Assembly (NCBI GenBank): GCA_017544265.1
Contig: JAFYEM010000018.1
Location: 1-50,794, forward strand
Reading direction: 5' to 3'
Length of the DNA stretch: 50,794 nt
From: Bacteroidales bacterium
GTDB taxonomy: Bacteria; Bacteroidota; Bacteroidia; Bacteroidales; UBA932
Made by a program: the position numbers and the translations under genes. This document shows, piece by piece, positions 1 to 50,794 of this stretch. The notes below the pieces were generated by a model. The model did not search any database and was not told the origin of the DNA. It was given only the letters and a program-made list of their open reading frames with translations. Numbering within the stretch: the stretch's first letter is position 1; each line of letters starts with the position of its first letter.

Positions 1-1
1 A

Positions 2-76
2 TTTCAAAAGCCCAGCCTGGTGGAGAGCCTTTTCTTTGCCTCGTACATCCGCAATCATGTTAAAAACTACTTCTGA
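2..76 (+). CDS. C-terminal fragment of an unidentified protein, 5' end outside window
   Basis: An open frame enters from the left edge and encodes about 24 residues, ending ...SYIRNHVKNYF before a TGA at 74-76. I do not recognise the family from so short a tail. The stop overlaps the ATG of the next small ORF by one base (TGATG), an overlap style repeated elsewhere in this window between co-transcribed genes. That overlap is the main reason to think this is a real gene end rather than a random open frame. Confidence 0.35.
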   Translation, partial: FQKPSLVESLFFASYIRNHVKNYF

Positions 77-180
77 TGAATAAGACCGCAGTTGTTTTAG
101 CACTTGCCATGACCGTTTCCTCCTCCCTATACGCCCAGCAGCTTCGTAACCCTCCAAGACCTTTTCGTATAGCGGGCTAA
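76..180 (+). CDS. 34-residue signal-peptide ORF, possibly a truncated secreted protein
   Basis: The ORF begins MNKTAVVLALAMTVSSS and continues to LYAQQ, a textbook Sec signal peptide with a lysine n-region, a hydrophobic core and an AxA-like cleavage region. Only about 13 residues follow before a TAA. The stop lies inside the left arm of a perfect 17-bp inverted repeat (167-183), so the mature part would be almost nothing. It may be the 5' remnant of a secreted protein cut off by rearrangement, or a genuine small exported peptide. The start overlaps the upstream stop by one base, suggesting it once followed that gene in an operon. Confidence 0.3.
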   Translation: MNKTAVVLALAMTVSSSLYAQQLRNPPRPFRIAG

Positions 181-215
181 AAACCTTCATTTTATGCCTT
201 TTTAGCCCGCTATAC
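167..215. repeat. Perfect 17-bp inverted repeat, possible terminator
   Basis: The arms are 167-183 (GTATAGCGGGCTAAAAA) and 199-215 (its exact reverse complement), with a 15-base loop. It lies between a plus-strand ORF end and the 3' end of a minus-strand gene, where a terminator is expected, and TTTTATC follows on the plus strand. The A/T part of the stem is next to the loop rather than at its base, unlike a typical Rho-independent terminator. A mobile-element end or other repeat is therefore also possible. Confidence 0.6.
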
Positions 216-259
216 TTTTATCAGCAAATAAAAAGTGTGACCTTTTTGCGCTTTATTGG

Positions 260-1438
260 CTAACCTACGGCATTCATTACGCAGACGCGCTCAATCTTGG
301 CGCCGTCGGCAAACTGCCCGTCTCCGAGATACTCTGACCTCGCTACCTTATAGCAAAAGTCCTCATCCATCCGGGCATAGACCACGACGAAATCCGCCCG
401 GGAATCATCTATGGAAATATACGGAATCTCAAACCCATAGGATTCGCTGACATCATTGACTTTTTCAATAAAGTCAGGAAAAGGCATTCCGGCATATATG
501 CCGTAAGGGTTGGAATAGGCCGGAGAACAGACATCGATCATGAAGATTTCCCCGTTGTTGTCAGTCGTGAACACTAGCACCGGCTCATTCCCGCCTTCCT
601 TGACCAGATTGTAAGTCTGTTCATATTCAGAGGCGGCGACGAATTCAGTGTTGTATCCTGGAATAACCCAGGAAACCTTGCTGCCAAGGTCTATGTTGGC
701 GAAACCCCAGTTCTGGATGCAGGGAATCCGGCCGGTGACATTTCGGACGAATTCCACTCCGTTCCAGTCGTAAATGACCCCGGTGCGGCCGATGTCCTCG
801 ATATAGACCTCCATACCTTTGTCATAGTAACTGTTGAATATCCCGTCCTTGAGCGCATAGTAAAGGTCCCCATGCCCGAAAGTCATCAACGGGTCGGCAG
901 TGAGATCGTTCTCGGTATAGGGTGGATTCAGGGGGAGTTCGGAAGGAGTCACCTTTGCGGCGGCGGAATCAAACCAATAATACTTGTAGGGATTCTTCTT
1001 CTCACCACTGTCGTCAAAGCTTCCGGACTTGATGATACCGAAGAACTTACCCTGTTCGACTCCGGCATAGACATATAAGTTCAGATAGGGATGGGGCCTG
1101 TCTTCAAAATCCTCCATCTCAGTCCCTGAAAGTTCCTCGAAATAATCGGACCAGAAAATGACATTATCGGTGGAAGGCGCGGCGTAAAGACCGTCCCCGT
1201 CACCGAGCATGCCGTCCGTGCGCATGACGATATATTTATTGAAATAGACCTCACGCTTTTCCGCTTCCTTTAGCATGTCCGGGAGATCCGAGGCCGGGAC
1301 AGCCTTGAAAAAAGCCAGCATGTCAGACTCTTCCACCGCGGGAAGTTCATCAAAAGGCTTTCCTTCGGGCTTGGAAGCCGATTTGCACGAGAAGACAAAG
1401 GGAAGGATTACGGCAGTTAGAAAGAAAAGCTTTTTCAT
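260..1438 (-). CDS. Lipoprotein of unknown function
   Basis: This encodes 392 residues beginning MKKLFFLTAVILPF, with a lipobox whose cysteine is residue 18 (VFSC-KS), so it is probably a lipid-anchored envelope protein. The open frame extends 25 codons upstream, but the lipoprotein signal only makes sense from the ATG at 1438, and a TATATTTG promoter box lies about 23 bases before that ATG. The mature part is acidic and rich in aromatic residues, with no catalytic motif I recognise. It is followed by the inverted repeat at 167-215. Function is not assignable. Confidence 0.8.
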   Translation of the reverse strand: MKKLFFLTAVILPFVFSCKSASKPEGKPFDELPAVEESDMLAFFKAVPASDLPDMLKEAEKREVYFNKYIVMRTDGMLGDGDGLYAAPSTDNVIFWSDYFEELSGTEMEDFEDRPHPYLNLYVYAGVEQGKFFGIIKSGSFDDSGEKKNPYKYYWFDSAAAKVTPSELPLNPPYTENDLTADPLMTFGHGDLYYALKDGIFNSYYDKGMEVYIEDIGRTGVIYDWNGVEFVRNVTGRIPCIQNWGFANIDLGSKVSWVIPGYNTEFVAASEYEQTYNLVKEGGNEPVLVFTTDNNGEIFMIDVCSPAYSNPYGIYAGMPFPDFIEKVNDVSESYGFEIPYISIDDSRADFVVVYARMDEDFCYKVARSEYLGDGQFADGAKIERVCVMNAVG

Positions 1439-1461
1439 AGAAAACCTGATTACAATTTTGG

Positions 1462-1469
1462 CAAATATA
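1462..1469 (-). promoter_or_regulatory. -7 promoter box for the 260-1438 lipoprotein
   Basis: CAAATATA on the plus strand reads TATATTTG on the minus strand, matching the Bacteroidetes TAnnTTTG box. It lies 23 bases before the chosen ATG and falls inside the longer alternative ORF, supporting the later start. I see no clear -33 TTTG at the usual distance. Confidence 0.5.
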
Positions 1470-1629
1470 CAAAGAATAATCGAAGACAGAAAGTTGCAGG
1501 CAATCGCAGACATTCAGCCGGGCTTTCAAGCTTGGCAGAATGAAAGTTTGCAGTTTGTTACTTACATTTGTGCCTGTGACAGTCCGGTTCTGTCTAACCT
1601 TAATTTATCTATGTTTATTATATCCGGGA

Positions 1630-2442
1630 CTACAGAGCGGCGGCCAGGGAACCGACGTTGTCAAATACGAAGTCCGGGGACTGGGATTCAGGGACGTTTT
1701 CCAGAATTTCAGGAGTGGTTTCCCCTGACAGCACGAGAATACCCGCCGCTCCGGCGTTGCGGGCCATCGCGATGTCGGTATAGACACGGTCTCCGACCAT
1801 GGCGACTTCGTCCGGGCTCAGGCCGTGCTTGAGCATAATATCCTGCAGCATGGTGGGGTCGGGCTTCCCCAGGACTATGTCCGGACGGCGGCCGGTCGCC
1901 TCTTCGATGCATTTCTGTATGGAGCCGCAATCGACCAGCACTGTCTCCAGTTCGGTGGGGCAGACGCGGTCCGGGTTGGTGGCTATGTAGGGCACTCCCT
2001 GCGAGGCCCACCAGGCGGCGCGGCACAGCCGGGGATAGGTAAGAGTCATGTCGAAGGAAACGACAAGGGCGTCCGGACGGTCCGCGGGGTCGTCCGCGCA
2101 GGGCTCATATCCGGCTTTTTCGAACTGCGAGACCATCGACGGAGTACCGAGCATGAACAGCCTGCGGGCGCCGGGGAGATTCTCTTTCAGCCAGTCTATC
2201 GCCGCGAGGGAAGTGGTGAGCATGTTCTCTTCGGAAGCCTCGATGCCCATCCCGGCGAGTTTTGCGAGGTAATCCGCCACGCTTCTGGTCGGGTTGTTGG
2301 TCAGGAATGTGTAGCCTATGCCCTTTTCCCGAAGAGTTTTCAGAAAATCTTGTGTCCATGGGAACAGCCGGCCGCCCAGATACAGCGTACCGTCCATATC
2401 CAGAGCCATGTGGCGTATTTTCTTCAATCTGTCAGCGGACAT
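1630..2442 (-). CDS. HAD-superfamily class IIA phosphatase (NagD-like)
   Basis: This is a 270-residue cytoplasmic phosphatase of the HAD-IIA (NagD/PGP-like) group. HAD motif I is DMDGTLY near the N-terminus, with the first Asp as nucleophile and the second as acid/base. Motif II is in FLTNNPT. Motif III is the lysine of VLGKPDP, and motif IV is the GDRVYTDIAMA stretch that binds Mg2+. Class IIA members dephosphorylate small sugar phosphates, nucleotides or phosphoglycolate; the substrate is not predictable. I chose the ATG at 2442 (MSADRLKK) because the upstream ATG at 2472 overlaps the apparent -7 box at 2470-2477. It is divergent from the pullulanase gene. Confidence 0.9.
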   Translation of the reverse strand: MSADRLKKIRHMALDMDGTLYLGGRLFPWTQDFLKTLREKGIGYTFLTNNPTRSVADYLAKLAGMGIEASEENMLTTSLAAIDWLKENLPGARRLFMLGTPSMVSQFEKAGYEPCADDPADRPDALVVSFDMTLTYPRLCRAAWWASQGVPYIATNPDRVCPTELETVLVDCGSIQKCIEEATGRRPDIVLGKPDPTMLQDIMLKHGLSPDEVAMVGDRVYTDIAMARNAGAAGILVLSGETTPEILENVPESQSPDFVFDNVGSLAAAL

Positions 2443-2469
2443 CACTGATGCATTTTTGTTAGAGCTCGC

Positions 2470-2477
2470 CAAATATA
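2470..2477 (-). promoter_or_regulatory. -7 promoter box for the HAD phosphatase
   Basis: CAAATATA reads TATATTTG on the minus strand, 27 bases before the ATG at 2442. It lies only 12 bases from an oppositely oriented TATATTTG box at 2490-2497. Confidence 0.5.
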
Positions 2478-2489
2478 CGAAAATTTGAC

Positions 2490-2497
2490 TATATTTG
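2490..2497 (+). promoter_or_regulatory. -7 promoter box for the pullulanase operon
   Basis: TATATTTG matches TAnnTTTG and lies 40 bases before the pullulanase ATG at 2538. Its -33 region would overlap the divergent promoter at 2470-2477. Confidence 0.5.
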
Positions 2498-2537
2498 TGA
2501 TATTGACAAAGTAATTATTCTCTAACCATCAAAGCTG

Positions 2538-4418
2538 ATGAGAGCCTTTTTAGCTTCAGTTTTTTCGCTTATGATCCTGAGTTGTCTGAATTCCTGCCGG
2601 GAGTCTGCCCAGTGCCGGCTTTCGGATGAATGTGTCTATAATCCCGACGCCACTGTTTTCACCGTATGGGCGGGGGAGGCCTCAGATGTGGAACTCCGCC
2701 TTTACGACGAGCCTCTCGGAGGTGAAGCGGAAACAGTGAAGATGCGCCCCGTGAAGGACGGTTTCTGGCAGGTGGGTGTACGCGGCGACCAGCAGGGCCG
2801 GTTCTATACCTTCCGTACTTTTTCCGGCGGCAGATGGAACCTTGAGGCTCCTGGCATCTTTGCCAGAGCAGTCGGTATCAACGGGGAGCGCGCAGCCGTC
2901 ATAGACTTTGAAAAAACCAATCCGGAGGCATGGGACGAGGATGTACGCCCGCCTTTCGGGGCGCCTGTGGTCTATGAACTACATCACCGCGACTTCTACA
3001 TCCACCCGTCTTCGGGAGTGGCGCATCCCGGAAAATTCCTCGCTCTCACCGAGCCGGCCACTCTCAGCCCCGACGGCCTTGCGACGGGTATCAGCCATCT
3101 GAAGGAACTCGGCGTGACGCATATCCAGATACTCCCGTCCTTCGATTACGGCTCCATAGACGAGCTCACTCTGGACCAGGGCCGTTACAACTGGGGCTAT
3201 GACCCCAAGAACTACAATGTGCCGGAGGGCTCCTACAGCTCTGATCCCGCCGACCCGGCCGTGCGTATAAAGGAATTCAAGCAGATGGTCCAGGCCCTCC
3301 ACCGCGCGGGCCTGCGAGTCATAATGGACGTGGTCTATAACCACACCTACGAGACCGAAGGCTGCGCGCTAGGCCGTATAGTCCCTGACTATTTCTATCG
3401 TCACCTTCCCGACGGAACGCTCTCCAACGGCTCCGGCTGCGGCAACGAGACCGCAAGCGAGAAGGAAATGATGCGCCGTTTCATGGTGGAATCAGTCAGG
3501 TACTGGGTCGATGAATACCACGTGGACGGCTTCCGCTTCGACCTTATGGGCATTCACGACATAGAAACCATGAACGCCATTCGCGCCGCTCTGCCGGATG
3601 ATATTCTGGTCTATGGCGAAGGCTGGGCTGCATCGGCCCCGGCACTTCCCTTCGGACAGCTCGCAATGAAAGCGAACATGGCCGCAATTCCCGGCGTGGG
3701 TGCCTTCAGCGATGATATCAGGGATGCGCTTGTGGGTTCTCCTTTCAATTCGGATCCGGCTTTCGCGGCAGGAGCTCCTCTCTTCAAGGAGAGGCTCGAA
3801 GCCGCAATAGAAGGTTCCCGCAGCTGGACCGGAAGGCCCCTGCAGCAAATCTGCTATGTAACCTGCCACGACAACTACTGTCTCCGTGACAGGCTTGCCC
3901 TGTCCTGTCCCGGGGCCTCGGAAGAGGAACTGCTGAAAATGGACAAACTTGCCCAGACCGCCATCCTCACGGCGCAGGGCATTCCCTTCATCTTCGCCGG
4001 AGAGGAAGTCTTCCGCACCAAAGGCGGGGACGAAAACAGTTACCGCAGCCCGGACAGCGTCAATGCGATTGACTGGCACAACAAGAAGGTCTATAACGAC
4101 CTGTTCCGCTACTATTCCGCCCTGGTGCACTTCCGCACTGAACATCCCCGGTTCTGGCCCTCGTTGGATGGTCCTGACCCGGAGGTGACTTTCCTGGATG
4201 CGCCGGAGGGTGTGGTATATTTCCGCATAGACGCGGCGGACGGCAGCAGACTGTGGGTAGCGCTGAACGGCAGCCGCCGTCCTGTGCCCGTCAAAGCTCC
4301 GGAATCCAGTTTCAGCATAATTGTAACTGACGGTCTCGCGGGCCTGGACCTTCCCGGCACCGGCGGCGGGACAATACGGGTGGAGCCTCTCGAGGCGCTT
4401 GTGCTTCTGCAAAAATAG
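2538..4418 (+). CDS. pulA: Type I pullulanase / GH13 amylase, lipoprotein
   Basis: This is a 626-residue lipoprotein (signal MRAFLASVFSLMILSC; lipid cysteine 16 or 20) that should cleave alpha-1,6 bonds in pullulan, glycogen or amylopectin. An N-terminal CBM48-like beta domain (about residues 30-130) precedes a GH13 (beta/alpha)8 barrel. All four GH13 regions are visible: DVVYNHT near residue 264, GFRFDLMG with nucleophile D335, VYGEGW with acid/base E361, and CHDN with D445. The YNWGYDPKNYNVPEGSYS stretch is the type I pullulanase signature. A C-terminal beta domain closes the protein. The rhamnosidase gene starts 12 bases after the stop, so the two are probably co-transcribed. Confidence 0.95.
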   Translation: MRAFLASVFSLMILSCLNSCRESAQCRLSDECVYNPDATVFTVWAGEASDVELRLYDEPLGGEAETVKMRPVKDGFWQVGVRGDQQGRFYTFRTFSGGRWNLEAPGIFARAVGINGERAAVIDFEKTNPEAWDEDVRPPFGAPVVYELHHRDFYIHPSSGVAHPGKFLALTEPATLSPDGLATGISHLKELGVTHIQILPSFDYGSIDELTLDQGRYNWGYDPKNYNVPEGSYSSDPADPAVRIKEFKQMVQALHRAGLRVIMDVVYNHTYETEGCALGRIVPDYFYRHLPDGTLSNGSGCGNETASEKEMMRRFMVESVRYWVDEYHVDGFRFDLMGIHDIETMNAIRAALPDDILVYGEGWAASAPALPFGQLAMKANMAAIPGVGAFSDDIRDALVGSPFNSDPAFAAGAPLFKERLEAAIEGSRSWTGRPLQQICYVTCHDNYCLRDRLALSCPGASEEELLKMDKLAQTAILTAQGIPFIFAGEEVFRTKGGDENSYRSPDSVNAIDWHNKKVYNDLFRYYSALVHFRTEHPRFWPSLDGPDPEVTFLDAPEGVVYFRIDAADGSRLWVALNGSRRPVPVKAPESSFSIIVTDGLAGLDLPGTGGGTIRVEPLEALVLLQK

Positions 4419-4430
4419 ACTTGTATATAT

Positions 4431-7013
4431 ATGAAACGGGCTTTTTCTTTACTCACTGCAGTTCTTCTTATTGTATCATGCAGCCATTCTTCCTTCGTAG
4501 GCGAGCGTACCGCTGCGCTGGATGACTCGGCGTGGGATTCTTCAAACTGGATTTCGGCCGCTGACGCTCCGGTTGTCACCGGGAAGGTGAATTCAAAGGA
4601 GGGACACCGCCGTTCTGCCGACGGGGCCAGCTGGTTCCTTTCGGAAGTTACCAACGGCGGCAGGGTAGTGTCCGCAAAATGGAGCACCGTCGCTCTTGGT
4701 GTCTATCAGCTGTATCTCAACGGGCAAATGGTCGGCGAGGACTTCCTGAAGCCGGGTTACACCCACCCCGTGAAGACCAAGCGTTCATATACCTATGATA
4801 TAAGCGAGGTCTTCGACAAGGCTCCGGGGGCGGTGAATGTACTTTCGGCCCAGGTGACTCCCGGATGGTGGGCGGACAAGATAGTCACGCCCGGCGGGCA
4901 CGAAGGCATGGTCGGGAAAAAATGCGCCTTCAGGGCTGTTCTGGAACTTGTTTACGAGGATGGAAGCAAGTCTCTGCTGGGCACCAATACCAGCGACTGG
5001 ACAGCCGGAATCGCCGGCCCTGTGAAGCATGCCGCGATATTTGACGGGGAAGAATATGACGCCCGTGTGCCTATGGGGTTCGATACTCCCGAAAAGCTGT
5101 CGCAACCTGAGATTAATACTGAATTCTGCGGCGAAATACTGCCTTCCGAAGGCGCCGAGATCTGCCTCAGGAGAGACCTTTCCCTCAAGCCGGTGGAGGC
5201 CTACGTGTGGAAGGATATCGAAAATGCTTCCGAAGATGAATATGGCAAAGTGGTCCGGCTGCGTGACTTCGCTGAGAAAATGGTTATCCGCGAGGGCGAG
5301 ACACTGGTAGTGGATTTCGGCCAGAATGCCGCCGCGGTGCCATATTTCGAGTTCAAAGCTGAGAAGGGGACTGTACTGACCTGCCTTCCGGGTGAGATTC
5401 TCAACGACGGAAACGGGGCTAAGAGCCGCGGAATGGACGGCCCTGAGGGGAGCGTGCACCGGGAGAATCTCCGCAGCGCTTCGGACTGCTTCCGCCTGGA
5501 CTACACCTTCGCCGGCACCCGCGCTTACGAGAGCTACATGCCCGCACACACTTTCTTCGGCTACCGCTTCCTGTCCATTACAGCAAGCTCCGAGGTGAAA
5601 ATCAGGAAGATCCTGTCCATCCCCGTCACCTCCATTACGGCGGATATGGAGACGGGCCGGATAGAAAGCGGAAACGATCTTGTGAACAAACTGATTTCCA
5701 ATACCCGCTGGGGTATGCTCTCGAACTATCTTTCAGTGCCCACGGACTGTCCCCAGAGGAATGAACGGCTCGGCTGGATGGCTGATACCCAGGTATTTGC
5801 CGAGACCGGGACCTTCTTTGCAAACACTGATTCCTTCTTCCACAAGTGGACCCGCGACATCCGGGACTGCCAGAGCCCCTCGGGCGGATTCCCCGGGGTG
5901 GCGCCCTATGGACAGTTCGGCTCGGAGATATGGCATACAATGCGTCTGGGCTGGTCGGATGCCGCGATTATAGTCCCCTGGGTGGTCTGGAAGCAGTTTG
6001 GCGATACCGCTGTCATAGACGAAAACTGGGAGGCTATGGAGCGTTTCCTCAGCCATGTGAATGAAACCCGCTACAATCATGCGGACATAGTGGAAGAAAA
6101 CGGCAATTTCCAGTGGGCGGACTGGCTGAGCTATGAGCCTCTGGAGAGTCACAGCCACCGGGCCCAGACGCCGAAGGACGCTTCCGGAAAGCGCCATCCT
6201 CTTCCGGAGGCAATAGACTACTGGAACTATCTGGGAGCCTGTTACTGGCTTATGGATGCGGGCATGATGAAGGATATGGCCCGTGCTTCCGGCAGGGACG
6301 CATCCCCCTTCGAAGCCATGGAGGCTGAGGCGGGAGCGTATATAAAAGCCAATTTCATAGACGCTGACGGCCTTTTCCGGACCGAGGTGTTGAATACCAT
6401 GCAGACTCCGGCCCTGTTCGCACTGAAGACGGGAATTGTCGAAGGGAAAGCTCGTGAGGATATGATACTCCGCCTGAGGAAGAATTTCCAGGAGCATGGA
6501 GGCTGTCTGCAGACCGGCTTCCTCGGGACATCCATACTTATGCAGACTCTCACGGAGAACGGTATGGCGGATATTGCCTGGGACCTTCTTTTCCAGAGGA
6601 AAAATCCCAGCTGGCTTTACTCAGTGGACAACGGCGCAACCACGATCTGGGAACGCTGGAACAGCTATACCATAGAGAGCGGCATGGGTCCCAAGGGAAT
6701 GAACAGTTTCAACCATTATGCCTATGGCTGCGTGTGCCAGTGGATATGGGAAACAGCTGCAGGAATAGCAGCAGACCCCGCGAATCCCGGTTTCCGGCAT
6801 ATAATTATGAGCCCTGTGCCTGACAGCAGGCTCGGCTGGCTGAACGCTGAATTCAAGAGTCCCTGCGGACTTGTCAAGAGTGCCTGGAAATACGAGGGAG
6901 ACAGATGCCTGTGGTCGTTCACTATCCCGGAAGGTACTACGGCGACTGTTTCTCTGCCAGGAGGGAAAGAGCCTGAGGAATATGCTCCGGGCAGCTATAC
7001 CCTGGAAATCTAA
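4431..7013 (+). CDS. GH78 alpha-L-rhamnosidase, lipoprotein
   Basis: This 860-residue protein has a lipoprotein signal (MKRAFSLLTAVLLIVSC, Cys17). It should release terminal alpha-L-rhamnose from plant glycans such as rhamnogalacturonan I or flavonoid rhamnosides. The N-terminal beta domains include YQLYLNGQMVGEDFLKPGYT, typical of the Bac_rhamnosid_N fold. The (alpha/alpha)6 catalytic domain starts near residue 400 and carries CPQRNERLGWMAD, GGFPGVAPYG and WSDAAIIVPW, conserved around the acidic catalytic residues. The C-terminal beta domain ends at the stop. It lies in an operon with the pullulanase. Its last four bases overlap the end of the convergent GH28-CE15 gene, so there is no room for a terminator between them. 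Confidence 0.93.
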   Translation: MKRAFSLLTAVLLIVSCSHSSFVGERTAALDDSAWDSSNWISAADAPVVTGKVNSKEGHRRSADGASWFLSEVTNGGRVVSAKWSTVALGVYQLYLNGQMVGEDFLKPGYTHPVKTKRSYTYDISEVFDKAPGAVNVLSAQVTPGWWADKIVTPGGHEGMVGKKCAFRAVLELVYEDGSKSLLGTNTSDWTAGIAGPVKHAAIFDGEEYDARVPMGFDTPEKLSQPEINTEFCGEILPSEGAEICLRRDLSLKPVEAYVWKDIENASEDEYGKVVRLRDFAEKMVIREGETLVVDFGQNAAAVPYFEFKAEKGTVLTCLPGEILNDGNGAKSRGMDGPEGSVHRENLRSASDCFRLDYTFAGTRAYESYMPAHTFFGYRFLSITASSEVKIRKILSIPVTSITADMETGRIESGNDLVNKLISNTRWGMLSNYLSVPTDCPQRNERLGWMADTQVFAETGTFFANTDSFFHKWTRDIRDCQSPSGGFPGVAPYGQFGSEIWHTMRLGWSDAAIIVPWVVWKQFGDTAVIDENWEAMERFLSHVNETRYNHADIVEENGNFQWADWLSYEPLESHSHRAQTPKDASGKRHPLPEAIDYWNYLGACYWLMDAGMMKDMARASGRDASPFEAMEAEAGAYIKANFIDADGLFRTEVLNTMQTPALFALKTGIVEGKAREDMILRLRKNFQEHGGCLQTGFLGTSILMQTLTENGMADIAWDLLFQRKNPSWLYSVDNGATTIWERWNSYTIESGMGPKGMNSFNHYAYGCVCQWIWETAAGIAADPANPGFRHIIMSPVPDSRLGWLNAEFKSPCGLVKSAWKYEGDRCLWSFTIPEGTTATVSLPGGKEPEEYAPGSYTLEI

Positions 7014-9358
7014 AGGAAGCCCCCGGCGAAGTCCAGCATCCACTTCCAGTCGCTGGCATTGATTCCGTGCCTGCCGTCCCTGCGTACGTAACCGAGACTG
7101 CGGCCTATCGCTCCGGTGTCCTCGTTGTCCGGCCATTCCACTTCCGGAAGCCCCTCTTCTCCGAGTAATTTCCACACCGGAGAGGCTGCGCGGACGGAAA
7201 GGAATTCGCCGTAGGTGTCGAACCAGGGATTGTTGAACCCTTCCACAAGTAGGGGACGGGGTGCTATGCAGGCGAGCAGCATGTGCTGATCGAAAGGCAG
7301 GTCTTTTTCCCTGCCGGCGTATTTACGGAACTCTTTGCACCACCAGTAGCCGAAGTGGTCCACCTCGGAGCCGATATATTCTCCGAAGTTGCGTTTTGAA
7401 AGCGGGACCCCGCCTCCGCCTGTCTGGTTGACCACGGTGACTGCAAATCTCTCGTCAAATGCACTTGCCAGAAGGGCCGCCTTGCCGAGTCGCGACGAAC
7501 CTGTCAGAATGACTCTTGACGCGTCTATGCGGCCGTCCATCTCGAGCATGTCCATCCCCCTGCACAGGCCCCAGGCCCAGGCCATCAGCGAGCCGGTGCT
7601 GCAGTCCCTGTCCCACAGTTCATACATGTGGCCCCTTGCGATGGCGAGCTGTTCCTCATAGTTCTGAAGGGTATCCGGATCAGAGCCTATGTCCTCGTAG
7701 CAGGCAGTGACGTAGGCAATGCCTTTTGAACGGAGTTCCTCGATGGGGAAAACCGTGGTGTGTTCCCGGCCGCCTTCCTTCAGGAGTACGTCGTCATTGC
7801 CGTAATAATTAAGCATCAGCACCGCGGGGGCGGGAGTTTCGCCTTCGGGATAGACAATCATCCAGTCTATATGCGGCCCGCTTCCGTCTTCCCGGAAGCT
7901 CATCCTGACTCTCTTCACAGGGCCTTCACCGGTAGAAGACAGGAAGAAAGGGCAGGCGGGAGGCATATCCCCGTACATTTCCTTCTGGAACAGTTCCAGT
8001 ATCTCGCGGCGACGTTCCCTCCACTCTTCTTTTGTGGAGACACTGCGTCCGTCGGCGAAAACAAGAGGGTCGGGGAGGGTATAGGGCTTGACCTTTTCTT
8101 CCTTTTTATTGTAGTTCCAGCTGAATTTATTATCCCGGAATTGCAGCCCGGTCACGGTGTACTGCTCCGGAGCATCCAGGATATTTCTGGTACGGACGCA
8201 TTTCAGGGTGCATCTCTGTACAAGCAGGTTTCTGGCCCGGGAGACGGGAAGGTCGCTGCGGCCTTTGAGGTCGAAAAACTGAGTGTAGGGTTTGACATAC
8301 ACTACGTTCCGGGCGTCTCCCGAGATATCTTCCACAAGGAAATCCCCATACTGCTGCGGCGTGTCAGGCCGCATTTTGAGCCAGAGAACCTTGTCGGTCT
8401 TGCGGACGCTGCTCTTGCGCAGAATCACGTTTTTCGCCCCCACGCATTCGCTTCCGACCACAACCGCGCCCCAGCCCTGTCCGAAAGAGCAGTTCTCCAC
8501 AAGTATCCGTTCGTTGATTCCGTTGTCGGGGTCTTCATCGGCCCACGGTCCCTTTCCGCCCTTAATGGCGATAAGGTCGTCTCCGGTCGCTATCGTGCAC
8601 GAGTCTATATGGACGTCGCTGCAGACATCCAGGTCTATGCCGTCGGAGGACGGAGCCTTGAACGGGGCGAAGGGGGCATAGATATCCAGCCCGCGTATAT
8701 AGACCTTCCTGCACTTGTACAGGTGGATGTTCCAGAATGCTGAATGCCTGAGCTTTACGTCTTCGATCCGGACATCTGATGAGCGGCTGATGCTCACGAG
8801 CCGGGCCCGCCTGACTTCGAGATTGGTGCATGCGGGGTTCTCCTTGCGCCTTGCCCAGAAGGCCTTCCACGCTCCGACCCCGTCGCCGTCCAGAGTCCCC
8901 TTGCCCTGAATGCAAAATCCGTTGCAGCCGTCTGCGTTTATCAGTGCGGCAGACCAGGACTGCAGCACTCCTTCGATGTGGACCTGCACATCCGGATAAT
9001 CTTCCTGCGCCGTACTGCCCTTGAGAATTGCCCCTTCTTCGAGAAACAGATGGGTTCCGGGCTTGAAAAACAGGGCCCCGGAGCGCCACACTCCGCAGGG
9101 GATGACCACGGTCCCGCCTCTTTTAGCCGCCGCGTCTATAGTCCTCTGTATCGCTGCGGTCTGGATTATTGAACTGTCCGGCACGGCACCGTAGTCGGTG
9201 ATTGTAAATCTTCTGGCCTGGGAGCATCTGACCGGCCTCGGCTCGGAAAAGAACCACTTGTCCATGGTGCTCCCGTCCGGCCAGCAGGGCCTGGGAACGT
9301 CCCCGTGATGGGGGATGGACAACAGCAGAGCAGCAATAAGAGAAACTACAGGACTCAT
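7010..9358 (-). CDS. GH28 polygalacturonase-like / CE15 esterase-like fusion
   Basis: This 782-residue exported protein (signal MSPVVSLIAALLLSIP) joins two enzymes. Residues about 45-410 form a GH28 beta-helix (ITDYGAVPD, then SSDGIDLD, ATGDDLIAIKGG and LWLKMRP). Residues about 425-782 are a CE15 glucuronoyl-esterase-like alpha/beta hydrolase: an EEWRERRREILELFQKEMYG entry, nucleophile Ser622 in TGSSRLGKAAL, FDERFAV, LPFDQHML, IAPRPLLVEG, and a late RHG histidine. It probably removes an ester from pectic or xylan-linked uronic acid and then trims the chain. In GH28 the usual GHG histidine motif reads GQGWGAVVVGSE, so hydrolase activity may be altered. A -7 box lies almost on the ATG. Confidence 0.9.
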   Translation of the reverse strand: MSPVVSLIAALLLSIPHHGDVPRPCWPDGSTMDKWFFSEPRPVRCSQARRFTITDYGAVPDSSIIQTAAIQRTIDAAAKRGGTVVIPCGVWRSGALFFKPGTHLFLEEGAILKGSTAQEDYPDVQVHIEGVLQSWSAALINADGCNGFCIQGKGTLDGDGVGAWKAFWARRKENPACTNLEVRRARLVSISRSSDVRIEDVKLRHSAFWNIHLYKCRKVYIRGLDIYAPFAPFKAPSSDGIDLDVCSDVHIDSCTIATGDDLIAIKGGKGPWADEDPDNGINERILVENCSFGQGWGAVVVGSECVGAKNVILRKSSVRKTDKVLWLKMRPDTPQQYGDFLVEDISGDARNVVYVKPYTQFFDLKGRSDLPVSRARNLLVQRCTLKCVRTRNILDAPEQYTVTGLQFRDNKFSWNYNKKEEKVKPYTLPDPLVFADGRSVSTKEEWRERRREILELFQKEMYGDMPPACPFFLSSTGEGPVKRVRMSFREDGSGPHIDWMIVYPEGETPAPAVLMLNYYGNDDVLLKEGGREHTTVFPIEELRSKGIAYVTACYEDIGSDPDTLQNYEEQLAIARGHMYELWDRDCSTGSLMAWAWGLCRGMDMLEMDGRIDASRVILTGSSRLGKAALLASAFDERFAVTVVNQTGGGGVPLSKRNFGEYIGSEVDHFGYWWCKEFRKYAGREKDLPFDQHMLLACIAPRPLLVEGFNNPWFDTYGEFLSVRAASPVWKLLGEEGLPEVEWPDNEDTGAIGRSLGYVRRDGRHGINASDWKWMLDFAGGFL

Positions 9359-9362
9359 ACTG

Positions 9363-9370
9363 CAAAGTTA
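9363..9370 (-). promoter_or_regulatory. -7 promoter box abutting the GH28-CE15 start
   Basis: CAAAGTTA reads TAACTTTG on the minus strand and ends only four bases before the ATG at 9358. Transcription would begin at or next to the start codon, giving a leaderless or nearly leaderless message. The N-terminal signal peptide argues for this ATG rather than a later one. Confidence 0.45.
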
Positions 9371-9383
9371 GATTATTTAACTG

Positions 9384-9420
9384 AAAAACAAAAGGGAGCC
9401 GACCGAAAGGTCAACTCCCT
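9384..9420 (-). terminator. Rho-independent terminator of tRNA-Leu
   Basis: Read on the minus strand, AGGGAG and GACC pair with GGTC and CTCCCT around a TTTC loop, followed by a run rich in T (TTTTGTTTTT). It begins immediately after the tRNA 3' end and separates the tRNA from the downstream GH28-CE15 gene. Confidence 0.85.
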
Positions 9421-9421
9421 G

Positions 9422-9505
9422 TGCGCGGGATCAGAGTCGAACTGACACGTCCTTGCGGACACTACCTCCTGAGAGTAGCGCGTCTACCAATTCCGCCACT
9501 CGCGC
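9422..9505 (-). tRNA. tRNA-Leu (anticodon CAG)
   Basis: This is an 84-base class II tRNA read on the minus strand. It has a 7-bp acceptor stem (GCGCGAG with CCCGCGC), an anticodon stem-loop with loop CTCAGGA giving anticodon CAG (decodes CUG), a long variable arm (TCC-GCAA-GGA), and a T loop TTCGACT. The discriminator is A and the CCA end is not encoded. Position 6:67 of the acceptor stem is an A-C mismatch. A terminator follows directly. Confidence 0.95.
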
Positions 9506-9550
9506 TTGGACTGCAAAATTACAAACTTTTTTTGAAATGACAAAATTAAT

Positions 9551-9558
9551 TAACTTTG
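9551..9558 (+). promoter_or_regulatory. -7 promoter box of the SDR gene
   Basis: TAACTTTG matches TAnnTTTG and ends nine bases before the ATG at 9568, leaving a 5' leader of only a few bases. A TTTG at 9531-9534 lies 16 bases upstream, slightly closer than the usual 19-21. Confidence 0.5.
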
Positions 9559-9567
9559 TCTCCCGAT

Positions 9568-10431
9568 ATGGAAAAGAAAGTAATACTGATTACCGGCGCA
9601 AGCAGCGGGATAGGATATTCCGCCGCAAGGATACTCTCGCAGCAGGGCCACAAGGTCTATGGCGCCGCGAGAAGGGTTGAACTGATGGAGCCGCTTCGCG
9701 AGTTCGGGCTTGTTCCCGTGAAACTGGATGTCACTGACGAGAATTCCATCCGGGAGGCCGTGAAGACGGTAATCGAAGCGGAGGGGAGAATAGACGTTCT
9801 GGTGAACAATGCCGGTTACGGCTCCTTCGGGCCGATTGAAAGCGTGCCTGAGCAGGAGGCCCGCATGCAGATGGAGGTCAATGTTTTCGGTCTGGCCGCA
9901 ATGATTCGCTGCGTCCTTCCCTATATGAGGGAGCGCCACGGCGGAAGGATAATCAATATATCCTCCATCGCCGGAAAACTGGTTCTTCCCTACGGAGGAT
10001 GGTACCACGTTTCAAAGTATTCTGTCGAAGCGCTCAGCGACGCCCTCCGGATAGAGCTGAAACAGTTCGGCATCAAAGTCAGCATAATAGAACCCGGCGG
10101 TATCAAGACACCCTGGGGAACTATTGCCGCAGAGCATCTTGAAAAGACCTGCGAAGGGACTGTCTATGAGGATGAAGGCGGCCAGATGGCACGTTTCCTA
10201 CGCAAAGGCTACGCCACCAATTTTCTTTCATCTCCCGATGTGATCGGCCGTGCAATCGCCCGCGCAGCCAATGCCCGCCGCCCTAAAACACGCTACCGCA
10301 CCGGGCGTATAGCCGGTACGGCAGTGTTTGTCCATTCCATCATTCCCGCCAGATGGTGGGACGCTTTGATGAAATTCTCAGTAAAAAACCTTTACAACCT
10401 GGCCCGAAGAGTTGACGAGGCTTCCTCGTAA
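9568..10431 (+). CDS. Short-chain dehydrogenase/reductase (SDR) oxidoreductase
   Basis: This is a 287-residue NAD(P)-dependent oxidoreductase of the classical SDR family. It has the Rossmann motif TGASSGIG at the N-terminus, NNAGYG stabilising the central sheet, the catalytic serine in NISSIAGK, and YHVSK giving Tyr146 and Lys150. The proline-glycine switch EPGGIKTPWG is present. The substrate is not predictable; relatives act on ketosteroids, 3-oxoacyl groups or short ketones. I chose the ATG at 9568 over the TTG at 9556, which sits inside the promoter box. Its 3' end overlaps the convergent pgi gene by 40 bp. Confidence 0.92.
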   Translation: MEKKVILITGASSGIGYSAARILSQQGHKVYGAARRVELMEPLREFGLVPVKLDVTDENSIREAVKTVIEAEGRIDVLVNNAGYGSFGPIESVPEQEARMQMEVNVFGLAAMIRCVLPYMRERHGGRIINISSIAGKLVLPYGGWYHVSKYSVEALSDALRIELKQFGIKVSIIEPGGIKTPWGTIAAEHLEKTCEGTVYEDEGGQMARFLRKGYATNFLSSPDVIGRAIARAANARRPKTRYRTGRIAGTAVFVHSIIPARWWDALMKFSVKNLYNLARRVDEASS

Positions 10432-11729
10432 CCGGGTTTTTCCAGCAGGGCGAACATATTCTTCTTGTAGGCCTCCACGCCTGGCTGGTTGAAGGGGTTC
10501 ACGCCGAGCGTATAGGCGCTGATGCCGCAGGCGAATTCAAAGAAATAGAACACGGCGCCAAGGCTGCTCTCGTCGATTTTGTCGAAGGAGACCTCCAGCT
10601 GGGGCACGCCGCCGTCGATGTGGGCGAGTACGGTCCCGAGTCGGGCCATCTGGTTGCAGTGTTCCACCCTCTTTCCGGCGAGGTAGTTGAGTCCGTCGAG
10701 GTTGTCCTCATCGGCCTCGATTACTACCTTTCGGGCAGCTTCGCGAACGTTCAGCACAGTCTCGAACATCACCCTGTCGCCTTCCTGGATGAACTGTCCC
10801 ATGGAGTGGAGGTCGGCGGTGTTGTTCACCGAGGCAGGGAAAATACCCTTGCCGTCCTTGCCTTCGGATTCGCCGTAAAGCTGTTTCCACCACTCTGCAA
10901 GGTATTGGAGCTTGGGATTGTAGCTCACCAGGATTTCCACCTTCTTGCCGAGGGCGGAGTAAAGGGCGTTGCGGGTGGCGGCATAGACAACGGCGGGATT
11001 CTCCGCGCTCTTCACGGCGAGAGCTTTCTGCTCTGCGGCGGCGCCGCGCAGCATGGCGCGGATGTCGAAACCGGCCAGTGCGATGGGCAGCAGACCTACC
11101 GGGGTAAGCACTGAAAAACGGCCTCCTACATTGTCCGGGACAATGAAAGTGCGGTAGCCTTCCCTTGTCGAGAGGGTCTTGAGGGCGCCTTTGTGCTCGT
11201 CGGTGATTGCGACGATACGGCGGGCGGCCTCGGCTTTTCCGTATGTCTTTTCAATATACTGCTTGACAATTCTGAAAGCGACTGCGGGTTCGGTGGTGGT
11301 TCCGGATTTGGAGATCACCACGCAGGCGGTATTGCGCTCTGCGGCAAGGTCCATAAGCTCTGCCAGATAGTCTTCGGACAGGTTGTTGCCGGCAAAAACC
11401 ACCTCGGGGGCACCCTCTCGGTGAAGTTGTTTCGAGAAATTGTGGCTGAGCGCCTCGATCGCGCATTTGGCGCCGAGATAACTGCCGCCGATGCCTATCG
11501 CAATCACCAGGTCCACGCCCAGTCCTTTCCAATCGTCCCTGACCGCCTCACATTCAGCAATCAGGCTCTCAGGAGTGTCAGTGGGGAGTTTCTTCCATCC
11601 GAGAAAATCATTTCCGGCACCTTTCTCGCTTTCCAGCACGTCGAATGCCGAGAGCGCTTTGCACAGGTACTTTTCATATAACTGGCCGTCAATAAAATTC
11701 TTGCAGCCTTTGATGTCGATTTTTACCAT
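10392..11729 (-). CDS. pgi: Glucose-6-phosphate isomerase
   Basis: This 445-residue enzyme interconverts glucose 6-phosphate and fructose 6-phosphate in the cytoplasm (glycolysis and gluconeogenesis). The PGI signature DNVGGRFSVLTPVGLLP is present, as are GIGGSYLGAKCAIEAL and ISKSGTTTEPAV, which contact the sugar phosphate. The length fits the short bacterial PGI form. It lies 34 bases downstream of the glpT stop on the same strand. That spacer is almost entirely pentamer repeats, ending as three AACAA units right before the ATG. The 3' end overlaps the SDR gene by 40 bp in antisense. Confidence 0.96.
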   Translation of the reverse strand: MVKIDIKGCKNFIDGQLYEKYLCKALSAFDVLESEKGAGNDFLGWKKLPTDTPESLIAECEAVRDDWKGLGVDLVIAIGIGGSYLGAKCAIEALSHNFSKQLHREGAPEVVFAGNNLSEDYLAELMDLAAERNTACVVISKSGTTTEPAVAFRIVKQYIEKTYGKAEAARRIVAITDEHKGALKTLSTREGYRTFIVPDNVGGRFSVLTPVGLLPIALAGFDIRAMLRGAAAEQKALAVKSAENPAVVYAATRNALYSALGKKVEILVSYNPKLQYLAEWWKQLYGESEGKDGKGIFPASVNNTADLHSMGQFIQEGDRVMFETVLNVREAARKVVIEADEDNLDGLNYLAGKRVEHCNQMARLGTVLAHIDGGVPQLEVSFDKIDESSLGAVFYFFEFACGISAYTLGVNPFNQPGVEAYKKNMFALLEKPGYEEASSTLRARL

Positions 11730-11730
11730 A

Positions 11731-11765
11731 TTGTTTTGTTTTGTTTAGTTTGTCTTGTCTTGTCT
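11731..11765. repeat. Pentanucleotide repeats in the glpT-pgi spacer
   Basis: The plus strand reads TTGTT three times, TAGTT once, then TGTCT three times, filling the spacer between the pgi ATG and the glpT stop codon. On the coding strand this is AGACA x3, AACTA, AACAA x3 immediately upstream of the pgi start. There is no Shine-Dalgarno-like sequence in it. Confidence 0.8.
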
Positions 11766-13158
11766 ATTGTTGGGCAAGTTTCTTTTCGCTGGGTATCAGA
11801 AGGGCGCACAGCAGCACTCCGATAAGGGAACCGACCGCGACAGAAAGCATGGCTGCGTCCCAGGAGGAACCGTTGGCGATGCCGCCGATGACTATTTTCG
11901 AGCAGACTGCATCTCCCAGGAGGTATCCGAACAGTCCCACGAAGCCGGCAGCGGTGCCTGCCGCGTTTTTGGGCACTAGATTCAGGGCCTGGACTCCGGT
12001 GAGGGCGACCGGGCCGTAGATGAAGAAACCGATTACGCACAGCGCGATGTAAATCAGGGTCTTCTGGACGGCTGGAGTGGCATTGATGATACCCGAACCG
12101 ACCATCCAGTAGAGGAATACTCCCGCTCCGCAGAGGAACATGCAGATTACGTTCATGGGAGCGCAACGCCCCTTGAATATCCTGGAAGTGGCCCAGCCGC
12201 ATGCTATGGTGCCTACGGCGCCCACGATGTTATGGACGGAAAAAGCTACTTTGCTCTCGGCAGCGGTCATGATGCCCTTGGCCTGAAGATAGGTGGGCGC
12301 CCAGTCACCGATTCCGTAGCGGACCATATAGACGGCTACATTGGAGATGGCCACGACCCACAGCAGTTTGTTTTTGAGCACGTAGTCCACGAAGAGCACT
12401 TTGAAAGGAAGTTTTTCCCCGGCGCTTCCCTTGGACTTTACACCGCTGTGGTCGTTTCGCCAGTCGCCGACGGCGGGAAGGCCGCAGGACTCCGGCGTGT
12501 CACGTATCGCCCACCAGCAGAACAGGGCTATTGCAAGCGCTATCAGGGCGGGGAACACGAAATTGCCTCTCCAGGTCTGGACAATGCCCAGATCGGCGGC
12601 GAGGGAAACACCCGCTATGGCCAGAAAGCCAAGTGAGAAAGACCCCACGGTATGGGATACGTTCCACACGCTCATCTTGAAACTCCGCTCGTTCTGGCTG
12701 AACCAGTGGGCCATGATACGTCCGCAGGGAGGCCAGCCGAATCCGCTCAGCCATCCCACTACGAGCATCAGGGTGAATATTATGGCGGTATTAACCGCGG
12801 TGTTCGCTCCGAATGGAATCAGTCCCACGGACATCATGGTCAGGGCCGACAGAATCAGTCCTACGCAGAGAAACTTGCGTGCGTCTGAACGGTCCGAGAC
12901 ACTGCCCATGACGAACTTGCTGAATGCATAGGCAATGGAAACGGCGGACATCGCAAGGCCGACTTTTCCCGCGTCCAGGATACCGTCGTTAATCATGTCG
13001 GGGGCGGCAAGGGAAAGGTTCTTGCGTACCAGATAATAAGCGGCGTAACCCAGGAAGGCTCCCAGGAACACCTTGATTCTCATTGATTTGTATTCCTTGT
13101 CAACTTTCTCGGCAGGAATCTGTGCCTTTGGTTTGGGAGGATCAAGAAAACGTGCCAT
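11764..13158 (-). CDS. glpT: Glycerol-3-phosphate:phosphate antiporter (MFS, GlpT-type)
   Basis: This is a 464-residue, 12-helix major facilitator protein of the organophosphate:phosphate antiporter family, in the inner membrane. Hallmarks shared with GlpT are GYAAYYLVRKNLSLA in helix 1, AYAFSKFVMGSVSDRS between helices 2 and 3, GFGWPPCGRIMAHWFS, and RDTPESCGLP after helix 6. It probably imports glycerol 3-phosphate in exchange for phosphate; hexose-phosphate transport (UhpT) is a less likely alternative. A TATCTTTG promoter box lies 31 bases upstream. pgi follows 34 bases downstream, so imported carbon could enter at the same metabolic level. Confidence 0.92.
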   Translation of the reverse strand: MARFLDPPKPKAQIPAEKVDKEYKSMRIKVFLGAFLGYAAYYLVRKNLSLAAPDMINDGILDAGKVGLAMSAVSIAYAFSKFVMGSVSDRSDARKFLCVGLILSALTMMSVGLIPFGANTAVNTAIIFTLMLVVGWLSGFGWPPCGRIMAHWFSQNERSFKMSVWNVSHTVGSFSLGFLAIAGVSLAADLGIVQTWRGNFVFPALIALAIALFCWWAIRDTPESCGLPAVGDWRNDHSGVKSKGSAGEKLPFKVLFVDYVLKNKLLWVVAISNVAVYMVRYGIGDWAPTYLQAKGIMTAAESKVAFSVHNIVGAVGTIACGWATSRIFKGRCAPMNVICMFLCGAGVFLYWMVGSGIINATPAVQKTLIYIALCVIGFFIYGPVALTGVQALNLVPKNAAGTAAGFVGLFGYLLGDAVCSKIVIGGIANGSSWDAAMLSVAVGSLIGVLLCALLIPSEKKLAQQ

Positions 13159-13189
13159 CTTTGAAAATGTTTATCAAAAGTCAAGAATA

Positions 13190-13197
13190 CAAAGATA
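13190..13197 (-). promoter_or_regulatory. -7 promoter box for glpT-pgi
   Basis: CAAAGATA reads TATCTTTG on the minus strand, 31 bases before the glpT ATG. Just upstream lies GTGATT...AATCAC (13199-13220), an imperfect inverted repeat in operator position. Confidence 0.5.
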
Positions 13198-13267
13198 GTG
13201 ATTCTTTTTCAAAAATCACCACCTCCGGATATTCTTTGACAGGCGCATCAACATGCGGACTGCCATT

Positions 13268-13330
13268 CTGTCACCTTTGAGGCGGTGGCAGGCTATTTGA
13301 AGTACGCCTTGGGCCGGTTTCGAAGCCGGC
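13268..13330 (+). promoter_or_regulatory. Two inverted repeats upstream of grpE
   Basis: CTGTCACC (13268-13275) pairs with GGTGGCAG (13284-13291) with one wobble. The near-palindrome GCCGGTTTCGAAGCCGGC occupies 13313-13330, 32 bases before the grpE ATG. Neither matches the CIRCE element (TTAGCACTC-N9-GAGTGCTAA). I see no good TAnnTTTG box for grpE, so this chaperone operon may use a different sigma factor or these repeats may be regulator sites. Confidence 0.4.
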
Positions 13331-13361
13331 TACCGTGATATAGCGTTAAATGTAAACAGAA

Positions 13362-13862
13362 ATGGCAGAGAAAAAGAACAGCAAAGATAAAGAGCGTATC
13401 GCAGAACTTGAGAAGCAGTTGGAAGAGGCCAAAAGTGCAACAGAGGAGCGTAAGAACGACTTTCTAAGGCTTATGGCCGAATTCGAGACTTTCCGCCGCC
13501 GCAGCGCTGAAGAGAGGCTTTCCCTTGTGAAATCCGCCTCCTCGGATACGATAAAGGGCCTGCTTCCGATACTCGACGACTGCGAAATCGCGTTGAAGAA
13601 CCTTCGTGAAAGCACTGATTCCGAGGCCGCAAAGCTGGGCACGGAACTTATTTACAATAAATTGACGGCATATCTGAAGACCTGCGGCCTGGAGAAAATC
13701 GAGGCTGTCGGGAAGGATTTCGACACTGAATTCCATGAAGCCGTGACTATGTTCCCGGCTCCGTCAGAGGATCTCAAAGGCAAGGTCATCGATGTGGTCC
13801 AGACAGGTTACACCCTGGGCGACAAGGTCTTAAGGTACGCAAAAGTCGTGGTTGGAGAGTAA
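13362..13862 (+). CDS. grpE: Nucleotide exchange factor GrpE
   Basis: This 166-residue cytoplasmic co-chaperone releases ADP from DnaK. A charged coiled coil (about residues 5-60, KKNSKDKERIAELEKQLEEA onward) is followed by the conserved dimerisation helices (LPILDDCEIALKN). The C-terminal beta domain carries FDTEFHEAVTM and VVQTGYTLGDKVLRYAKVVV, the GrpE signature. Its length is slightly shorter than typical because the N-terminal tail is short. dnaJ begins three bases after the stop, so the two form a heat-shock operon. dnaK is not in this window. Confidence 0.97.
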   Translation: MAEKKNSKDKERIAELEKQLEEAKSATEERKNDFLRLMAEFETFRRRSAEERLSLVKSASSDTIKGLLPILDDCEIALKNLRESTDSEAAKLGTELIYNKLTAYLKTCGLEKIEAVGKDFDTEFHEAVTMFPAPSEDLKGKVIDVVQTGYTLGDKVLRYAKVVVGE

Positions 13863-13865
13863 GTT

Positions 13866-15032
13866 ATGGCAAACAAGAGAGACTACTACGAGGTACTTGG
13901 CGTGAGCAAGACGGCGTCTGCCGATGAAATCAAGGCGGCCTACCGTAAACTTGCCCTGCAGTGGCATCCTGACCGCTGGGTCAGCGGTACAGATGCCGAG
14001 AAGAAGAACGCCGAGGAAAAATTCAAGGAAGCGGCTGAAGCCTATTCGGTACTTTCTGACCCGGAGAAGAAAGCCCGTTACGACCAGTTCGGCTTTGCCG
14101 GCGACCAGATGGGCCAGGGCGGTTTCGGCGGCTTTGGCGGCGGCGGTTTCGACTTCGGCGGAATAGACCCGTTCGAAATCTTCTCCAACCTCTTCGGCGG
14201 CGGTTTTTCTTCCCGTTCGCAGGGTCGTCCGGCCCAGCAGAGAGGGCGCGACATAATGACCAGCGTCAAACTTACACTTGAGGAAATCGCTTCCGGCTGC
14301 GAGAAAGAGATTACTCTTAACCGCAACCGTACTTGCTCTGAGTGCAATGGTGTCGGAACCAGGAATCCTTCCGACGTGAAGACCTGCCCGACCTGCCATG
14401 GCAGCGGTCAGGTGCGTCAGGTAATCGGTGGAGGCTTCTTCCAGCAGGTGCAGATCCAGGCCTGCCCTGCTTGTCACGGGACTGGCAAGATTGTCAGCAA
14501 TCCCTGCCACAAGTGCGGCGGGACCGGCCTCGAAAGGGTGCGGGAGACCGTGAAAGTGAAGGTTCCCGCCGGGGTCGAGGATGGAATGCAGATTACTGTG
14601 CGGGGAGAAGGCCATTCTGCCGGGAAGGGCGGTGTGAACGGGGATTTGATTCTCGTAATCAATGAACTGCCACACCAGAACCTCAGGCGTGACGGCCAGA
14701 ACCTGTTCTATACCAAGGTGATTTCTGTGACGGACGCAATCCTGGGCTGCGAGATTTCGGTTCCATGCCTGGACGGTAACTATACCGCCCGGATAGAGCC
14801 CGGCACCCAGTCCGGAACGATTGTGAAGCTGCGCGGAAAAGGTCTTCCGGCGGTTCAGGGCTACGGAAGGGGCACGGGCGATCTGTATGTGAAGATACTC
14901 GTCTGGATTCCTCGCAAACTGTCCCGTTCGCAAAAAGAAAAACTCGAATCCATGCGCTCGGAACGCGAATTTACTCCTGATCCAACGAGGGAAGACAAGG
15001 CGCTTTTTGAAAAAGAGCAGAATATTTTCTAA
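13866..15032 (+). CDS. dnaJ: Chaperone DnaJ
   Basis: This is a 388-residue class I Hsp40 that stimulates DnaK ATPase and delivers unfolded clients. It has a J domain at residues 1-72 with the HPD motif (WHPDRW), then a G/F-rich linker ([16 protein letters not shown]). Four CxxCxGxG zinc repeats follow ([32 protein letters not shown]), then the two-part substrate-binding beta domain. All elements are complete. It is co-transcribed with grpE. Confidence 0.98.
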
Positions 15033-15037
15033 AATAT

Positions 15038-15068
15038 TTTGTCAGTTAAAAAAAATCTTCTAAATTTG
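15038..15068 (+). promoter_or_regulatory. Consensus Bacteroidetes promoter of rplS
   Basis: TTTG at 15038-15041, a 19-base spacer, then TAAATTTG at 15061-15068 match the Bacteroides housekeeping promoter exactly. Transcription would start near 15075, giving a leader of about 65 bases before rplS. Confidence 0.85.
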
Positions 15069-15084
15069 CAGTCCCAAAAAACGA

Positions 15085-15123
15085 GCAACCGCCTACATAA
15101 GCTTTGCGAAGCCGTAGTGTTGC
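15085..15123 (+). promoter_or_regulatory. Structured 5' leader of rplS (candidate ribosomal-protein leader)
   Basis: GCAAC (15085-15089) pairs with GTTGC (15119-15123), CTAC (15093-15096) with GTAG (15114-15117), and GCTT (15101-15104) with AAGC (15109-15112) around a TGCG tetraloop. This gives one long interrupted hairpin between the transcription start and the rplS ATG. The position and nested pairing suit an autoregulatory ribosomal-protein leader, but this is inference from a single sequence. Confidence 0.5.
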
Positions 15124-15140
15124 AATAAATTAGAAGAAAA

Positions 15141-15515
15141 ATGGATTTGATAAAGATTGCAGAGCAGGCTTTCGAGAACAATAAAGCCGCCTCTTACCCC
15201 GAGTTCAGGGCGGGTGACACCGTGACGGTGACTTACCGCATTAAAGAGGGTGACAAAGAAAGGCTCCAGAAATTCCGCGGAGTCGTTATCCAGCTCAAGG
15301 GGCAGGATAGTTTCACCAAGACCTTCACGGTCCGCAAGATTTCCGGCGGCGTGGGCGTCGAAAGGATTTTCCCCTTCCAGTCACCGTTCATCGACAGCAT
15401 TGAAGTAAACAAGTTCGGCAAAGTCCGCCGCGCTCGTATCTTCTACTTCCGCGATCTTTCCGGCAAGAAGGCCCGCATCCGCGAAAAGACCTTTGTCGGC
15501 AAATCACAGGAATAA
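15141..15515 (+). CDS. rplS: 50S ribosomal protein L19
   Basis: This is a 124-residue ribosomal protein at the 30S-50S interface. The family core is clear: [47 protein letters not shown] and [20 protein letters not shown]. The length is normal. It has a consensus promoter and a structured leader. tRNA-Arg(ACG) starts 17 bases after its stop with no terminator or promoter between, so the two are probably one transcript. Confidence 0.98.
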
Positions 15516-15532
15516 GGCAGCAGCCTGAATCT

Positions 15533-15606
15533 GGCGCCTTAGCTCAATTGAATAGAGCATTTGACTACGGATCAAAAGGTTACAGGTTTGAGTCCTGTAG
15601 GCGTCA
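15533..15606 (+). tRNA. tRNA-Arg (anticodon ACG)
   Basis: This 74-base tRNA has acceptor stem GGCGCCT paired with AGGCGTC, a D arm (GCTC/GAGC), an anticodon stem TTTGA/TCAAA with loop CTACGGA giving ACG, and a T arm ACAGG/CCTGT. The discriminator is A and CCA is not encoded. A34 is expected to be edited to inosine to read CGU, CGC and CGA. It lies between rplS and a terminator. Confidence 0.97.
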
Positions 15607-15610
15607 CTGA

Positions 15611-15640
15611 AAAAGCCCACCGTAATGGCGGGCTTTTTTT
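15611..15640 (+). terminator. Rho-independent terminator between tRNA-Arg and the UpxY gene
   Basis: AAAAGCCCACC and GGCGGGCTTTTTTT form a 7-bp stem (one A-C mismatch) with a five-base loop and a T7 tail. The tail ends five bases before the ATG of the NusG-family gene, leaving no space for a separate promoter. Confidence 0.85.
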
Positions 15641-15645
15641 GAAAA

Positions 15646-16278
15646 ATGGAAGAACCCGCCCTCAACTGGTACGCAATGAAGGTGTTCTACAACAAGGTCT
15701 TCGACATGGAAGACCGCTTGTTGGGGATGCCTGTGGACGATGTGTATATTCCAGTCCGCAAGGTACAGGTCAAAGGTGAGGAGTTCATCCGGGTCAGGAA
15801 GAAACTTCAGACCCCCGACGACCGCCGCCGCATGATGGTCCGGTATTTCGCCTACGAGCAGAACGGCCCCCTGATTTTCAAGAGGGAAAGCGTAGTCCCG
15901 AGCCTTCTTTTCGTCCGTTGCACCAAGGATCAGATCCGCTCGGTATTCAATTCCATCATAAGCAAGGAGTTTCCTTCCGCGATGATTTACCGCACTCCCG
16001 AAAGGAACGATTTCGCGACGGTTTCGGAAAGGGACGTACGTATGTTCCGCATGGTGGTGGGGTCGGATGACAAGGGACTCACATTCTTCAGCGGGGACAG
16101 CATAGACGGTTTCCGCACCGGCGAAAAAGTCAGGGTGCTTTTCGGTCCCCTCAAGGGTGTCGAGGGCTATATCAAGCGGATTAAACGCGACCGCCGCCTG
16201 CTGGTTTCCATTGAAGGCTATGTCGCAGTTGCGACTTCTTACATACCGCCGGAGTTTCTCGAAGTTGTCAGGGAGTAA
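15646..16278 (+). CDS. UpxY-type NusG paralogue (transcription antiterminator)
   Basis: This is a 210-residue specialised NusG/RfaH-like factor. The N-terminal NGN domain begins [13 protein letters not shown] and includes [11 protein letters not shown]-terminal KOW domain (about residues 155-200) contains [20 protein letters not shown]. Bacteroides UpxY proteins bind RNA polymerase at a polysaccharide operon leader and prevent early termination. The same role is likely here for the glycan genes downstream. It starts directly after a terminator, which its own product might help polymerase cross. Its stop overlaps the uvrA ATG by one base (TAATG). I see no UpxZ partner. Confidence 0.88.
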
Positions 16279-19109
16279 TGGAAGGAAACATCATAATCAG
16301 GGGTGCCAGGGTCAATAACCTGAAGAATGTATCTCTCGAGATTCCTCGGGGCAGACTGGTGGTGGTCACCGGAATCTCCGGGTCAGGAAAGTCCTCCCTC
16401 GCATTCGATACCCTCTATGCCGAGGGGCAGCGCCGCTTTGCCGAGAGCCTCTCTTCCTATGCCCGGCAGTTCCTGGGGCGTATGTCAAAGCCCGATGTGG
16501 AGTCCATCGAAGGCATCCCGCCGGCAATCGCCATAGAGCAGAAAGTGTCGGTCAAGAATCCCCGTTCGACCGTCGCGACTACGACGGAAATATATGATTA
16601 TCTGAAACTTGTCTATGCCCGCATAGGCCGGATTTTCTCTCCCGTCAGCGGCTGCGAAGTCCGCGCATCGACCATCAAGGACGTGATGGACTATATTTTC
16701 GGTGGAGCGCCGGAGGCTGTCTATATCCTCTCGCCGCTTGGCTGGGACGAGCGCGACGACAGGGTGGAGCTCATGCTTTCGCTCAAGGAAGAGGGCTTTT
16801 CCAGGCTCTTCAATCCAGGTTCAGGCGAAATCGTTCCAATAGACTCGCTGATGCCCCTTGCCGAGACCGGAGACTTCCCCGCCGGGCTGCTGCTTCTCAT
16901 AGACAGGGCGAAGGTCTATGACGACGCTGATCTCCGCCAGAGGATTTCTTCGTCGGTGGATACCGCCTTCTCCCGCGGCAACGGCGTGATGTATGTCTAT
17001 ACCCCGTCGGGGAACACTCTGCAGCGTTTTTCAACTCGTCTCGAGGCTGACGGAATGACTTTCCGCGAGTGCGACGAATATCTTTTCAGTTTCAATTCCC
17101 CGCTCGGAGCCTGCCCGGTCTGCGGCGGTCTTGGAAAAATCATCGGGGTGAGCGAAGACCTCGTGGTGCCGGACAAGACAAAGAGCATCTACGAAAGTGC
17201 CATCGCCTGCTGGAGAGGGGAGAAGATGAGCTGGTTCAAGGAGCAGCTTATAAAGAACGCATCGCGTTACGGCATTCCCATCTTTACGCCCTACTGCCAG
17301 CTTACCGATGAGCAGAAGAAGACCATCTGGGAAACCCGCAGCAACATTGACGACGACACCACCTTCTGCGGTATAAACGAATTCTTCGAATGGGTGGAAC
17401 AGAACCGCTACAAGATTCAGTATAAATACATGCTGAGCCGCTACAGCGGCCGTACGACCTGCTCTGCCTGCGGCGGGAGCCGTCTCCGGAAGGAGGCCCT
17501 CTGGGTGAAAGTCGGGGGGAAGAACATCCACGAACTGATGTCCATGGACGTGGACCGGTTGATACCGTTTTTCGAGAACATAGACATATCTGAGCACGAG
17601 AGAAACATTGCGGGTAAGGCCATAGACGAGATTATCTACCGTCTGCACTGCATCAGCGACGTCGGGCTGGGTTACCTTACTCTGGACAGGGCTATGAACA
17701 CTCTTTCCGGAGGGGAAAGCCAGAGGGTGAACCTGGTGACTGCCCTTGGCAGCTCGCTGGTAGGGTCCTTGTATATTCTGGATGAACCTTCCATAGGTCT
17801 TCATTCCCGTGATACCGAGAGACTTATCGCCGTGCTGAGGCGTCTCCGCGACATCGGCAACACGGTCGTTGTCGTGGAGCATGACGCGTCTGTCATAGCT
17901 GCGGCTGACTATCTTATAGACATGGGTCCGCGGGCCGGTATAAATGGCGGCGAGGTCGTTTTCAGCGCTCCCTCCGGGGCGTCCTTCACTGATGATGTCG
18001 TGTCGGCCTCGCTGACTCTCCAGTACCTTCGCGGCATACGCAGGACTGCAAAAAGGGCAAAGCGCCCGTGGCAGTATTATATCAGCGTGGAAGGTGCGAT
18101 GCAGAACAACCTGAAGGACATTACGGTGAAATTTCCCCTCGGGGCGTTCACCGTGGTGAGCGGAGTCAGCGGCAGCGGCAAGTCCTCCCTGGTCGGGGAT
18201 ATACTGTATCCTGCGCTCAACCGCCGTCTCAACGAAAGCGGCGACCTGCCCGGTACTTTCAGGGGACTCGGCGGGAATCTGGACAGGATAACCAGGGTGG
18301 AGTTCGTGGACCAGAATCCCATTGGAAAGAGTTCCCGTTCCAACGCGGTGACCTATCTGAAGGTCTATGACGATATCCGCAAACTGCTTGCCGCCCAGCA
18401 GTTTGCAAAAATCAACGGATTCACCCCGTCGTTTTTCTCCTTCAACCAGGACGGCGGCCGCTGCCCGGAATGCCAGGGCGACGGTTTCGTCAGGATAGGC
18501 ATGCAGTTCATGGCGGATGTCACCATGGTCTGCTCTTCCTGCAGCGGAAAGCGGTTCAAAGCTGAGATACTGGAAGTCCGTTACCGCGGAAAGAATGTGG
18601 ATGATATCCTGTCGATGAGCGTGGAGGAGGCCATAGACTTTTTTGCTTCTTCCCCTGACGAAGAAGCCCGGCGGATAGCGATCCGGCTTCAGCCGCTGGT
18701 GGATGTGGGGCTCGGATATATCAAGCTCGGGCAGCCTTCCAGCACGCTTTCGGGAGGGGAGAGCCAGCGTATAAAACTGGCCTATTTCCTCTCGCTCAGT
18801 CTTGAAAATGACAGGCCCCGCAAGGACAGGATACTCTTTATCTTTGACGAGCCGACCACGGGACTCCATTTTTATGATGTCGACAAACTGCTGAAGGCCT
18901 TCGATATGCTGCTTTCAAAGGGACATACCGTGGTAGTCGTGGAGCATAATCTGGACGTCATCCGTTCAGCGGACTGGGTGATAGACCTTGGGCCGGACGC
19001 GGGAGACAGGGGCGGCGAAATTGTCTTCGAGGGAACACCGGAGGAACTTATGGAAAAAGGGCATACTTTTACTGCTGATTTTCTGCGTTCCGCTGCAACA
19101 AATGAATAG
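16278..19109 (+). CDS. uvrA: Excinuclease ABC subunit A
   Basis: This 943-residue DNA-damage sensor of nucleotide excision repair works as a dimer with UvrB. It has two ABC ATPase modules with Walker A motifs [10 protein letters not shown] (near residue 32) and [10 protein letters not shown] (near 632), two LSGGESQR signatures, and Walker B segments [13 protein letters not shown] and [11 protein letters not shown]. Zinc-binding pairs CPVCGG, CSACGG, CPECQG and CSSCSG are visible. The conserved [20 protein letters not shown] follows the first Walker A. Length is standard. It starts on the last base of the UpxY gene, and its final bases overlap the Stealth gene start by 8 bp. Confidence 0.97.
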
Positions 19110-20013
19110 TTTTTTTCATCTTTATAAGGTGGTAGATATAGTAATAACATACGTGGACGGAAACGATCCCGAGTGGCTGAAGCAGTACGGAGATTATTCG
19201 GAGGAACCGATTCTCTCGAAACGCTTCAGGGACTGGGGTACGCTTAAGTATCTGCTGAGGGGTGTTGAAAAGAACATCCCTTTCACCGGGAAGGTACATC
19301 TGGTGGTTTCGGCGGAGAGTCAGGTGCCTTCCTGGATAGACCGCAGCAAGGTCCACATCGTATTTCACAGTGAGATAATTCCGCCTCTTTACCTTCCGGT
19401 CTTCAATTCTTCGACTATTGAAATGTTCCTCCACCGTATTCCAGGCCTGGCGGAGCGTTTCATCTATTTCAATGACGACCTGATTCCTGTCCGTCCGCTC
19501 AGGGAGAGTGACTTCTTCCAGGGAGGCAAGGTGGTCAAGAAACTGACCCGGCACCTTTTCGCCCTGAATGATTTCAAGATTCTGACCCGCGATTCTGACC
19601 GCCTTGCGCGCAGGGCCGCCGGGAAGTGCATGCTGAACCCGCTTTTCCTGCGCCCGCAGCACACGTGCACCCCTCTGCTGAAATCGCGCTGCGACGAGGT
19701 CTATAATATCTGCCAGGACGAGATTTTCCGCACGGCCAGCAGGCTTCGTGAAAGGGGCAACTTCAACCAGTATCTTTTCTCGGACTATATCTATTACAAG
19801 GGTGACGCCGTGAACCGCAGGATTTCCTGCCGCCATTTTTCCCTTGCTATAGCCACTTCGGACCAGATTTGCGACTTCATCAAGAATCCCGACAGGGATA
19901 TAGTCTGCATCAACGACGTGGAAATGAGCCCGGAGCGTTTCGCTTCGCTGAAGGAGAAACTGAACCAGGCCCTGGAGACTCTTCTCGGTGAAAAGTCCAC
20001 CTATGAACTCTGA
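19102..20013 (+). CDS. Stealth-family sugar-phosphate transferase
   Basis: This is a 303-residue Stealth protein. The family transfers a hexose 1-phosphate from a UDP-sugar to build phosphodiester-linked surface polysaccharides. Conserved regions are seen in order: CR1 DIVITYVDGNDPEW near the N-terminus, CR2 around RFIYFNDDLIPVRPL, and a CR3-like block with RPQHTCTPLLKS. I chose the ATG at 19102 (MNSFFHLYK) because the longer frame overlaps uvrA by over 100 bp and lacks family sequence. It overlaps the uvrA stop by 8 bp and the GT2 start by 11 bp, indicating translational coupling. Confidence 0.9.
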   Translation: MNSFFHLYKVVDIVITYVDGNDPEWLKQYGDYSEEPILSKRFRDWGTLKYLLRGVEKNIPFTGKVHLVVSAESQVPSWIDRSKVHIVFHSEIIPPLYLPVFNSSTIEMFLHRIPGLAERFIYFNDDLIPVRPLRESDFFQGGKVVKKLTRHLFALNDFKILTRDSDRLARRAAGKCMLNPLFLRPQHTCTPLLKSRCDEVYNICQDEIFRTASRLRERGNFNQYLFSDYIYYKGDAVNRRISCRHFSLAIATSDQICDFIKNPDRDIVCINDVEMSPERFASLKEKLNQALETLLGEKSTYEL

Positions 20014-20842
20014 AATCACTTTCCTGATTCCGGTCTATAATGCCGAGGCCTTCCTGCCGGAATGTCTCAGTTCCCTCTTGGGGCAGAGCGACCCTTCGTG
20101 GAAGGCGGTGATAGTGGATGACGGTTCCACGGATTCTTCTCCGGCAATTCTGGAAAACTGTACGGATTCGAGGATTACAGTGATCCGCCAGCCCAACGCA
20201 GGTCCTGCTGCGGCGAGAAAGACAGCACTGAATGCTGTCGGAAGCGGATATGTCCTTTTTCTCGATGCAGATGATTATCTGTCTGTCGAGGCTGTGCGGG
20301 TGCTGAACCAGGCAAGCCGCAGCGGAGAGGATATTATAGTATTCACCGCGCAGAAAGTCAAGGGTGGAGAGTTGGGACACTTTGTCAAGGATCCGCTTGC
20401 TGAGACTTCTGCAGCGTACTCGGATGCCATCTTTACCCGTAAGGCTCACGGTTGTCTCTGGAACAAACTGTTCCGCCGGGATCTTTTCGGAGAGGATATC
20501 ATGTATCCGCGTTACGGCTACGGAGAGGACCGCGTGATGTGCATCCAGCTCGCCCGCAAGGCAAGGTCCCTGAAATTTGTGGATGACGTGCTGTACTACT
20601 ACCGCAAGGACAATCCCTCCGGGCTGACCAAGCGCCGCAGACGCTCCCGCAAGCTGATGGAGGCCCGGAATTACATGGATCTCGGCAAATGGACGGGCGA
20701 GAGAAAATATATGGCCAAAGGCGCCTGGCTCGCATTCCTCTACGGAAGAGAAGCACTCAGGGATTATCGTAATGAAATTAAGGGGCTCGGAGGCATTGAT
20801 ACTCTGCCTGCCAGACTTTACCTCAGGCTCACTTCTAACTGA
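20003..20842 (+). CDS. Family 2 glycosyltransferase
   Basis: This 279-residue GT-A enzyme probably adds a sugar to a surface glycan at the cytoplasmic membrane. The N-terminus ITFLIPVYNAEAFL and VDDGSTDSS bind the nucleotide sugar. FLDADDYL holds the DxD metal site. GEDRVMCIQLARKA supplies the catalytic ED pair. A basic stretch (KRRRRSRK) near the C-terminus may contact membrane phospholipid. I chose the ATG at 20003 overlapping the Stealth stop; an ATG at 19988 adds five residues. The 3' end overlaps the convergent LicD gene by 25 bp. Confidence 0.93.
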   Translation: MNSEITFLIPVYNAEAFLPECLSSLLGQSDPSWKAVIVDDGSTDSSPAILENCTDSRITVIRQPNAGPAAARKTALNAVGSGYVLFLDADDYLSVEAVRVLNQASRSGEDIIVFTAQKVKGGELGHFVKDPLAETSAAYSDAIFTRKAHGCLWNKLFRRDLFGEDIMYPRYGYGEDRVMCIQLARKARSLKFVDDVLYYYRKDNPSGLTKRRRRSRKLMEARNYMDLGKWTGERKYMAKGAWLAFLYGREALRDYRNEIKGLGGIDTLPARLYLRLTSN

Positions 20843-21588
20843 TGAGTCAGTCTTTTCTCAGGCGGGGGCAGCTGCATGTAGTCGCCGTACTGCTGTCTGA
20901 GGAATAAATCCCAGTCTTTGATTGAATAGAACTCCTGCCCTTCGAAGGAGAGGACAGTGTAGTTCTCAAATACTTCTTTCGGAAAAATCTCGACTGTTCC
21001 TGTCGTCCCAGAAGCCGGGCCGGCATAGGGGCTCGGAGCGGAATTGAAGCGGTTGAGGCATTCTTCCATTTTCTCTTTCCAGTAATCCAGGCTGTGCAGA
21101 TGGGCCTCGAGCGAGGGCAGGGGAGAAGCCGCGAAAAGTGGCTTCTGGCGGAAGTACAGGCGGTGTTTCAGTCTTGTGCATTCCTTCATCCAGCCGGCAT
21201 GTAGGGCCTTGTCGGCAGGGGCGTTGTCAATCGGGAAAATGTCTATGTTGAGGCCGAATTCATAGACCCCGCGGCGGCGCTTTTCTATGCTTTCGGTCGC
21301 GGTGTCCTCGACTTTGGCGAAGCAGTTGACGAAGCGGTGGCCCTTTTCTTCGCTGTAGAAGAGAACGCGGTAGCGTCCTGAAGGGTACGAATCGACAAAT
21401 TTACGGAAATCCTCCCGCGGCATCATTATGTCTATGTCGTCGTCCCAGGGGATGAAACCCTTGTGGCGCACGGCTCCGATCAGGGTCCCGTAGGCAAGTG
21501 AATAGCGGAGACCTTCTTTTTTGCAGAAGGCATCCACATCCGTCAGGATGCCGAGCAGCAGGGAGTGTATTTCTTTCCTTGAAAGCAT
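20818..21588 (-). CDS. LicD-family phosphotransferase
   Basis: This 256-residue LicD (nucleotidyltransferase-fold) enzyme transfers a phospho-group such as phosphocholine or a related amine or polyol phosphate from a CDP carrier to a sugar. The core reads RYSLAYGTLIGAVRHKG followed by FIPWDDDIDIMMPRE, with the acidic metal site, then LNIDIFPIDNAP and a C-terminal YGDYMQLPPPEKR. It is a close paralogue of the C-terminal half of the upstream protein. Its ATG shares one base with that gene's TGA, so it is the last gene of the operon. The 3' end overlaps the GT2 gene. Confidence 0.93.
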   Translation of the reverse strand: MLSRKEIHSLLLGILTDVDAFCKKEGLRYSLAYGTLIGAVRHKGFIPWDDDIDIMMPREDFRKFVDSYPSGRYRVLFYSEEKGHRFVNCFAKVEDTATESIEKRRRGVYEFGLNIDIFPIDNAPADKALHAGWMKECTRLKHRLYFRQKPLFAASPLPSLEAHLHSLDYWKEKMEECLNRFNSAPSPYAGPASGTTGTVEIFPKEVFENYTVLSFEGQEFYSIKDWDLFLRQQYGDYMQLPPPEKRLTHQLEVSLR

Positions 21589-23075
21589 CAGCGCCAGAAG
21601 AAATCAGCATATTTGAACACCGCCGGTTTCTGATATTTTGCCGGAGGCAGGCTCATGTAGTCGCCATAGATGCAGCGGAGAGTGTATTCGTATTCTCTCG
21701 GAGCGGGGACCTTCATTCCCTCGAATTCGAGGTAAGTGATATCTTCGAATATCCTTTTCGGAAAATAAGTTTCCAAGGTGTCCGGGCAGCAAAGCTGGGC
21801 TACGTGCCCGAATTCCGGCCTTGAGAGCATCATCAGCATCTTTTCCAGGTTCTGGGCAAACCAGTTAGGATCCCTCTTTATAAGCCTTGGGTGGAGAAAA
21901 CGGTAGCGGAAGGTCCGGAAATCCTGCTTGCCGTTGAAACTGCCTCGGGTCTTGCGGATGTTGCACTGCTGATAGTAATAGGTATTGGCGATGGAATACA
22001 GGGATTTATACTCCTCAATATCGTCCGGAACGCTGTCCAGCGGGAATATGTCTATGAAGATGCCGGTTCGGAGGCTTTTCCCGTGCCATGGGATGGCAGA
22101 GAGCATTTCGGTGCGCCCGGTGTCCGCGACGCGTCCGAACGAGATATAGACATCATCATTGTTGCGACAGTCCAGGAAGATGTATTTGTCTGATGTATAG
22201 CTGCTGCGGAAACGCTCATAGTCTTCGCGGAGCATCATTATGTCTATGTCGTCGTCCCAGGGAATGAATCCCTTGTTGCGGACGGCTCCGATAAGTGTGC
22301 CGAAGGCGATTGTGTAGCGGATGTCGTTTTTCCGGCAGAAAGCGTCTATGTCCCGGAGGATGTCCACGCTGACCGCGTGTATGTCGTCGATTGTCATCCT
22401 GCGCTTTTTGCCGCTGATGCGGTCCCAGCGGCTTTTGAACCACTCCTTTACGGCATAGCGGATTTTGCGGCGTTTCTCAGAGCGGAGATACTTTCTTGTG
22501 GGAGTGTAGTCGGGATTGAATTTACTGAGCCATTCCCGGCGGTTCGCTTCGAGATCCGCTTCCACGGCCTTGTCGTCATCCCAGTATGGATCCGGAACCA
22601 GCTGGAGGCGGAATACATAGGACAGGTAGTTCCTGTCTTTGAAGTGGGTAATTTCCGCTATCTTGAAACCAGCTTTGAGGTGCATCCGTACAGATGATTC
22701 CGCTTGAATCGCCGTGTCGCTTTCCACATAATTGCAGCCTGCCTCGCGGGACAGGAGGATGGCTTCTTCAAGCAGTTTCCTTCCAATTCCCCTGCCGGAT
22801 GTTTCGGGAAGTACTGCAACAGTACTCAAATAGGCGTAATGTACTCCCTTGGAGTCGGTCTTTTCCGTCTCAATGGAGGCTGTCCCCAGAAGTCGTCCAT
22901 CTTCGCAGGCGACCAGGGTGACGGCACCCGGAATCGAGGCAATCATTTCCCCCTCTGTCATCAAACTGAGTCCGAAGCGCATACCATTGGAAAGCCTCTC
23001 TGAAAAGGCTTTCTGGACCAGGTTATATACATCCCTGAAAGAGAATCCGGAATTCTCTAATCTCTCTATTTTCAA
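21588..23075 (-). CDS. GNAT acetyltransferase-LicD fusion protein
   Basis: This 495-residue two-domain protein has residues 1-150 as a GNAT N-acetyltransferase (TVAVLPETSGRGIGRKLLEEA is the acetyl-CoA loop, then HLKAGFKIAEITHF). A basic linker (about 180-225) leads to a LicD domain from Met227, with RYTIAFGTLIGAVRNKG, FIPWDDDIDIMMLRE and IFIDIFPLDSVP. The fusion suggests that an amino group is acetylated in concert with phospho-transfer, for example on the transferred amine or the acceptor amino sugar; that is inference. It lies three bases after the cytidylyltransferase fusion gene and overlaps the next LicD by one base. Confidence 0.9.
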   Translation of the reverse strand: MKIERLENSGFSFRDVYNLVQKAFSERLSNGMRFGLSLMTEGEMIASIPGAVTLVACEDGRLLGTASIETEKTDSKGVHYAYLSTVAVLPETSGRGIGRKLLEEAILLSREAGCNYVESDTAIQAESSVRMHLKAGFKIAEITHFKDRNYLSYVFRLQLVPDPYWDDDKAVEADLEANRREWLSKFNPDYTPTRKYLRSEKRRKIRYAVKEWFKSRWDRISGKKRRMTIDDIHAVSVDILRDIDAFCRKNDIRYTIAFGTLIGAVRNKGFIPWDDDIDIMMLREDYERFRSSYTSDKYIFLDCRNNDDVYISFGRVADTGRTEMLSAIPWHGKSLRTGIFIDIFPLDSVPDDIEEYKSLYSIANTYYYQQCNIRKTRGSFNGKQDFRTFRYRFLHPRLIKRDPNWFAQNLEKMLMMLSRPEFGHVAQLCCPDTLETYFPKRIFEDITYLEFEGMKVPAPREYEYTLRCIYGDYMSLPPAKYQKPAVFKYADFFWR

Positions 23076-23078
23076 ATC

Positions 23079-24419
23079 TTAGAGTTTAAATACGTTAACT
23101 CCCTTCAGGTACTGTTCCTGGACCTCGGTCATCTTCAGGATTTCCCGCTTGGAGAGCCGGAAGAAGCCGAAATCCCGGGAGATGACCTTGGATACGAACT
23201 CCTTGATTTCGTAGCGCAGTCCTTCTCCCACGAAGGGATAAAAATACTTTTTGTTCAGGTTTTGGTCTTCGTAACGTATTTCAAAGTAGTCCGTGCGCCA
23301 CCAGGGGGCGGGGACATAGGCATAGCCTTTGGTTCCGGAAATCACCATGTTGCCTTCGGTCTTCACTCCGAGTCCTATCTGGAACGAGGCCACGGCGCTG
23401 TCGTAGCGGAATACCGCCTTGGTGAACATGTCCACTCCGCGTTTCATCTTGGAGTAGAAGTTGATATTTCGCCAGCCGGTGCCGAGGAACTTGAAAATCG
23501 GAAGCAGGGGGAAGCATGCATTTTCATTCATGCTGCCGCCGAAGCGCTTGCTGTCCAGTTTGTCGGAGGACTCGTCCGTAAGGGTGGTCACGGAGGCATT
23601 GACCTCGACTATTTCGCCGATAACTCCGGATTTCAGCAGCGACACAAGGTGTAGGAAAGCGGGGCAGTAAGCCGTCTTGTGGGCTACCATCAGGACGAGT
23701 TCCTTCTCCTGCGCGATGCTGTAGAGTTCCTCCGCCTGGGCGGTTTCAAGCACGAACGGAGTCTCGCACAGTACATGTTTCCCGGCGTCGAGCGCCATTT
23801 TGGCATACTGGTAATGGGTATAGTGGGGCGAGGCGATATAGACAGCATTGCAATTGTCCAGAAGTTCCTCCGGGGTCTTTGCGGCCATGGGGATGTCGAA
23901 CTTTTCCGAGAAGGCCCGGCACTCCTTCTCAGAGGGATTATAGGCGGCGCTTATGCAATTGCTGTTCACGCACTTGCTTTCGGGGATGACGCGGGAGGCG
24001 ATGCTGCCTGTGCCGATGATGCCGATGTTCACGCTGGGGCCTTCGCAGCGGAGCTGGGTCGATGATATGCCTTCTGTGCGGGGAAGATAGACCACCTCGC
24101 AATACTCTTTCAGATAGTCGAAATAGCCTTCCCAGTCGGAGCCGATTGCGAAAATGTCCACTCCGTAGCGCTGTATGTCATCTATTTTCTGGCCTTTGTA
24201 CTCCTCGATTACAATCTGGTCCGCATAACCGGTCGCCTTTACGGCCTCAATGCGCTGCACAACGTTCTGAATGGTGTTCATCTTGCCTCTTTCGAGGTCG
24301 AAATTATCGGTGGTGACGCCCACGATGAGCCAGTCTCCGAGTTCTTTGGCTCTTCTGAGGAGATTTATGTGACCGTGATGCAGAAGGTCGAAAGTGCCGT
24401 AGGTTATAACTTTTTTCAT
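23079..24419 (-). CDS. Cytidylyltransferase-Gfo/Idh/MocA fusion protein
   Basis: This is a 446-residue fusion. Residues 1-128 are a TagD/PntC-like nucleotidyltransferase: YGTFDLLHHGHINLL has the HxGH site, with a GSDWEGYF stretch and ISSTQLR for CTP binding. Such enzymes make CDP-glycerol, CDP-ethanolamine-like or CDP-aminoethylphosphonate products. Residues about 132-446 are a Gfo/Idh/MocA oxidoreductase with Rossmann motif IGIIGTGSIASRV. The usual EKP motif lysine is absent: the stretch reads KHVLCETPF. The oxidoreductase half may thus be non-catalytic or unusual. The gene overlaps the aminotransferase stop by 4 bp (ATGA). The substrate is unknown. Confidence 0.9.
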   Translation of the reverse strand: MKKVITYGTFDLLHHGHINLLRRAKELGDWLIVGVTTDNFDLERGKMNTIQNVVQRIEAVKATGYADQIVIEEYKGQKIDDIQRYGVDIFAIGSDWEGYFDYLKEYCEVVYLPRTEGISSTQLRCEGPSVNIGIIGTGSIASRVIPESKCVNSNCISAAYNPSEKECRAFSEKFDIPMAAKTPEELLDNCNAVYIASPHYTHYQYAKMALDAGKHVLCETPFVLETAQAEELYSIAQEKELVLMVAHKTAYCPAFLHLVSLLKSGVIGEIVEVNASVTTLTDESSDKLDSKRFGGSMNENACFPLLPIFKFLGTGWRNINFYSKMKRGVDMFTKAVFRYDSAVASFQIGLGVKTEGNMVISGTKGYAYVPAPWWRTDYFEIRYEDQNLNKKYFYPFVGEGLRYEIKEFVSKVISRDFGFFRLSKREILKMTEVQEQYLKGVNVFKL

Positions 24420-25462
24420 GCGGTCTCGAATTCGTGGATTCTTTCGGCGAGGAGCCTGAGGTCCTCATCGCTCTGCAGCCCCATGTGGGAAACCCGGTAG
24501 AATCCCGGGAGTGAACCAGGCATGATGTAGGTATCGTATTTTTCCATCAGGCCCTTGAAAATCTTCCGTTCAGCTGTATCCTTTGTCTGGAAACCGGTGA
24601 TGGCGAAGGAGGGGACTTCGGCGGGAATGTCCCAGCCGTATTTGCGGCACAGCTCCCGGAAAAATTCAGCCCTGTGGCGTACGTCGGCGATATTCTTCGC
24701 TTCGCCGCCTTCCTCCCGGAGCTGGCGGAGCCTTGCATTGAGCTGGAGGAAGAGTATGGTCGCCGGACTGAAAGGTGTCTGGCCTCTTTTGAAATTGGAG
24801 AAATTGTAGTCAAAATCCCAGTAATATCCCCTGTGGTTGAATTTGTATCCGTCCAGCTTGCTGCTGAAAAACAGCACCGAGAGACCCGGAGGAATGTTCA
24901 GCCCCTTCTGGGTGCTGGTAACGCAGATGTCGATGTCGTATTTCTCCATGCTCAGCGGTTCGGCAAGGAAGGTGGAGATAACATCCACCACCAGGGATAC
25001 TTTGTTGCGCCGGCAGATGGCCGAGAGTTTATCCAGGCTGAAAAGCTGACCGGTGGAAGTCTCATGATGCTGACAGAGAAGCACTTCCGGCTTTTCGGCC
25101 GCTATCGTCTCTTCAAGGAGTCCATAGTCTATGTCTTTTGCAAACGGGACTTTGAAGTCTATGACGGGAACTCCGTAGTATTCGCAGAGAGAGAACCACC
25201 GGTGGCCGAAAGAACCGCCGTCTATGACAATCGCCTTACTCTTGGTGCTCACGTAATTCTCCACAACTGCGCTCATGGCGCCTGTGCCGGAGCCTGTATA
25301 GATGATGGTCCTTCCGCCGGGGCAGTGGATAAGGTCGAGGAGTATCTTTTCGGATTCTTTGTTTATTTCGGAAAAGGCATCGGTCCTCATGTAGAGGAAG
25401 GGTTTGGCTCCGATTGCCATCAATTCAGGATCGATATCTCCTGGAAATACATAGGATTTCAT
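24416..25462 (-). CDS. Class V aminotransferase (PhnW/AGXT-like)
   Basis: This 348-residue PLP enzyme is related to 2-aminoethylphosphonate:pyruvate and alanine:glyoxylate transaminases. Visible features are YTGSGTGAMSA for phosphate binding, QHHETSTGQ, the PLP-contacting aspartate in VVDVISTF, and Schiff-base Lys186 in STQKGLNIPPGL. It heads the operon with the cytidylyltransferase fusion and two LicD proteins, so it probably makes the amine that is CDP-activated and transferred, such as aminoethylphosphonate or serinol phosphate. I chose the ATG at 25462; the longer frame starts upstream of a TATATTCG promoter box at 25484-25491. Confidence 0.88.
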   Translation of the reverse strand: MKSYVFPGDIDPELMAIGAKPFLYMRTDAFSEINKESEKILLDLIHCPGGRTIIYTGSGTGAMSAVVENYVSTKSKAIVIDGGSFGHRWFSLCEYYGVPVIDFKVPFAKDIDYGLLEETIAAEKPEVLLCQHHETSTGQLFSLDKLSAICRRNKVSLVVDVISTFLAEPLSMEKYDIDICVTSTQKGLNIPPGLSVLFFSSKLDGYKFNHRGYYWDFDYNFSNFKRGQTPFSPATILFLQLNARLRQLREEGGEAKNIADVRHRAEFFRELCRKYGWDIPAEVPSFAITGFQTKDTAERKIFKGLMEKYDTYIMPGSLPGFYRVSHMGLQSDEDLRLLAERIHEFETA

Positions 25463-25483
25463 AGATGTGCTGTAGTTATTCTG

Positions 25484-25491
25484 CGAATATA
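25484..25491 (-). promoter_or_regulatory. -7 promoter box of the aminotransferase-LicD operon
   Basis: CGAATATA reads TATATTCG on the minus strand, a one-base variant of TAnnTTTG, 21 bases before the ATG at 25462. It separates this operon from the upstream DUF47 gene. Confidence 0.4.
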
Positions 25492-25516
25492 GTAATTTTT
25501 TATGAGAATTAATCAC

Positions 25517-26167
25517 TTATCCTTTTCTCAGGAGCAGTATGCGTACGTTGTCAGCCACTCTTTTTTCCGTGTCGGTGGCTTTTTCCAGCAGTTCCGCGAG
25601 ATTCTTGTACTTGATCATCTCCCTGAAATCCGGTTCGTCTGAGAAGATATGTCCCATGTACTGCTCATAGTCATTGTCCGCTTCGTGTTCCAGCTCGGTC
25701 ACCCTGTCGCAATGGAGGACTATTGCGGCCTCCTGCCGTTTCAAATCCCACAGAAGGGGCAGCAGTTCCCTCAGCGCATAAGCTTCGTCGCGTATAATCC
25801 CTGAAAGTTCCTGCAGCTGGGAGTCTATCTTTACAGGCTTGTATATGAGTACTGCATTGGCTATATCCTTGATTACATCCAGGCAGTCGTCCATGGACAT
25901 CGCTATTGCCTGGAGGTCGGAACGGTTCAGCGTGGCCAGTCTGTGCCGCGAAAGCTGCTCGCGGAATTCAGTCTTCAGCGCGTCGCCCTGTACCTCGCAG
26001 GTCTTGATTTCTTTCTCGCAGCTTTTCCATTGAAGCGGGTCTGTTCCGCTGAGCATCCTGACAAGTATGTCAGACGCCTGGCAGAGGAAGGATGCCTGCT
26101 GTGCGAAAATGGGATAGACATCGATTTTTTTCGAAAAAAATTGCTGAAAAAATTTACGAAAACCCAT
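25517..26167 (-). CDS. DUF47 family (PhoU-like) protein
   Basis: This is a 216-residue all-helical protein of the DUF47/PhoU-like group, usually encoded beside a Pit-type phosphate transporter and thought to modulate it. Characteristic stretches are MDDCLDVIKDIANAV and VTELEHEADNDYEQYMGHIF, where acidic and histidine residues bind metal in PhoU relatives, plus KYKNLAELLEKATDTEKRVAD. I chose the ATG at 26167 (MGFRKFFQQFF) over an in-frame start 17 codons upstream, because family members begin with such a basic aromatic helix. No Pit gene is adjacent in this window. Confidence 0.88.
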   Translation of the reverse strand: MGFRKFFQQFFSKKIDVYPIFAQQASFLCQASDILVRMLSGTDPLQWKSCEKEIKTCEVQGDALKTEFREQLSRHRLATLNRSDLQAIAMSMDDCLDVIKDIANAVLIYKPVKIDSQLQELSGIIRDEAYALRELLPLLWDLKRQEAAIVLHCDRVTELEHEADNDYEQYMGHIFSDEPDFREMIKYKNLAELLEKATDTEKRVADNVRILLLRKG

Positions 26168-26291
26168 AATTTCAAAATTCAAGATTATATGTTTCCGGTA
26201 AAAACCGAATGAAAACATAAATTAATATAGTGTAACGCGTATTTTTCATCCCGGAGGGCGGTCTGCGCTATTATTTCTACCGTTCTATGCA

Positions 26292-26299
26292 TAGCTTTG
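26292..26299 (+). promoter_or_regulatory. -7 promoter box of the fimbrillin-like pair
   Basis: TAGCTTTG matches TAnnTTTG and lies 22 bases before the ATG at 26322. I see no convincing -33 element. Confidence 0.4.
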
Positions 26300-26321
26300 C
26301 CATGTTCAAACACTTGTGCAG

Positions 26322-27404
26322 ATGAATGCTCCAAACTCAATTTTTGCAAGAAGACATCCGGACCGGACTTCTCCCTTATGCTTTAGCGTCGGTTCTCGTC
26401 GCCCGGCAAGGCACTTCTCGTCTTCGCTTTCTATCGTTCTGATCAGCCCGGTCCTCGTCTTCTCGTGTTCTGCCCCTGCGGCCCCGGCCATCTTGAATGA
26501 TTCTGCACAAAACGCACAAATATACATACAGAAAGCTGAAAATGCAAGCGCGGGCGAACTGGATTTGTTCTTTTTCGAGGCGGCCCCCGCGTATGTGCTG
26601 GATTCCTACCAGCGGATAGACTCCTGGGACGGTTCTCCTGTCGGCGGAGCTTCCAGGAGCGGGGACAAACTTCTGGTCGCATTTGCCAACTATGCAAGGG
26701 ACCGGTATGCCTACGGGGCCATGAACTGCCTGGAGTCTCTTTCCGGGATAGCCTTCCCCCTCTCGCAGGAGGATCCCTCCAGGCCGCTGATGAGCGGACG
26801 TCAGGATATCCACGCAGGAAACGACTGTACCCTGGAACTCGAACCGTCGCTTGCCCGCATATATGTGGAATCCCTCTGCTGTGATTTTTCGGGCAAGGCC
26901 TATGAGGGCGAGACGCTTAAGGATGTGAGTATATATCTTACAAATGTATGCAGCGAGTACCGGCCGCTTTCAGGGGAATGCGTTTCCTGGATGAATACGG
27001 GAATGTTCTCGGAGACAGACGCCCAAAGGCTGTCCCACCCCGAGATGCTTCGCTCGAATCTCCGGGGAGAAGCGGGCTCCAGCGTGCTGTTCCCGGATAT
27101 TTGCCTTTACACATATCCCAACCAGCTTCCGGAAGAAAGCCTGAACGGACGTTTTACGCGTCTTGTTATCGAAGGGACGCTGATGGGGCGGAAGTACTAT
27201 TATCCCATCAATATAAACCGGGAGGGTTTCGGATATGCCTCAGGCGTAGAGGGGATAGCCGCGGCAAAAAACTACGTGATGAATATAACGCTGACCCGAA
27301 TAGGTACAGACGATCCGGACAAACCCGTTTCATCAGAAACTGTTTCGGTCAAAGCCGCAGTCCTTCCGTGGGATGAATTCCCGGAGTATGTCGTCCATTT
27401 TTAG
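26322..27404 (+). CDS. Fimbrillin-like (FimA/Mfa-type) lipoprotein
   Basis: This 360-residue protein resembles Bacteroidales type V pilus subunits. ELDLFFFE and LDSY follow a short N-terminal beta region. The C-terminus has YPININREGFGY, then NYVMNITLTRIGTDDPDKPV and a closing VLPWDEF, as in FimA-type fimbrillins. A lipobox (LVFSC) is present but its cysteine lies about 48 residues from the ATG, after an arginine-rich stretch, so the n-region is unusually long. No later ATG is available; a GTG at 26316 is the only nearby alternative. Type V subunits are secreted as lipoproteins and strand-exchanged after Rgp-like cleavage. It pairs with the next gene. Confidence 0.7.
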   Translation: MNAPNSIFARRHPDRTSPLCFSVGSRRPARHFSSSLSIVLISPVLVFSCSAPAAPAILNDSAQNAQIYIQKAENASAGELDLFFFEAAPAYVLDSYQRIDSWDGSPVGGASRSGDKLLVAFANYARDRYAYGAMNCLESLSGIAFPLSQEDPSRPLMSGRQDIHAGNDCTLELEPSLARIYVESLCCDFSGKAYEGETLKDVSIYLTNVCSEYRPLSGECVSWMNTGMFSETDAQRLSHPEMLRSNLRGEAGSSVLFPDICLYTYPNQLPEESLNGRFTRLVIEGTLMGRKYYYPININREGFGYASGVEGIAAAKNYVMNITLTRIGTDDPDKPVSSETVSVKAAVLPWDEFPEYVVHF

Positions 27405-27418
27405 AAAGTCCGGCTGAG

Positions 27419-28690
27419 ATGAAGAATATAGTACTTTTCACAGTTGTCATGCTGCTGACGCTGAGTTGTTTGAAAGAATCTGCGCCAGATGGAGAAAGGG
27501 AGGAGGTCGCCGTGAGGGTAGCCGCGGCCGGGGCGACAAAATCCATAGACCCTCCGGAATCGAGGATTCAGGATGTGAATTTCCTGCTCTTTACTCCTTC
27601 AGGGGTGGCGGAGTGGAGGAAATATTACAGGGACGCCTCCCAGGTATGGGACGGGGGCGCTTATGTGGTGAAACTGTCCCTGCTGAAAGACTGCGACTAT
27701 ACTCTCTGCGTCGCGGCAAATGCGGGAAGGGCGCTATCGCCCAGGACCCTTGACGAAGCGAAGCAGCTGCGGCATTATATGGCCTATCCTGACGAATACT
27801 CCAGGGGAATGCTCATGTCGTCGGTATCAGCAGTCCGCGCCGGCCCCGGGCTGGAGCTGGGCCTTGAACGAAACATGGCTAAAGTGTCTCTGAGGATAGA
27901 CCGAAGCGCCCTTGATAAGGATGTCCGCCTGACGGCAAGGAGCGTCACAGTGGGCGGCTGCCCGTCGTCGGTCACGCCATTCGCCCCGAGCATGGCCCGT
28001 TCAGCCTCGGATATATTCACCAGCGGATTTTCCAAGAGCGACTCCGACGTAAGTGCACTGAATGCGGACGATTCCTTCGCCCTTAGCGGGGAGGTGTCCC
28101 TTTACATACTTGAAAACCTGCAGGGAGATTTGCTCTCAGATGTAACTTCGGACTCCGGTAAAGTATTCACTGATTCCCGCTATGGCGAAGTGTGCTCATG
28201 GGTGGAGATGAAATTCGAATACCATTCCCCTTCGAAGCACACCCGTCCCGGGGAATATCTGATTTACCGTTTCTATCTCGGAGAATCCCTGAATAACTTT
28301 GACGTGCGCCGCAATGTCCATTACAGGATTACGCTCCGCCCGGAAGGAGACGGACTGTCAGAGGACGGCTGGAGGGTGGACAAGGAGGCTATTGAAGACG
28401 AGCCGGCAAAAGTGTTCTTCGACCTCCATCCCTCAGCGTACAATGAGTGCCGCAGCGGAGATGATTTCCGTATCTGGTGCGACATCTCACCCTCGGGCAC
28501 CCCCGTGGAGATAGAGCAGCTGGCATACGATGACCACGAGAATGTGGCGGAACTCTATGACTATACCATAGACCCCGACGGCCACGGCCTGACGATCCAC
28601 ACAAAAAAAGGAGGGTCTGCGTTAGTCTATTTCAACGCCGGCCCTCCAGTAAACCGCGACACCCTCGCACTGCTGGTGATTGATCCCTAG
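27419..28690 (+). CDS. Fimbrillin-associated lipoprotein (Mfa2/DUF4906-like)
   Basis: This 423-residue lipoprotein has signal MKNIVLFTVVMLLTLSC (Cys17). After it come VNFLLFTPSG, LSLYILENLQG-like sequence (VSLYILENLQGD), and LIYRFYLGESLNNFDVRRN, then VHYRITLRPEGDG. These resemble proteins encoded beside Bacteroides fimbrillins (DUF4906 or Mfa2-type anchors). A C-terminal Ig-like region (about 330-423) ends the protein. It starts 14 bases after the first fimbrillin-like gene and is likely co-transcribed. Its last four bases overlap the 3' end of nqrF. The exact pilus role (anchor or tip) is not certain. Confidence 0.65.
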   Translation: MKNIVLFTVVMLLTLSCLKESAPDGEREEVAVRVAAAGATKSIDPPESRIQDVNFLLFTPSGVAEWRKYYRDASQVWDGGAYVVKLSLLKDCDYTLCVAANAGRALSPRTLDEAKQLRHYMAYPDEYSRGMLMSSVSAVRAGPGLELGLERNMAKVSLRIDRSALDKDVRLTARSVTVGGCPSSVTPFAPSMARSASDIFTSGFSKSDSDVSALNADDSFALSGEVSLYILENLQGDLLSDVTSDSGKVFTDSRYGEVCSWVEMKFEYHSPSKHTRPGEYLIYRFYLGESLNNFDVRRNVHYRITLRPEGDGLSEDGWRVDKEAIEDEPAKVFFDLHPSAYNECRSGDDFRIWCDISPSGTPVEIEQLAYDDHENVAELYDYTIDPDGHGLTIHTKKGGSALVYFNAGPPVNRDTLALLVIDP

Positions 28691-29961
28691 CCGCCGAAGT
28701 TGTCGTAGAAGATGCTTTCAGGGGATACACCGAGGGAATCCAGCAGCTGGTTCACGCACTGGGTCATCATGGGCGGACCGCACATGAAGTACTTGATGTC
28801 TTCGGGGGCTTCGTGATCTTTGAGATAGGTCTCGTTCATCACGTTGTGCACGAAGCCGGCGGTATATTTCACACCTGCTGCATCGGCTGCCGGATCCGGA
28901 CGGTCAAGCGCGAGATGGAAGTGGAAATTCGGGAATTCCTTCTCGATTTCCGCGAAATCCTCCAGGTAGAAGGCTTCCACAAGTGCGCGGGCGCCGTAGA
29001 AGAAATGGACCTCGCGTTTTGTCTTCAGAGTCTTGAACAGATGCATGATGTGGCTGCGCAGAGGAGCCATACCGGCACCGCCGCCCACGAAGATGTATTC
29101 CTGGCTGTCGGGATCGTCCTTGGGAAGGAGGAACTCGCCGTAAGGGCCGCTGATCCACACCTTGTCGCCCGGCTTGCGTGAGAAGACGTAGGTCGATGCG
29201 ATTCCGGGAGGCACTCCGGGAACGAACTTGAAGACGCCCTTGGGCTGGCTCCTGTCGAAAGGAGGAGTCGCAATGCGGACATTCAGCTTGATGACGTTCT
29301 TCTCGGCCGGATACGAGGCCATGGAATAGGCACGGATGGTTGGAACGGTGTTCTTGTATTTCAAAGAAGTAATCCCGTATTTCTCCCAGTCGCCCATGTA
29401 GATGTCATCCACGTCCATGTCGGAGAAGTCCGCTTCGTACTCGGGGATGTCAATCTGGATATATTCGCCGGACTTGAATTCGATGTGCTCGCCTTCGGGC
29501 AGACGCACGGTGAACTCCTTGATGAAGGTGGCGACGTTCTTGTTGGAGATGACTTCGCACTCGAGTTTCTTTACGCTCAGGGCGCTTTCAGGAACTGCAA
29601 TCGAGAGATTGTCCTTGACCTTGACCTGGCAGCCGAGTCTCCAGCCTTCCTTTATCTGCTTGCGGGAGAAGAAGCCGGTCTCGGTGGGGAGGATGGTGCC
29701 GCCCCCTTCGGTGACCTGGACCTTGCACTGTCCGCAGTTGGCTTTGCCGCCGCATGCGGAGGGAAGGAAAATTCCATGGTCGGCAAGAGTGTGCATCAGG
29801 TCTCCGCCGGGTGTGGCGGACAGTTCTTTGGAACCCTCGTTGATGGTAATCTTGACCTCGCCGGAAGGGGTGAGTTTGGATTTCACGAACAGCAGGAGGG
29901 CCACCAGCAGCAGCGTCAGGAGCGTGATAACGATAATTGCAAAAAGGATTGTATTTGTCAT
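28687..29961 (-). CDS. nqrF: Na+-translocating NADH:quinone reductase subunit F
   Basis: This 424-residue NADH-oxidising subunit takes electrons from NADH through FAD to a [2Fe-2S] cluster. It has an N-terminal membrane helix (TILFAIIVITLLTLLLVALL), then a ferredoxin domain with SACGGKANCGQC and LGCQ supplying four cysteines. FAD binding is at RAYSMASYP and NADH binding at GGGAGMAPLRSH, and the terminal YDNFGG is characteristic. It is the last gene of nqrABCDEF and overlaps the convergent fimbrillin-associated gene by 4 bp. Confidence 0.97.
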   Translation of the reverse strand: MTNTILFAIIVITLLTLLLVALLLFVKSKLTPSGEVKITINEGSKELSATPGGDLMHTLADHGIFLPSACGGKANCGQCKVQVTEGGGTILPTETGFFSRKQIKEGWRLGCQVKVKDNLSIAVPESALSVKKLECEVISNKNVATFIKEFTVRLPEGEHIEFKSGEYIQIDIPEYEADFSDMDVDDIYMGDWEKYGITSLKYKNTVPTIRAYSMASYPAEKNVIKLNVRIATPPFDRSQPKGVFKFVPGVPPGIASTYVFSRKPGDKVWISGPYGEFLLPKDDPDSQEYIFVGGGAGMAPLRSHIMHLFKTLKTKREVHFFYGARALVEAFYLEDFAEIEKEFPNFHFHLALDRPDPAADAAGVKYTAGFVHNVMNETYLKDHEAPEDIKYFMCGPPMMTQCVNQLLDSLGVSPESIFYDNFGG

Positions 29962-29973
29962 AGTCCCGTCCTC

Positions 29974-30570
29974 CTACAGTGAAATACCCATGAAGGTCAT
30001 GAAGGCCATGCCCATCAGACCCACGGTTATGAAAGTGATGCCGAGGCCTTTGAGAGCCGCCGGAACATTGGAATAGGCCATCTTTTCACGGATTGCCGCC
30101 AGCGAAACGATTGCGAGGAACCATCCGAGGCCGCTGCCTAGAGCATAGACAGAAGCCTCGCCGATGTTTGCGAAGTCTTTCTGCTGCATGAAGAGCGAGC
30201 CGCCGAGGATTGCGCAGTTCACTGCAATCAGCGGAAGGAAAATACCCAGCGAAGAGTACAGCGAGGGGCTGAATTTCTCCACGACCATTTCCACTATCTG
30301 CACGATCGCCGCTATGACAGCGATGAAAATGATGAAACTCAAAAAGCTCAGGTCCACACCGGGCATGAGGGCGTCGGGGGCGAGCACGTACTTATTCAGA
30401 AGGTAGTTGATTGGCAGGGTCACCAGCAGCACGAAAATAACCGCCAGACCGAGTCCTGCAGCCGTCTTTACATTTTTGGATACCGCCAGGAATGAGCACA
30501 TTCCGAGGAAGTACGCAAAAATCATATTATCCACAAAGATGGACTTTACGAACAAGCTTAGATATTCCAT
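29974..30570 (-). CDS. nqrE: Na+-translocating NADH:quinone reductase subunit E
   Basis: This is a 198-residue integral membrane subunit with six predicted helices. [20 protein letters not shown] near the N-terminus and [12 protein letters not shown] in mid-protein are the pseudo-symmetric half-helix regions. Their cysteines coordinate the membrane [2Fe-2S] cluster shared with NqrD in known structures. Length and order are normal, 18 bases after nqrD. Confidence 0.97.
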
Positions 30571-30588
30571 AATTCTTCGGTGTTAAGG

Positions 30589-31203
30589 TTATTTTTCCTG
30601 AAGGTCTTTCTGAATTGAACGCTGCACCCAGACTATGCACCCGAGAAGTATCAGGGCGAAAGGAGGCAGGATCACGAGGTTGTTAGGCACATAGCCCATC
30701 CAATTGAGTATATTCACTCCGAAGAGGGTGCCGCTGCCCAGAAGCTCGCGGAAAAACGCCACCACGAGCAGAATCAGCCCGTAGCCCGCGCCGTTCGCGA
30801 CGCCGTCCAGGAAGCTCGGCCAGGGCTTGTTGCCTAGGGCGAAGGCTTCGATGCGGCCCATGACGATGCAGTTAGTGATTATAAGGCCGATATAGACGCT
30901 GAGCTGCTTGTCTATGGCGTAGGTCGCTTCGAAGGATTTGAGCACCTGGTCCACCAGAATAACCATCATAGCGACGACGACGAGTTGCACGATAATCCGG
31001 ACCCGGCCGGGGATGGTATTGCGGAGGAGGGACAGAATCAGGCTGGAAATGCCGCAGACTACAATCACGGAGAGGGTCATGACCAGCGCACCTTTAAGGG
31101 TGACGGTAACCGCGAGGGAAGAGCAGATACCGAGCACCAGTACGGTAATCGGGTTGCCCTTGAATATCGGGTTCAGAATGGTTTCTTTAAGTTTTGCGTC
31201 CAT
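30589..31203 (-). CDS. nqrD: Na+-translocating NADH:quinone reductase subunit D
   Basis: This 204-residue six-helix membrane subunit is paralogous to NqrE. Hallmarks are NPITVLVLGICSSLAVT and IGLIITNCIVMGRIEAFAL, containing the cysteines expected to help hold the NqrD-NqrE iron-sulfur cluster. It starts two bases after the nqrC stop, so translation of the two is closely coupled. Confidence 0.97.
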   Translation of the reverse strand: MDAKLKETILNPIFKGNPITVLVLGICSSLAVTVTLKGALVMTLSVIVVCGISSLILSLLRNTIPGRVRIIVQLVVVAMMVILVDQVLKSFEATYAIDKQLSVYIGLIITNCIVMGRIEAFALGNKPWPSFLDGVANGAGYGLILLVVAFFRELLGSGTLFGVNILNWMGYVPNNLVILPPFALILLGCIVWVQRSIQKDLQEK

Positions 31204-31205
31204 AT

Positions 31206-32132
31206 CTATACCTCCTCTGTTTTAGTTTCGCAGCACCCTTCGCCGCAGCAGCCGCAGTTTTGCGAGCAGCAGGTTTCGCCGCAACCGGCGGTGCAGTCGG
31301 TGCTCAGGCAGCATTTCTCGCAGGGGCAGCTGGCGCAGCAGCTGTTCACGCATCCGCTGCAGCAGCAGCTCTCGCCCTGGGGAGCGCATGCGGAATTGGC
31401 GTTGAAATAGCCGGCATAGGCGTGAAGCCAGGTGTCTATAGCCTTGTCCAGGCCCTGTGATGTCATGGTCGCGCCAGTGATGGCGTCTATCTTGTTGTCC
31501 TGTATTTCCTTCCCGGCTTCGTCCTTGGGAGAACCTCCCTTGACTATATCGAATACATTTTCAGAGCCAAAGTCCGCGGTTTCTCCGGAGAACTTTGCCT
31601 GGAAGGCCGGGTCGTCCTTGATTTTGGCGCCGAGGCCAGCCGTTTCCGATTCATGGTCGAAATATGCGCCGAGAATCTTGTCGGAGCCGGTTTCGAAGGC
31701 AATATAGCCCCAGACCGGGCCCCAGAGGCCGGCGCCATAGACGGGCACGACAGTAGAGCCGTTCTTGAACAGGAACACCGGAAGAGCAGGGTTTTCGCCG
31801 CCTTTGATGCTGTAGTTGAGCTTCTTCAGTTCGGAAGGGCTGAACACCTTGCCCTGCTGAAGATCTTCCACCTTGTTGCCCAGGGCGTCCACGGTGAAAG
31901 CCTCTGAAATTTCTTCATCGTAGCGGGCGAGCACTGCGGCATTGCCCATCTTTTCGAAGGAGGCCTTGGTGCCGAATCCCGCCGCGGTCATCATCTGGGA
32001 GATGGTGTCCGCCTTTTCATTGGCTTCCTGCCGCGATTTGAGGGACTGGGAAACGAAGGCCAGGATAGCTGCCACCACAACGACAATAACGGTCGTGTAG
32101 ATGACTGTGTAGATATTGCTGTTAGTATTCAT
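31206..32132 (-). CDS. nqrC: Na+-translocating NADH:quinone reductase subunit C with cysteine-rich C-terminal tail
   Basis: This 308-residue protein has one N-terminal membrane helix (IYTVIYTTVIVVVVAAI) and an FMN-binding domain on the outer face. The flavinylation motif DAITGAT places covalent FMN on Thr222 (ApbE-type Dxx(S/T)GAT). The NQR domain ends near residue 246 (HAYAGYFNAN). A further 62 residues (247-308, bases 31209-31394) contain 20 cysteines in CC, CxC and CxxC patterns, for example CCCSGC, CPCEKCC and CGCCGEGCC, then an acidic end. Ordinary NqrC lacks this. The tail resembles a metallothionein and should face the periplasm. The frame is intact and nqrD follows two bases later. 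Confidence 0.95.
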   Translation of the reverse strand: MNTNSNIYTVIYTTVIVVVVAAILAFVSQSLKSRQEANEKADTISQMMTAAGFGTKASFEKMGNAAVLARYDEEISEAFTVDALGNKVEDLQQGKVFSPSELKKLNYSIKGGENPALPVFLFKNGSTVVPVYGAGLWGPVWGYIAFETGSDKILGAYFDHESETAGLGAKIKDDPAFQAKFSGETADFGSENVFDIVKGGSPKDEAGKEIQDNKIDAITGATMTSQGLDKAIDTWLHAYAGYFNANSACAPQGESCCCSGCVNSCCASCPCEKCCLSTDCTAGCGETCCSQNCGCCGEGCCETKTEEV

Positions 32133-32144
32133 CTCGACTCCTCC

Positions 32145-33272
32145 TTATGCTGTTTTCACTTTGTAACGGCGGTTCATCTTCGCGGATACGACGCAGTGGT
32201 CGATAAGCGGGGCGAAGGTGTTCATCAGAAGGATGGCGAGCATCATACCCTCCATGTAGCCGGGGTTCCAAAGGCGGACCACAACTGCGAGCGCGCCCAC
32301 CAGGAAGCCGTAAATCCATTTGCCGGTTTCGGTCTGGGCAGCGGTCACGGGGTCGGTGGCCATGAATACGGAACCGAAGAGGAAGCCGCCCATCACGAGC
32401 TGGTAGTAGCAGGGAAGTTCAGTGGCGCCGCCGATGTAACCGAGCCAGCCTATGAGCAGCCCTCCGGCAATCGAGGAAACCATGATTTTCCAGGAAGCTA
32501 CTCCGGTCCATACGAGGAGAATGCCGCCGAGCAGAATCGCCACGACGCTGGTCTCGCCGGTGGAGCCGGGGATGAAGCCCCAGAACATGTCCATGAACGA
32601 ATACTGGGAACTCAGGGCGCTGATGCCGCCGTCATGGGCGATTGCCAGAGGGGTGGCCGCGGAAACGGCATCGACACCCTTCGGGGCATGGACCCATACG
32701 GATGAACCTGACATGGATGAAGGATAGGAGAAGAAGAGGAAGGCGCGGGCCACGAGAGCCGGGTTCCAGATGTTCATGCCGGTGCCGCCGAACACTTCCT
32801 TGACGAATATCACGGAGAATGCGGTCGCAAGGGCGAGCATCCACAGTGGAACGTCCACGGGGACAATCAGAGGAATCAGGAAGCCCGTGACGAGGTAGCC
32901 CTCGTTGACTTCTTCTTCGCGTATCTGGGACGATGCGAACTCAATCGCAAGGCCGACCGCGTAGGAAACTACGAACAGGGGGAGCATCTTCAGGAGTCCG
33001 AACCAGAACATCTTCCAGAAGCCCCAGCCAAGTCCGTAGGTAAGGGAGGTCTGAAGGCCGACGTTGTACATGCCGAAAAGGGCTGCGGGAACGAGGGCGA
33101 TAACGACCATGATCATCACTCGCTTGAGGTCTATGCCGTCGCGCACATGGGCTCCGCGGGTGGTCACAGTGCCTGGAACGCGGAGGAAGGTGTCGAAGGC
33201 ATCGACAGAGGAGTGGAGCCAGTATAATTTTCCGCCCTTGTCAAAAAGGGCTGGTTTATTGCCGTCTGCCAT
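32145..33272 (-). CDS. nqrB: Na+-translocating NADH:quinone reductase subunit B
   Basis: This is a 375-residue membrane subunit with about ten helices that carries covalent FMN and forms the sodium path. The FMN threonine is predicted as Thr241 in FIPGSTGETSVVA. GGTGMNIWNPALVARAFLFF and FMATDPVTAAQTETGKWIYG are family hallmarks. The gene lies three bases after nqrA and 12 before nqrC. Confidence 0.97.
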   Translation of the reverse strand: MADGNKPALFDKGGKLYWLHSSVDAFDTFLRVPGTVTTRGAHVRDGIDLKRVMIMVVIALVPAALFGMYNVGLQTSLTYGLGWGFWKMFWFGLLKMLPLFVVSYAVGLAIEFASSQIREEEVNEGYLVTGFLIPLIVPVDVPLWMLALATAFSVIFVKEVFGGTGMNIWNPALVARAFLFFSYPSSMSGSSVWVHAPKGVDAVSAATPLAIAHDGGISALSSQYSFMDMFWGFIPGSTGETSVVAILLGGILLVWTGVASWKIMVSSIAGGLLIGWLGYIGGATELPCYYQLVMGGFLFGSVFMATDPVTAAQTETGKWIYGFLVGALAVVVRLWNPGYMEGMMLAILLMNTFAPLIDHCVVSAKMNRRYKVKTA

Positions 33273-33275
33273 AAC

Positions 33276-34616
33276 TTATGCCATTTCTTTAATCATAAGG
33301 TCTATGCCGGATGCGATGATGGACTGGATTTCGTTCTTTGAAGGGTCCACATAGTCGCAGAGGGCGAGGTCTTCGGGCAGCACTTCATAGATGCCGAATT
33401 TCTCCATTTTCTCGATATCTCCCGCGAGGCAGGCCTTTATCAGATAAATGGGGAAAATGTCCATCGGAGTGACGTCTTCGAAGCATTTTGTCTGCACGAA
33501 AGCGCGCGGCCCGCCGTGCATGTTGGTGTCCATGTCGTATTTCTTTCCGGGGGTGAGCCAGGAGAAATAGCACATGGATGTGGAAAACACGCCGGGACGG
33601 AAGGGCTTTGCCCAGCCGAGAATTTCGCGGTCGGTCCCTTCGCAGAGCAGGGTGAGCTGGCTGTCGAAGAATCCGAGGTATCCGTCATTGGAAAGAATGC
33701 TGCCGGAAAGCACGTCGCCTCCGATGATACGGGTTCCGGGGGCGGCTGCTACGATCTGGCGCAGGGGAGTGCCGGGAAGAGCCTCGACGTAAGCTGCGGT
33801 CGGAGCCATGGGACCGGTGACGGCGACTTTCCTCCAGAGGTCCACCTGTCCGGTGCGGAGCAGGCGGCCGATCGCGGCGGCACCTTCCATAGACACGGTC
33901 CATACGGTCTCGCCTTTGAGAATGGGGGAGATGTGACTGATCTGCACGCCTACGTTGCCAGCGGGGTGCGGGCCGTCCACGACGTGGAGCACTGCGTTCT
34001 CGATTTTGTGGAACGGGCTCTTGGAATAGGCCTTGGCCGAAACGGAAAAATGCACTCCGCCGTCAGAGAGAAGCGAGAGCGCATCGACTGCCTTCTGGAT
34101 GTCCGCAAAACTGCCGCCGAGGGTGAAATCGGTGTCAGGTGCGAGCGGAGCTGTGCTGAATGAAGAAATGAACAGCGCCTTTGGCTTGAGGGCGGGATCT
34201 GCCATGACTCCGTAGGGGCGCTGGACTATGAAAGGCCAGAGACCGGAGGAAAGGAGCAGATTCCTTAGGGATTCTCCGTCAAGTTTTTCAGGGATGTTGA
34301 ACCGGATGCACTCCTGGTTCTGATCTGGGGCTATTACAATTGCAAGGAGTTTACGCTTGTCGCCCCTGACAATCCTTTGGACAAAGCCGCTTACCGGGGA
34401 GGTGAACAGGATGTCCGGATTCTGTTTGTCACAATAGACGGGGCTTCCGGCTTTGACCTTGTCGCCTTCCTTTACAAGCAGTCTCGGTACGAGACCCTTG
34501 AAATCGGTCGGTTTCAGTGCCACTTCATCCGGGACAACCTTCTTCGTGACTTTGAGTTCGGCCTCACCCGAAATCGGAATGTCGAGACCTTTTCTCAAAT
34601 CTAGATTGTTGGACAT
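33276..34616 (-). CDS. nqrA: Na+-translocating NADH:quinone reductase subunit A
   Basis: This 446-residue peripheral cytoplasmic subunit of Na+-NQR is implicated in quinone interaction. The N-terminus has the barrel-sandwich region (GLDIPISGEAEL, LVPRLLVKEGDKVKAGSPVY). Later come RPYGVMADP and the C-terminal SLBB-like region. I chose the ATG at 34616 (MSNNLDLRKG) because the preceding in-frame start is a TTG two codons upstream. It is first in the operon, with a TATCTTCG promoter box 35 bases upstream, divergent from the helicase gene. Confidence 0.96.
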   Translation of the reverse strand: MSNNLDLRKGLDIPISGEAELKVTKKVVPDEVALKPTDFKGLVPRLLVKEGDKVKAGSPVYCDKQNPDILFTSPVSGFVQRIVRGDKRKLLAIVIAPDQNQECIRFNIPEKLDGESLRNLLLSSGLWPFIVQRPYGVMADPALKPKALFISSFSTAPLAPDTDFTLGGSFADIQKAVDALSLLSDGGVHFSVSAKAYSKSPFHKIENAVLHVVDGPHPAGNVGVQISHISPILKGETVWTVSMEGAAAIGRLLRTGQVDLWRKVAVTGPMAPTAAYVEALPGTPLRQIVAAAPGTRIIGGDVLSGSILSNDGYLGFFDSQLTLLCEGTDREILGWAKPFRPGVFSTSMCYFSWLTPGKKYDMDTNMHGGPRAFVQTKCFEDVTPMDIFPIYLIKACLAGDIEKMEKFGIYEVLPEDLALCDYVDPSKNEIQSIIASGIDLMIKEMA

Positions 34617-34651
34617 TATCAATAAATTTTTAGTATTTTAAAAATATCGGG

Positions 34652-34659
34652 CGAAGATA
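34652..34659 (-). promoter_or_regulatory. -7 promoter box of the nqr operon
   Basis: CGAAGATA reads TATCTTCG on the minus strand, one base from TAnnTTTG, 35 bases before the nqrA ATG. A second box for the divergent helicase gene lies 13 bases away. Confidence 0.4.
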
Positions 34660-34672
34660 GCGATTTTTTTCG

Positions 34673-34680
34673 TAATTTCG
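34673..34680 (+). promoter_or_regulatory. -7 promoter box of the helicase-mtaB operon
   Basis: TAATTTCG is a one-base variant of TAnnTTTG and ends 32 bases before the helicase ATG at 34713. Confidence 0.4.
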
Positions 34681-34685
34681 CTCGT

Positions 34686-34703
34686 CTTAAAACAAGTTTT
34701 AAG
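34686..34703 (+). promoter_or_regulatory. Perfect 8-bp inverted repeat in the helicase leader
   Basis: CTTAAAAC and GTTTTAAG flank AA, giving an 18-bp palindrome between the likely transcription start and the ATG at 34713. It could be a regulator operator or an mRNA 5' hairpin. It is not a terminator because no T-run follows. Confidence 0.5.
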
Positions 34704-34712
34704 TACTGAGTG

Positions 34713-37112
34713 ATGACAACGGACTATTTGAACGATTTGAATGAAGAGCAGAGAGCTGCCGTTGAGTGTACGGAAGGGCCTTCGCTGATAGTCGCAGGCG
34801 CCGGTTCCGGAAAGACAAGGGTTCTCACGACAAGGGTCGCCTATATCATCGAAAAAGGTGCTGATCCTTCTACCGTGCTGGCCCTGACCTTCACCAAGAA
34901 GGCTGCCACTGAAATGAAGGAAAGGATTGCCCTGCTGGTCGGCGGGCGCAATGCCCGGCGTATAGTCATGGGCACCTTCCACTCCATATTCGTACGTTTC
35001 CTGCGCGAATATGCGGACCTTACGGGCTATCCCGGGAGCTTTACGATTTACGACCAGAGTGACTCGCAGAGCGCTGTGAAAGCCTGCATAAAGGAACTGA
35101 ACCTGAGCGATGCCATATACAAGCCCCGTGAGGTGCTCTCCCGTATTTCCACGGCCAAGAACAACCTGATTACGGCGGAGCGCTACGCCGCATCGGCCGA
35201 TATAATCAGCAAGGACAGGGCCTCCCGCAAGGGCGAGATTTTCCGAGTCTATCTCCTCTATCAGCAGAAACTCCGCCAGAGCGCCGTCATGGACTTCGAC
35301 GACATACTGCTGAACATGAACATCCTCTTCCGGGACCATCCGGAGGCGCTGGAACAGATTGCTTCCCGTTTCCGATACATAATGGTGGACGAGTATCAGG
35401 ATACCAACTATGCCCAGTACCTGATAATCAAGAAACTCTCCCAGGAGCACAGGAATATCTGCGTGGTCGGGGACGATTCCCAGTCCATATACGCTTTCCG
35501 AGGTGCCAGGCTGGAGAATATTCTCGGTTTCAAGAAGGACTATCCCGAGTGCAGGGTTTTCCGTCTTGAGAAAAATTACCGTTCCACCCTGAATATTGTC
35601 GAGGCTGCGAATTCACTTATAGAAAAGAATTCGGAACGGATTCCCAAGACCTGCGTATCCATGGGGGACGAGGGTGAAAAGATACACCTTACCCGGGCCT
35701 TCACGGAATCCGAAGAAGCGGCCCTTACTGTCACTTCCATTATCCGCAGGATGAGGGATGACGGTGCCCAGTACCAGGATTTCGCCGTCCTCTACCGCAC
35801 GAACGCCCAGTCCAGGGCGCTGGAGGAGGCCCTCAGGCGACGCAACCTCCCCTATGTGATTTATTCCGGCAATTCCTTCTTCGAAAGGGCCGAGGTAAAG
35901 GATATGATGGCCTATTTCAAACTCGCGGTGAATCCTTCCGACGACGAGTCTTTCCGGCGTATAGTCAACAAGCCCGCAAGGGGGATAGGCGCGACTTCCC
36001 TGGCCGCCCTCGATGATGCCGCGAAGAGTCTCTCGATGCCGCTTTTCAAGGCCGCGCACGAAAACAATCTGGAGCGTTTCGGCCTGAAGGCACCTGCGGT
36101 GAAAAAGATACTGGAGTTCTGCTCCATGATAGAAAAAGCGGCTGAAAAAGCCCTCACGGAGGATGCCTATCCGGTGGCGGAAGGCCTGAGCCGCGACAGC
36201 GGACTCTATGCCCTGTACAAACTGGACAACTCCATAGAGGGCCAGGCCAGGGCCGCCAATATAGAGGAACTCGTGAACAGTGTCGCGGAGTACGGGATAC
36301 AGAGGGGACAGGAATACGTATCGGAACTGCTGGACGACGGAACAATCTCTGATCCGTCCGAGGTGCCCGATGACAGCTATCCGAAGGTGCTGCTCGGGGA
36401 TTTTCTGGAAAACATATCCCTGCTTGCCAATATAGACATTGAAGACGGCGACACTTCCAACAAGATTGCCCTGATGACAGTGCATTCCGCGAAAGGCCTG
36501 GAGTTTCCCTATGTCTATGTGGCCGGCATGGAGGAGAATCTTTTTCCCTCCGGGAGCATGCTCGCTTCGGAATCGGATATCGAAGAGGAAAGACGGCTCT
36601 GCTATGTGGCCATGACAAGGGCTAAAAAGGCGCTGACGCTGTCCTATTCCACTTCCCGCATCCGGAACGGCTCCTATGTGGAGAATCCTCCGAGCCGCTT
36701 CCTCAGGGAAATAAATCCCCGCTATCTGGACCATCCGCTTCCCGGTGAGGGCGGCTCGTTCACCGCACGTGCGGAATCCTCCTCTGTCTCAGGCTCCGGC
36801 GGATGGTGGTCCCGCTCTTCTTCCGGCCCATCCCGTTCTTCTTCCGGCCCATCCCGCGGGCCGTCGGTCCAGCGGCCTTCGCCGGCCCCTCCGGCAGCCC
36901 GGCCCCTGCCGCCGAAAATCCCTGACTCCGAGTTCGTTCCGGATCCTTCTGCGACCTTCCGCGAGGGCGACCGCATAGAACATAACCGTTTCGGTCCGGG
37001 TACGATAAAATCCATCAGCGGAGAAGAACCTGACCGCAAATCCAGGATAGTCTTCGACCGCTTCGGGGAAAAGATTATGCTGCTTAAGTTTGCCAAAATG
37101 AGAAAGATATGA
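34713..37112 (+). CDS. UvrD/PcrA-type ATP-dependent DNA helicase
   Basis: This 799-residue superfamily 1A 3'-5' helicase takes part in repair and replication restart. Motifs are seen in order: Walker A AGAGSGKTRVL near residue 30, DEYQDTNYAQY (motif II), GDDSQSIYAFRGA (III), LEKNYRST (IV), VHSAKGLEFPYVYVAGM (V) and LCYVAMTRAKKAL (VI). A Ser/Pro-rich linker with two RSSSGPS repeats (about 700-735) leads to a C-terminal Tudor-like domain (NRFGPGTIKSI) typical of PcrA. I chose the ATG at 34713 over a GTG one codon earlier. The next gene's ATG overlaps its stop (ATGA). Confidence 0.95.
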   Translation: MTTDYLNDLNEEQRAAVECTEGPSLIVAGAGSGKTRVLTTRVAYIIEKGADPSTVLALTFTKKAATEMKERIALLVGGRNARRIVMGTFHSIFVRFLREYADLTGYPGSFTIYDQSDSQSAVKACIKELNLSDAIYKPREVLSRISTAKNNLITAERYAASADIISKDRASRKGEIFRVYLLYQQKLRQSAVMDFDDILLNMNILFRDHPEALEQIASRFRYIMVDEYQDTNYAQYLIIKKLSQEHRNICVVGDDSQSIYAFRGARLENILGFKKDYPECRVFRLEKNYRSTLNIVEAANSLIEKNSERIPKTCVSMGDEGEKIHLTRAFTESEEAALTVTSIIRRMRDDGAQYQDFAVLYRTNAQSRALEEALRRRNLPYVIYSGNSFFERAEVKDMMAYFKLAVNPSDDESFRRIVNKPARGIGATSLAALDDAAKSLSMPLFKAAHENNLERFGLKAPAVKKILEFCSMIEKAAEKALTEDAYPVAEGLSRDSGLYALYKLDNSIEGQARAANIEELVNSVAEYGIQRGQEYVSELLDDGTISDPSEVPDDSYPKVLLGDFLENISLLANIDIEDGDTSNKIALMTVHSAKGLEFPYVYVAGMEENLFPSGSMLASESDIEEERRLCYVAMTRAKKALTLSYSTSRIRNGSYVENPPSRFLREINPRYLDHPLPGEGGSFTARAESSSVSGSGGWWSRSSSGPSRSSSGPSRGPSVQRPSPAPPAARPLPPKIPDSEFVPDPSATFREGDRIEHNRFGPGTIKSISGEEPDRKSRIVFDRFGEKIMLLKFAKMRKI
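36813..36854 (+). repeat. Tandem 21-bp repeat in the helicase linker
   Basis: Two 21-bp units, each encoding RSSSGPS, differ at a single base (CGCTCTTC versus CGTTCTTC). They lie in the unstructured linker between the helicase core and the Tudor-like tail, where copy-number change would keep the frame. Confidence 0.8.
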
Positions 37113-37546
37113 GAAAAACAATAGTGCTTGTCCTCTTTGCCGCGCTTGCGGTATCATCCTGTTACTACGGCTACACCCCGCCGGAGGACACTGCCAATGA
37201 AGGGAATGCCCGGGAGGAAACCCGGGAAGTCCCCACGGTCTATGGCCTCTACCTTTCCAACGGGCAGTCGGCTTCGTACATGCCCGGGCGCGACCAGCTC
37301 GGAGTACTCCGTTCCGAGGGCAAGGTATGGTTCCGTATCATAACCCCTTCGACGGTTTCCATGATAGAATTCGGCGGAATCCCCGAAGATGCGGTGAAAG
37401 GCAGTGAATTTACCCTCACTGTCCGTATATCGGATGGAGGGAAGCTGGCTTCGGAAAACAAATATCAGGTCAAGGTGCTGTCGGTGGACGGCGTCCGGCT
37501 TGCCCTGGAAGGCAGTGACGGCACATATTATATTGTAAGGAGGTAG
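37109..37546 (+). CDS. Small lipoprotein of unknown function
   Basis: This is a 145-residue lipoprotein with a signal ending LAVSSC (Cys18). A short acidic linker follows, then a compact beta-rich domain (VYGLYLSNGQSASYMPG to DGTYYIVRR). I do not recognise the family. The ATG overlaps the helicase stop (ATGA) and the M6 peptidase gene begins four bases after its stop, placing it in the helicase-mtaB operon. Confidence 0.8.
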   Translation: MRKTIVLVLFAALAVSSCYYGYTPPEDTANEGNAREETREVPTVYGLYLSNGQSASYMPGRDQLGVLRSEGKVWFRIITPSTVSMIEFGGIPEDAVKGSEFTLTVRISDGGKLASENKYQVKVLSVDGVRLALEGSDGTYYIVRR

Positions 37547-37550
37547 GTCT

Positions 37551-39251
37551 ATGCGCAAGATTCTGCTTTCCGCGCTGATCGCGCTCGTCGGCCTCTCCTT
37601 ACATGCCATTCCGGCCAAAAAGGGAAAAATTACAGTCGTGCGTGACGGTAAAACCGTGGTTGTGGAAAATCACGGTGATGAATTACACAGTTTCCTGACC
37701 GACGGCTCCGGAAAAGTTGTCGAGGCGGTGGAGTCCCCGATGGCCGGGAAACTCCCTGCGACCCGTTCCCTGAGGAGGCGCTCGCTCCGTTCCGGCTTTT
37801 CTTTAGGAGAGCACAGGATACCTGTGATTCTCATAAGTTTCGACAAAACGCCGTTCTCCATAAACGAGCCTGCGGAACGCTTCTCCGCACTTCTGAATGA
37901 GCCGGGCTACAGCGATAACGGGGCGACCGGCTCGGTGCGTGACTTCTACGTGGATAATTCGGGCGGCAAATACACTCCGGTTTTCGATGTCTATGGCCCC
38001 GTGCAGGTTTCCCATACTGTGTCGTATTATGGACATAGGAATGGCGACAATGCCGCGGCGGCCATCTATGAGGCCAGCTTCCTGCTGGACGACACCATAG
38101 ATTTTTCGAAATACGATTCTGACGGCGACGGGGAGGTGGATATGCTTCTTATGTACTATGCCGGATACAGTGCCGCGGAGAGCGGGAATTACAACGACAT
38201 CTGGCCTCACCAGTACTATATGAATTACAGTGAAGACCAGAAAATTGTGGACAACCGCTTTGACGGAGTCCACCTGAACCGTTATTTCTGTACTTCCGAA
38301 CTGAATGGCGGCTCCGGAAAGTTTATGTGCGGAATCGGCGCCACCTGTCATGAATTCGCCCACTCGCTCGGGCTTCCGGATTTTTACGATACTGATGAAG
38401 AGAGCAGCGGCGGGGAAAACGTTGCACTGGCGAATTTTTCCTTAATGTGTGGCGGCTCGTATAACAATGAGAGCCGCACTCCGCCCAATTTCAATGCTGT
38501 GGAAAGGGAGATGCTCGGGTGGATGGAGCCGGCAGAAGAGCTATCGGACGGCATCTACACCCTTTCGTCTATATCGGAAAACCAGGCGTACCGGAGCAAC
38601 AGCAATGTCCCCGGGGAGTACTTTGTCTATGAGTGCCGTGACGGGAGTGGATGGGACAAGTACATAGGCGTCAGCGGCCTTGTCATTTATCACATAGACC
38701 GGTCCGACCGGATTGTCTATGGCGACTTTACTGCGGCGCAGATGTGGAACGAGTGGGAAAGCTATAACAATATCAACAACGTCGGGGGGCATCCCTGCTT
38801 CGATATAGTCCGTTCTGCTGAAGGGGATTACCTTAGTTTCTTTGTGTTTCCGGGGTATTACGGAAAGACGAGCGTGGAACCCCTGGACTGGGACGACAAC
38901 TCCCACGGACTGACACTTTCGAATATTTCATTCTCGGAGCAGAGCGGAAAAGTGTCATTCAGGGCCGCGTACAGCAGCGCCGGCAGGGCTGTCAATGGAA
39001 AAATCACGGACTATAACGGCAAGCCTGTTCCTGCAGCTGAAGTGCGGCTCTCGCTGGACAGGAGGGGAGTGCGCAGTTCCGGTCCCGGTACTCCTCCTCC
39101 GCTTTCGACTGATGTCGTCGCCACCACTAAGACAGACGGCACATTCACCTTTAACCTGCCGGCTTCTGCAAAGGACGATTTCATAATCACGGTCCATAAA
39201 AACGGCTATGTACCCTCCGCCAGGGCAGTTCCGTCTCACGCGGACAGGTAA
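37551..39251 (+). CDS. M6-family metallopeptidase, upstream part of a frameshifted gene
   Basis: This encodes 566 residues with Sec signal MRKILLSALIALVGLSLHA. The M6 (immune inhibitor A-like) zinc site is CHEFAHSLGLPDFYD, with His267, Glu268 and His271 as ligands and base. A calcium-type loop DSDGDGEVD lies upstream. After the peptidase domain, a carboxypeptidase-regulatory-like beta domain begins (GRAVNGKITDYNGKPVPAAEVRLSLD). The frame then breaks: ...NGYVPSARAV should continue SVSRGQVSVNFGIRQ, but the stated frame reads PSHADR and stops at 39249-39251. Adding one T in the GTTCC near 39230 restores the frame into the next ORF. It is therefore probably a disrupted gene or an assembly error. 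Confidence 0.9.
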   Translation: MRKILLSALIALVGLSLHAIPAKKGKITVVRDGKTVVVENHGDELHSFLTDGSGKVVEAVESPMAGKLPATRSLRRRSLRSGFSLGEHRIPVILISFDKTPFSINEPAERFSALLNEPGYSDNGATGSVRDFYVDNSGGKYTPVFDVYGPVQVSHTVSYYGHRNGDNAAAAIYEASFLLDDTIDFSKYDSDGDGEVDMLLMYYAGYSAAESGNYNDIWPHQYYMNYSEDQKIVDNRFDGVHLNRYFCTSELNGGSGKFMCGIGATCHEFAHSLGLPDFYDTDEESSGGENVALANFSLMCGGSYNNESRTPPNFNAVEREMLGWMEPAEELSDGIYTLSSISENQAYRSNSNVPGEYFVYECRDGSGWDKYIGVSGLVIYHIDRSDRIVYGDFTAAQMWNEWESYNNINNVGGHPCFDIVRSAEGDYLSFFVFPGYYGKTSVEPLDWDDNSHGLTLSNISFSEQSGKVSFRAAYSSAGRAVNGKITDYNGKPVPAAEVRLSLDRRGVRSSGPGTPPPLSTDVVATTKTDGTFTFNLPASAKDDFIITVHKNGYVPSARAVPSHADR

Positions 39252-40009
39252 GCGTCAACTTCGGCATCAGGCAGGTCGGCCAGATGATGGACAGGGAAGT
39301 AGTCAAACTCAACGGAGAGGACATGGATTACCTGTTGCCCGAGTACAAGATGGCGGCCTCCAGATTCACTCCGGCAGAACTCTCGGTTTACGGTGACGGA
39401 ATAATCAGTGGCGTGGGATACTATATATATGCTGATGTTGAGTCCGCAACATCCGTTACGGCTGTAATCCAGGGAGCGAAAAGCAAGAAAGTCTGGACAA
39501 AGACGAAGCGGAAGCCTGTCATAGGGGAATGGGACATAATCGACGTATCATCGCTCAATATACCAGTCCCCTCCGGCGAGGACTATTATATCGGTTACAT
39601 GGTAAGCGGAACGTCATCGACCTACGTATTCCTGATGGAGCAGGGAAACGCCTACGGAGGCTGCTACTCAAGCACTTCCACCGACCCGTCATCTCCTGTA
39701 TGGAACGAGGAAAAAGGTTATAAACTATGGGTTGCGCCATATATCCGGAGCGAGGAATCCGTGGTTCCGGCCCATATCGGCGTGAACGTGATATCCGCGA
39801 AAGAGTCGTACAAGGCCGGCGAAAAGTTCGTTTTCGCACTTGACGAGGCGGAAGGAAGGACTCCCGACAGCGTGAAGTGGTTCTATGACTCCGCAGCCGT
39901 CTCGTCCGAAAGCGTAGTCCTGCTTTCCGGCGCACATACCGTCGAGGCCCTGCTGGAGTTTGCAGACGGCACTGAAGAATTATTGATACTCGAAATAAAC
40001 GTAAAATGA
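39252..40009 (+). pseudogene. Downstream, frame-shifted C-terminal part of the M6 peptidase
   Basis: In another frame the coding signal continues without a gap: from about 39233 the sequence reads SVSRGQVSVNFGIRQVGQMM and runs to a TAA at 40007-40009. An ATG at 39284 could start a separate 241-residue product, but this would lack a signal peptide and begin in mid-domain. It contains a beta domain around residues 40-160 of that ORF and a closing Ig-like repeat (FALDEAEGRTPDSVKWFYD). Together with 37551-39251 it would form a protein of about 819 residues. Its end overlaps the M16 gene start by four bases (ATGA), coupling the original gene to M16. Confidence 0.85.
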
Positions 40010-42894
40010 AAAAAATCATCCTGGCGGCCTTTGCCGCAATCTTCGCCCTAGCTGGCTGCTCCCGCTATGAAACTGTCAAGGGAGACCCCATGAAGTCGAA
40101 AATCTATACCCTCGACAACGGTCTGAAGGTCTATATGACCGTCAATAAGGACGAGCCGAGAATCCAGACCTACATCGCGGTACGTGCCGGAGGAAAGAAT
40201 GACCCGGCGGACAACACCGGTCTGTCTCACTATCTGGAACACATGATGTTCAAGGGCACTGAAAAGTTCGGTACCTCCGACTATTCAGCCGAGAAGCCGA
40301 TGCTCGCCCAGATAGACTCGCTCTTCGAGGTCTATCGGACCCTCACCGACGAGGGCGAGAGGCTCGCGCTGTACAGCGTCATAGACTCGATCAGCTATGA
40401 GGCGTCACGTCTTGCCATTCCCAACGAATACGACAAGCTGATGTCGGTTATCGGCTCCGACGGGTCCAATGCCTATACCTCCAATGACGTGACCTGCTAT
40501 GTCGAGGAGATTCCGTCCAACCGCATAGAGGACTGGGCCAAAATCGAGGCCGACCGCTTCCGCAACTGCGTATTCCGCGGTTTTCATACGGAACTTGAGG
40601 CTGTCTATGAGGAGAAGAACATGAGTCTTGTCAGCGATTCCGAGAAGGCTTTCGATGCAGTGGATTCAATGCTTTTCCTTTCCCATCCCTACGGCACCCA
40701 GACGGTCATCGGCACTCAGGACCATCTTAAGAATCCCTCCCTCAAGGCCATCCGCAAGCACAAGGACACCTATTATGTGCCGAATAACATGGCTATCTGC
40801 CTGTCCGGTGATTTCGACCCTGACGAGATGGTTTCAATAATAGAGAAGTACTTCGGCGACTGGGAACCCAATCCGGCGGTTCCGGAGTTTGTCGTCGAGG
40901 CTGAAGCTCCCATCGAGGAACCCCGCGAGAAGGATGTCTATGGCTATGAAAGCGAGTTTCTCTTCCTCGGCTGGCGCACTCCTGGATCCTCTTCCCGCGA
41001 TAGTGAAATCTCCGATATCGTAGCCGAGGTGCTCTACAACGGCATGGCCGGCCTTCTGGACCTGGACGTGGTCAGCGCCCAGAAAGTGCTGGATGTCGGA
41101 GCGTTCTGCTACAACCGCAATGACTATGGAATGTTTGCCGTGAGCGCTACTCCCAAGGAAGGCCAGACCCTGGACGAGGTACGCGACATAGTTCTGGAAG
41201 AGATGCGCAAGCTCCGCGAAGGCGAATTTGACGAGTCCCTGGTGGAAGCTGTGAAAAGTAACTATAAACTCTATAAGATGCAGGCCCTGGAGAACAATTC
41301 TTCCCGTGCCGACATGTTTGTGGATGCGTTCGTTTCCGGGACTCCCTGGAAAGATGTAGTGACGAGGCTTTCCCGCGTGGAGCGCTTCACCAAGGAAGAT
41401 GTCGTGGCCTGGGCGGACAAGTACCTCGGCGCCAATTCCTATGCAGCTGTCTATAAGAGGATAGGGGAGGACAAGAGCATTCGCAAAATCGACGCTCCGA
41501 AGATCACCCCGATCCTTTCCAACCGCGAGATGCAGAGCGATTTCGTAGCGGAGATAATCGCTTCCGAGCCCGGAGAAATCGAACCCGTGTTCGTGGACTA
41601 CTCGAAGGATATGTCCGTTGGCGAGTACCAGGGCCAGGAACTGCTCTATAAGAAGAATGAAAAGAATGATATAGCGTTCCTCTCACTGCGTTTCGACCGC
41701 GGTTCAGATGACGACCCGCTTCTGAAAATCGCGGCTTCCTACCTGGAATACCTCGGAACCCCGGACAAGAGTGCCGATGAAATTTCCAGCATTCTTTACT
41801 CACTTGCCTGCAACAGCAGCATCAACGTCGGTGCCAACGTGACCACCATTTCCGTGAGCGGCCTGAGCGAGAATATCGGCGAAGCCCTGCGCCTTACCGA
41901 GGAACGTATCTTCGGCGCCGAGGCGGACGAGGAGGTCCTGGATGCCCTCAAGGGCGACATCATACGCGAGAGGAGCGATGCGAAACTCAACCAGAGGGCC
42001 TGCCAGAGTGCGCTCAGACGCTACCAGATGTACGGCCCCGACTACATCAAGCAGACCACGCTTTCCAACAAAGACCTGCTTTCAGTGACTTCCGCAGACC
42101 TTCTTGCCGTACTTTCAGGCCTGTGCTCCTGCGGCCACAAGATACTCTACTACGGCCCCGAGGAAGAGCCGGCAGTCCGCAGGATGCTCTCCATCTCCCA
42201 TGCAGCTTCTCCTGATGCCGCAGTACTGGTGAAGAGCCATCCCGAAGTTGAACTGACCCCTTCTCCTGTGGTGCTTCTGGCTCCCTACAAGTCCCGTCAG
42301 TTCAATTATATGCAGTTCTCCTGCAGGGGAGAGGCCTATGAACTTTCAGAGGTTCCTGCAGTGACCTTGTTCAACGAGTATTTCGGCGGCGGAATGAACG
42401 CCATAGTGTTCCAGGAGATGAGGGAGTCCCGCGCCTTGGCCTACAGCGCCGGCGCGCGTCTTATAGAGCCTTCCTTCATCGGCGACAAGTACCGTTTCAT
42501 GGCCTTTATCGCCTCACAGAACGACAAACTTGAAAAAGCCGTCAGGGCATTCGACGAGATTATCGAGACCATGCCCCAGGCACCTGAAAACCTGCGCATA
42601 GCCAAGGCATCCATACTTTCCCAGCTCCGCACAAAGAGGACCATAGGCGCTTCGGTGCTGTACAGCTATCTCGACGACAAGGAACTTGGCCTGGACGAGA
42701 GCGTGGACCGTCTGGTATTTGAAAAGGTTGGGGATATGACAATGGATGACCTTCTTGCGGCCCACAAGCGCTGGATTGAGGGCCGTACCTATTCCTATGC
42801 CATTCTCGGCGACCCTTCTGACCTGGATCTCAAGTTCCTTTCAACCCTCGGTCCGGTCAAGAAAATTTCCCTCGAGGAACTCTTCGGATATTGA
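40006..42894 (+). CDS. M16-family zinc metallopeptidase, lipoprotein
   Basis: This 962-residue envelope lipoprotein (signal MKKIILAAFAAIFALAGC, Cys18) has two M16 repeats. The inverted zinc motif HYLEH gives His75, Glu78 and His79, with the distal glutamate in the ELEAVYEEKN stretch about 120 residues later. The second repeat (from about residue 530) lacks the HxxEH motif, as usual for the inactive half that forms the clam-shell chamber. It probably degrades short peptides in the periplasm. Its ATG overlaps the last codon region of the frameshifted M6 gene, and mtaB overlaps its own stop. Confidence 0.95.
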   Translation: MKKIILAAFAAIFALAGCSRYETVKGDPMKSKIYTLDNGLKVYMTVNKDEPRIQTYIAVRAGGKNDPADNTGLSHYLEHMMFKGTEKFGTSDYSAEKPMLAQIDSLFEVYRTLTDEGERLALYSVIDSISYEASRLAIPNEYDKLMSVIGSDGSNAYTSNDVTCYVEEIPSNRIEDWAKIEADRFRNCVFRGFHTELEAVYEEKNMSLVSDSEKAFDAVDSMLFLSHPYGTQTVIGTQDHLKNPSLKAIRKHKDTYYVPNNMAICLSGDFDPDEMVSIIEKYFGDWEPNPAVPEFVVEAEAPIEEPREKDVYGYESEFLFLGWRTPGSSSRDSEISDIVAEVLYNGMAGLLDLDVVSAQKVLDVGAFCYNRNDYGMFAVSATPKEGQTLDEVRDIVLEEMRKLREGEFDESLVEAVKSNYKLYKMQALENNSSRADMFVDAFVSGTPWKDVVTRLSRVERFTKEDVVAWADKYLGANSYAAVYKRIGEDKSIRKIDAPKITPILSNREMQSDFVAEIIASEPGEIEPVFVDYSKDMSVGEYQGQELLYKKNEKNDIAFLSLRFDRGSDDDPLLKIAASYLEYLGTPDKSADEISSILYSLACNSSINVGANVTTISVSGLSENIGEALRLTEERIFGAEADEEVLDALKGDIIRERSDAKLNQRACQSALRRYQMYGPDYIKQTTLSNKDLLSVTSADLLAVLSGLCSCGHKILYYGPEEEPAVRRMLSISHAASPDAAVLVKSHPEVELTPSPVVLLAPYKSRQFNYMQFSCRGEAYELSEVPAVTLFNEYFGGGMNAIVFQEMRESRALAYSAGARLIEPSFIGDKYRFMAFIASQNDKLEKAVRAFDEIIETMPQAPENLRIAKASILSQLRTKRTIGASVLYSYLDDKELGLDESVDRLVFEKVGDMTMDDLLAAHKRWIEGRTYSYAILGDPSDLDLKFLSTLGPVKKISLEELFGY

Positions 42895-44132
42895 AAATAG
42901 CCCTGCATACCCTTGGCTGTAAGTTGAACTTCGCAGAAAGTTCAACTTACAGGCGGGGCTTTGTCTCCGCCGGTGTTCAGGTGGTGCCCTGGAGCGAGGT
43001 GGCGGATGCTTATCTGATAAACACCTGCGCCGTTACGGAGCATTCCGAGAAGAAGTCCCGCAACCTGATATTCCGGGCTCACAGGCTTTCTCCCTGGGCT
43101 CCTGTATTCGTGACCGGATGCTACGGGGAACTGCGCCGGGAGCAGATTGAAGCTTTTCCGGGAGTAAAGAAAGTGTTCGGGGCCGGGGAAAAGTCGCAGA
43201 TTGTACCGGAGGTGCTTTCCTGCCTTGGCGTTGCCGGAACAGGCAAATCCGCAGGCGGAGAAGCCATTCTCGAGGCCTATTCCTCTGGCGACCGCACAAG
43301 GGCCTTCCTCAAAGTCCAGGACGGCTGCGATAATTTCTGCGCCTATTGCACCGTACCCTTCGCGCGGGGCCGCAGCCGGAACATTCCGATATGTTCGCTG
43401 GTGAGGCAGGCGGAGGAAATTGCAGCCTCCGGAATAAAGGAAATAGTCCTTACCGGGGTTAATACCGGCGATTTCGGGCGCAGTACCGGAGAAAGTTTCC
43501 TGTCTCTTCTGCAGGCTCTCGAAGGTGTTGAAGGCATTGAACGCTACCGGATTTCATCAATCGAACCGAATCTTCTGACGGATGAGATTATAGACTGGAT
43601 AGCCTCCGGCACAAAGTTCCAGCCTCATTTCCATATACCGTTGCAAAGCGGCTCGGATGTGCTTCTGAGGCGCGTCGGCCGCCGCTACGACACAGCCCTC
43701 TTTGCTTCGCGCATAGACAGGATCCGGGAGAAGATGGGACCCTGTGTGTTCTTCGGAATAGATGTGATCGTGGGCCTTCCAGGGGAGACGGACGAACTTT
43801 TCGAAGAAACATACCGCTTCCTTTCAGATGTAGTCCGTCCTGCCTTCATTCATATTTTTCCCTATTCGAAGCGTCCGGGAACCCGTGCTGCTTCCTTTCC
43901 AGACCAGGTCAGGGACAGCGTGAAGACTGATAGAGTGCAGCGGCTGGAAGAACTGAATGTCCGGCTCCAGGCGGATTTCCGCGAAAAATGTCGCGGTCTC
44001 AGGGAGACTGTTCTCTGGGAATCGTCCAACCACAGTGGCTATATGGAGGGCTATACCGGCAACTACATACGACTTGCCGCTACATACGATGCCTCCCGCG
44101 TAGGGAAACTCGAGGAAACGGTGATTCAGTAA
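42891..44132 (+). CDS. mtaB: tRNA (N6-threonylcarbamoyladenosine(37)-C2)-methylthiotransferase MtaB
   Basis: This 413-residue radical-SAM enzyme adds a methylthio group to t6A37 of tRNAs reading ANN codons. The N-terminal domain has the three cluster cysteines in HTLGCKLN, NTCAVTE and VTGCYGE. The radical-SAM CxxxCxxC is CDNFCAYC, followed by TVPFARGRSRN. The TRAM-like tail is short. The start appears to be TTG at 42891, overlapping the M16 stop (TTGA); MKIALHTLGCKLN is the family N-terminus, so this is well supported. It is the last gene of the helicase operon. Confidence 0.96.
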   Translation: MKIALHTLGCKLNFAESSTYRRGFVSAGVQVVPWSEVADAYLINTCAVTEHSEKKSRNLIFRAHRLSPWAPVFVTGCYGELRREQIEAFPGVKKVFGAGEKSQIVPEVLSCLGVAGTGKSAGGEAILEAYSSGDRTRAFLKVQDGCDNFCAYCTVPFARGRSRNIPICSLVRQAEEIAASGIKEIVLTGVNTGDFGRSTGESFLSLLQALEGVEGIERYRISSIEPNLLTDEIIDWIASGTKFQPHFHIPLQSGSDVLLRRVGRRYDTALFASRIDRIREKMGPCVFFGIDVIVGLPGETDELFEETYRFLSDVVRPAFIHIFPYSKRPGTRAASFPDQVRDSVKTDRVQRLEELNVRLQADFREKCRGLRETVLWESSNHSGYMEGYTGNYIRLAATYDASRVGKLEETVIQ

Positions 44133-44135
44133 GAT

Positions 44136-45437
44136 CTATTTTACCGGGAAGTTGAAGTAGGTGTCCGGGAAAGGTTCGTCTTTCAGGGTGAAGTGCCACC
44201 ATTCCGTAGGAAGCGGCTTGAAACCGTGGCGCAGCATTGCCTCGCGAAGTATCATCCGGTTGGCGTATTGCTCCGGGGTAATCCCGGTATAGTCGGGATG
44301 GCTTTCGATGCCGAACCAGTCGAAAGTTCCGCCCATGTCCAATTCCTTTTCCGTAGTCATGTCGAAGAGCGTCAGATCCACGGTGGAACCGCGAGTATGG
44401 CCGCTTTTAGCCATGATGTACTCCTCGTCGAAGAGACGGCTCTTGTCCACGTCGGGATAGAAATAGCGCCGCATCGTGGTGTCGGCCACGTCGGCAGCCC
44501 ATCTGACGAAATGGTCAACGGCGCGCTGGGGCCTGTAGGCATCATAAATCTTGAGCCTGTATCCCATGCGCATCACGTCGTCGCTTACGGCCTTCAGGCT
44601 GTCGGCAGCCTGCCGGGTCAGGTAGGCTGTGGGTGCCCTATAGCCGTCAATTCGCTTCCCGACGAAGTTATATGTGCTGAAATATCGGATCTCCAGAATT
44701 GCGTCCGGTACGGCTTTTTCAAGTGAGACAAGCACCTTGGAACGGAATTCCTCCCGTGCACTTGCCATCTGCTTGCGGAAAGTCCCATTGGCCTGAAGCG
44801 CAGCATAGCCAATGCTGGCGGCAACCCGGCTCATATCCACATCGCTCTGCCAGTGGGCACCGGCTATGACGCGGCTTTCGCCGTACTCCCATGCGCGGGC
44901 ATAGATTTCATTAGCCCTTGCGGGGTTGATTTCTGCCAGCAGAAGCGCTGCCAGATGGGCGCGGATGGTATGTCCGGAAGGATAGCTCCCTTCGCCGCGA
45001 AGTGCGTCATCTTCTCCTGTGAAAGTGCTTTCCTTGAAATATTCGAAAGGCCGGAGTCTATGATAATAGGCCTTGGGCTCAACTCTTATCGGGTCTATGG
45101 TCATGAGACTGTTCTCCAGAACTCTCCATATCTTGGGAGTGTCCTGTCTGCTGACGGCCATGCCGAAGGCGGGAGACAATTGCTCCAGCAGCGCTTCATA
45201 GCTCCATACGGCGTCGGCCCTGGTCATCTCCGCCCTTGCAGGGTCGTTTCTCTGCTGCTTGCCCCATTTGTATCTCTCCAGGTCGTATTTGAAGGCTGGA
45301 GAACCCTTCTCCGGGGGTGCCGGAAGGCACTTTACAAGGTCCGGAAGTTCGGAAGACTTGAAATAAGTCCTGCCTGTCTGTGCAATGAGTGAAACGGATA
45401 CTGCCGCGAACAGCAGCAGTGAAATAATCTTCTTCAT
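44136..45437 (-). CDS. PAP2 acid phosphatase-D-Ala-D-Ala dipeptidase (VanX-like) fusion
   Basis: This is a 433-residue exported fusion (signal MKKIISLLLFAAVSVSLIAQ). Residues about 80-235 are a PAP2/class A acid phosphatase, with KAYYHRLRPF, GSYPSGHTIRAHL and SRVIAGAHWQSDVD as motifs C1-C3. Residues about 240-433 are an M15D dipeptidase: YDAYRPQRAVDHFVRW, SGHTRGSTVDLTL with the zinc histidine and aspartate, and PTEWWHFTL with the catalytic Glu and last zinc His. It could remove phosphate from lipid or nucleotide phosphates and hydrolyse D-Ala-D-Ala in the periplasm. The start is set by the signal peptide and a promoter at 45458-45490. Confidence 0.92.
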   Translation of the reverse strand: MKKIISLLLFAAVSVSLIAQTGRTYFKSSELPDLVKCLPAPPEKGSPAFKYDLERYKWGKQQRNDPARAEMTRADAVWSYEALLEQLSPAFGMAVSRQDTPKIWRVLENSLMTIDPIRVEPKAYYHRLRPFEYFKESTFTGEDDALRGEGSYPSGHTIRAHLAALLLAEINPARANEIYARAWEYGESRVIAGAHWQSDVDMSRVAASIGYAALQANGTFRKQMASAREEFRSKVLVSLEKAVPDAILEIRYFSTYNFVGKRIDGYRAPTAYLTRQAADSLKAVSDDVMRMGYRLKIYDAYRPQRAVDHFVRWAADVADTTMRRYFYPDVDKSRLFDEEYIMAKSGHTRGSTVDLTLFDMTTEKELDMGGTFDWFGIESHPDYTGITPEQYANRMILREAMLRHGFKPLPTEWWHFTLKDEPFPDTYFNFPVK

Positions 45438-45457
45438 AGCAATACTTTTTCCCTGCG

Positions 45458-45490
45458 CAAACTTACGGATTGACATAGACAAACGTCAAA
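45458..45490 (-). promoter_or_regulatory. Consensus promoter of the PAP2-VanX gene
   Basis: On the minus strand TTTG (45490-45487), a 21-base spacer, then TAAGTTTG (45465-45458) match the Bacteroidetes promoter. It overlaps the 3' end of the upstream DUF4988-like gene and lies 20 bases before the ATG at 45437. Confidence 0.65.
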
Positions 45491-46101
45491 CCCTGACTCT
45501 TGGGAATAGAAATAGTCTGTCCGTTTGTCAACACAAAATAGACGTATTTTTCATCCTGGCGTATTTCGCTGAACATGGAGTCGTCTGCCCCGTCTGTGAC
45601 AGCCTTTCCCAGTTTGCTCCATGATTCGCCCTCGTCGTAGGACACCCACCAGTACTCGTCCTCGATCTTCAGCTTGGGAGTTATTCCTTGTGCCGCATCT
45701 GCACGGACTTTCTCTCCTTTGCCGTTCAGCATCCAGTTATCGTCGATGGTCCAGTACCAGAAACCGTCGGTATCCTGCTTGACTCCTACGATGGGGGTAT
45801 GTCCGTCCTGGCCGTTCTTGCCGTTATAGATGGTTATGGGGTTGCCGGACGTGAAGGAAATGGTGTAGCCGACAGTCTTTCCGTTCTCCATAACCGGACT
45901 GATGTCCTTGATTTTGTTCTCGGCCTGCAACGCGGCAATCAGTTGCTGAAGGGATTCAATAGTGGTGTTGTACTGATTGCATAATGTCTCAAGCTGTGCA
46001 ATTCTCCTTTCGTGGTCATTCAGCTTGTCCCAGATGTCCTTATGGCAGGACGAAAAGAGAACAGCACAGATTGCAAGGAATATGGCGGATACTTTTTTCA
46101 T
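45463..46101 (-). CDS. DUF4988-like lipoprotein with coiled coil
   Basis: This is a 212-residue lipoprotein (signal ending VLFSSC, Cys19). Residues about 24-62 form a coiled coil (LNDHERRIAQLETLCNQ). Then come VGYTISFTSGNPITIYNGKN, GQDGHTPIVGVKQDTDGFWY, WTIDDNWMLNGKGEKVRA and TPKLKIEDEYWWVSYDEG, the repeat style of Bacteroidales DUF4988 surface proteins. Those proteins are usually longer, with further Ig-like domains after this region; here it stops soon after TISIPKSQG. It may be a short family member. It lies 43 bases after the M13 gene on the same strand. Confidence 0.8.
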   Translation of the reverse strand: MKKVSAIFLAICAVLFSSCHKDIWDKLNDHERRIAQLETLCNQYNTTIESLQQLIAALQAENKIKDISPVMENGKTVGYTISFTSGNPITIYNGKNGQDGHTPIVGVKQDTDGFWYWTIDDNWMLNGKGEKVRADAAQGITPKLKIEDEYWWVSYDEGESWSKLGKAVTDGADDSMFSEIRQDEKYVYFVLTNGQTISIPKSQGLTFVYVNP

Positions 46102-46144
46102 AGTACTTTTTGTTGCTGTGTGTTATACCTAATTTAATAAAGCT

Positions 46145-47974
46145 TTACCAGATAGATGCCCGTCGCTCAGGAGGGAGATAAAGGATATTGTCGCGCTTCA
46201 CGCCGTATAGATCATACCACAGGTCCGTATTCATCACTACTCCATTGACCCTCAGGCGTGCATGTGAATGTTCGTCCTTCTTTGGGAAAGTGGCCAGCTT
46301 CGCATCGCTGTATACGACTTTCCAGATATCCGCATAGCTTTCAAAGAATTTGCGGAGTTGCCCCCGGAGGGTTTCACCGGAATAACCGTCGGCTTCCAGT
46401 CGGGCTTTATATGCATCCAGGGTGGTTAGAAAGCCGCCCAGGTCCGCGATGTCTTCGCCCTGGGTTAACATCCCGTCAGAATAGGTGCCCGGAACGCGCA
46501 AGGGATCGATCTCCATGTGGCTGTAGCAGTTGGCAAGGATGTCTCTGCGTTCCTCGAAGGCCATCTGGTCGGCTACAGTCCACCAGTTGCGCTTGTTCCC
46601 CATCTTGTCGTATTTGGAACCGGTGCTTGAGTCGAATCCGTGGGTGAGTTCGTGCCCAATGACAGTGAATACGGCGTATTCATAGGCCTGGCTCACGTTC
46701 TCAGGCATAAACGGAGGAAACAGGAGGGCAGGATAGATAAATACGCAGTTGTAGGGGGCTGAGTAGAAGGCATTGACCAGTGAGAGGTCGGTCGGAATAA
46801 AACCATTCGCGTCAAGGGTGGCTGACAGGAGCTGGAGACTGAATCTGTCGTTCCCGCCAATAAGATGCCCCTTCAGCAAGGCATGGCCACGGTTGCCACG
46901 GTAGACGGCCTCCGCCAGAGTGGGACAGTCAGACATATCGGCAAGGCAGTCTTCATACCACTGGTCGGGATAGGCTACGTTTAGCGTACAGTAGTCGAGC
47001 TTTTCAATGGCATTGTTCCTGGTGGTCTGGCTCATCCATTGTGCCCGACTGATACGCTTGCGAAGCGAAGCCTGGATTTCCTTTGTTATGTTCAGATATT
47101 TCTCCTTGAAGGAGGGGGAGATAAACTCCTGGACCAGATGATAGGACAGTGTGTAACTGAATGCGAAGGAGGCGTTGACGCGCACGTTATCGCTCAGTTG
47201 CTCGGCAGCGAAACTCTCAAGGTATTCCCAGGCATAGTCGTATAATTTGAGGAGTTCATCCAGCGACTTCTTATCCAGATCCTCCCACTGTTGTGCCATC
47301 TGGGTATTATCGACAAAAAGGGAAGGATCCAGTCCCAGTCCCCGGATAATAAGAGATTGGGGCGAATTGTCTGCGCCGGATTTGGTGGCGGATAGCGGAA
47401 CATAGTCGCCGGGGTCGATGTCAGGCGTAAGGCCCAACTGGCTGGGGATAAGTTCCAAAGGCGGATTGATCGAACCCATCAGTATGCCGTCCTTGTAGAC
47501 CAGAGACCATGCCGGAAGGATCGGATGGCCCCACAAGGGGAAACCTTCGGCAAGCATCTTGCCCATGGTTATGAAAAATTCCTCCTTCGTCGTGGGTCTT
47601 GGGAAACGTGCCTTCAGATTATCCAGGAATGGTTTGGAGACTTCCGGCTGTCCGGAAGCGGCATCGCGCAGCTCAAACATCCGGCGGATATCCTTATTCA
47701 CGGTCTTCAGCTGCTCCACGCGCCGGGCCCAGGCCGGAATTTGATCATACGTTCCACCCGACGCGCCCGTGGCTGGAATTGGCGTTTTCTTTATCCATGA
47801 GCCATTGCAATAGTCGTAAAAGCTATCTCCTGGCTTCACCGAAAGATCCTTGTTTTCCTCCATGCCGGGAGGCATGGGAAGCGGGTCTTTTGTCGGAACA
47901 AGCTCATCTCTTTCGCAAGCGGAAAGGACAATGGCGGCGCACATAAGCTTGGCCAGAAGGTAGCGGAAACGCAT
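46145..47974 (-). CDS. M13-family (neprilysin/PepO-like) metallopeptidase, lipoprotein
   Basis: This 609-residue zinc oligopeptidase is anchored by a lipoprotein signal (MRFRYLLAKLMCAAIVLSAC, Cys20). The zinc site is HELTH with His441, Glu442 and His445. The third ligand glutamate is in GEDIADLGG, with the Asp that stabilises His. The conserved C-terminus has RLRVNGVVMN and ends with RRASIW, as M13 enzymes do. A PGDSFYDYCNGSW stretch near the N-terminus matches the family opening. It should cleave peptides below about 40 residues outside the inner membrane. It is followed by the DUF4988-like gene. Confidence 0.95.
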   Translation of the reverse strand: MRFRYLLAKLMCAAIVLSACERDELVPTKDPLPMPPGMEENKDLSVKPGDSFYDYCNGSWIKKTPIPATGASGGTYDQIPAWARRVEQLKTVNKDIRRMFELRDAASGQPEVSKPFLDNLKARFPRPTTKEEFFITMGKMLAEGFPLWGHPILPAWSLVYKDGILMGSINPPLELIPSQLGLTPDIDPGDYVPLSATKSGADNSPQSLIIRGLGLDPSLFVDNTQMAQQWEDLDKKSLDELLKLYDYAWEYLESFAAEQLSDNVRVNASFAFSYTLSYHLVQEFISPSFKEKYLNITKEIQASLRKRISRAQWMSQTTRNNAIEKLDYCTLNVAYPDQWYEDCLADMSDCPTLAEAVYRGNRGHALLKGHLIGGNDRFSLQLLSATLDANGFIPTDLSLVNAFYSAPYNCVFIYPALLFPPFMPENVSQAYEYAVFTVIGHELTHGFDSSTGSKYDKMGNKRNWWTVADQMAFEERRDILANCYSHMEIDPLRVPGTYSDGMLTQGEDIADLGGFLTTLDAYKARLEADGYSGETLRGQLRKFFESYADIWKVVYSDAKLATFPKKDEHSHARLRVNGVVMNTDLWYDLYGVKRDNILYLPPERRASIW

Positions 47975-48039
47975 AATAGATTGGTCTTGAGGCTTAAAGA
48001 TAGTATTTTTTCATGGATTCCGGGCAAAACCCCAGACTT

Positions 48040-48681
48040 TTATCCGATATATGACAGTATGATGTCGGCCAGCTGCTCTTCTGTGTGCGCGTCGGCGCTT
48101 AAGACGATGTCATAGTTGCGAGCGTCGAAGCGACTTACGCCGGCATAGCGCCGGATGTAATTGTCGCGTTCCTGGTCTATGCCCTGAATCAGGGCTTTGG
48201 CTGAGTCCTCGCTCAGGCCTTGTTTTCTCATGATCCGGTCTATGCGGTGGGCCCTGGACGCCGTGATGAACACATTAAGCGTATTCGGATGGTCCTTGAA
48301 AATAAAGAATCCGCTGCGGCCGGCTATGACGCAGGAACCCATCTCGGCGAATCCACGCAGAATTTCAACTTCGGCCTTGTAGATGTCATCTGTAGTTACA
48401 TCTATCTTAAATTCCTGTGTATACTTGGGATCCAGTCCCATAATCCTGGCAGAGGGGATGGGTGAAACATACTTCAGAAAGTCTGCCAGCCAGCTTTTCT
48501 TCTCTCCCTTGAGCTTTTCTATGCCGCTTGAGGTCAAGTTGAACTGCTTTTCAAGGCTCTCAAGCAACAGTTTGTCGCAATAGCGCACGTTCAGTTTTTT
48601 TGCCAAAATACTGCCTACCGTATGTCCTCCGGATCCAACCTCCCGGCTTAATGTAATGATAAAGGGCTCCTGTTTATTCAT
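48040..48681 (-). CDS. Cytidylate kinase-like family protein
   Basis: This is a 213-residue P-loop protein of the cytidylate-kinase-like (AAA_26) family common in gut anaerobes. The N-terminus FIITLSREVGSGGHTVGSIL carries an atypical P-loop (REVGSGG). The YCDKLLLESL, CVIAGRSGFFIF and RIDRIMRKQGLS segments are conserved in the family. It is not the housekeeping Cmk, and its phosphoacceptor is unknown. I chose the ATG at 48681 (MNKQEPFII); an ATG at 48699 would fall almost on the promoter box at 48701-48708. Confidence 0.88.
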   Translation of the reverse strand: MNKQEPFIITLSREVGSGGHTVGSILAKKLNVRYCDKLLLESLEKQFNLTSSGIEKLKGEKKSWLADFLKYVSPIPSARIMGLDPKYTQEFKIDVTTDDIYKAEVEILRGFAEMGSCVIAGRSGFFIFKDHPNTLNVFITASRAHRIDRIMRKQGLSEDSAKALIQGIDQERDNYIRRYAGVSRFDARNYDIVLSADAHTEEQLADIILSYIG

Positions 48682-48700
48682 ATCATTGAAATTTACCATG

Positions 48701-48708
48701 CAAATATA
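48701..48708 (-). promoter_or_regulatory. -7 promoter box of the cytidylate-kinase-like gene
   Basis: CAAATATA reads TATATTTG on the minus strand, 19 bases before the ATG at 48681. Confidence 0.5.
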
Positions 48709-48728
48709 GACCAATTTGTCTGATAATC

Positions 48729-48803
48729 CTAATCATGGACGCGCATAAGGCATGCAAATCCCAAGATATTTCCGGTGCTGACCTTCTTGAACATCACAGG
48801 CAT
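48729..48803 (-). CDS. Possible 24-residue small ORF
   Basis: In the 138-base gap between two minus-strand genes an ORF reads MPVMFKKVSTGNILGFACLM and ends RVHD before a TAG. The frame stays open nine codons further upstream. It could be a small protein, a decayed gene tail or chance. I see no promoter box or ribosome binding site specific to it. Confidence 0.2.
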   Translation of the reverse strand: MPVMFKKVSTGNILGFACLMRVHD

Positions 48804-48852
48804 GCCGGATGGGATTTTCGAATTATGCCATTAAGTCGGGGTACTGCTATCC

Positions 48853-49518
48853 CTATTTTATTACCGGGCGGATTGTCATTCCATAGCAGCGCATGGCATA
48901 ATCCTCCATGATGGCATAGATGTCATCATCAGGATAAAGGTGCTCAAACCACGCATTCCAGGGCTCATCCTTTGTAGCTCTCTCGAAAGATGTGGAAGAC
49001 CAGTATAGACCGGCTTCTCCTGCCTTTAAAAGATAAGTCTCGCTCCTAAAACCTGCCAAAGGAAGGAAGATACTGTTCCCATTCCCACCGGTTACCTTAT
49101 AGCCGTTCCTGGATTCATTCAATGACCATTCACAATTGGATCTGAGTTCTTCCCATTCACTGATTGTCGGCATGCGCCAATTCCCTCCCAACAGGATATG
49201 GGCAGCATCATCTTCCAAATCCAGAATTGACGCCGAATTATACTTGGATAATGGCCCGGTTGACTCTGTTCCAAACTTATATGTCAAAAAGGAATAACTG
49301 TTTTTTGTCTTGATCTCGCCCCAGGCATAATAATCTCCATATTCCTCTGGTGCAGAGGCCCCAAGATTAAATGATGCCCACTTCACGGAAAGGCCGAGAT
49401 CCACAGCAACCGGCGTGGGAACTGTCGCGTTTGTCCCCTTATCATTATCATCTGTTTTTGAACATGCCGCTAATGACAGAACTGCGAAAAAAATCGCCCC
49501 AAAAATTCGTTTAGTCAT
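48853..49518 (-). CDS. Fib_succ_major-type lipoprotein
   Basis: This 221-residue lipoprotein (signal MTKRIFGAIFFAVLSLAAC, Cys19) is built on the widespread Bacteroidetes surface domain. VDLGLSVKWASFNLGASAP, EEYGDYYAWGE, GGNWRMPTISEWEELRSNC, SIFLPLAGFR, LYWSSTSFE and YGMTIRPVIK occur in order. The fold is C-type-lectin/FGE-like, and members are surface-exposed or secreted with unknown ligands. A TATATTTG box lies 80 bases upstream, leaving a leader of about 70 bases. Confidence 0.85.
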   Translation of the reverse strand: MTKRIFGAIFFAVLSLAACSKTDDNDKGTNATVPTPVAVDLGLSVKWASFNLGASAPEEYGDYYAWGEIKTKNSYSFLTYKFGTESTGPLSKYNSASILDLEDDAAHILLGGNWRMPTISEWEELRSNCEWSLNESRNGYKVTGGNGNSIFLPLAGFRSETYLLKAGEAGLYWSSTSFERATKDEPWNAWFEHLYPDDDIYAIMEDYAMRCYGMTIRPVIK

Positions 49519-49598
49519 GCTTGTTATGTTTGTTGATGTACCAATCTAAAATACTCATCAGTCAAGGATATGTCTCCACGGCACGGCCCTGACCGTCG

Positions 49599-49606
49599 CA
49601 AATATA
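49599..49606 (-). promoter_or_regulatory. -7 promoter box of the Fib_succ_major-type gene
   Basis: CAAATATA reads TATATTTG on the minus strand, 80 bases before the ATG at 49518. Confidence 0.5.
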
Positions 49607-49783
49607 ATTATTATTTCCGATATCTGAAGAAGAAAAATAGGGGAACTATATACCTGTTGTCCACGGAAACGGTGTAACTTCCTGAGAAATAGTTGAAAAA
49701 AGGCTGGACTTTTTGAAAGAAAATCCCAAGTTTAAGGTTTTGCATATCGAAACTGAATTAGTGACGATATACTATAGAATCAA

Positions 49784-49927
49784 ATGGCAAAAAATTCAAA
49801 AAATGTGAAAAATCTGCTGTTGATTTCTTCTCCGGGATTCATTATCGCATTGATTTACCAATCCACTTTCCCTGTAAAAGGCGCGAATTTAGATTGGGTA
49901 ATAACGGTCGATAAGGATTTGATTTAA
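49784..49927 (+). CDS. Possible 47-residue small protein
   Basis: The ORF starts MAKNSKNVKNLLLISSPG with a lysine/asparagine-rich head, continues through a hydrophobic run (LLLISSPGFIIALIY) and ends VITVDKDLI. It could be a small membrane peptide. The codons are AT-rich, unlike nearby genes, and the family is unrecognised. No promoter box precedes it at close range. Confidence 0.25.
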   Translation: MAKNSKNVKNLLLISSPGFIIALIYQSTFPVKGANLDWVITVDKDLI

Positions 49928-49959
49928 GACCCTACAATCAAGTAATATTACATCTGTTT

Positions 49960-50794
49960 TTATTCAAGGTCCCCATTAGCTTCAATACAAAAAACGGCAT
50001 AGAGGGGAACAGCCTTGATTCCATTTGCAAACCCGAAATTCTTGCCGGAGATTCTGTAGGCGTAAGGGCAATTGTAGGTCTTTTTGAAATTGTTCAGGCT
50101 GATAGCATCCACCTTCTTACCCTTTTTGACTTCTACAGGTATCACGTTCATCCCGTCCTGTAGGATGAATTCGACCTCCTGTGTGTTGTCGTTCTTCCAA
50201 TAACGGAGTGTTATGCCATTGGCCGCAAGTGCCTGGCCTACGTAATTTTCAGCGACAGAGCCGAGGAAGGTATTGTCGGTTTCTATAGCGTTCAGCAGCA
50301 TCTGAACCGGCATCTGCGTCTTGGTATTCAGAAGTCCCACGTCGGACATGTAAATCTTAAAATCGCTGTCGTCCTCCTGGGCCGAGATAGGGATGAAGCC
50401 GTGTGTAATCAGTTTGCACTTATGTACGGTGCCGGCAAGAATGAGCCACTCAATGGCTTCTCCGAATATTTTGGCCGTACCGCCTTTCATGGCCAGCTTA
50501 TATTGGAATTTACGGTTTTCCTTGGCAAGTTGGGCCGGAATGCTGTTAAAACAGGCCCTTATCTTCACTGTAGTTGCAGGCTTAGCATATTTGGCCATAT
50601 CGGCATTGTAGCCAACCAATATAGACTGCTGAACGGTTCTGCACTCCAGATAGCTGTGTGTGTCCACCCATTTCTGCACGCTCTCTGGCATACCTCCTAC
50701 AACAAGATACTTTTGATAAAGGTCCAAAGCCAGAGAATGCACCGATGACGGCATAGCTTCGTTGGCCTCATAGTGGGAACGAATCTCCTGCGAG
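49960..50794 (-). CDS. AAA-family ATPase with DUF4143 domain, partial (5' end outside window)
   Basis: The C-terminal 277 or so residues run off the right edge; the frame remains open beyond the ATG at 50754 (upstream codons read SQEIRSHYEANEAM). The visible part begins with the linker YQKYLVVGGMPESVQKWVD, then a DUF4143 domain: GTAKIFGEAIEWLILAGTV, FKIYMSDVGLLNT, AENYVGQALAANG, then LRYWKNDNTQEVEFIL and VIPVEVKKGKK, a PD-(D/E)XK-like nuclease core. The N-terminal AAA ATPase domain is missing only because of the window. Such proteins are frequent and laterally mobile in gut Bacteroidetes; their role is uncertain. Confidence 0.9.
   Translation of the reverse strand, partial: SQEIRSHYEANEAMPSSVHSLALDLYQKYLVVGGMPESVQKWVDTHSYLECRTVQQSILVGYNADMAKYAKPATTVKIRACFNSIPAQLAKENRKFQYKLAMKGGTAKIFGEAIEWLILAGTVHKCKLITHGFIPISAQEDDSDFKIYMSDVGLLNTKTQMPVQMLLNAIETDNTFLGSVAENYVGQALAANGITLRYWKNDNTQEVEFILQDGMNVIPVEVKKGKKVDAISLNNFKKTYNCPYAYRISGKNFGFANGIKAVPLYAVFCIEANGDLE

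Follow-up and report, generated by a model that had tools for sequence, protein, structure and literature searches.

A 20-cysteine C-terminal tail on the sodium-pump subunit NqrC of a Bacteroidales bacterium: a putative metal-binding segment within a family-wide pattern

The NqrC subunit of the sodium-pumping NADH:quinone reductase (NQR) of a Bacteroidales bacterium continues beyond its flavin domain into a tail with 20 cysteines. This tail is a genuine addition to a known enzyme, selected in its long forms, and undescribed in the literature that we searched. The gene was found in a stretch of 50,794 nucleotides, analysed at its full length and called the window here. The tail is one case of a family-wide pattern of Cys-rich or Cys/His-rich tails at a single position of NqrC, and we put at roughly 0.6 the probability that it would act as a periplasmic, metallothionein-like metal-binding segment on the pump.

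The window contains a complete nqrABCDEF operon, which runs on the minus strand from 34622 down to 28687. The neighbours of nqrC all score above their NCBIfam cut-offs, namely nqrA (33276–34622, TIGR01936, with the start codon as given by the ORF tool), nqrB (32145–33272, TIGR01937), nqrD (30589–31203, TIGR01939, 264.6 bits), nqrE (29974–30570, TIGR01940) and nqrF (28687–29961, TIGR01941), each on the minus strand. The nqrC frame itself (31206–32132, minus strand) is open from the ATG at 32132 to the stop codon at 31206–31208 and encodes 308 amino acids; its match to the nqrC model TIGR01938 covers residues 4–243 (profile positions 2–249 of 251) and scores 141.7 bits, slightly below the cut-off of 144. 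A hydrophobic run at about residues 10–30 (32043–32105, minus strand), together with an alignment to the solved chain 7xk3_C that begins at residue 4, predicts an N-terminal transmembrane segment, and residues 135–236 (31425–31730, minus strand) form an FMN_bind domain (Pfam PF04205, 63 bits with a cut-off of 22). Within this domain D216-A-I-T-G-A-T222 (31467–31487, minus strand) was recognised by motif match and alignment as the flavinylation motif, D-x-x-[S/T]-G-A-[S/T] in the wording of an excerpt of PMC12052999; its last residue, T222, is invariant across 40 aligned NqrCs, and the same genome encodes ApbE (PF02424, 216.5 bits). The FMN_bind domain with NqrC-level similarity, the threonine flavinylation motif with a genomic ApbE, and the nqrABCDEF setting all identify the product as an NqrC, and the normal domain with a flavinylation site at Thr222 that the earlier note described is indeed there. 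A C-terminus shortly after the FMN domain is a usual, non-defining trait of NqrC, and in its place this protein has a tail of 63 residues.

The tail extends from N246 to V308 (31209–31397, minus strand); from S247 onward (31209–31394) it comprises 62 residues, 20 of them cysteine, and its final residues are ETKTEEV. The cysteines fall into seven CC, two CxC and three CxxC motifs, and there is not a single F, Y, W or H; the length, the count and the metallothionein-like make-up claimed in the earlier note are all borne out. At a cysteine rate of 1%, at least 20 cysteines in 62 residues would arise by chance with p of about 6e-25. Scoring of 353 kept ORFs from 450 kb of this genome (the window and twenty 20-kb stretches, including one picked for its aroC gene) gave no 60-residue stretch outside the nqrC tail with more than 11 cysteines; the stretch that reaches this number sits in a ferredoxin-like protein that, from its position next to the rnf genes, is taken for RnfB. 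The genome's rnf genes (contig C10, locus L331) coexist with nqr, and its RnfG has no Cys tail; such a tail is therefore not a general trait of FMN subunits of this kind. A search with the tail as query found a single copy in the genome.

An assembly or frameshift artefact is ruled out. Tails with 20 cysteines are also present in three other genomes, on L002 (the same gene as L031, from sheep rumen), L032 (from a bin of SRR12081295) and L052 (from water buffalo reticulum), and because all 20 cysteines are kept in them despite clear synonymous divergence the tail is not an assembly fault, nor is it confined to misassembled sequence. The window tail has no Pfam or NCBIfam match, and a Pfam scan of six tails returned no metallothionein family, including Metallothio_Pro; its weak matches (Keratin_B2_2, LCE, SelP_N and ZrgA, at E values of 0.24–6 only) are taken as effects of composition. 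The matches of the tails among PDB sequences were SD01679p and parkin (E 0.33–0.34) and MCoCC-1 (E 4), and a 13-Cys tail (see below) gave no match to phage records. A c-type cytochrome tail was also considered and rejected, as none of 174 family tails contains the CxxCH haem motif. Searches on NqrC found no account of Cys-rich or metallothionein-like forms in the literature covered, from which most subscription journals are missing, in agreement with the earlier note, whose author knew of no such NQR; a tail of this kind is likewise unmentioned in the available excerpts of PMC4014512, PMC10739449 and PMC8238504.

Our survey of NqrC in the family started from 210 fetched loci, which gave 177 distinct proteins and 174 usable ones; L048 and L098, in which the frame enters other sequence, and L144, truncated by a contig end, were left out. 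Tail cysteines, whose count in homologues had been proposed as a check, number at least one in 104 of the 174 proteins, at least two in 96, at least four in 75, at least eight in 20 and at least 13 in 13, with none in the remaining 70; the loci are mostly best matches to the query NqrC, and these shares are not those of the whole family. Cysteine makes up 13.1% of tail residues versus 0.28% of core residues, and histidine 5.4% versus 0.6%. Several sequence types can be told apart: the 20-Cys type (four NqrCs), a 13-Cys type (eight NqrCs, one of them extended further to 17 cysteines), HCGxC tails with His runs, short HCGxC or CC types, and the tails of L003 and L035, which are made of repeats; A/E-rich and Cys-free tails are also common. 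In genus g16 there are 15 tails in which Cys clusters are followed by HxH runs, an arrangement seen in metal-chelating proteins (L140–L143, L146, L148–L152, L155, L157, L167, L168 and L176).

That long tails depart from the norm, as the earlier note held, is evident from NqrCs of other families in the order, which have tails of at most 10 residues in 39 of 47 cases (20 of the 47 were picked for long frames, L242–L261, and 27 are best matches). One of these outside NqrCs, L224 (family f101, same order), bears a separate and unrelated 74-residue tail with 16 cysteines in CCEKQ-like repeats, and one more, L248, has two tail cysteines. The two long modules keep to NqrC: searched against 398 family genomes, the 13-Cys tail gave five clear matches (E 1e-4 or better), each located at the NqrC of the genome concerned, and the 20-Cys tail gave two, both on NqrC; the other matches listed have E values of 0.0019 or worse (for one genome) and are taken as chance.

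It could be supposed that the segment between the FMN domain and the nqrD ribosome-binding site is mostly neutral, fast-turnover filler, of which Cys/His-rich codons are simply one flavour. Turnover is indeed considerable, as the state of having at least four cysteines changes at least 32 times in a FastTree phylogeny of 223 cores (weak or unsupported branches included), and such a view is also in line with the repeat-made tails, the tails of other make-up and the further Cys/His-rich segment within chorismate synthase. However, none of 566 other ORFs in 81 loci, a set that includes antisense frames, has six or more cysteines within its last 70 residues, and in the two long types, to which this comparison was confined, the cysteines have been kept while synonymous sites diverged clearly. 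In the four 20-Cys tails the cysteines are invariant in 20 of 20 columns versus 14 of 43 other full columns (Fisher p 1.5e-7), and in the eight 13-Cys tails in 13 of 13 versus 6 of 32 (Fisher p 3.7e-7); both TGC and TGT are used at 6 of the 20 and at 6 of the 13 Cys columns, respectively. Tail pN/pS is below 1 in all six pairs of the 20-Cys set (0.19–0.62, with pS of 0.37–0.70) and in all 28 pairs of the 13-Cys set (0.21–0.66, with pS of 0.43–0.82). The conserved cysteines argue for selection on at least the two long tail types, and we regard neutral filler as an unlikely account of the whole.

On a 54-row tree the AU test rejects a single clade for the eight 13-Cys cores (p 2e-5) but not for the four 20-Cys cores (p 0.315). 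Recent swapping of tails is excluded, since tail pS is at least 0.37 in every pair. Tail and core pS are mostly alike, with the tail lower in some pairs (L001–L032, 0.37 versus 0.61; L131–L160, 0.49 versus 0.70; L038–L160, 0.48 versus 0.75), and an older tail exchange, or else many losses, may underlie the pS and tree data.

The acidic tip of the tail, mentioned in the earlier note, is best explained by the translation signal of the next gene, and we set it aside as a functional feature. In the window a Shine-Dalgarno-like GAGGAG of nqrD (31212–31217, minus strand) lies within the codons of E306 and E307. Across the 174 tails, EE is the final pair in 118, and two or all of the last three residues are acidic in 135, and this ending is independent of the tail sequence that precedes it; the usual end codons are GAG GAG GAA TAA or GTG GAG GAA TAA (among the first 40 rows). 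A Shine-Dalgarno-like core is present at the tail end in 166 of 174, the first ATG follows the nqrC stop by 2–3 bases in 148 of 174, and the last four codons contain 237 GAG versus 140 GAA, as compared with 180 GAG versus 389 GAA in the remaining tail. This core, the ATG spacing and the GAG bias together indicate that the NqrC acidic tip is best explained, in large part, as the coding image of the nqrD Shine-Dalgarno sequence. The ATG spacing and the Shine-Dalgarno-like core would also suit a cysteine-sensing leader, in which Cys codons ahead of nqrD slow ribosomes at cysteine shortage and so tune nqrDEF; yet the long types keep the spacing of their cysteines, and other genomes have His-rich or Cys-free tails at this place, and we think such a leader extremely improbable.

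The tail probably binds metal, and its purpose, whether protection, storage or delivery, is the least certain part of this reading. It would lie on the periplasmic end of NqrC, as was expected in the earlier note, by homology to the V. cholerae NqrC chains and in keeping with the phrase 'periplasmic FMN domain of NqrC' in an excerpt of PMC10739449. There its cysteines would stay mostly as thiols and could enclose ions of soft or borderline metals (Zn, Cu(I), Cd, Ag) as metal-thiolate clusters; the tail might in this way lower free metal beside a pump that such ions inhibit, or store metal there. Dissimilar Cys-rich sequences at the same NqrC position, together with L224 in another family, amount to convergence, which we count in favour of metal binding. 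Histidine accompanies cysteine, with a share of 7.1% in tails having at least two cysteines versus 0.8% in Cys-free tails of at least 10 residues, and with two or more histidines in 47 of 96 of the former versus 1 of 36 of the latter, although the association falls short of significance when kinship is taken into account (13 independent pairs, median p 0.125). Counted against metal binding are the lack of a metallothionein-family or solved-structure match for any tail scanned, and the 70 of 174 relatives that manage with a Cys-free tail.

Metal sensitivity of the pump itself is on record, as Ag+ (IC50 20 nM) and Zn2+ (IC50 1 uM) inhibit the Vibrio alginolyticus NQR via thiols and an NqrF cysteine is important in Vibrio harveyi and Porphyromonas gingivalis, according to an excerpt of PMC12682751. 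In the window, NqrF Cys394 (28780–28782, in a CGPP motif) aligns with the corresponding cysteine of the solved NqrF chain 8a1t_F and, to judge from the numbering, is probably the reported Cys377. The metal-sensitive NqrF thiol is cytoplasmic, whereas the tail is expected by homology to be periplasmic; this counts against the proposed reading and leaves direct shielding of the NqrF thiol by the tail conjectural.

A periplasmic location would equally suit a disulfide-bonded tail, in which paired cysteines produce a rigid knot, a stub that resists proteases or a link to a partner protein, and the 20 cysteines are an even number, as are the counts in 44 of the 75 tails with at least four. The other 31 of 75 counts are odd, however, and include the conserved 13-Cys type, CC pairs are abundant, and the His-rich versions are left unexplained. 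DsbB searches gave no match in 100 of 101 genomes of the genus, and VKOR searches none in 177 of 200, the tail's own genome (90.5% complete) being without a match in both; DsbB and VKOR are the oxidases covered. The disulfide option that the earlier note had raised is thereby weakened, and we judge it quite unlikely. More doubtful still, and in our view very unlikely, is a redox relay in which electrons would move from the NqrC FMN to the thiols of the tail and on to periplasmic disulfides or metals; covalent periplasmic FMN is nearby, and gene clusters are known that combine flavinylation with DsbD and small CxC proteins (an excerpt of PMC8238504), but no fixed CxxC pair is common to the tail types, tails are gained and lost while NQR persists, and the His-rich variants are a misfit.

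The same genome contains a second protein with Cys/His-rich growth. Its chorismate synthase (AroC; outside the window, on contig C18, locus L326:1246–2340, minus strand) has an internal insert with 10 cysteines and 14 histidines, flanked by HNDP and NHAGG. An insert containing four or more cysteines was found in 19 of 30 AroC loci, which are the best matches to this AroC and hence a biased set; six are without one, having plain or short loops, and five could not be parsed. In 28 parsed genomes, out of 40 from which both genes were fetched, NqrC has at least two cysteines in 4 of 4 genomes whose AroC has at least four, and otherwise in 7 of 24. Two of the 12 genomes that the script failed to parse were read separately, and with these added (G365, which agrees, and G395, which disagrees) the figures become 5 of 6 versus 7 of 24 (Fisher p 0.026, uncorrected for kinship). 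The insert and these counts mean that the NqrC tail is often alone, yet Cys/His-rich growth is not confined to NQR, and the cause of the tail may not be NQR-specific. The pattern CC..CC..CC has eight matches in this genome, some overlapping, on five contigs, with two in the nqrC tail and two overlapping in aroC. At the sites on contigs C15, C16 and C49 the CC frame is open for 103, 46 and 80 codons; these were rejected as Cys-coding, since at each site a different phase or the opposite strand offers a longer open frame. SEQSEES, SERSEES and SEVEKS stretches occur in four AroC inserts (L358–L360 and L362) and in the NqrC tails L006 and L018; they resemble an intergenic repeat that has been read through into loops and tails of coding sequence.

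Chorismate synthase is an FMN-dependent enzyme, and one may tentatively imagine metallothioneins hung on housekeeping flavoproteins, in place of free-standing ones or in addition to them, with a fast-evolving periplasmic metal buffer on NqrC and a cytosolic one inside AroC, and with tail modules exchanged between NqrC lineages. We hold this wider scheme to be possible and rather unlikely; under it the NqrC tails would amount to a series of natural metal-binding peptides with independent origins. NQR is a central energy pump of these Bacteroidales, and if NqrC tails do bind metal, metal stress in the gut and rumen would be linked to respiratory energy conservation, and many natural metal-binding sequences, largely separate from one another, would be at hand for experimental comparison.

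The closest known systems each share part of this arrangement. The solved NqrC chains 7xk3_C (V. cholerae, 257 residues) and 3lwx_A (199 residues, presumably from Parabacteroides) are the same subunit, with the FMN domain and the threonine flavinylation site, and 7xk3_C has an N-terminal membrane segment as does the window NqrC. Unlike the window NqrC, they stop soon past the FMN-domain match: the matches end at query residues 237–243 and none reaches the Cys-rich tail. Metallothioneins are recognised by about 20–33% cysteine, CxC and CxxC spacing and the absence of aromatic residues, and the tail, with 20 cysteines in 62 residues, has this composition; homology to them was not seen in Pfam, NCBIfam or PDB sequences, where composition filters may hide weak kinship, and the tail is not a stand-alone protein, being fused to NqrC with no second genomic copy. 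Those of vertebrate type are stand-alone cytosolic proteins with some 20 cysteines in about 61 residues, CC, CxC and CxxC motifs and no aromatics; the NqrC tail shares their cysteine number, length, spacing and lack of aromatics, but is fused to a membrane enzyme and is without a sequence match to them. Bacterial metallothioneins of the SmtA/BmtA type (Pfam Metallothio_Pro) are small Cys/His-rich metal binders, whereas the NqrC tails are fused, belong to many unlike sequence types and, in the six scanned, lack a Pfam match. A further parallel is PcoB, an outer-membrane efflux protein whose disordered, His/Met-rich N-terminal region is required for copper resistance, according to an excerpt of PMC12509749. 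As proposed for the NqrC tail, this is a disordered segment rich in metal ligands on an envelope protein and very likely faces the periplasm (PMC12509749, same excerpt); the PcoB segment is His/Met-rich, N-terminal and part of an efflux protein, whereas the NqrC tails are Cys-rich, C-terminal and carried by a respiratory pump.
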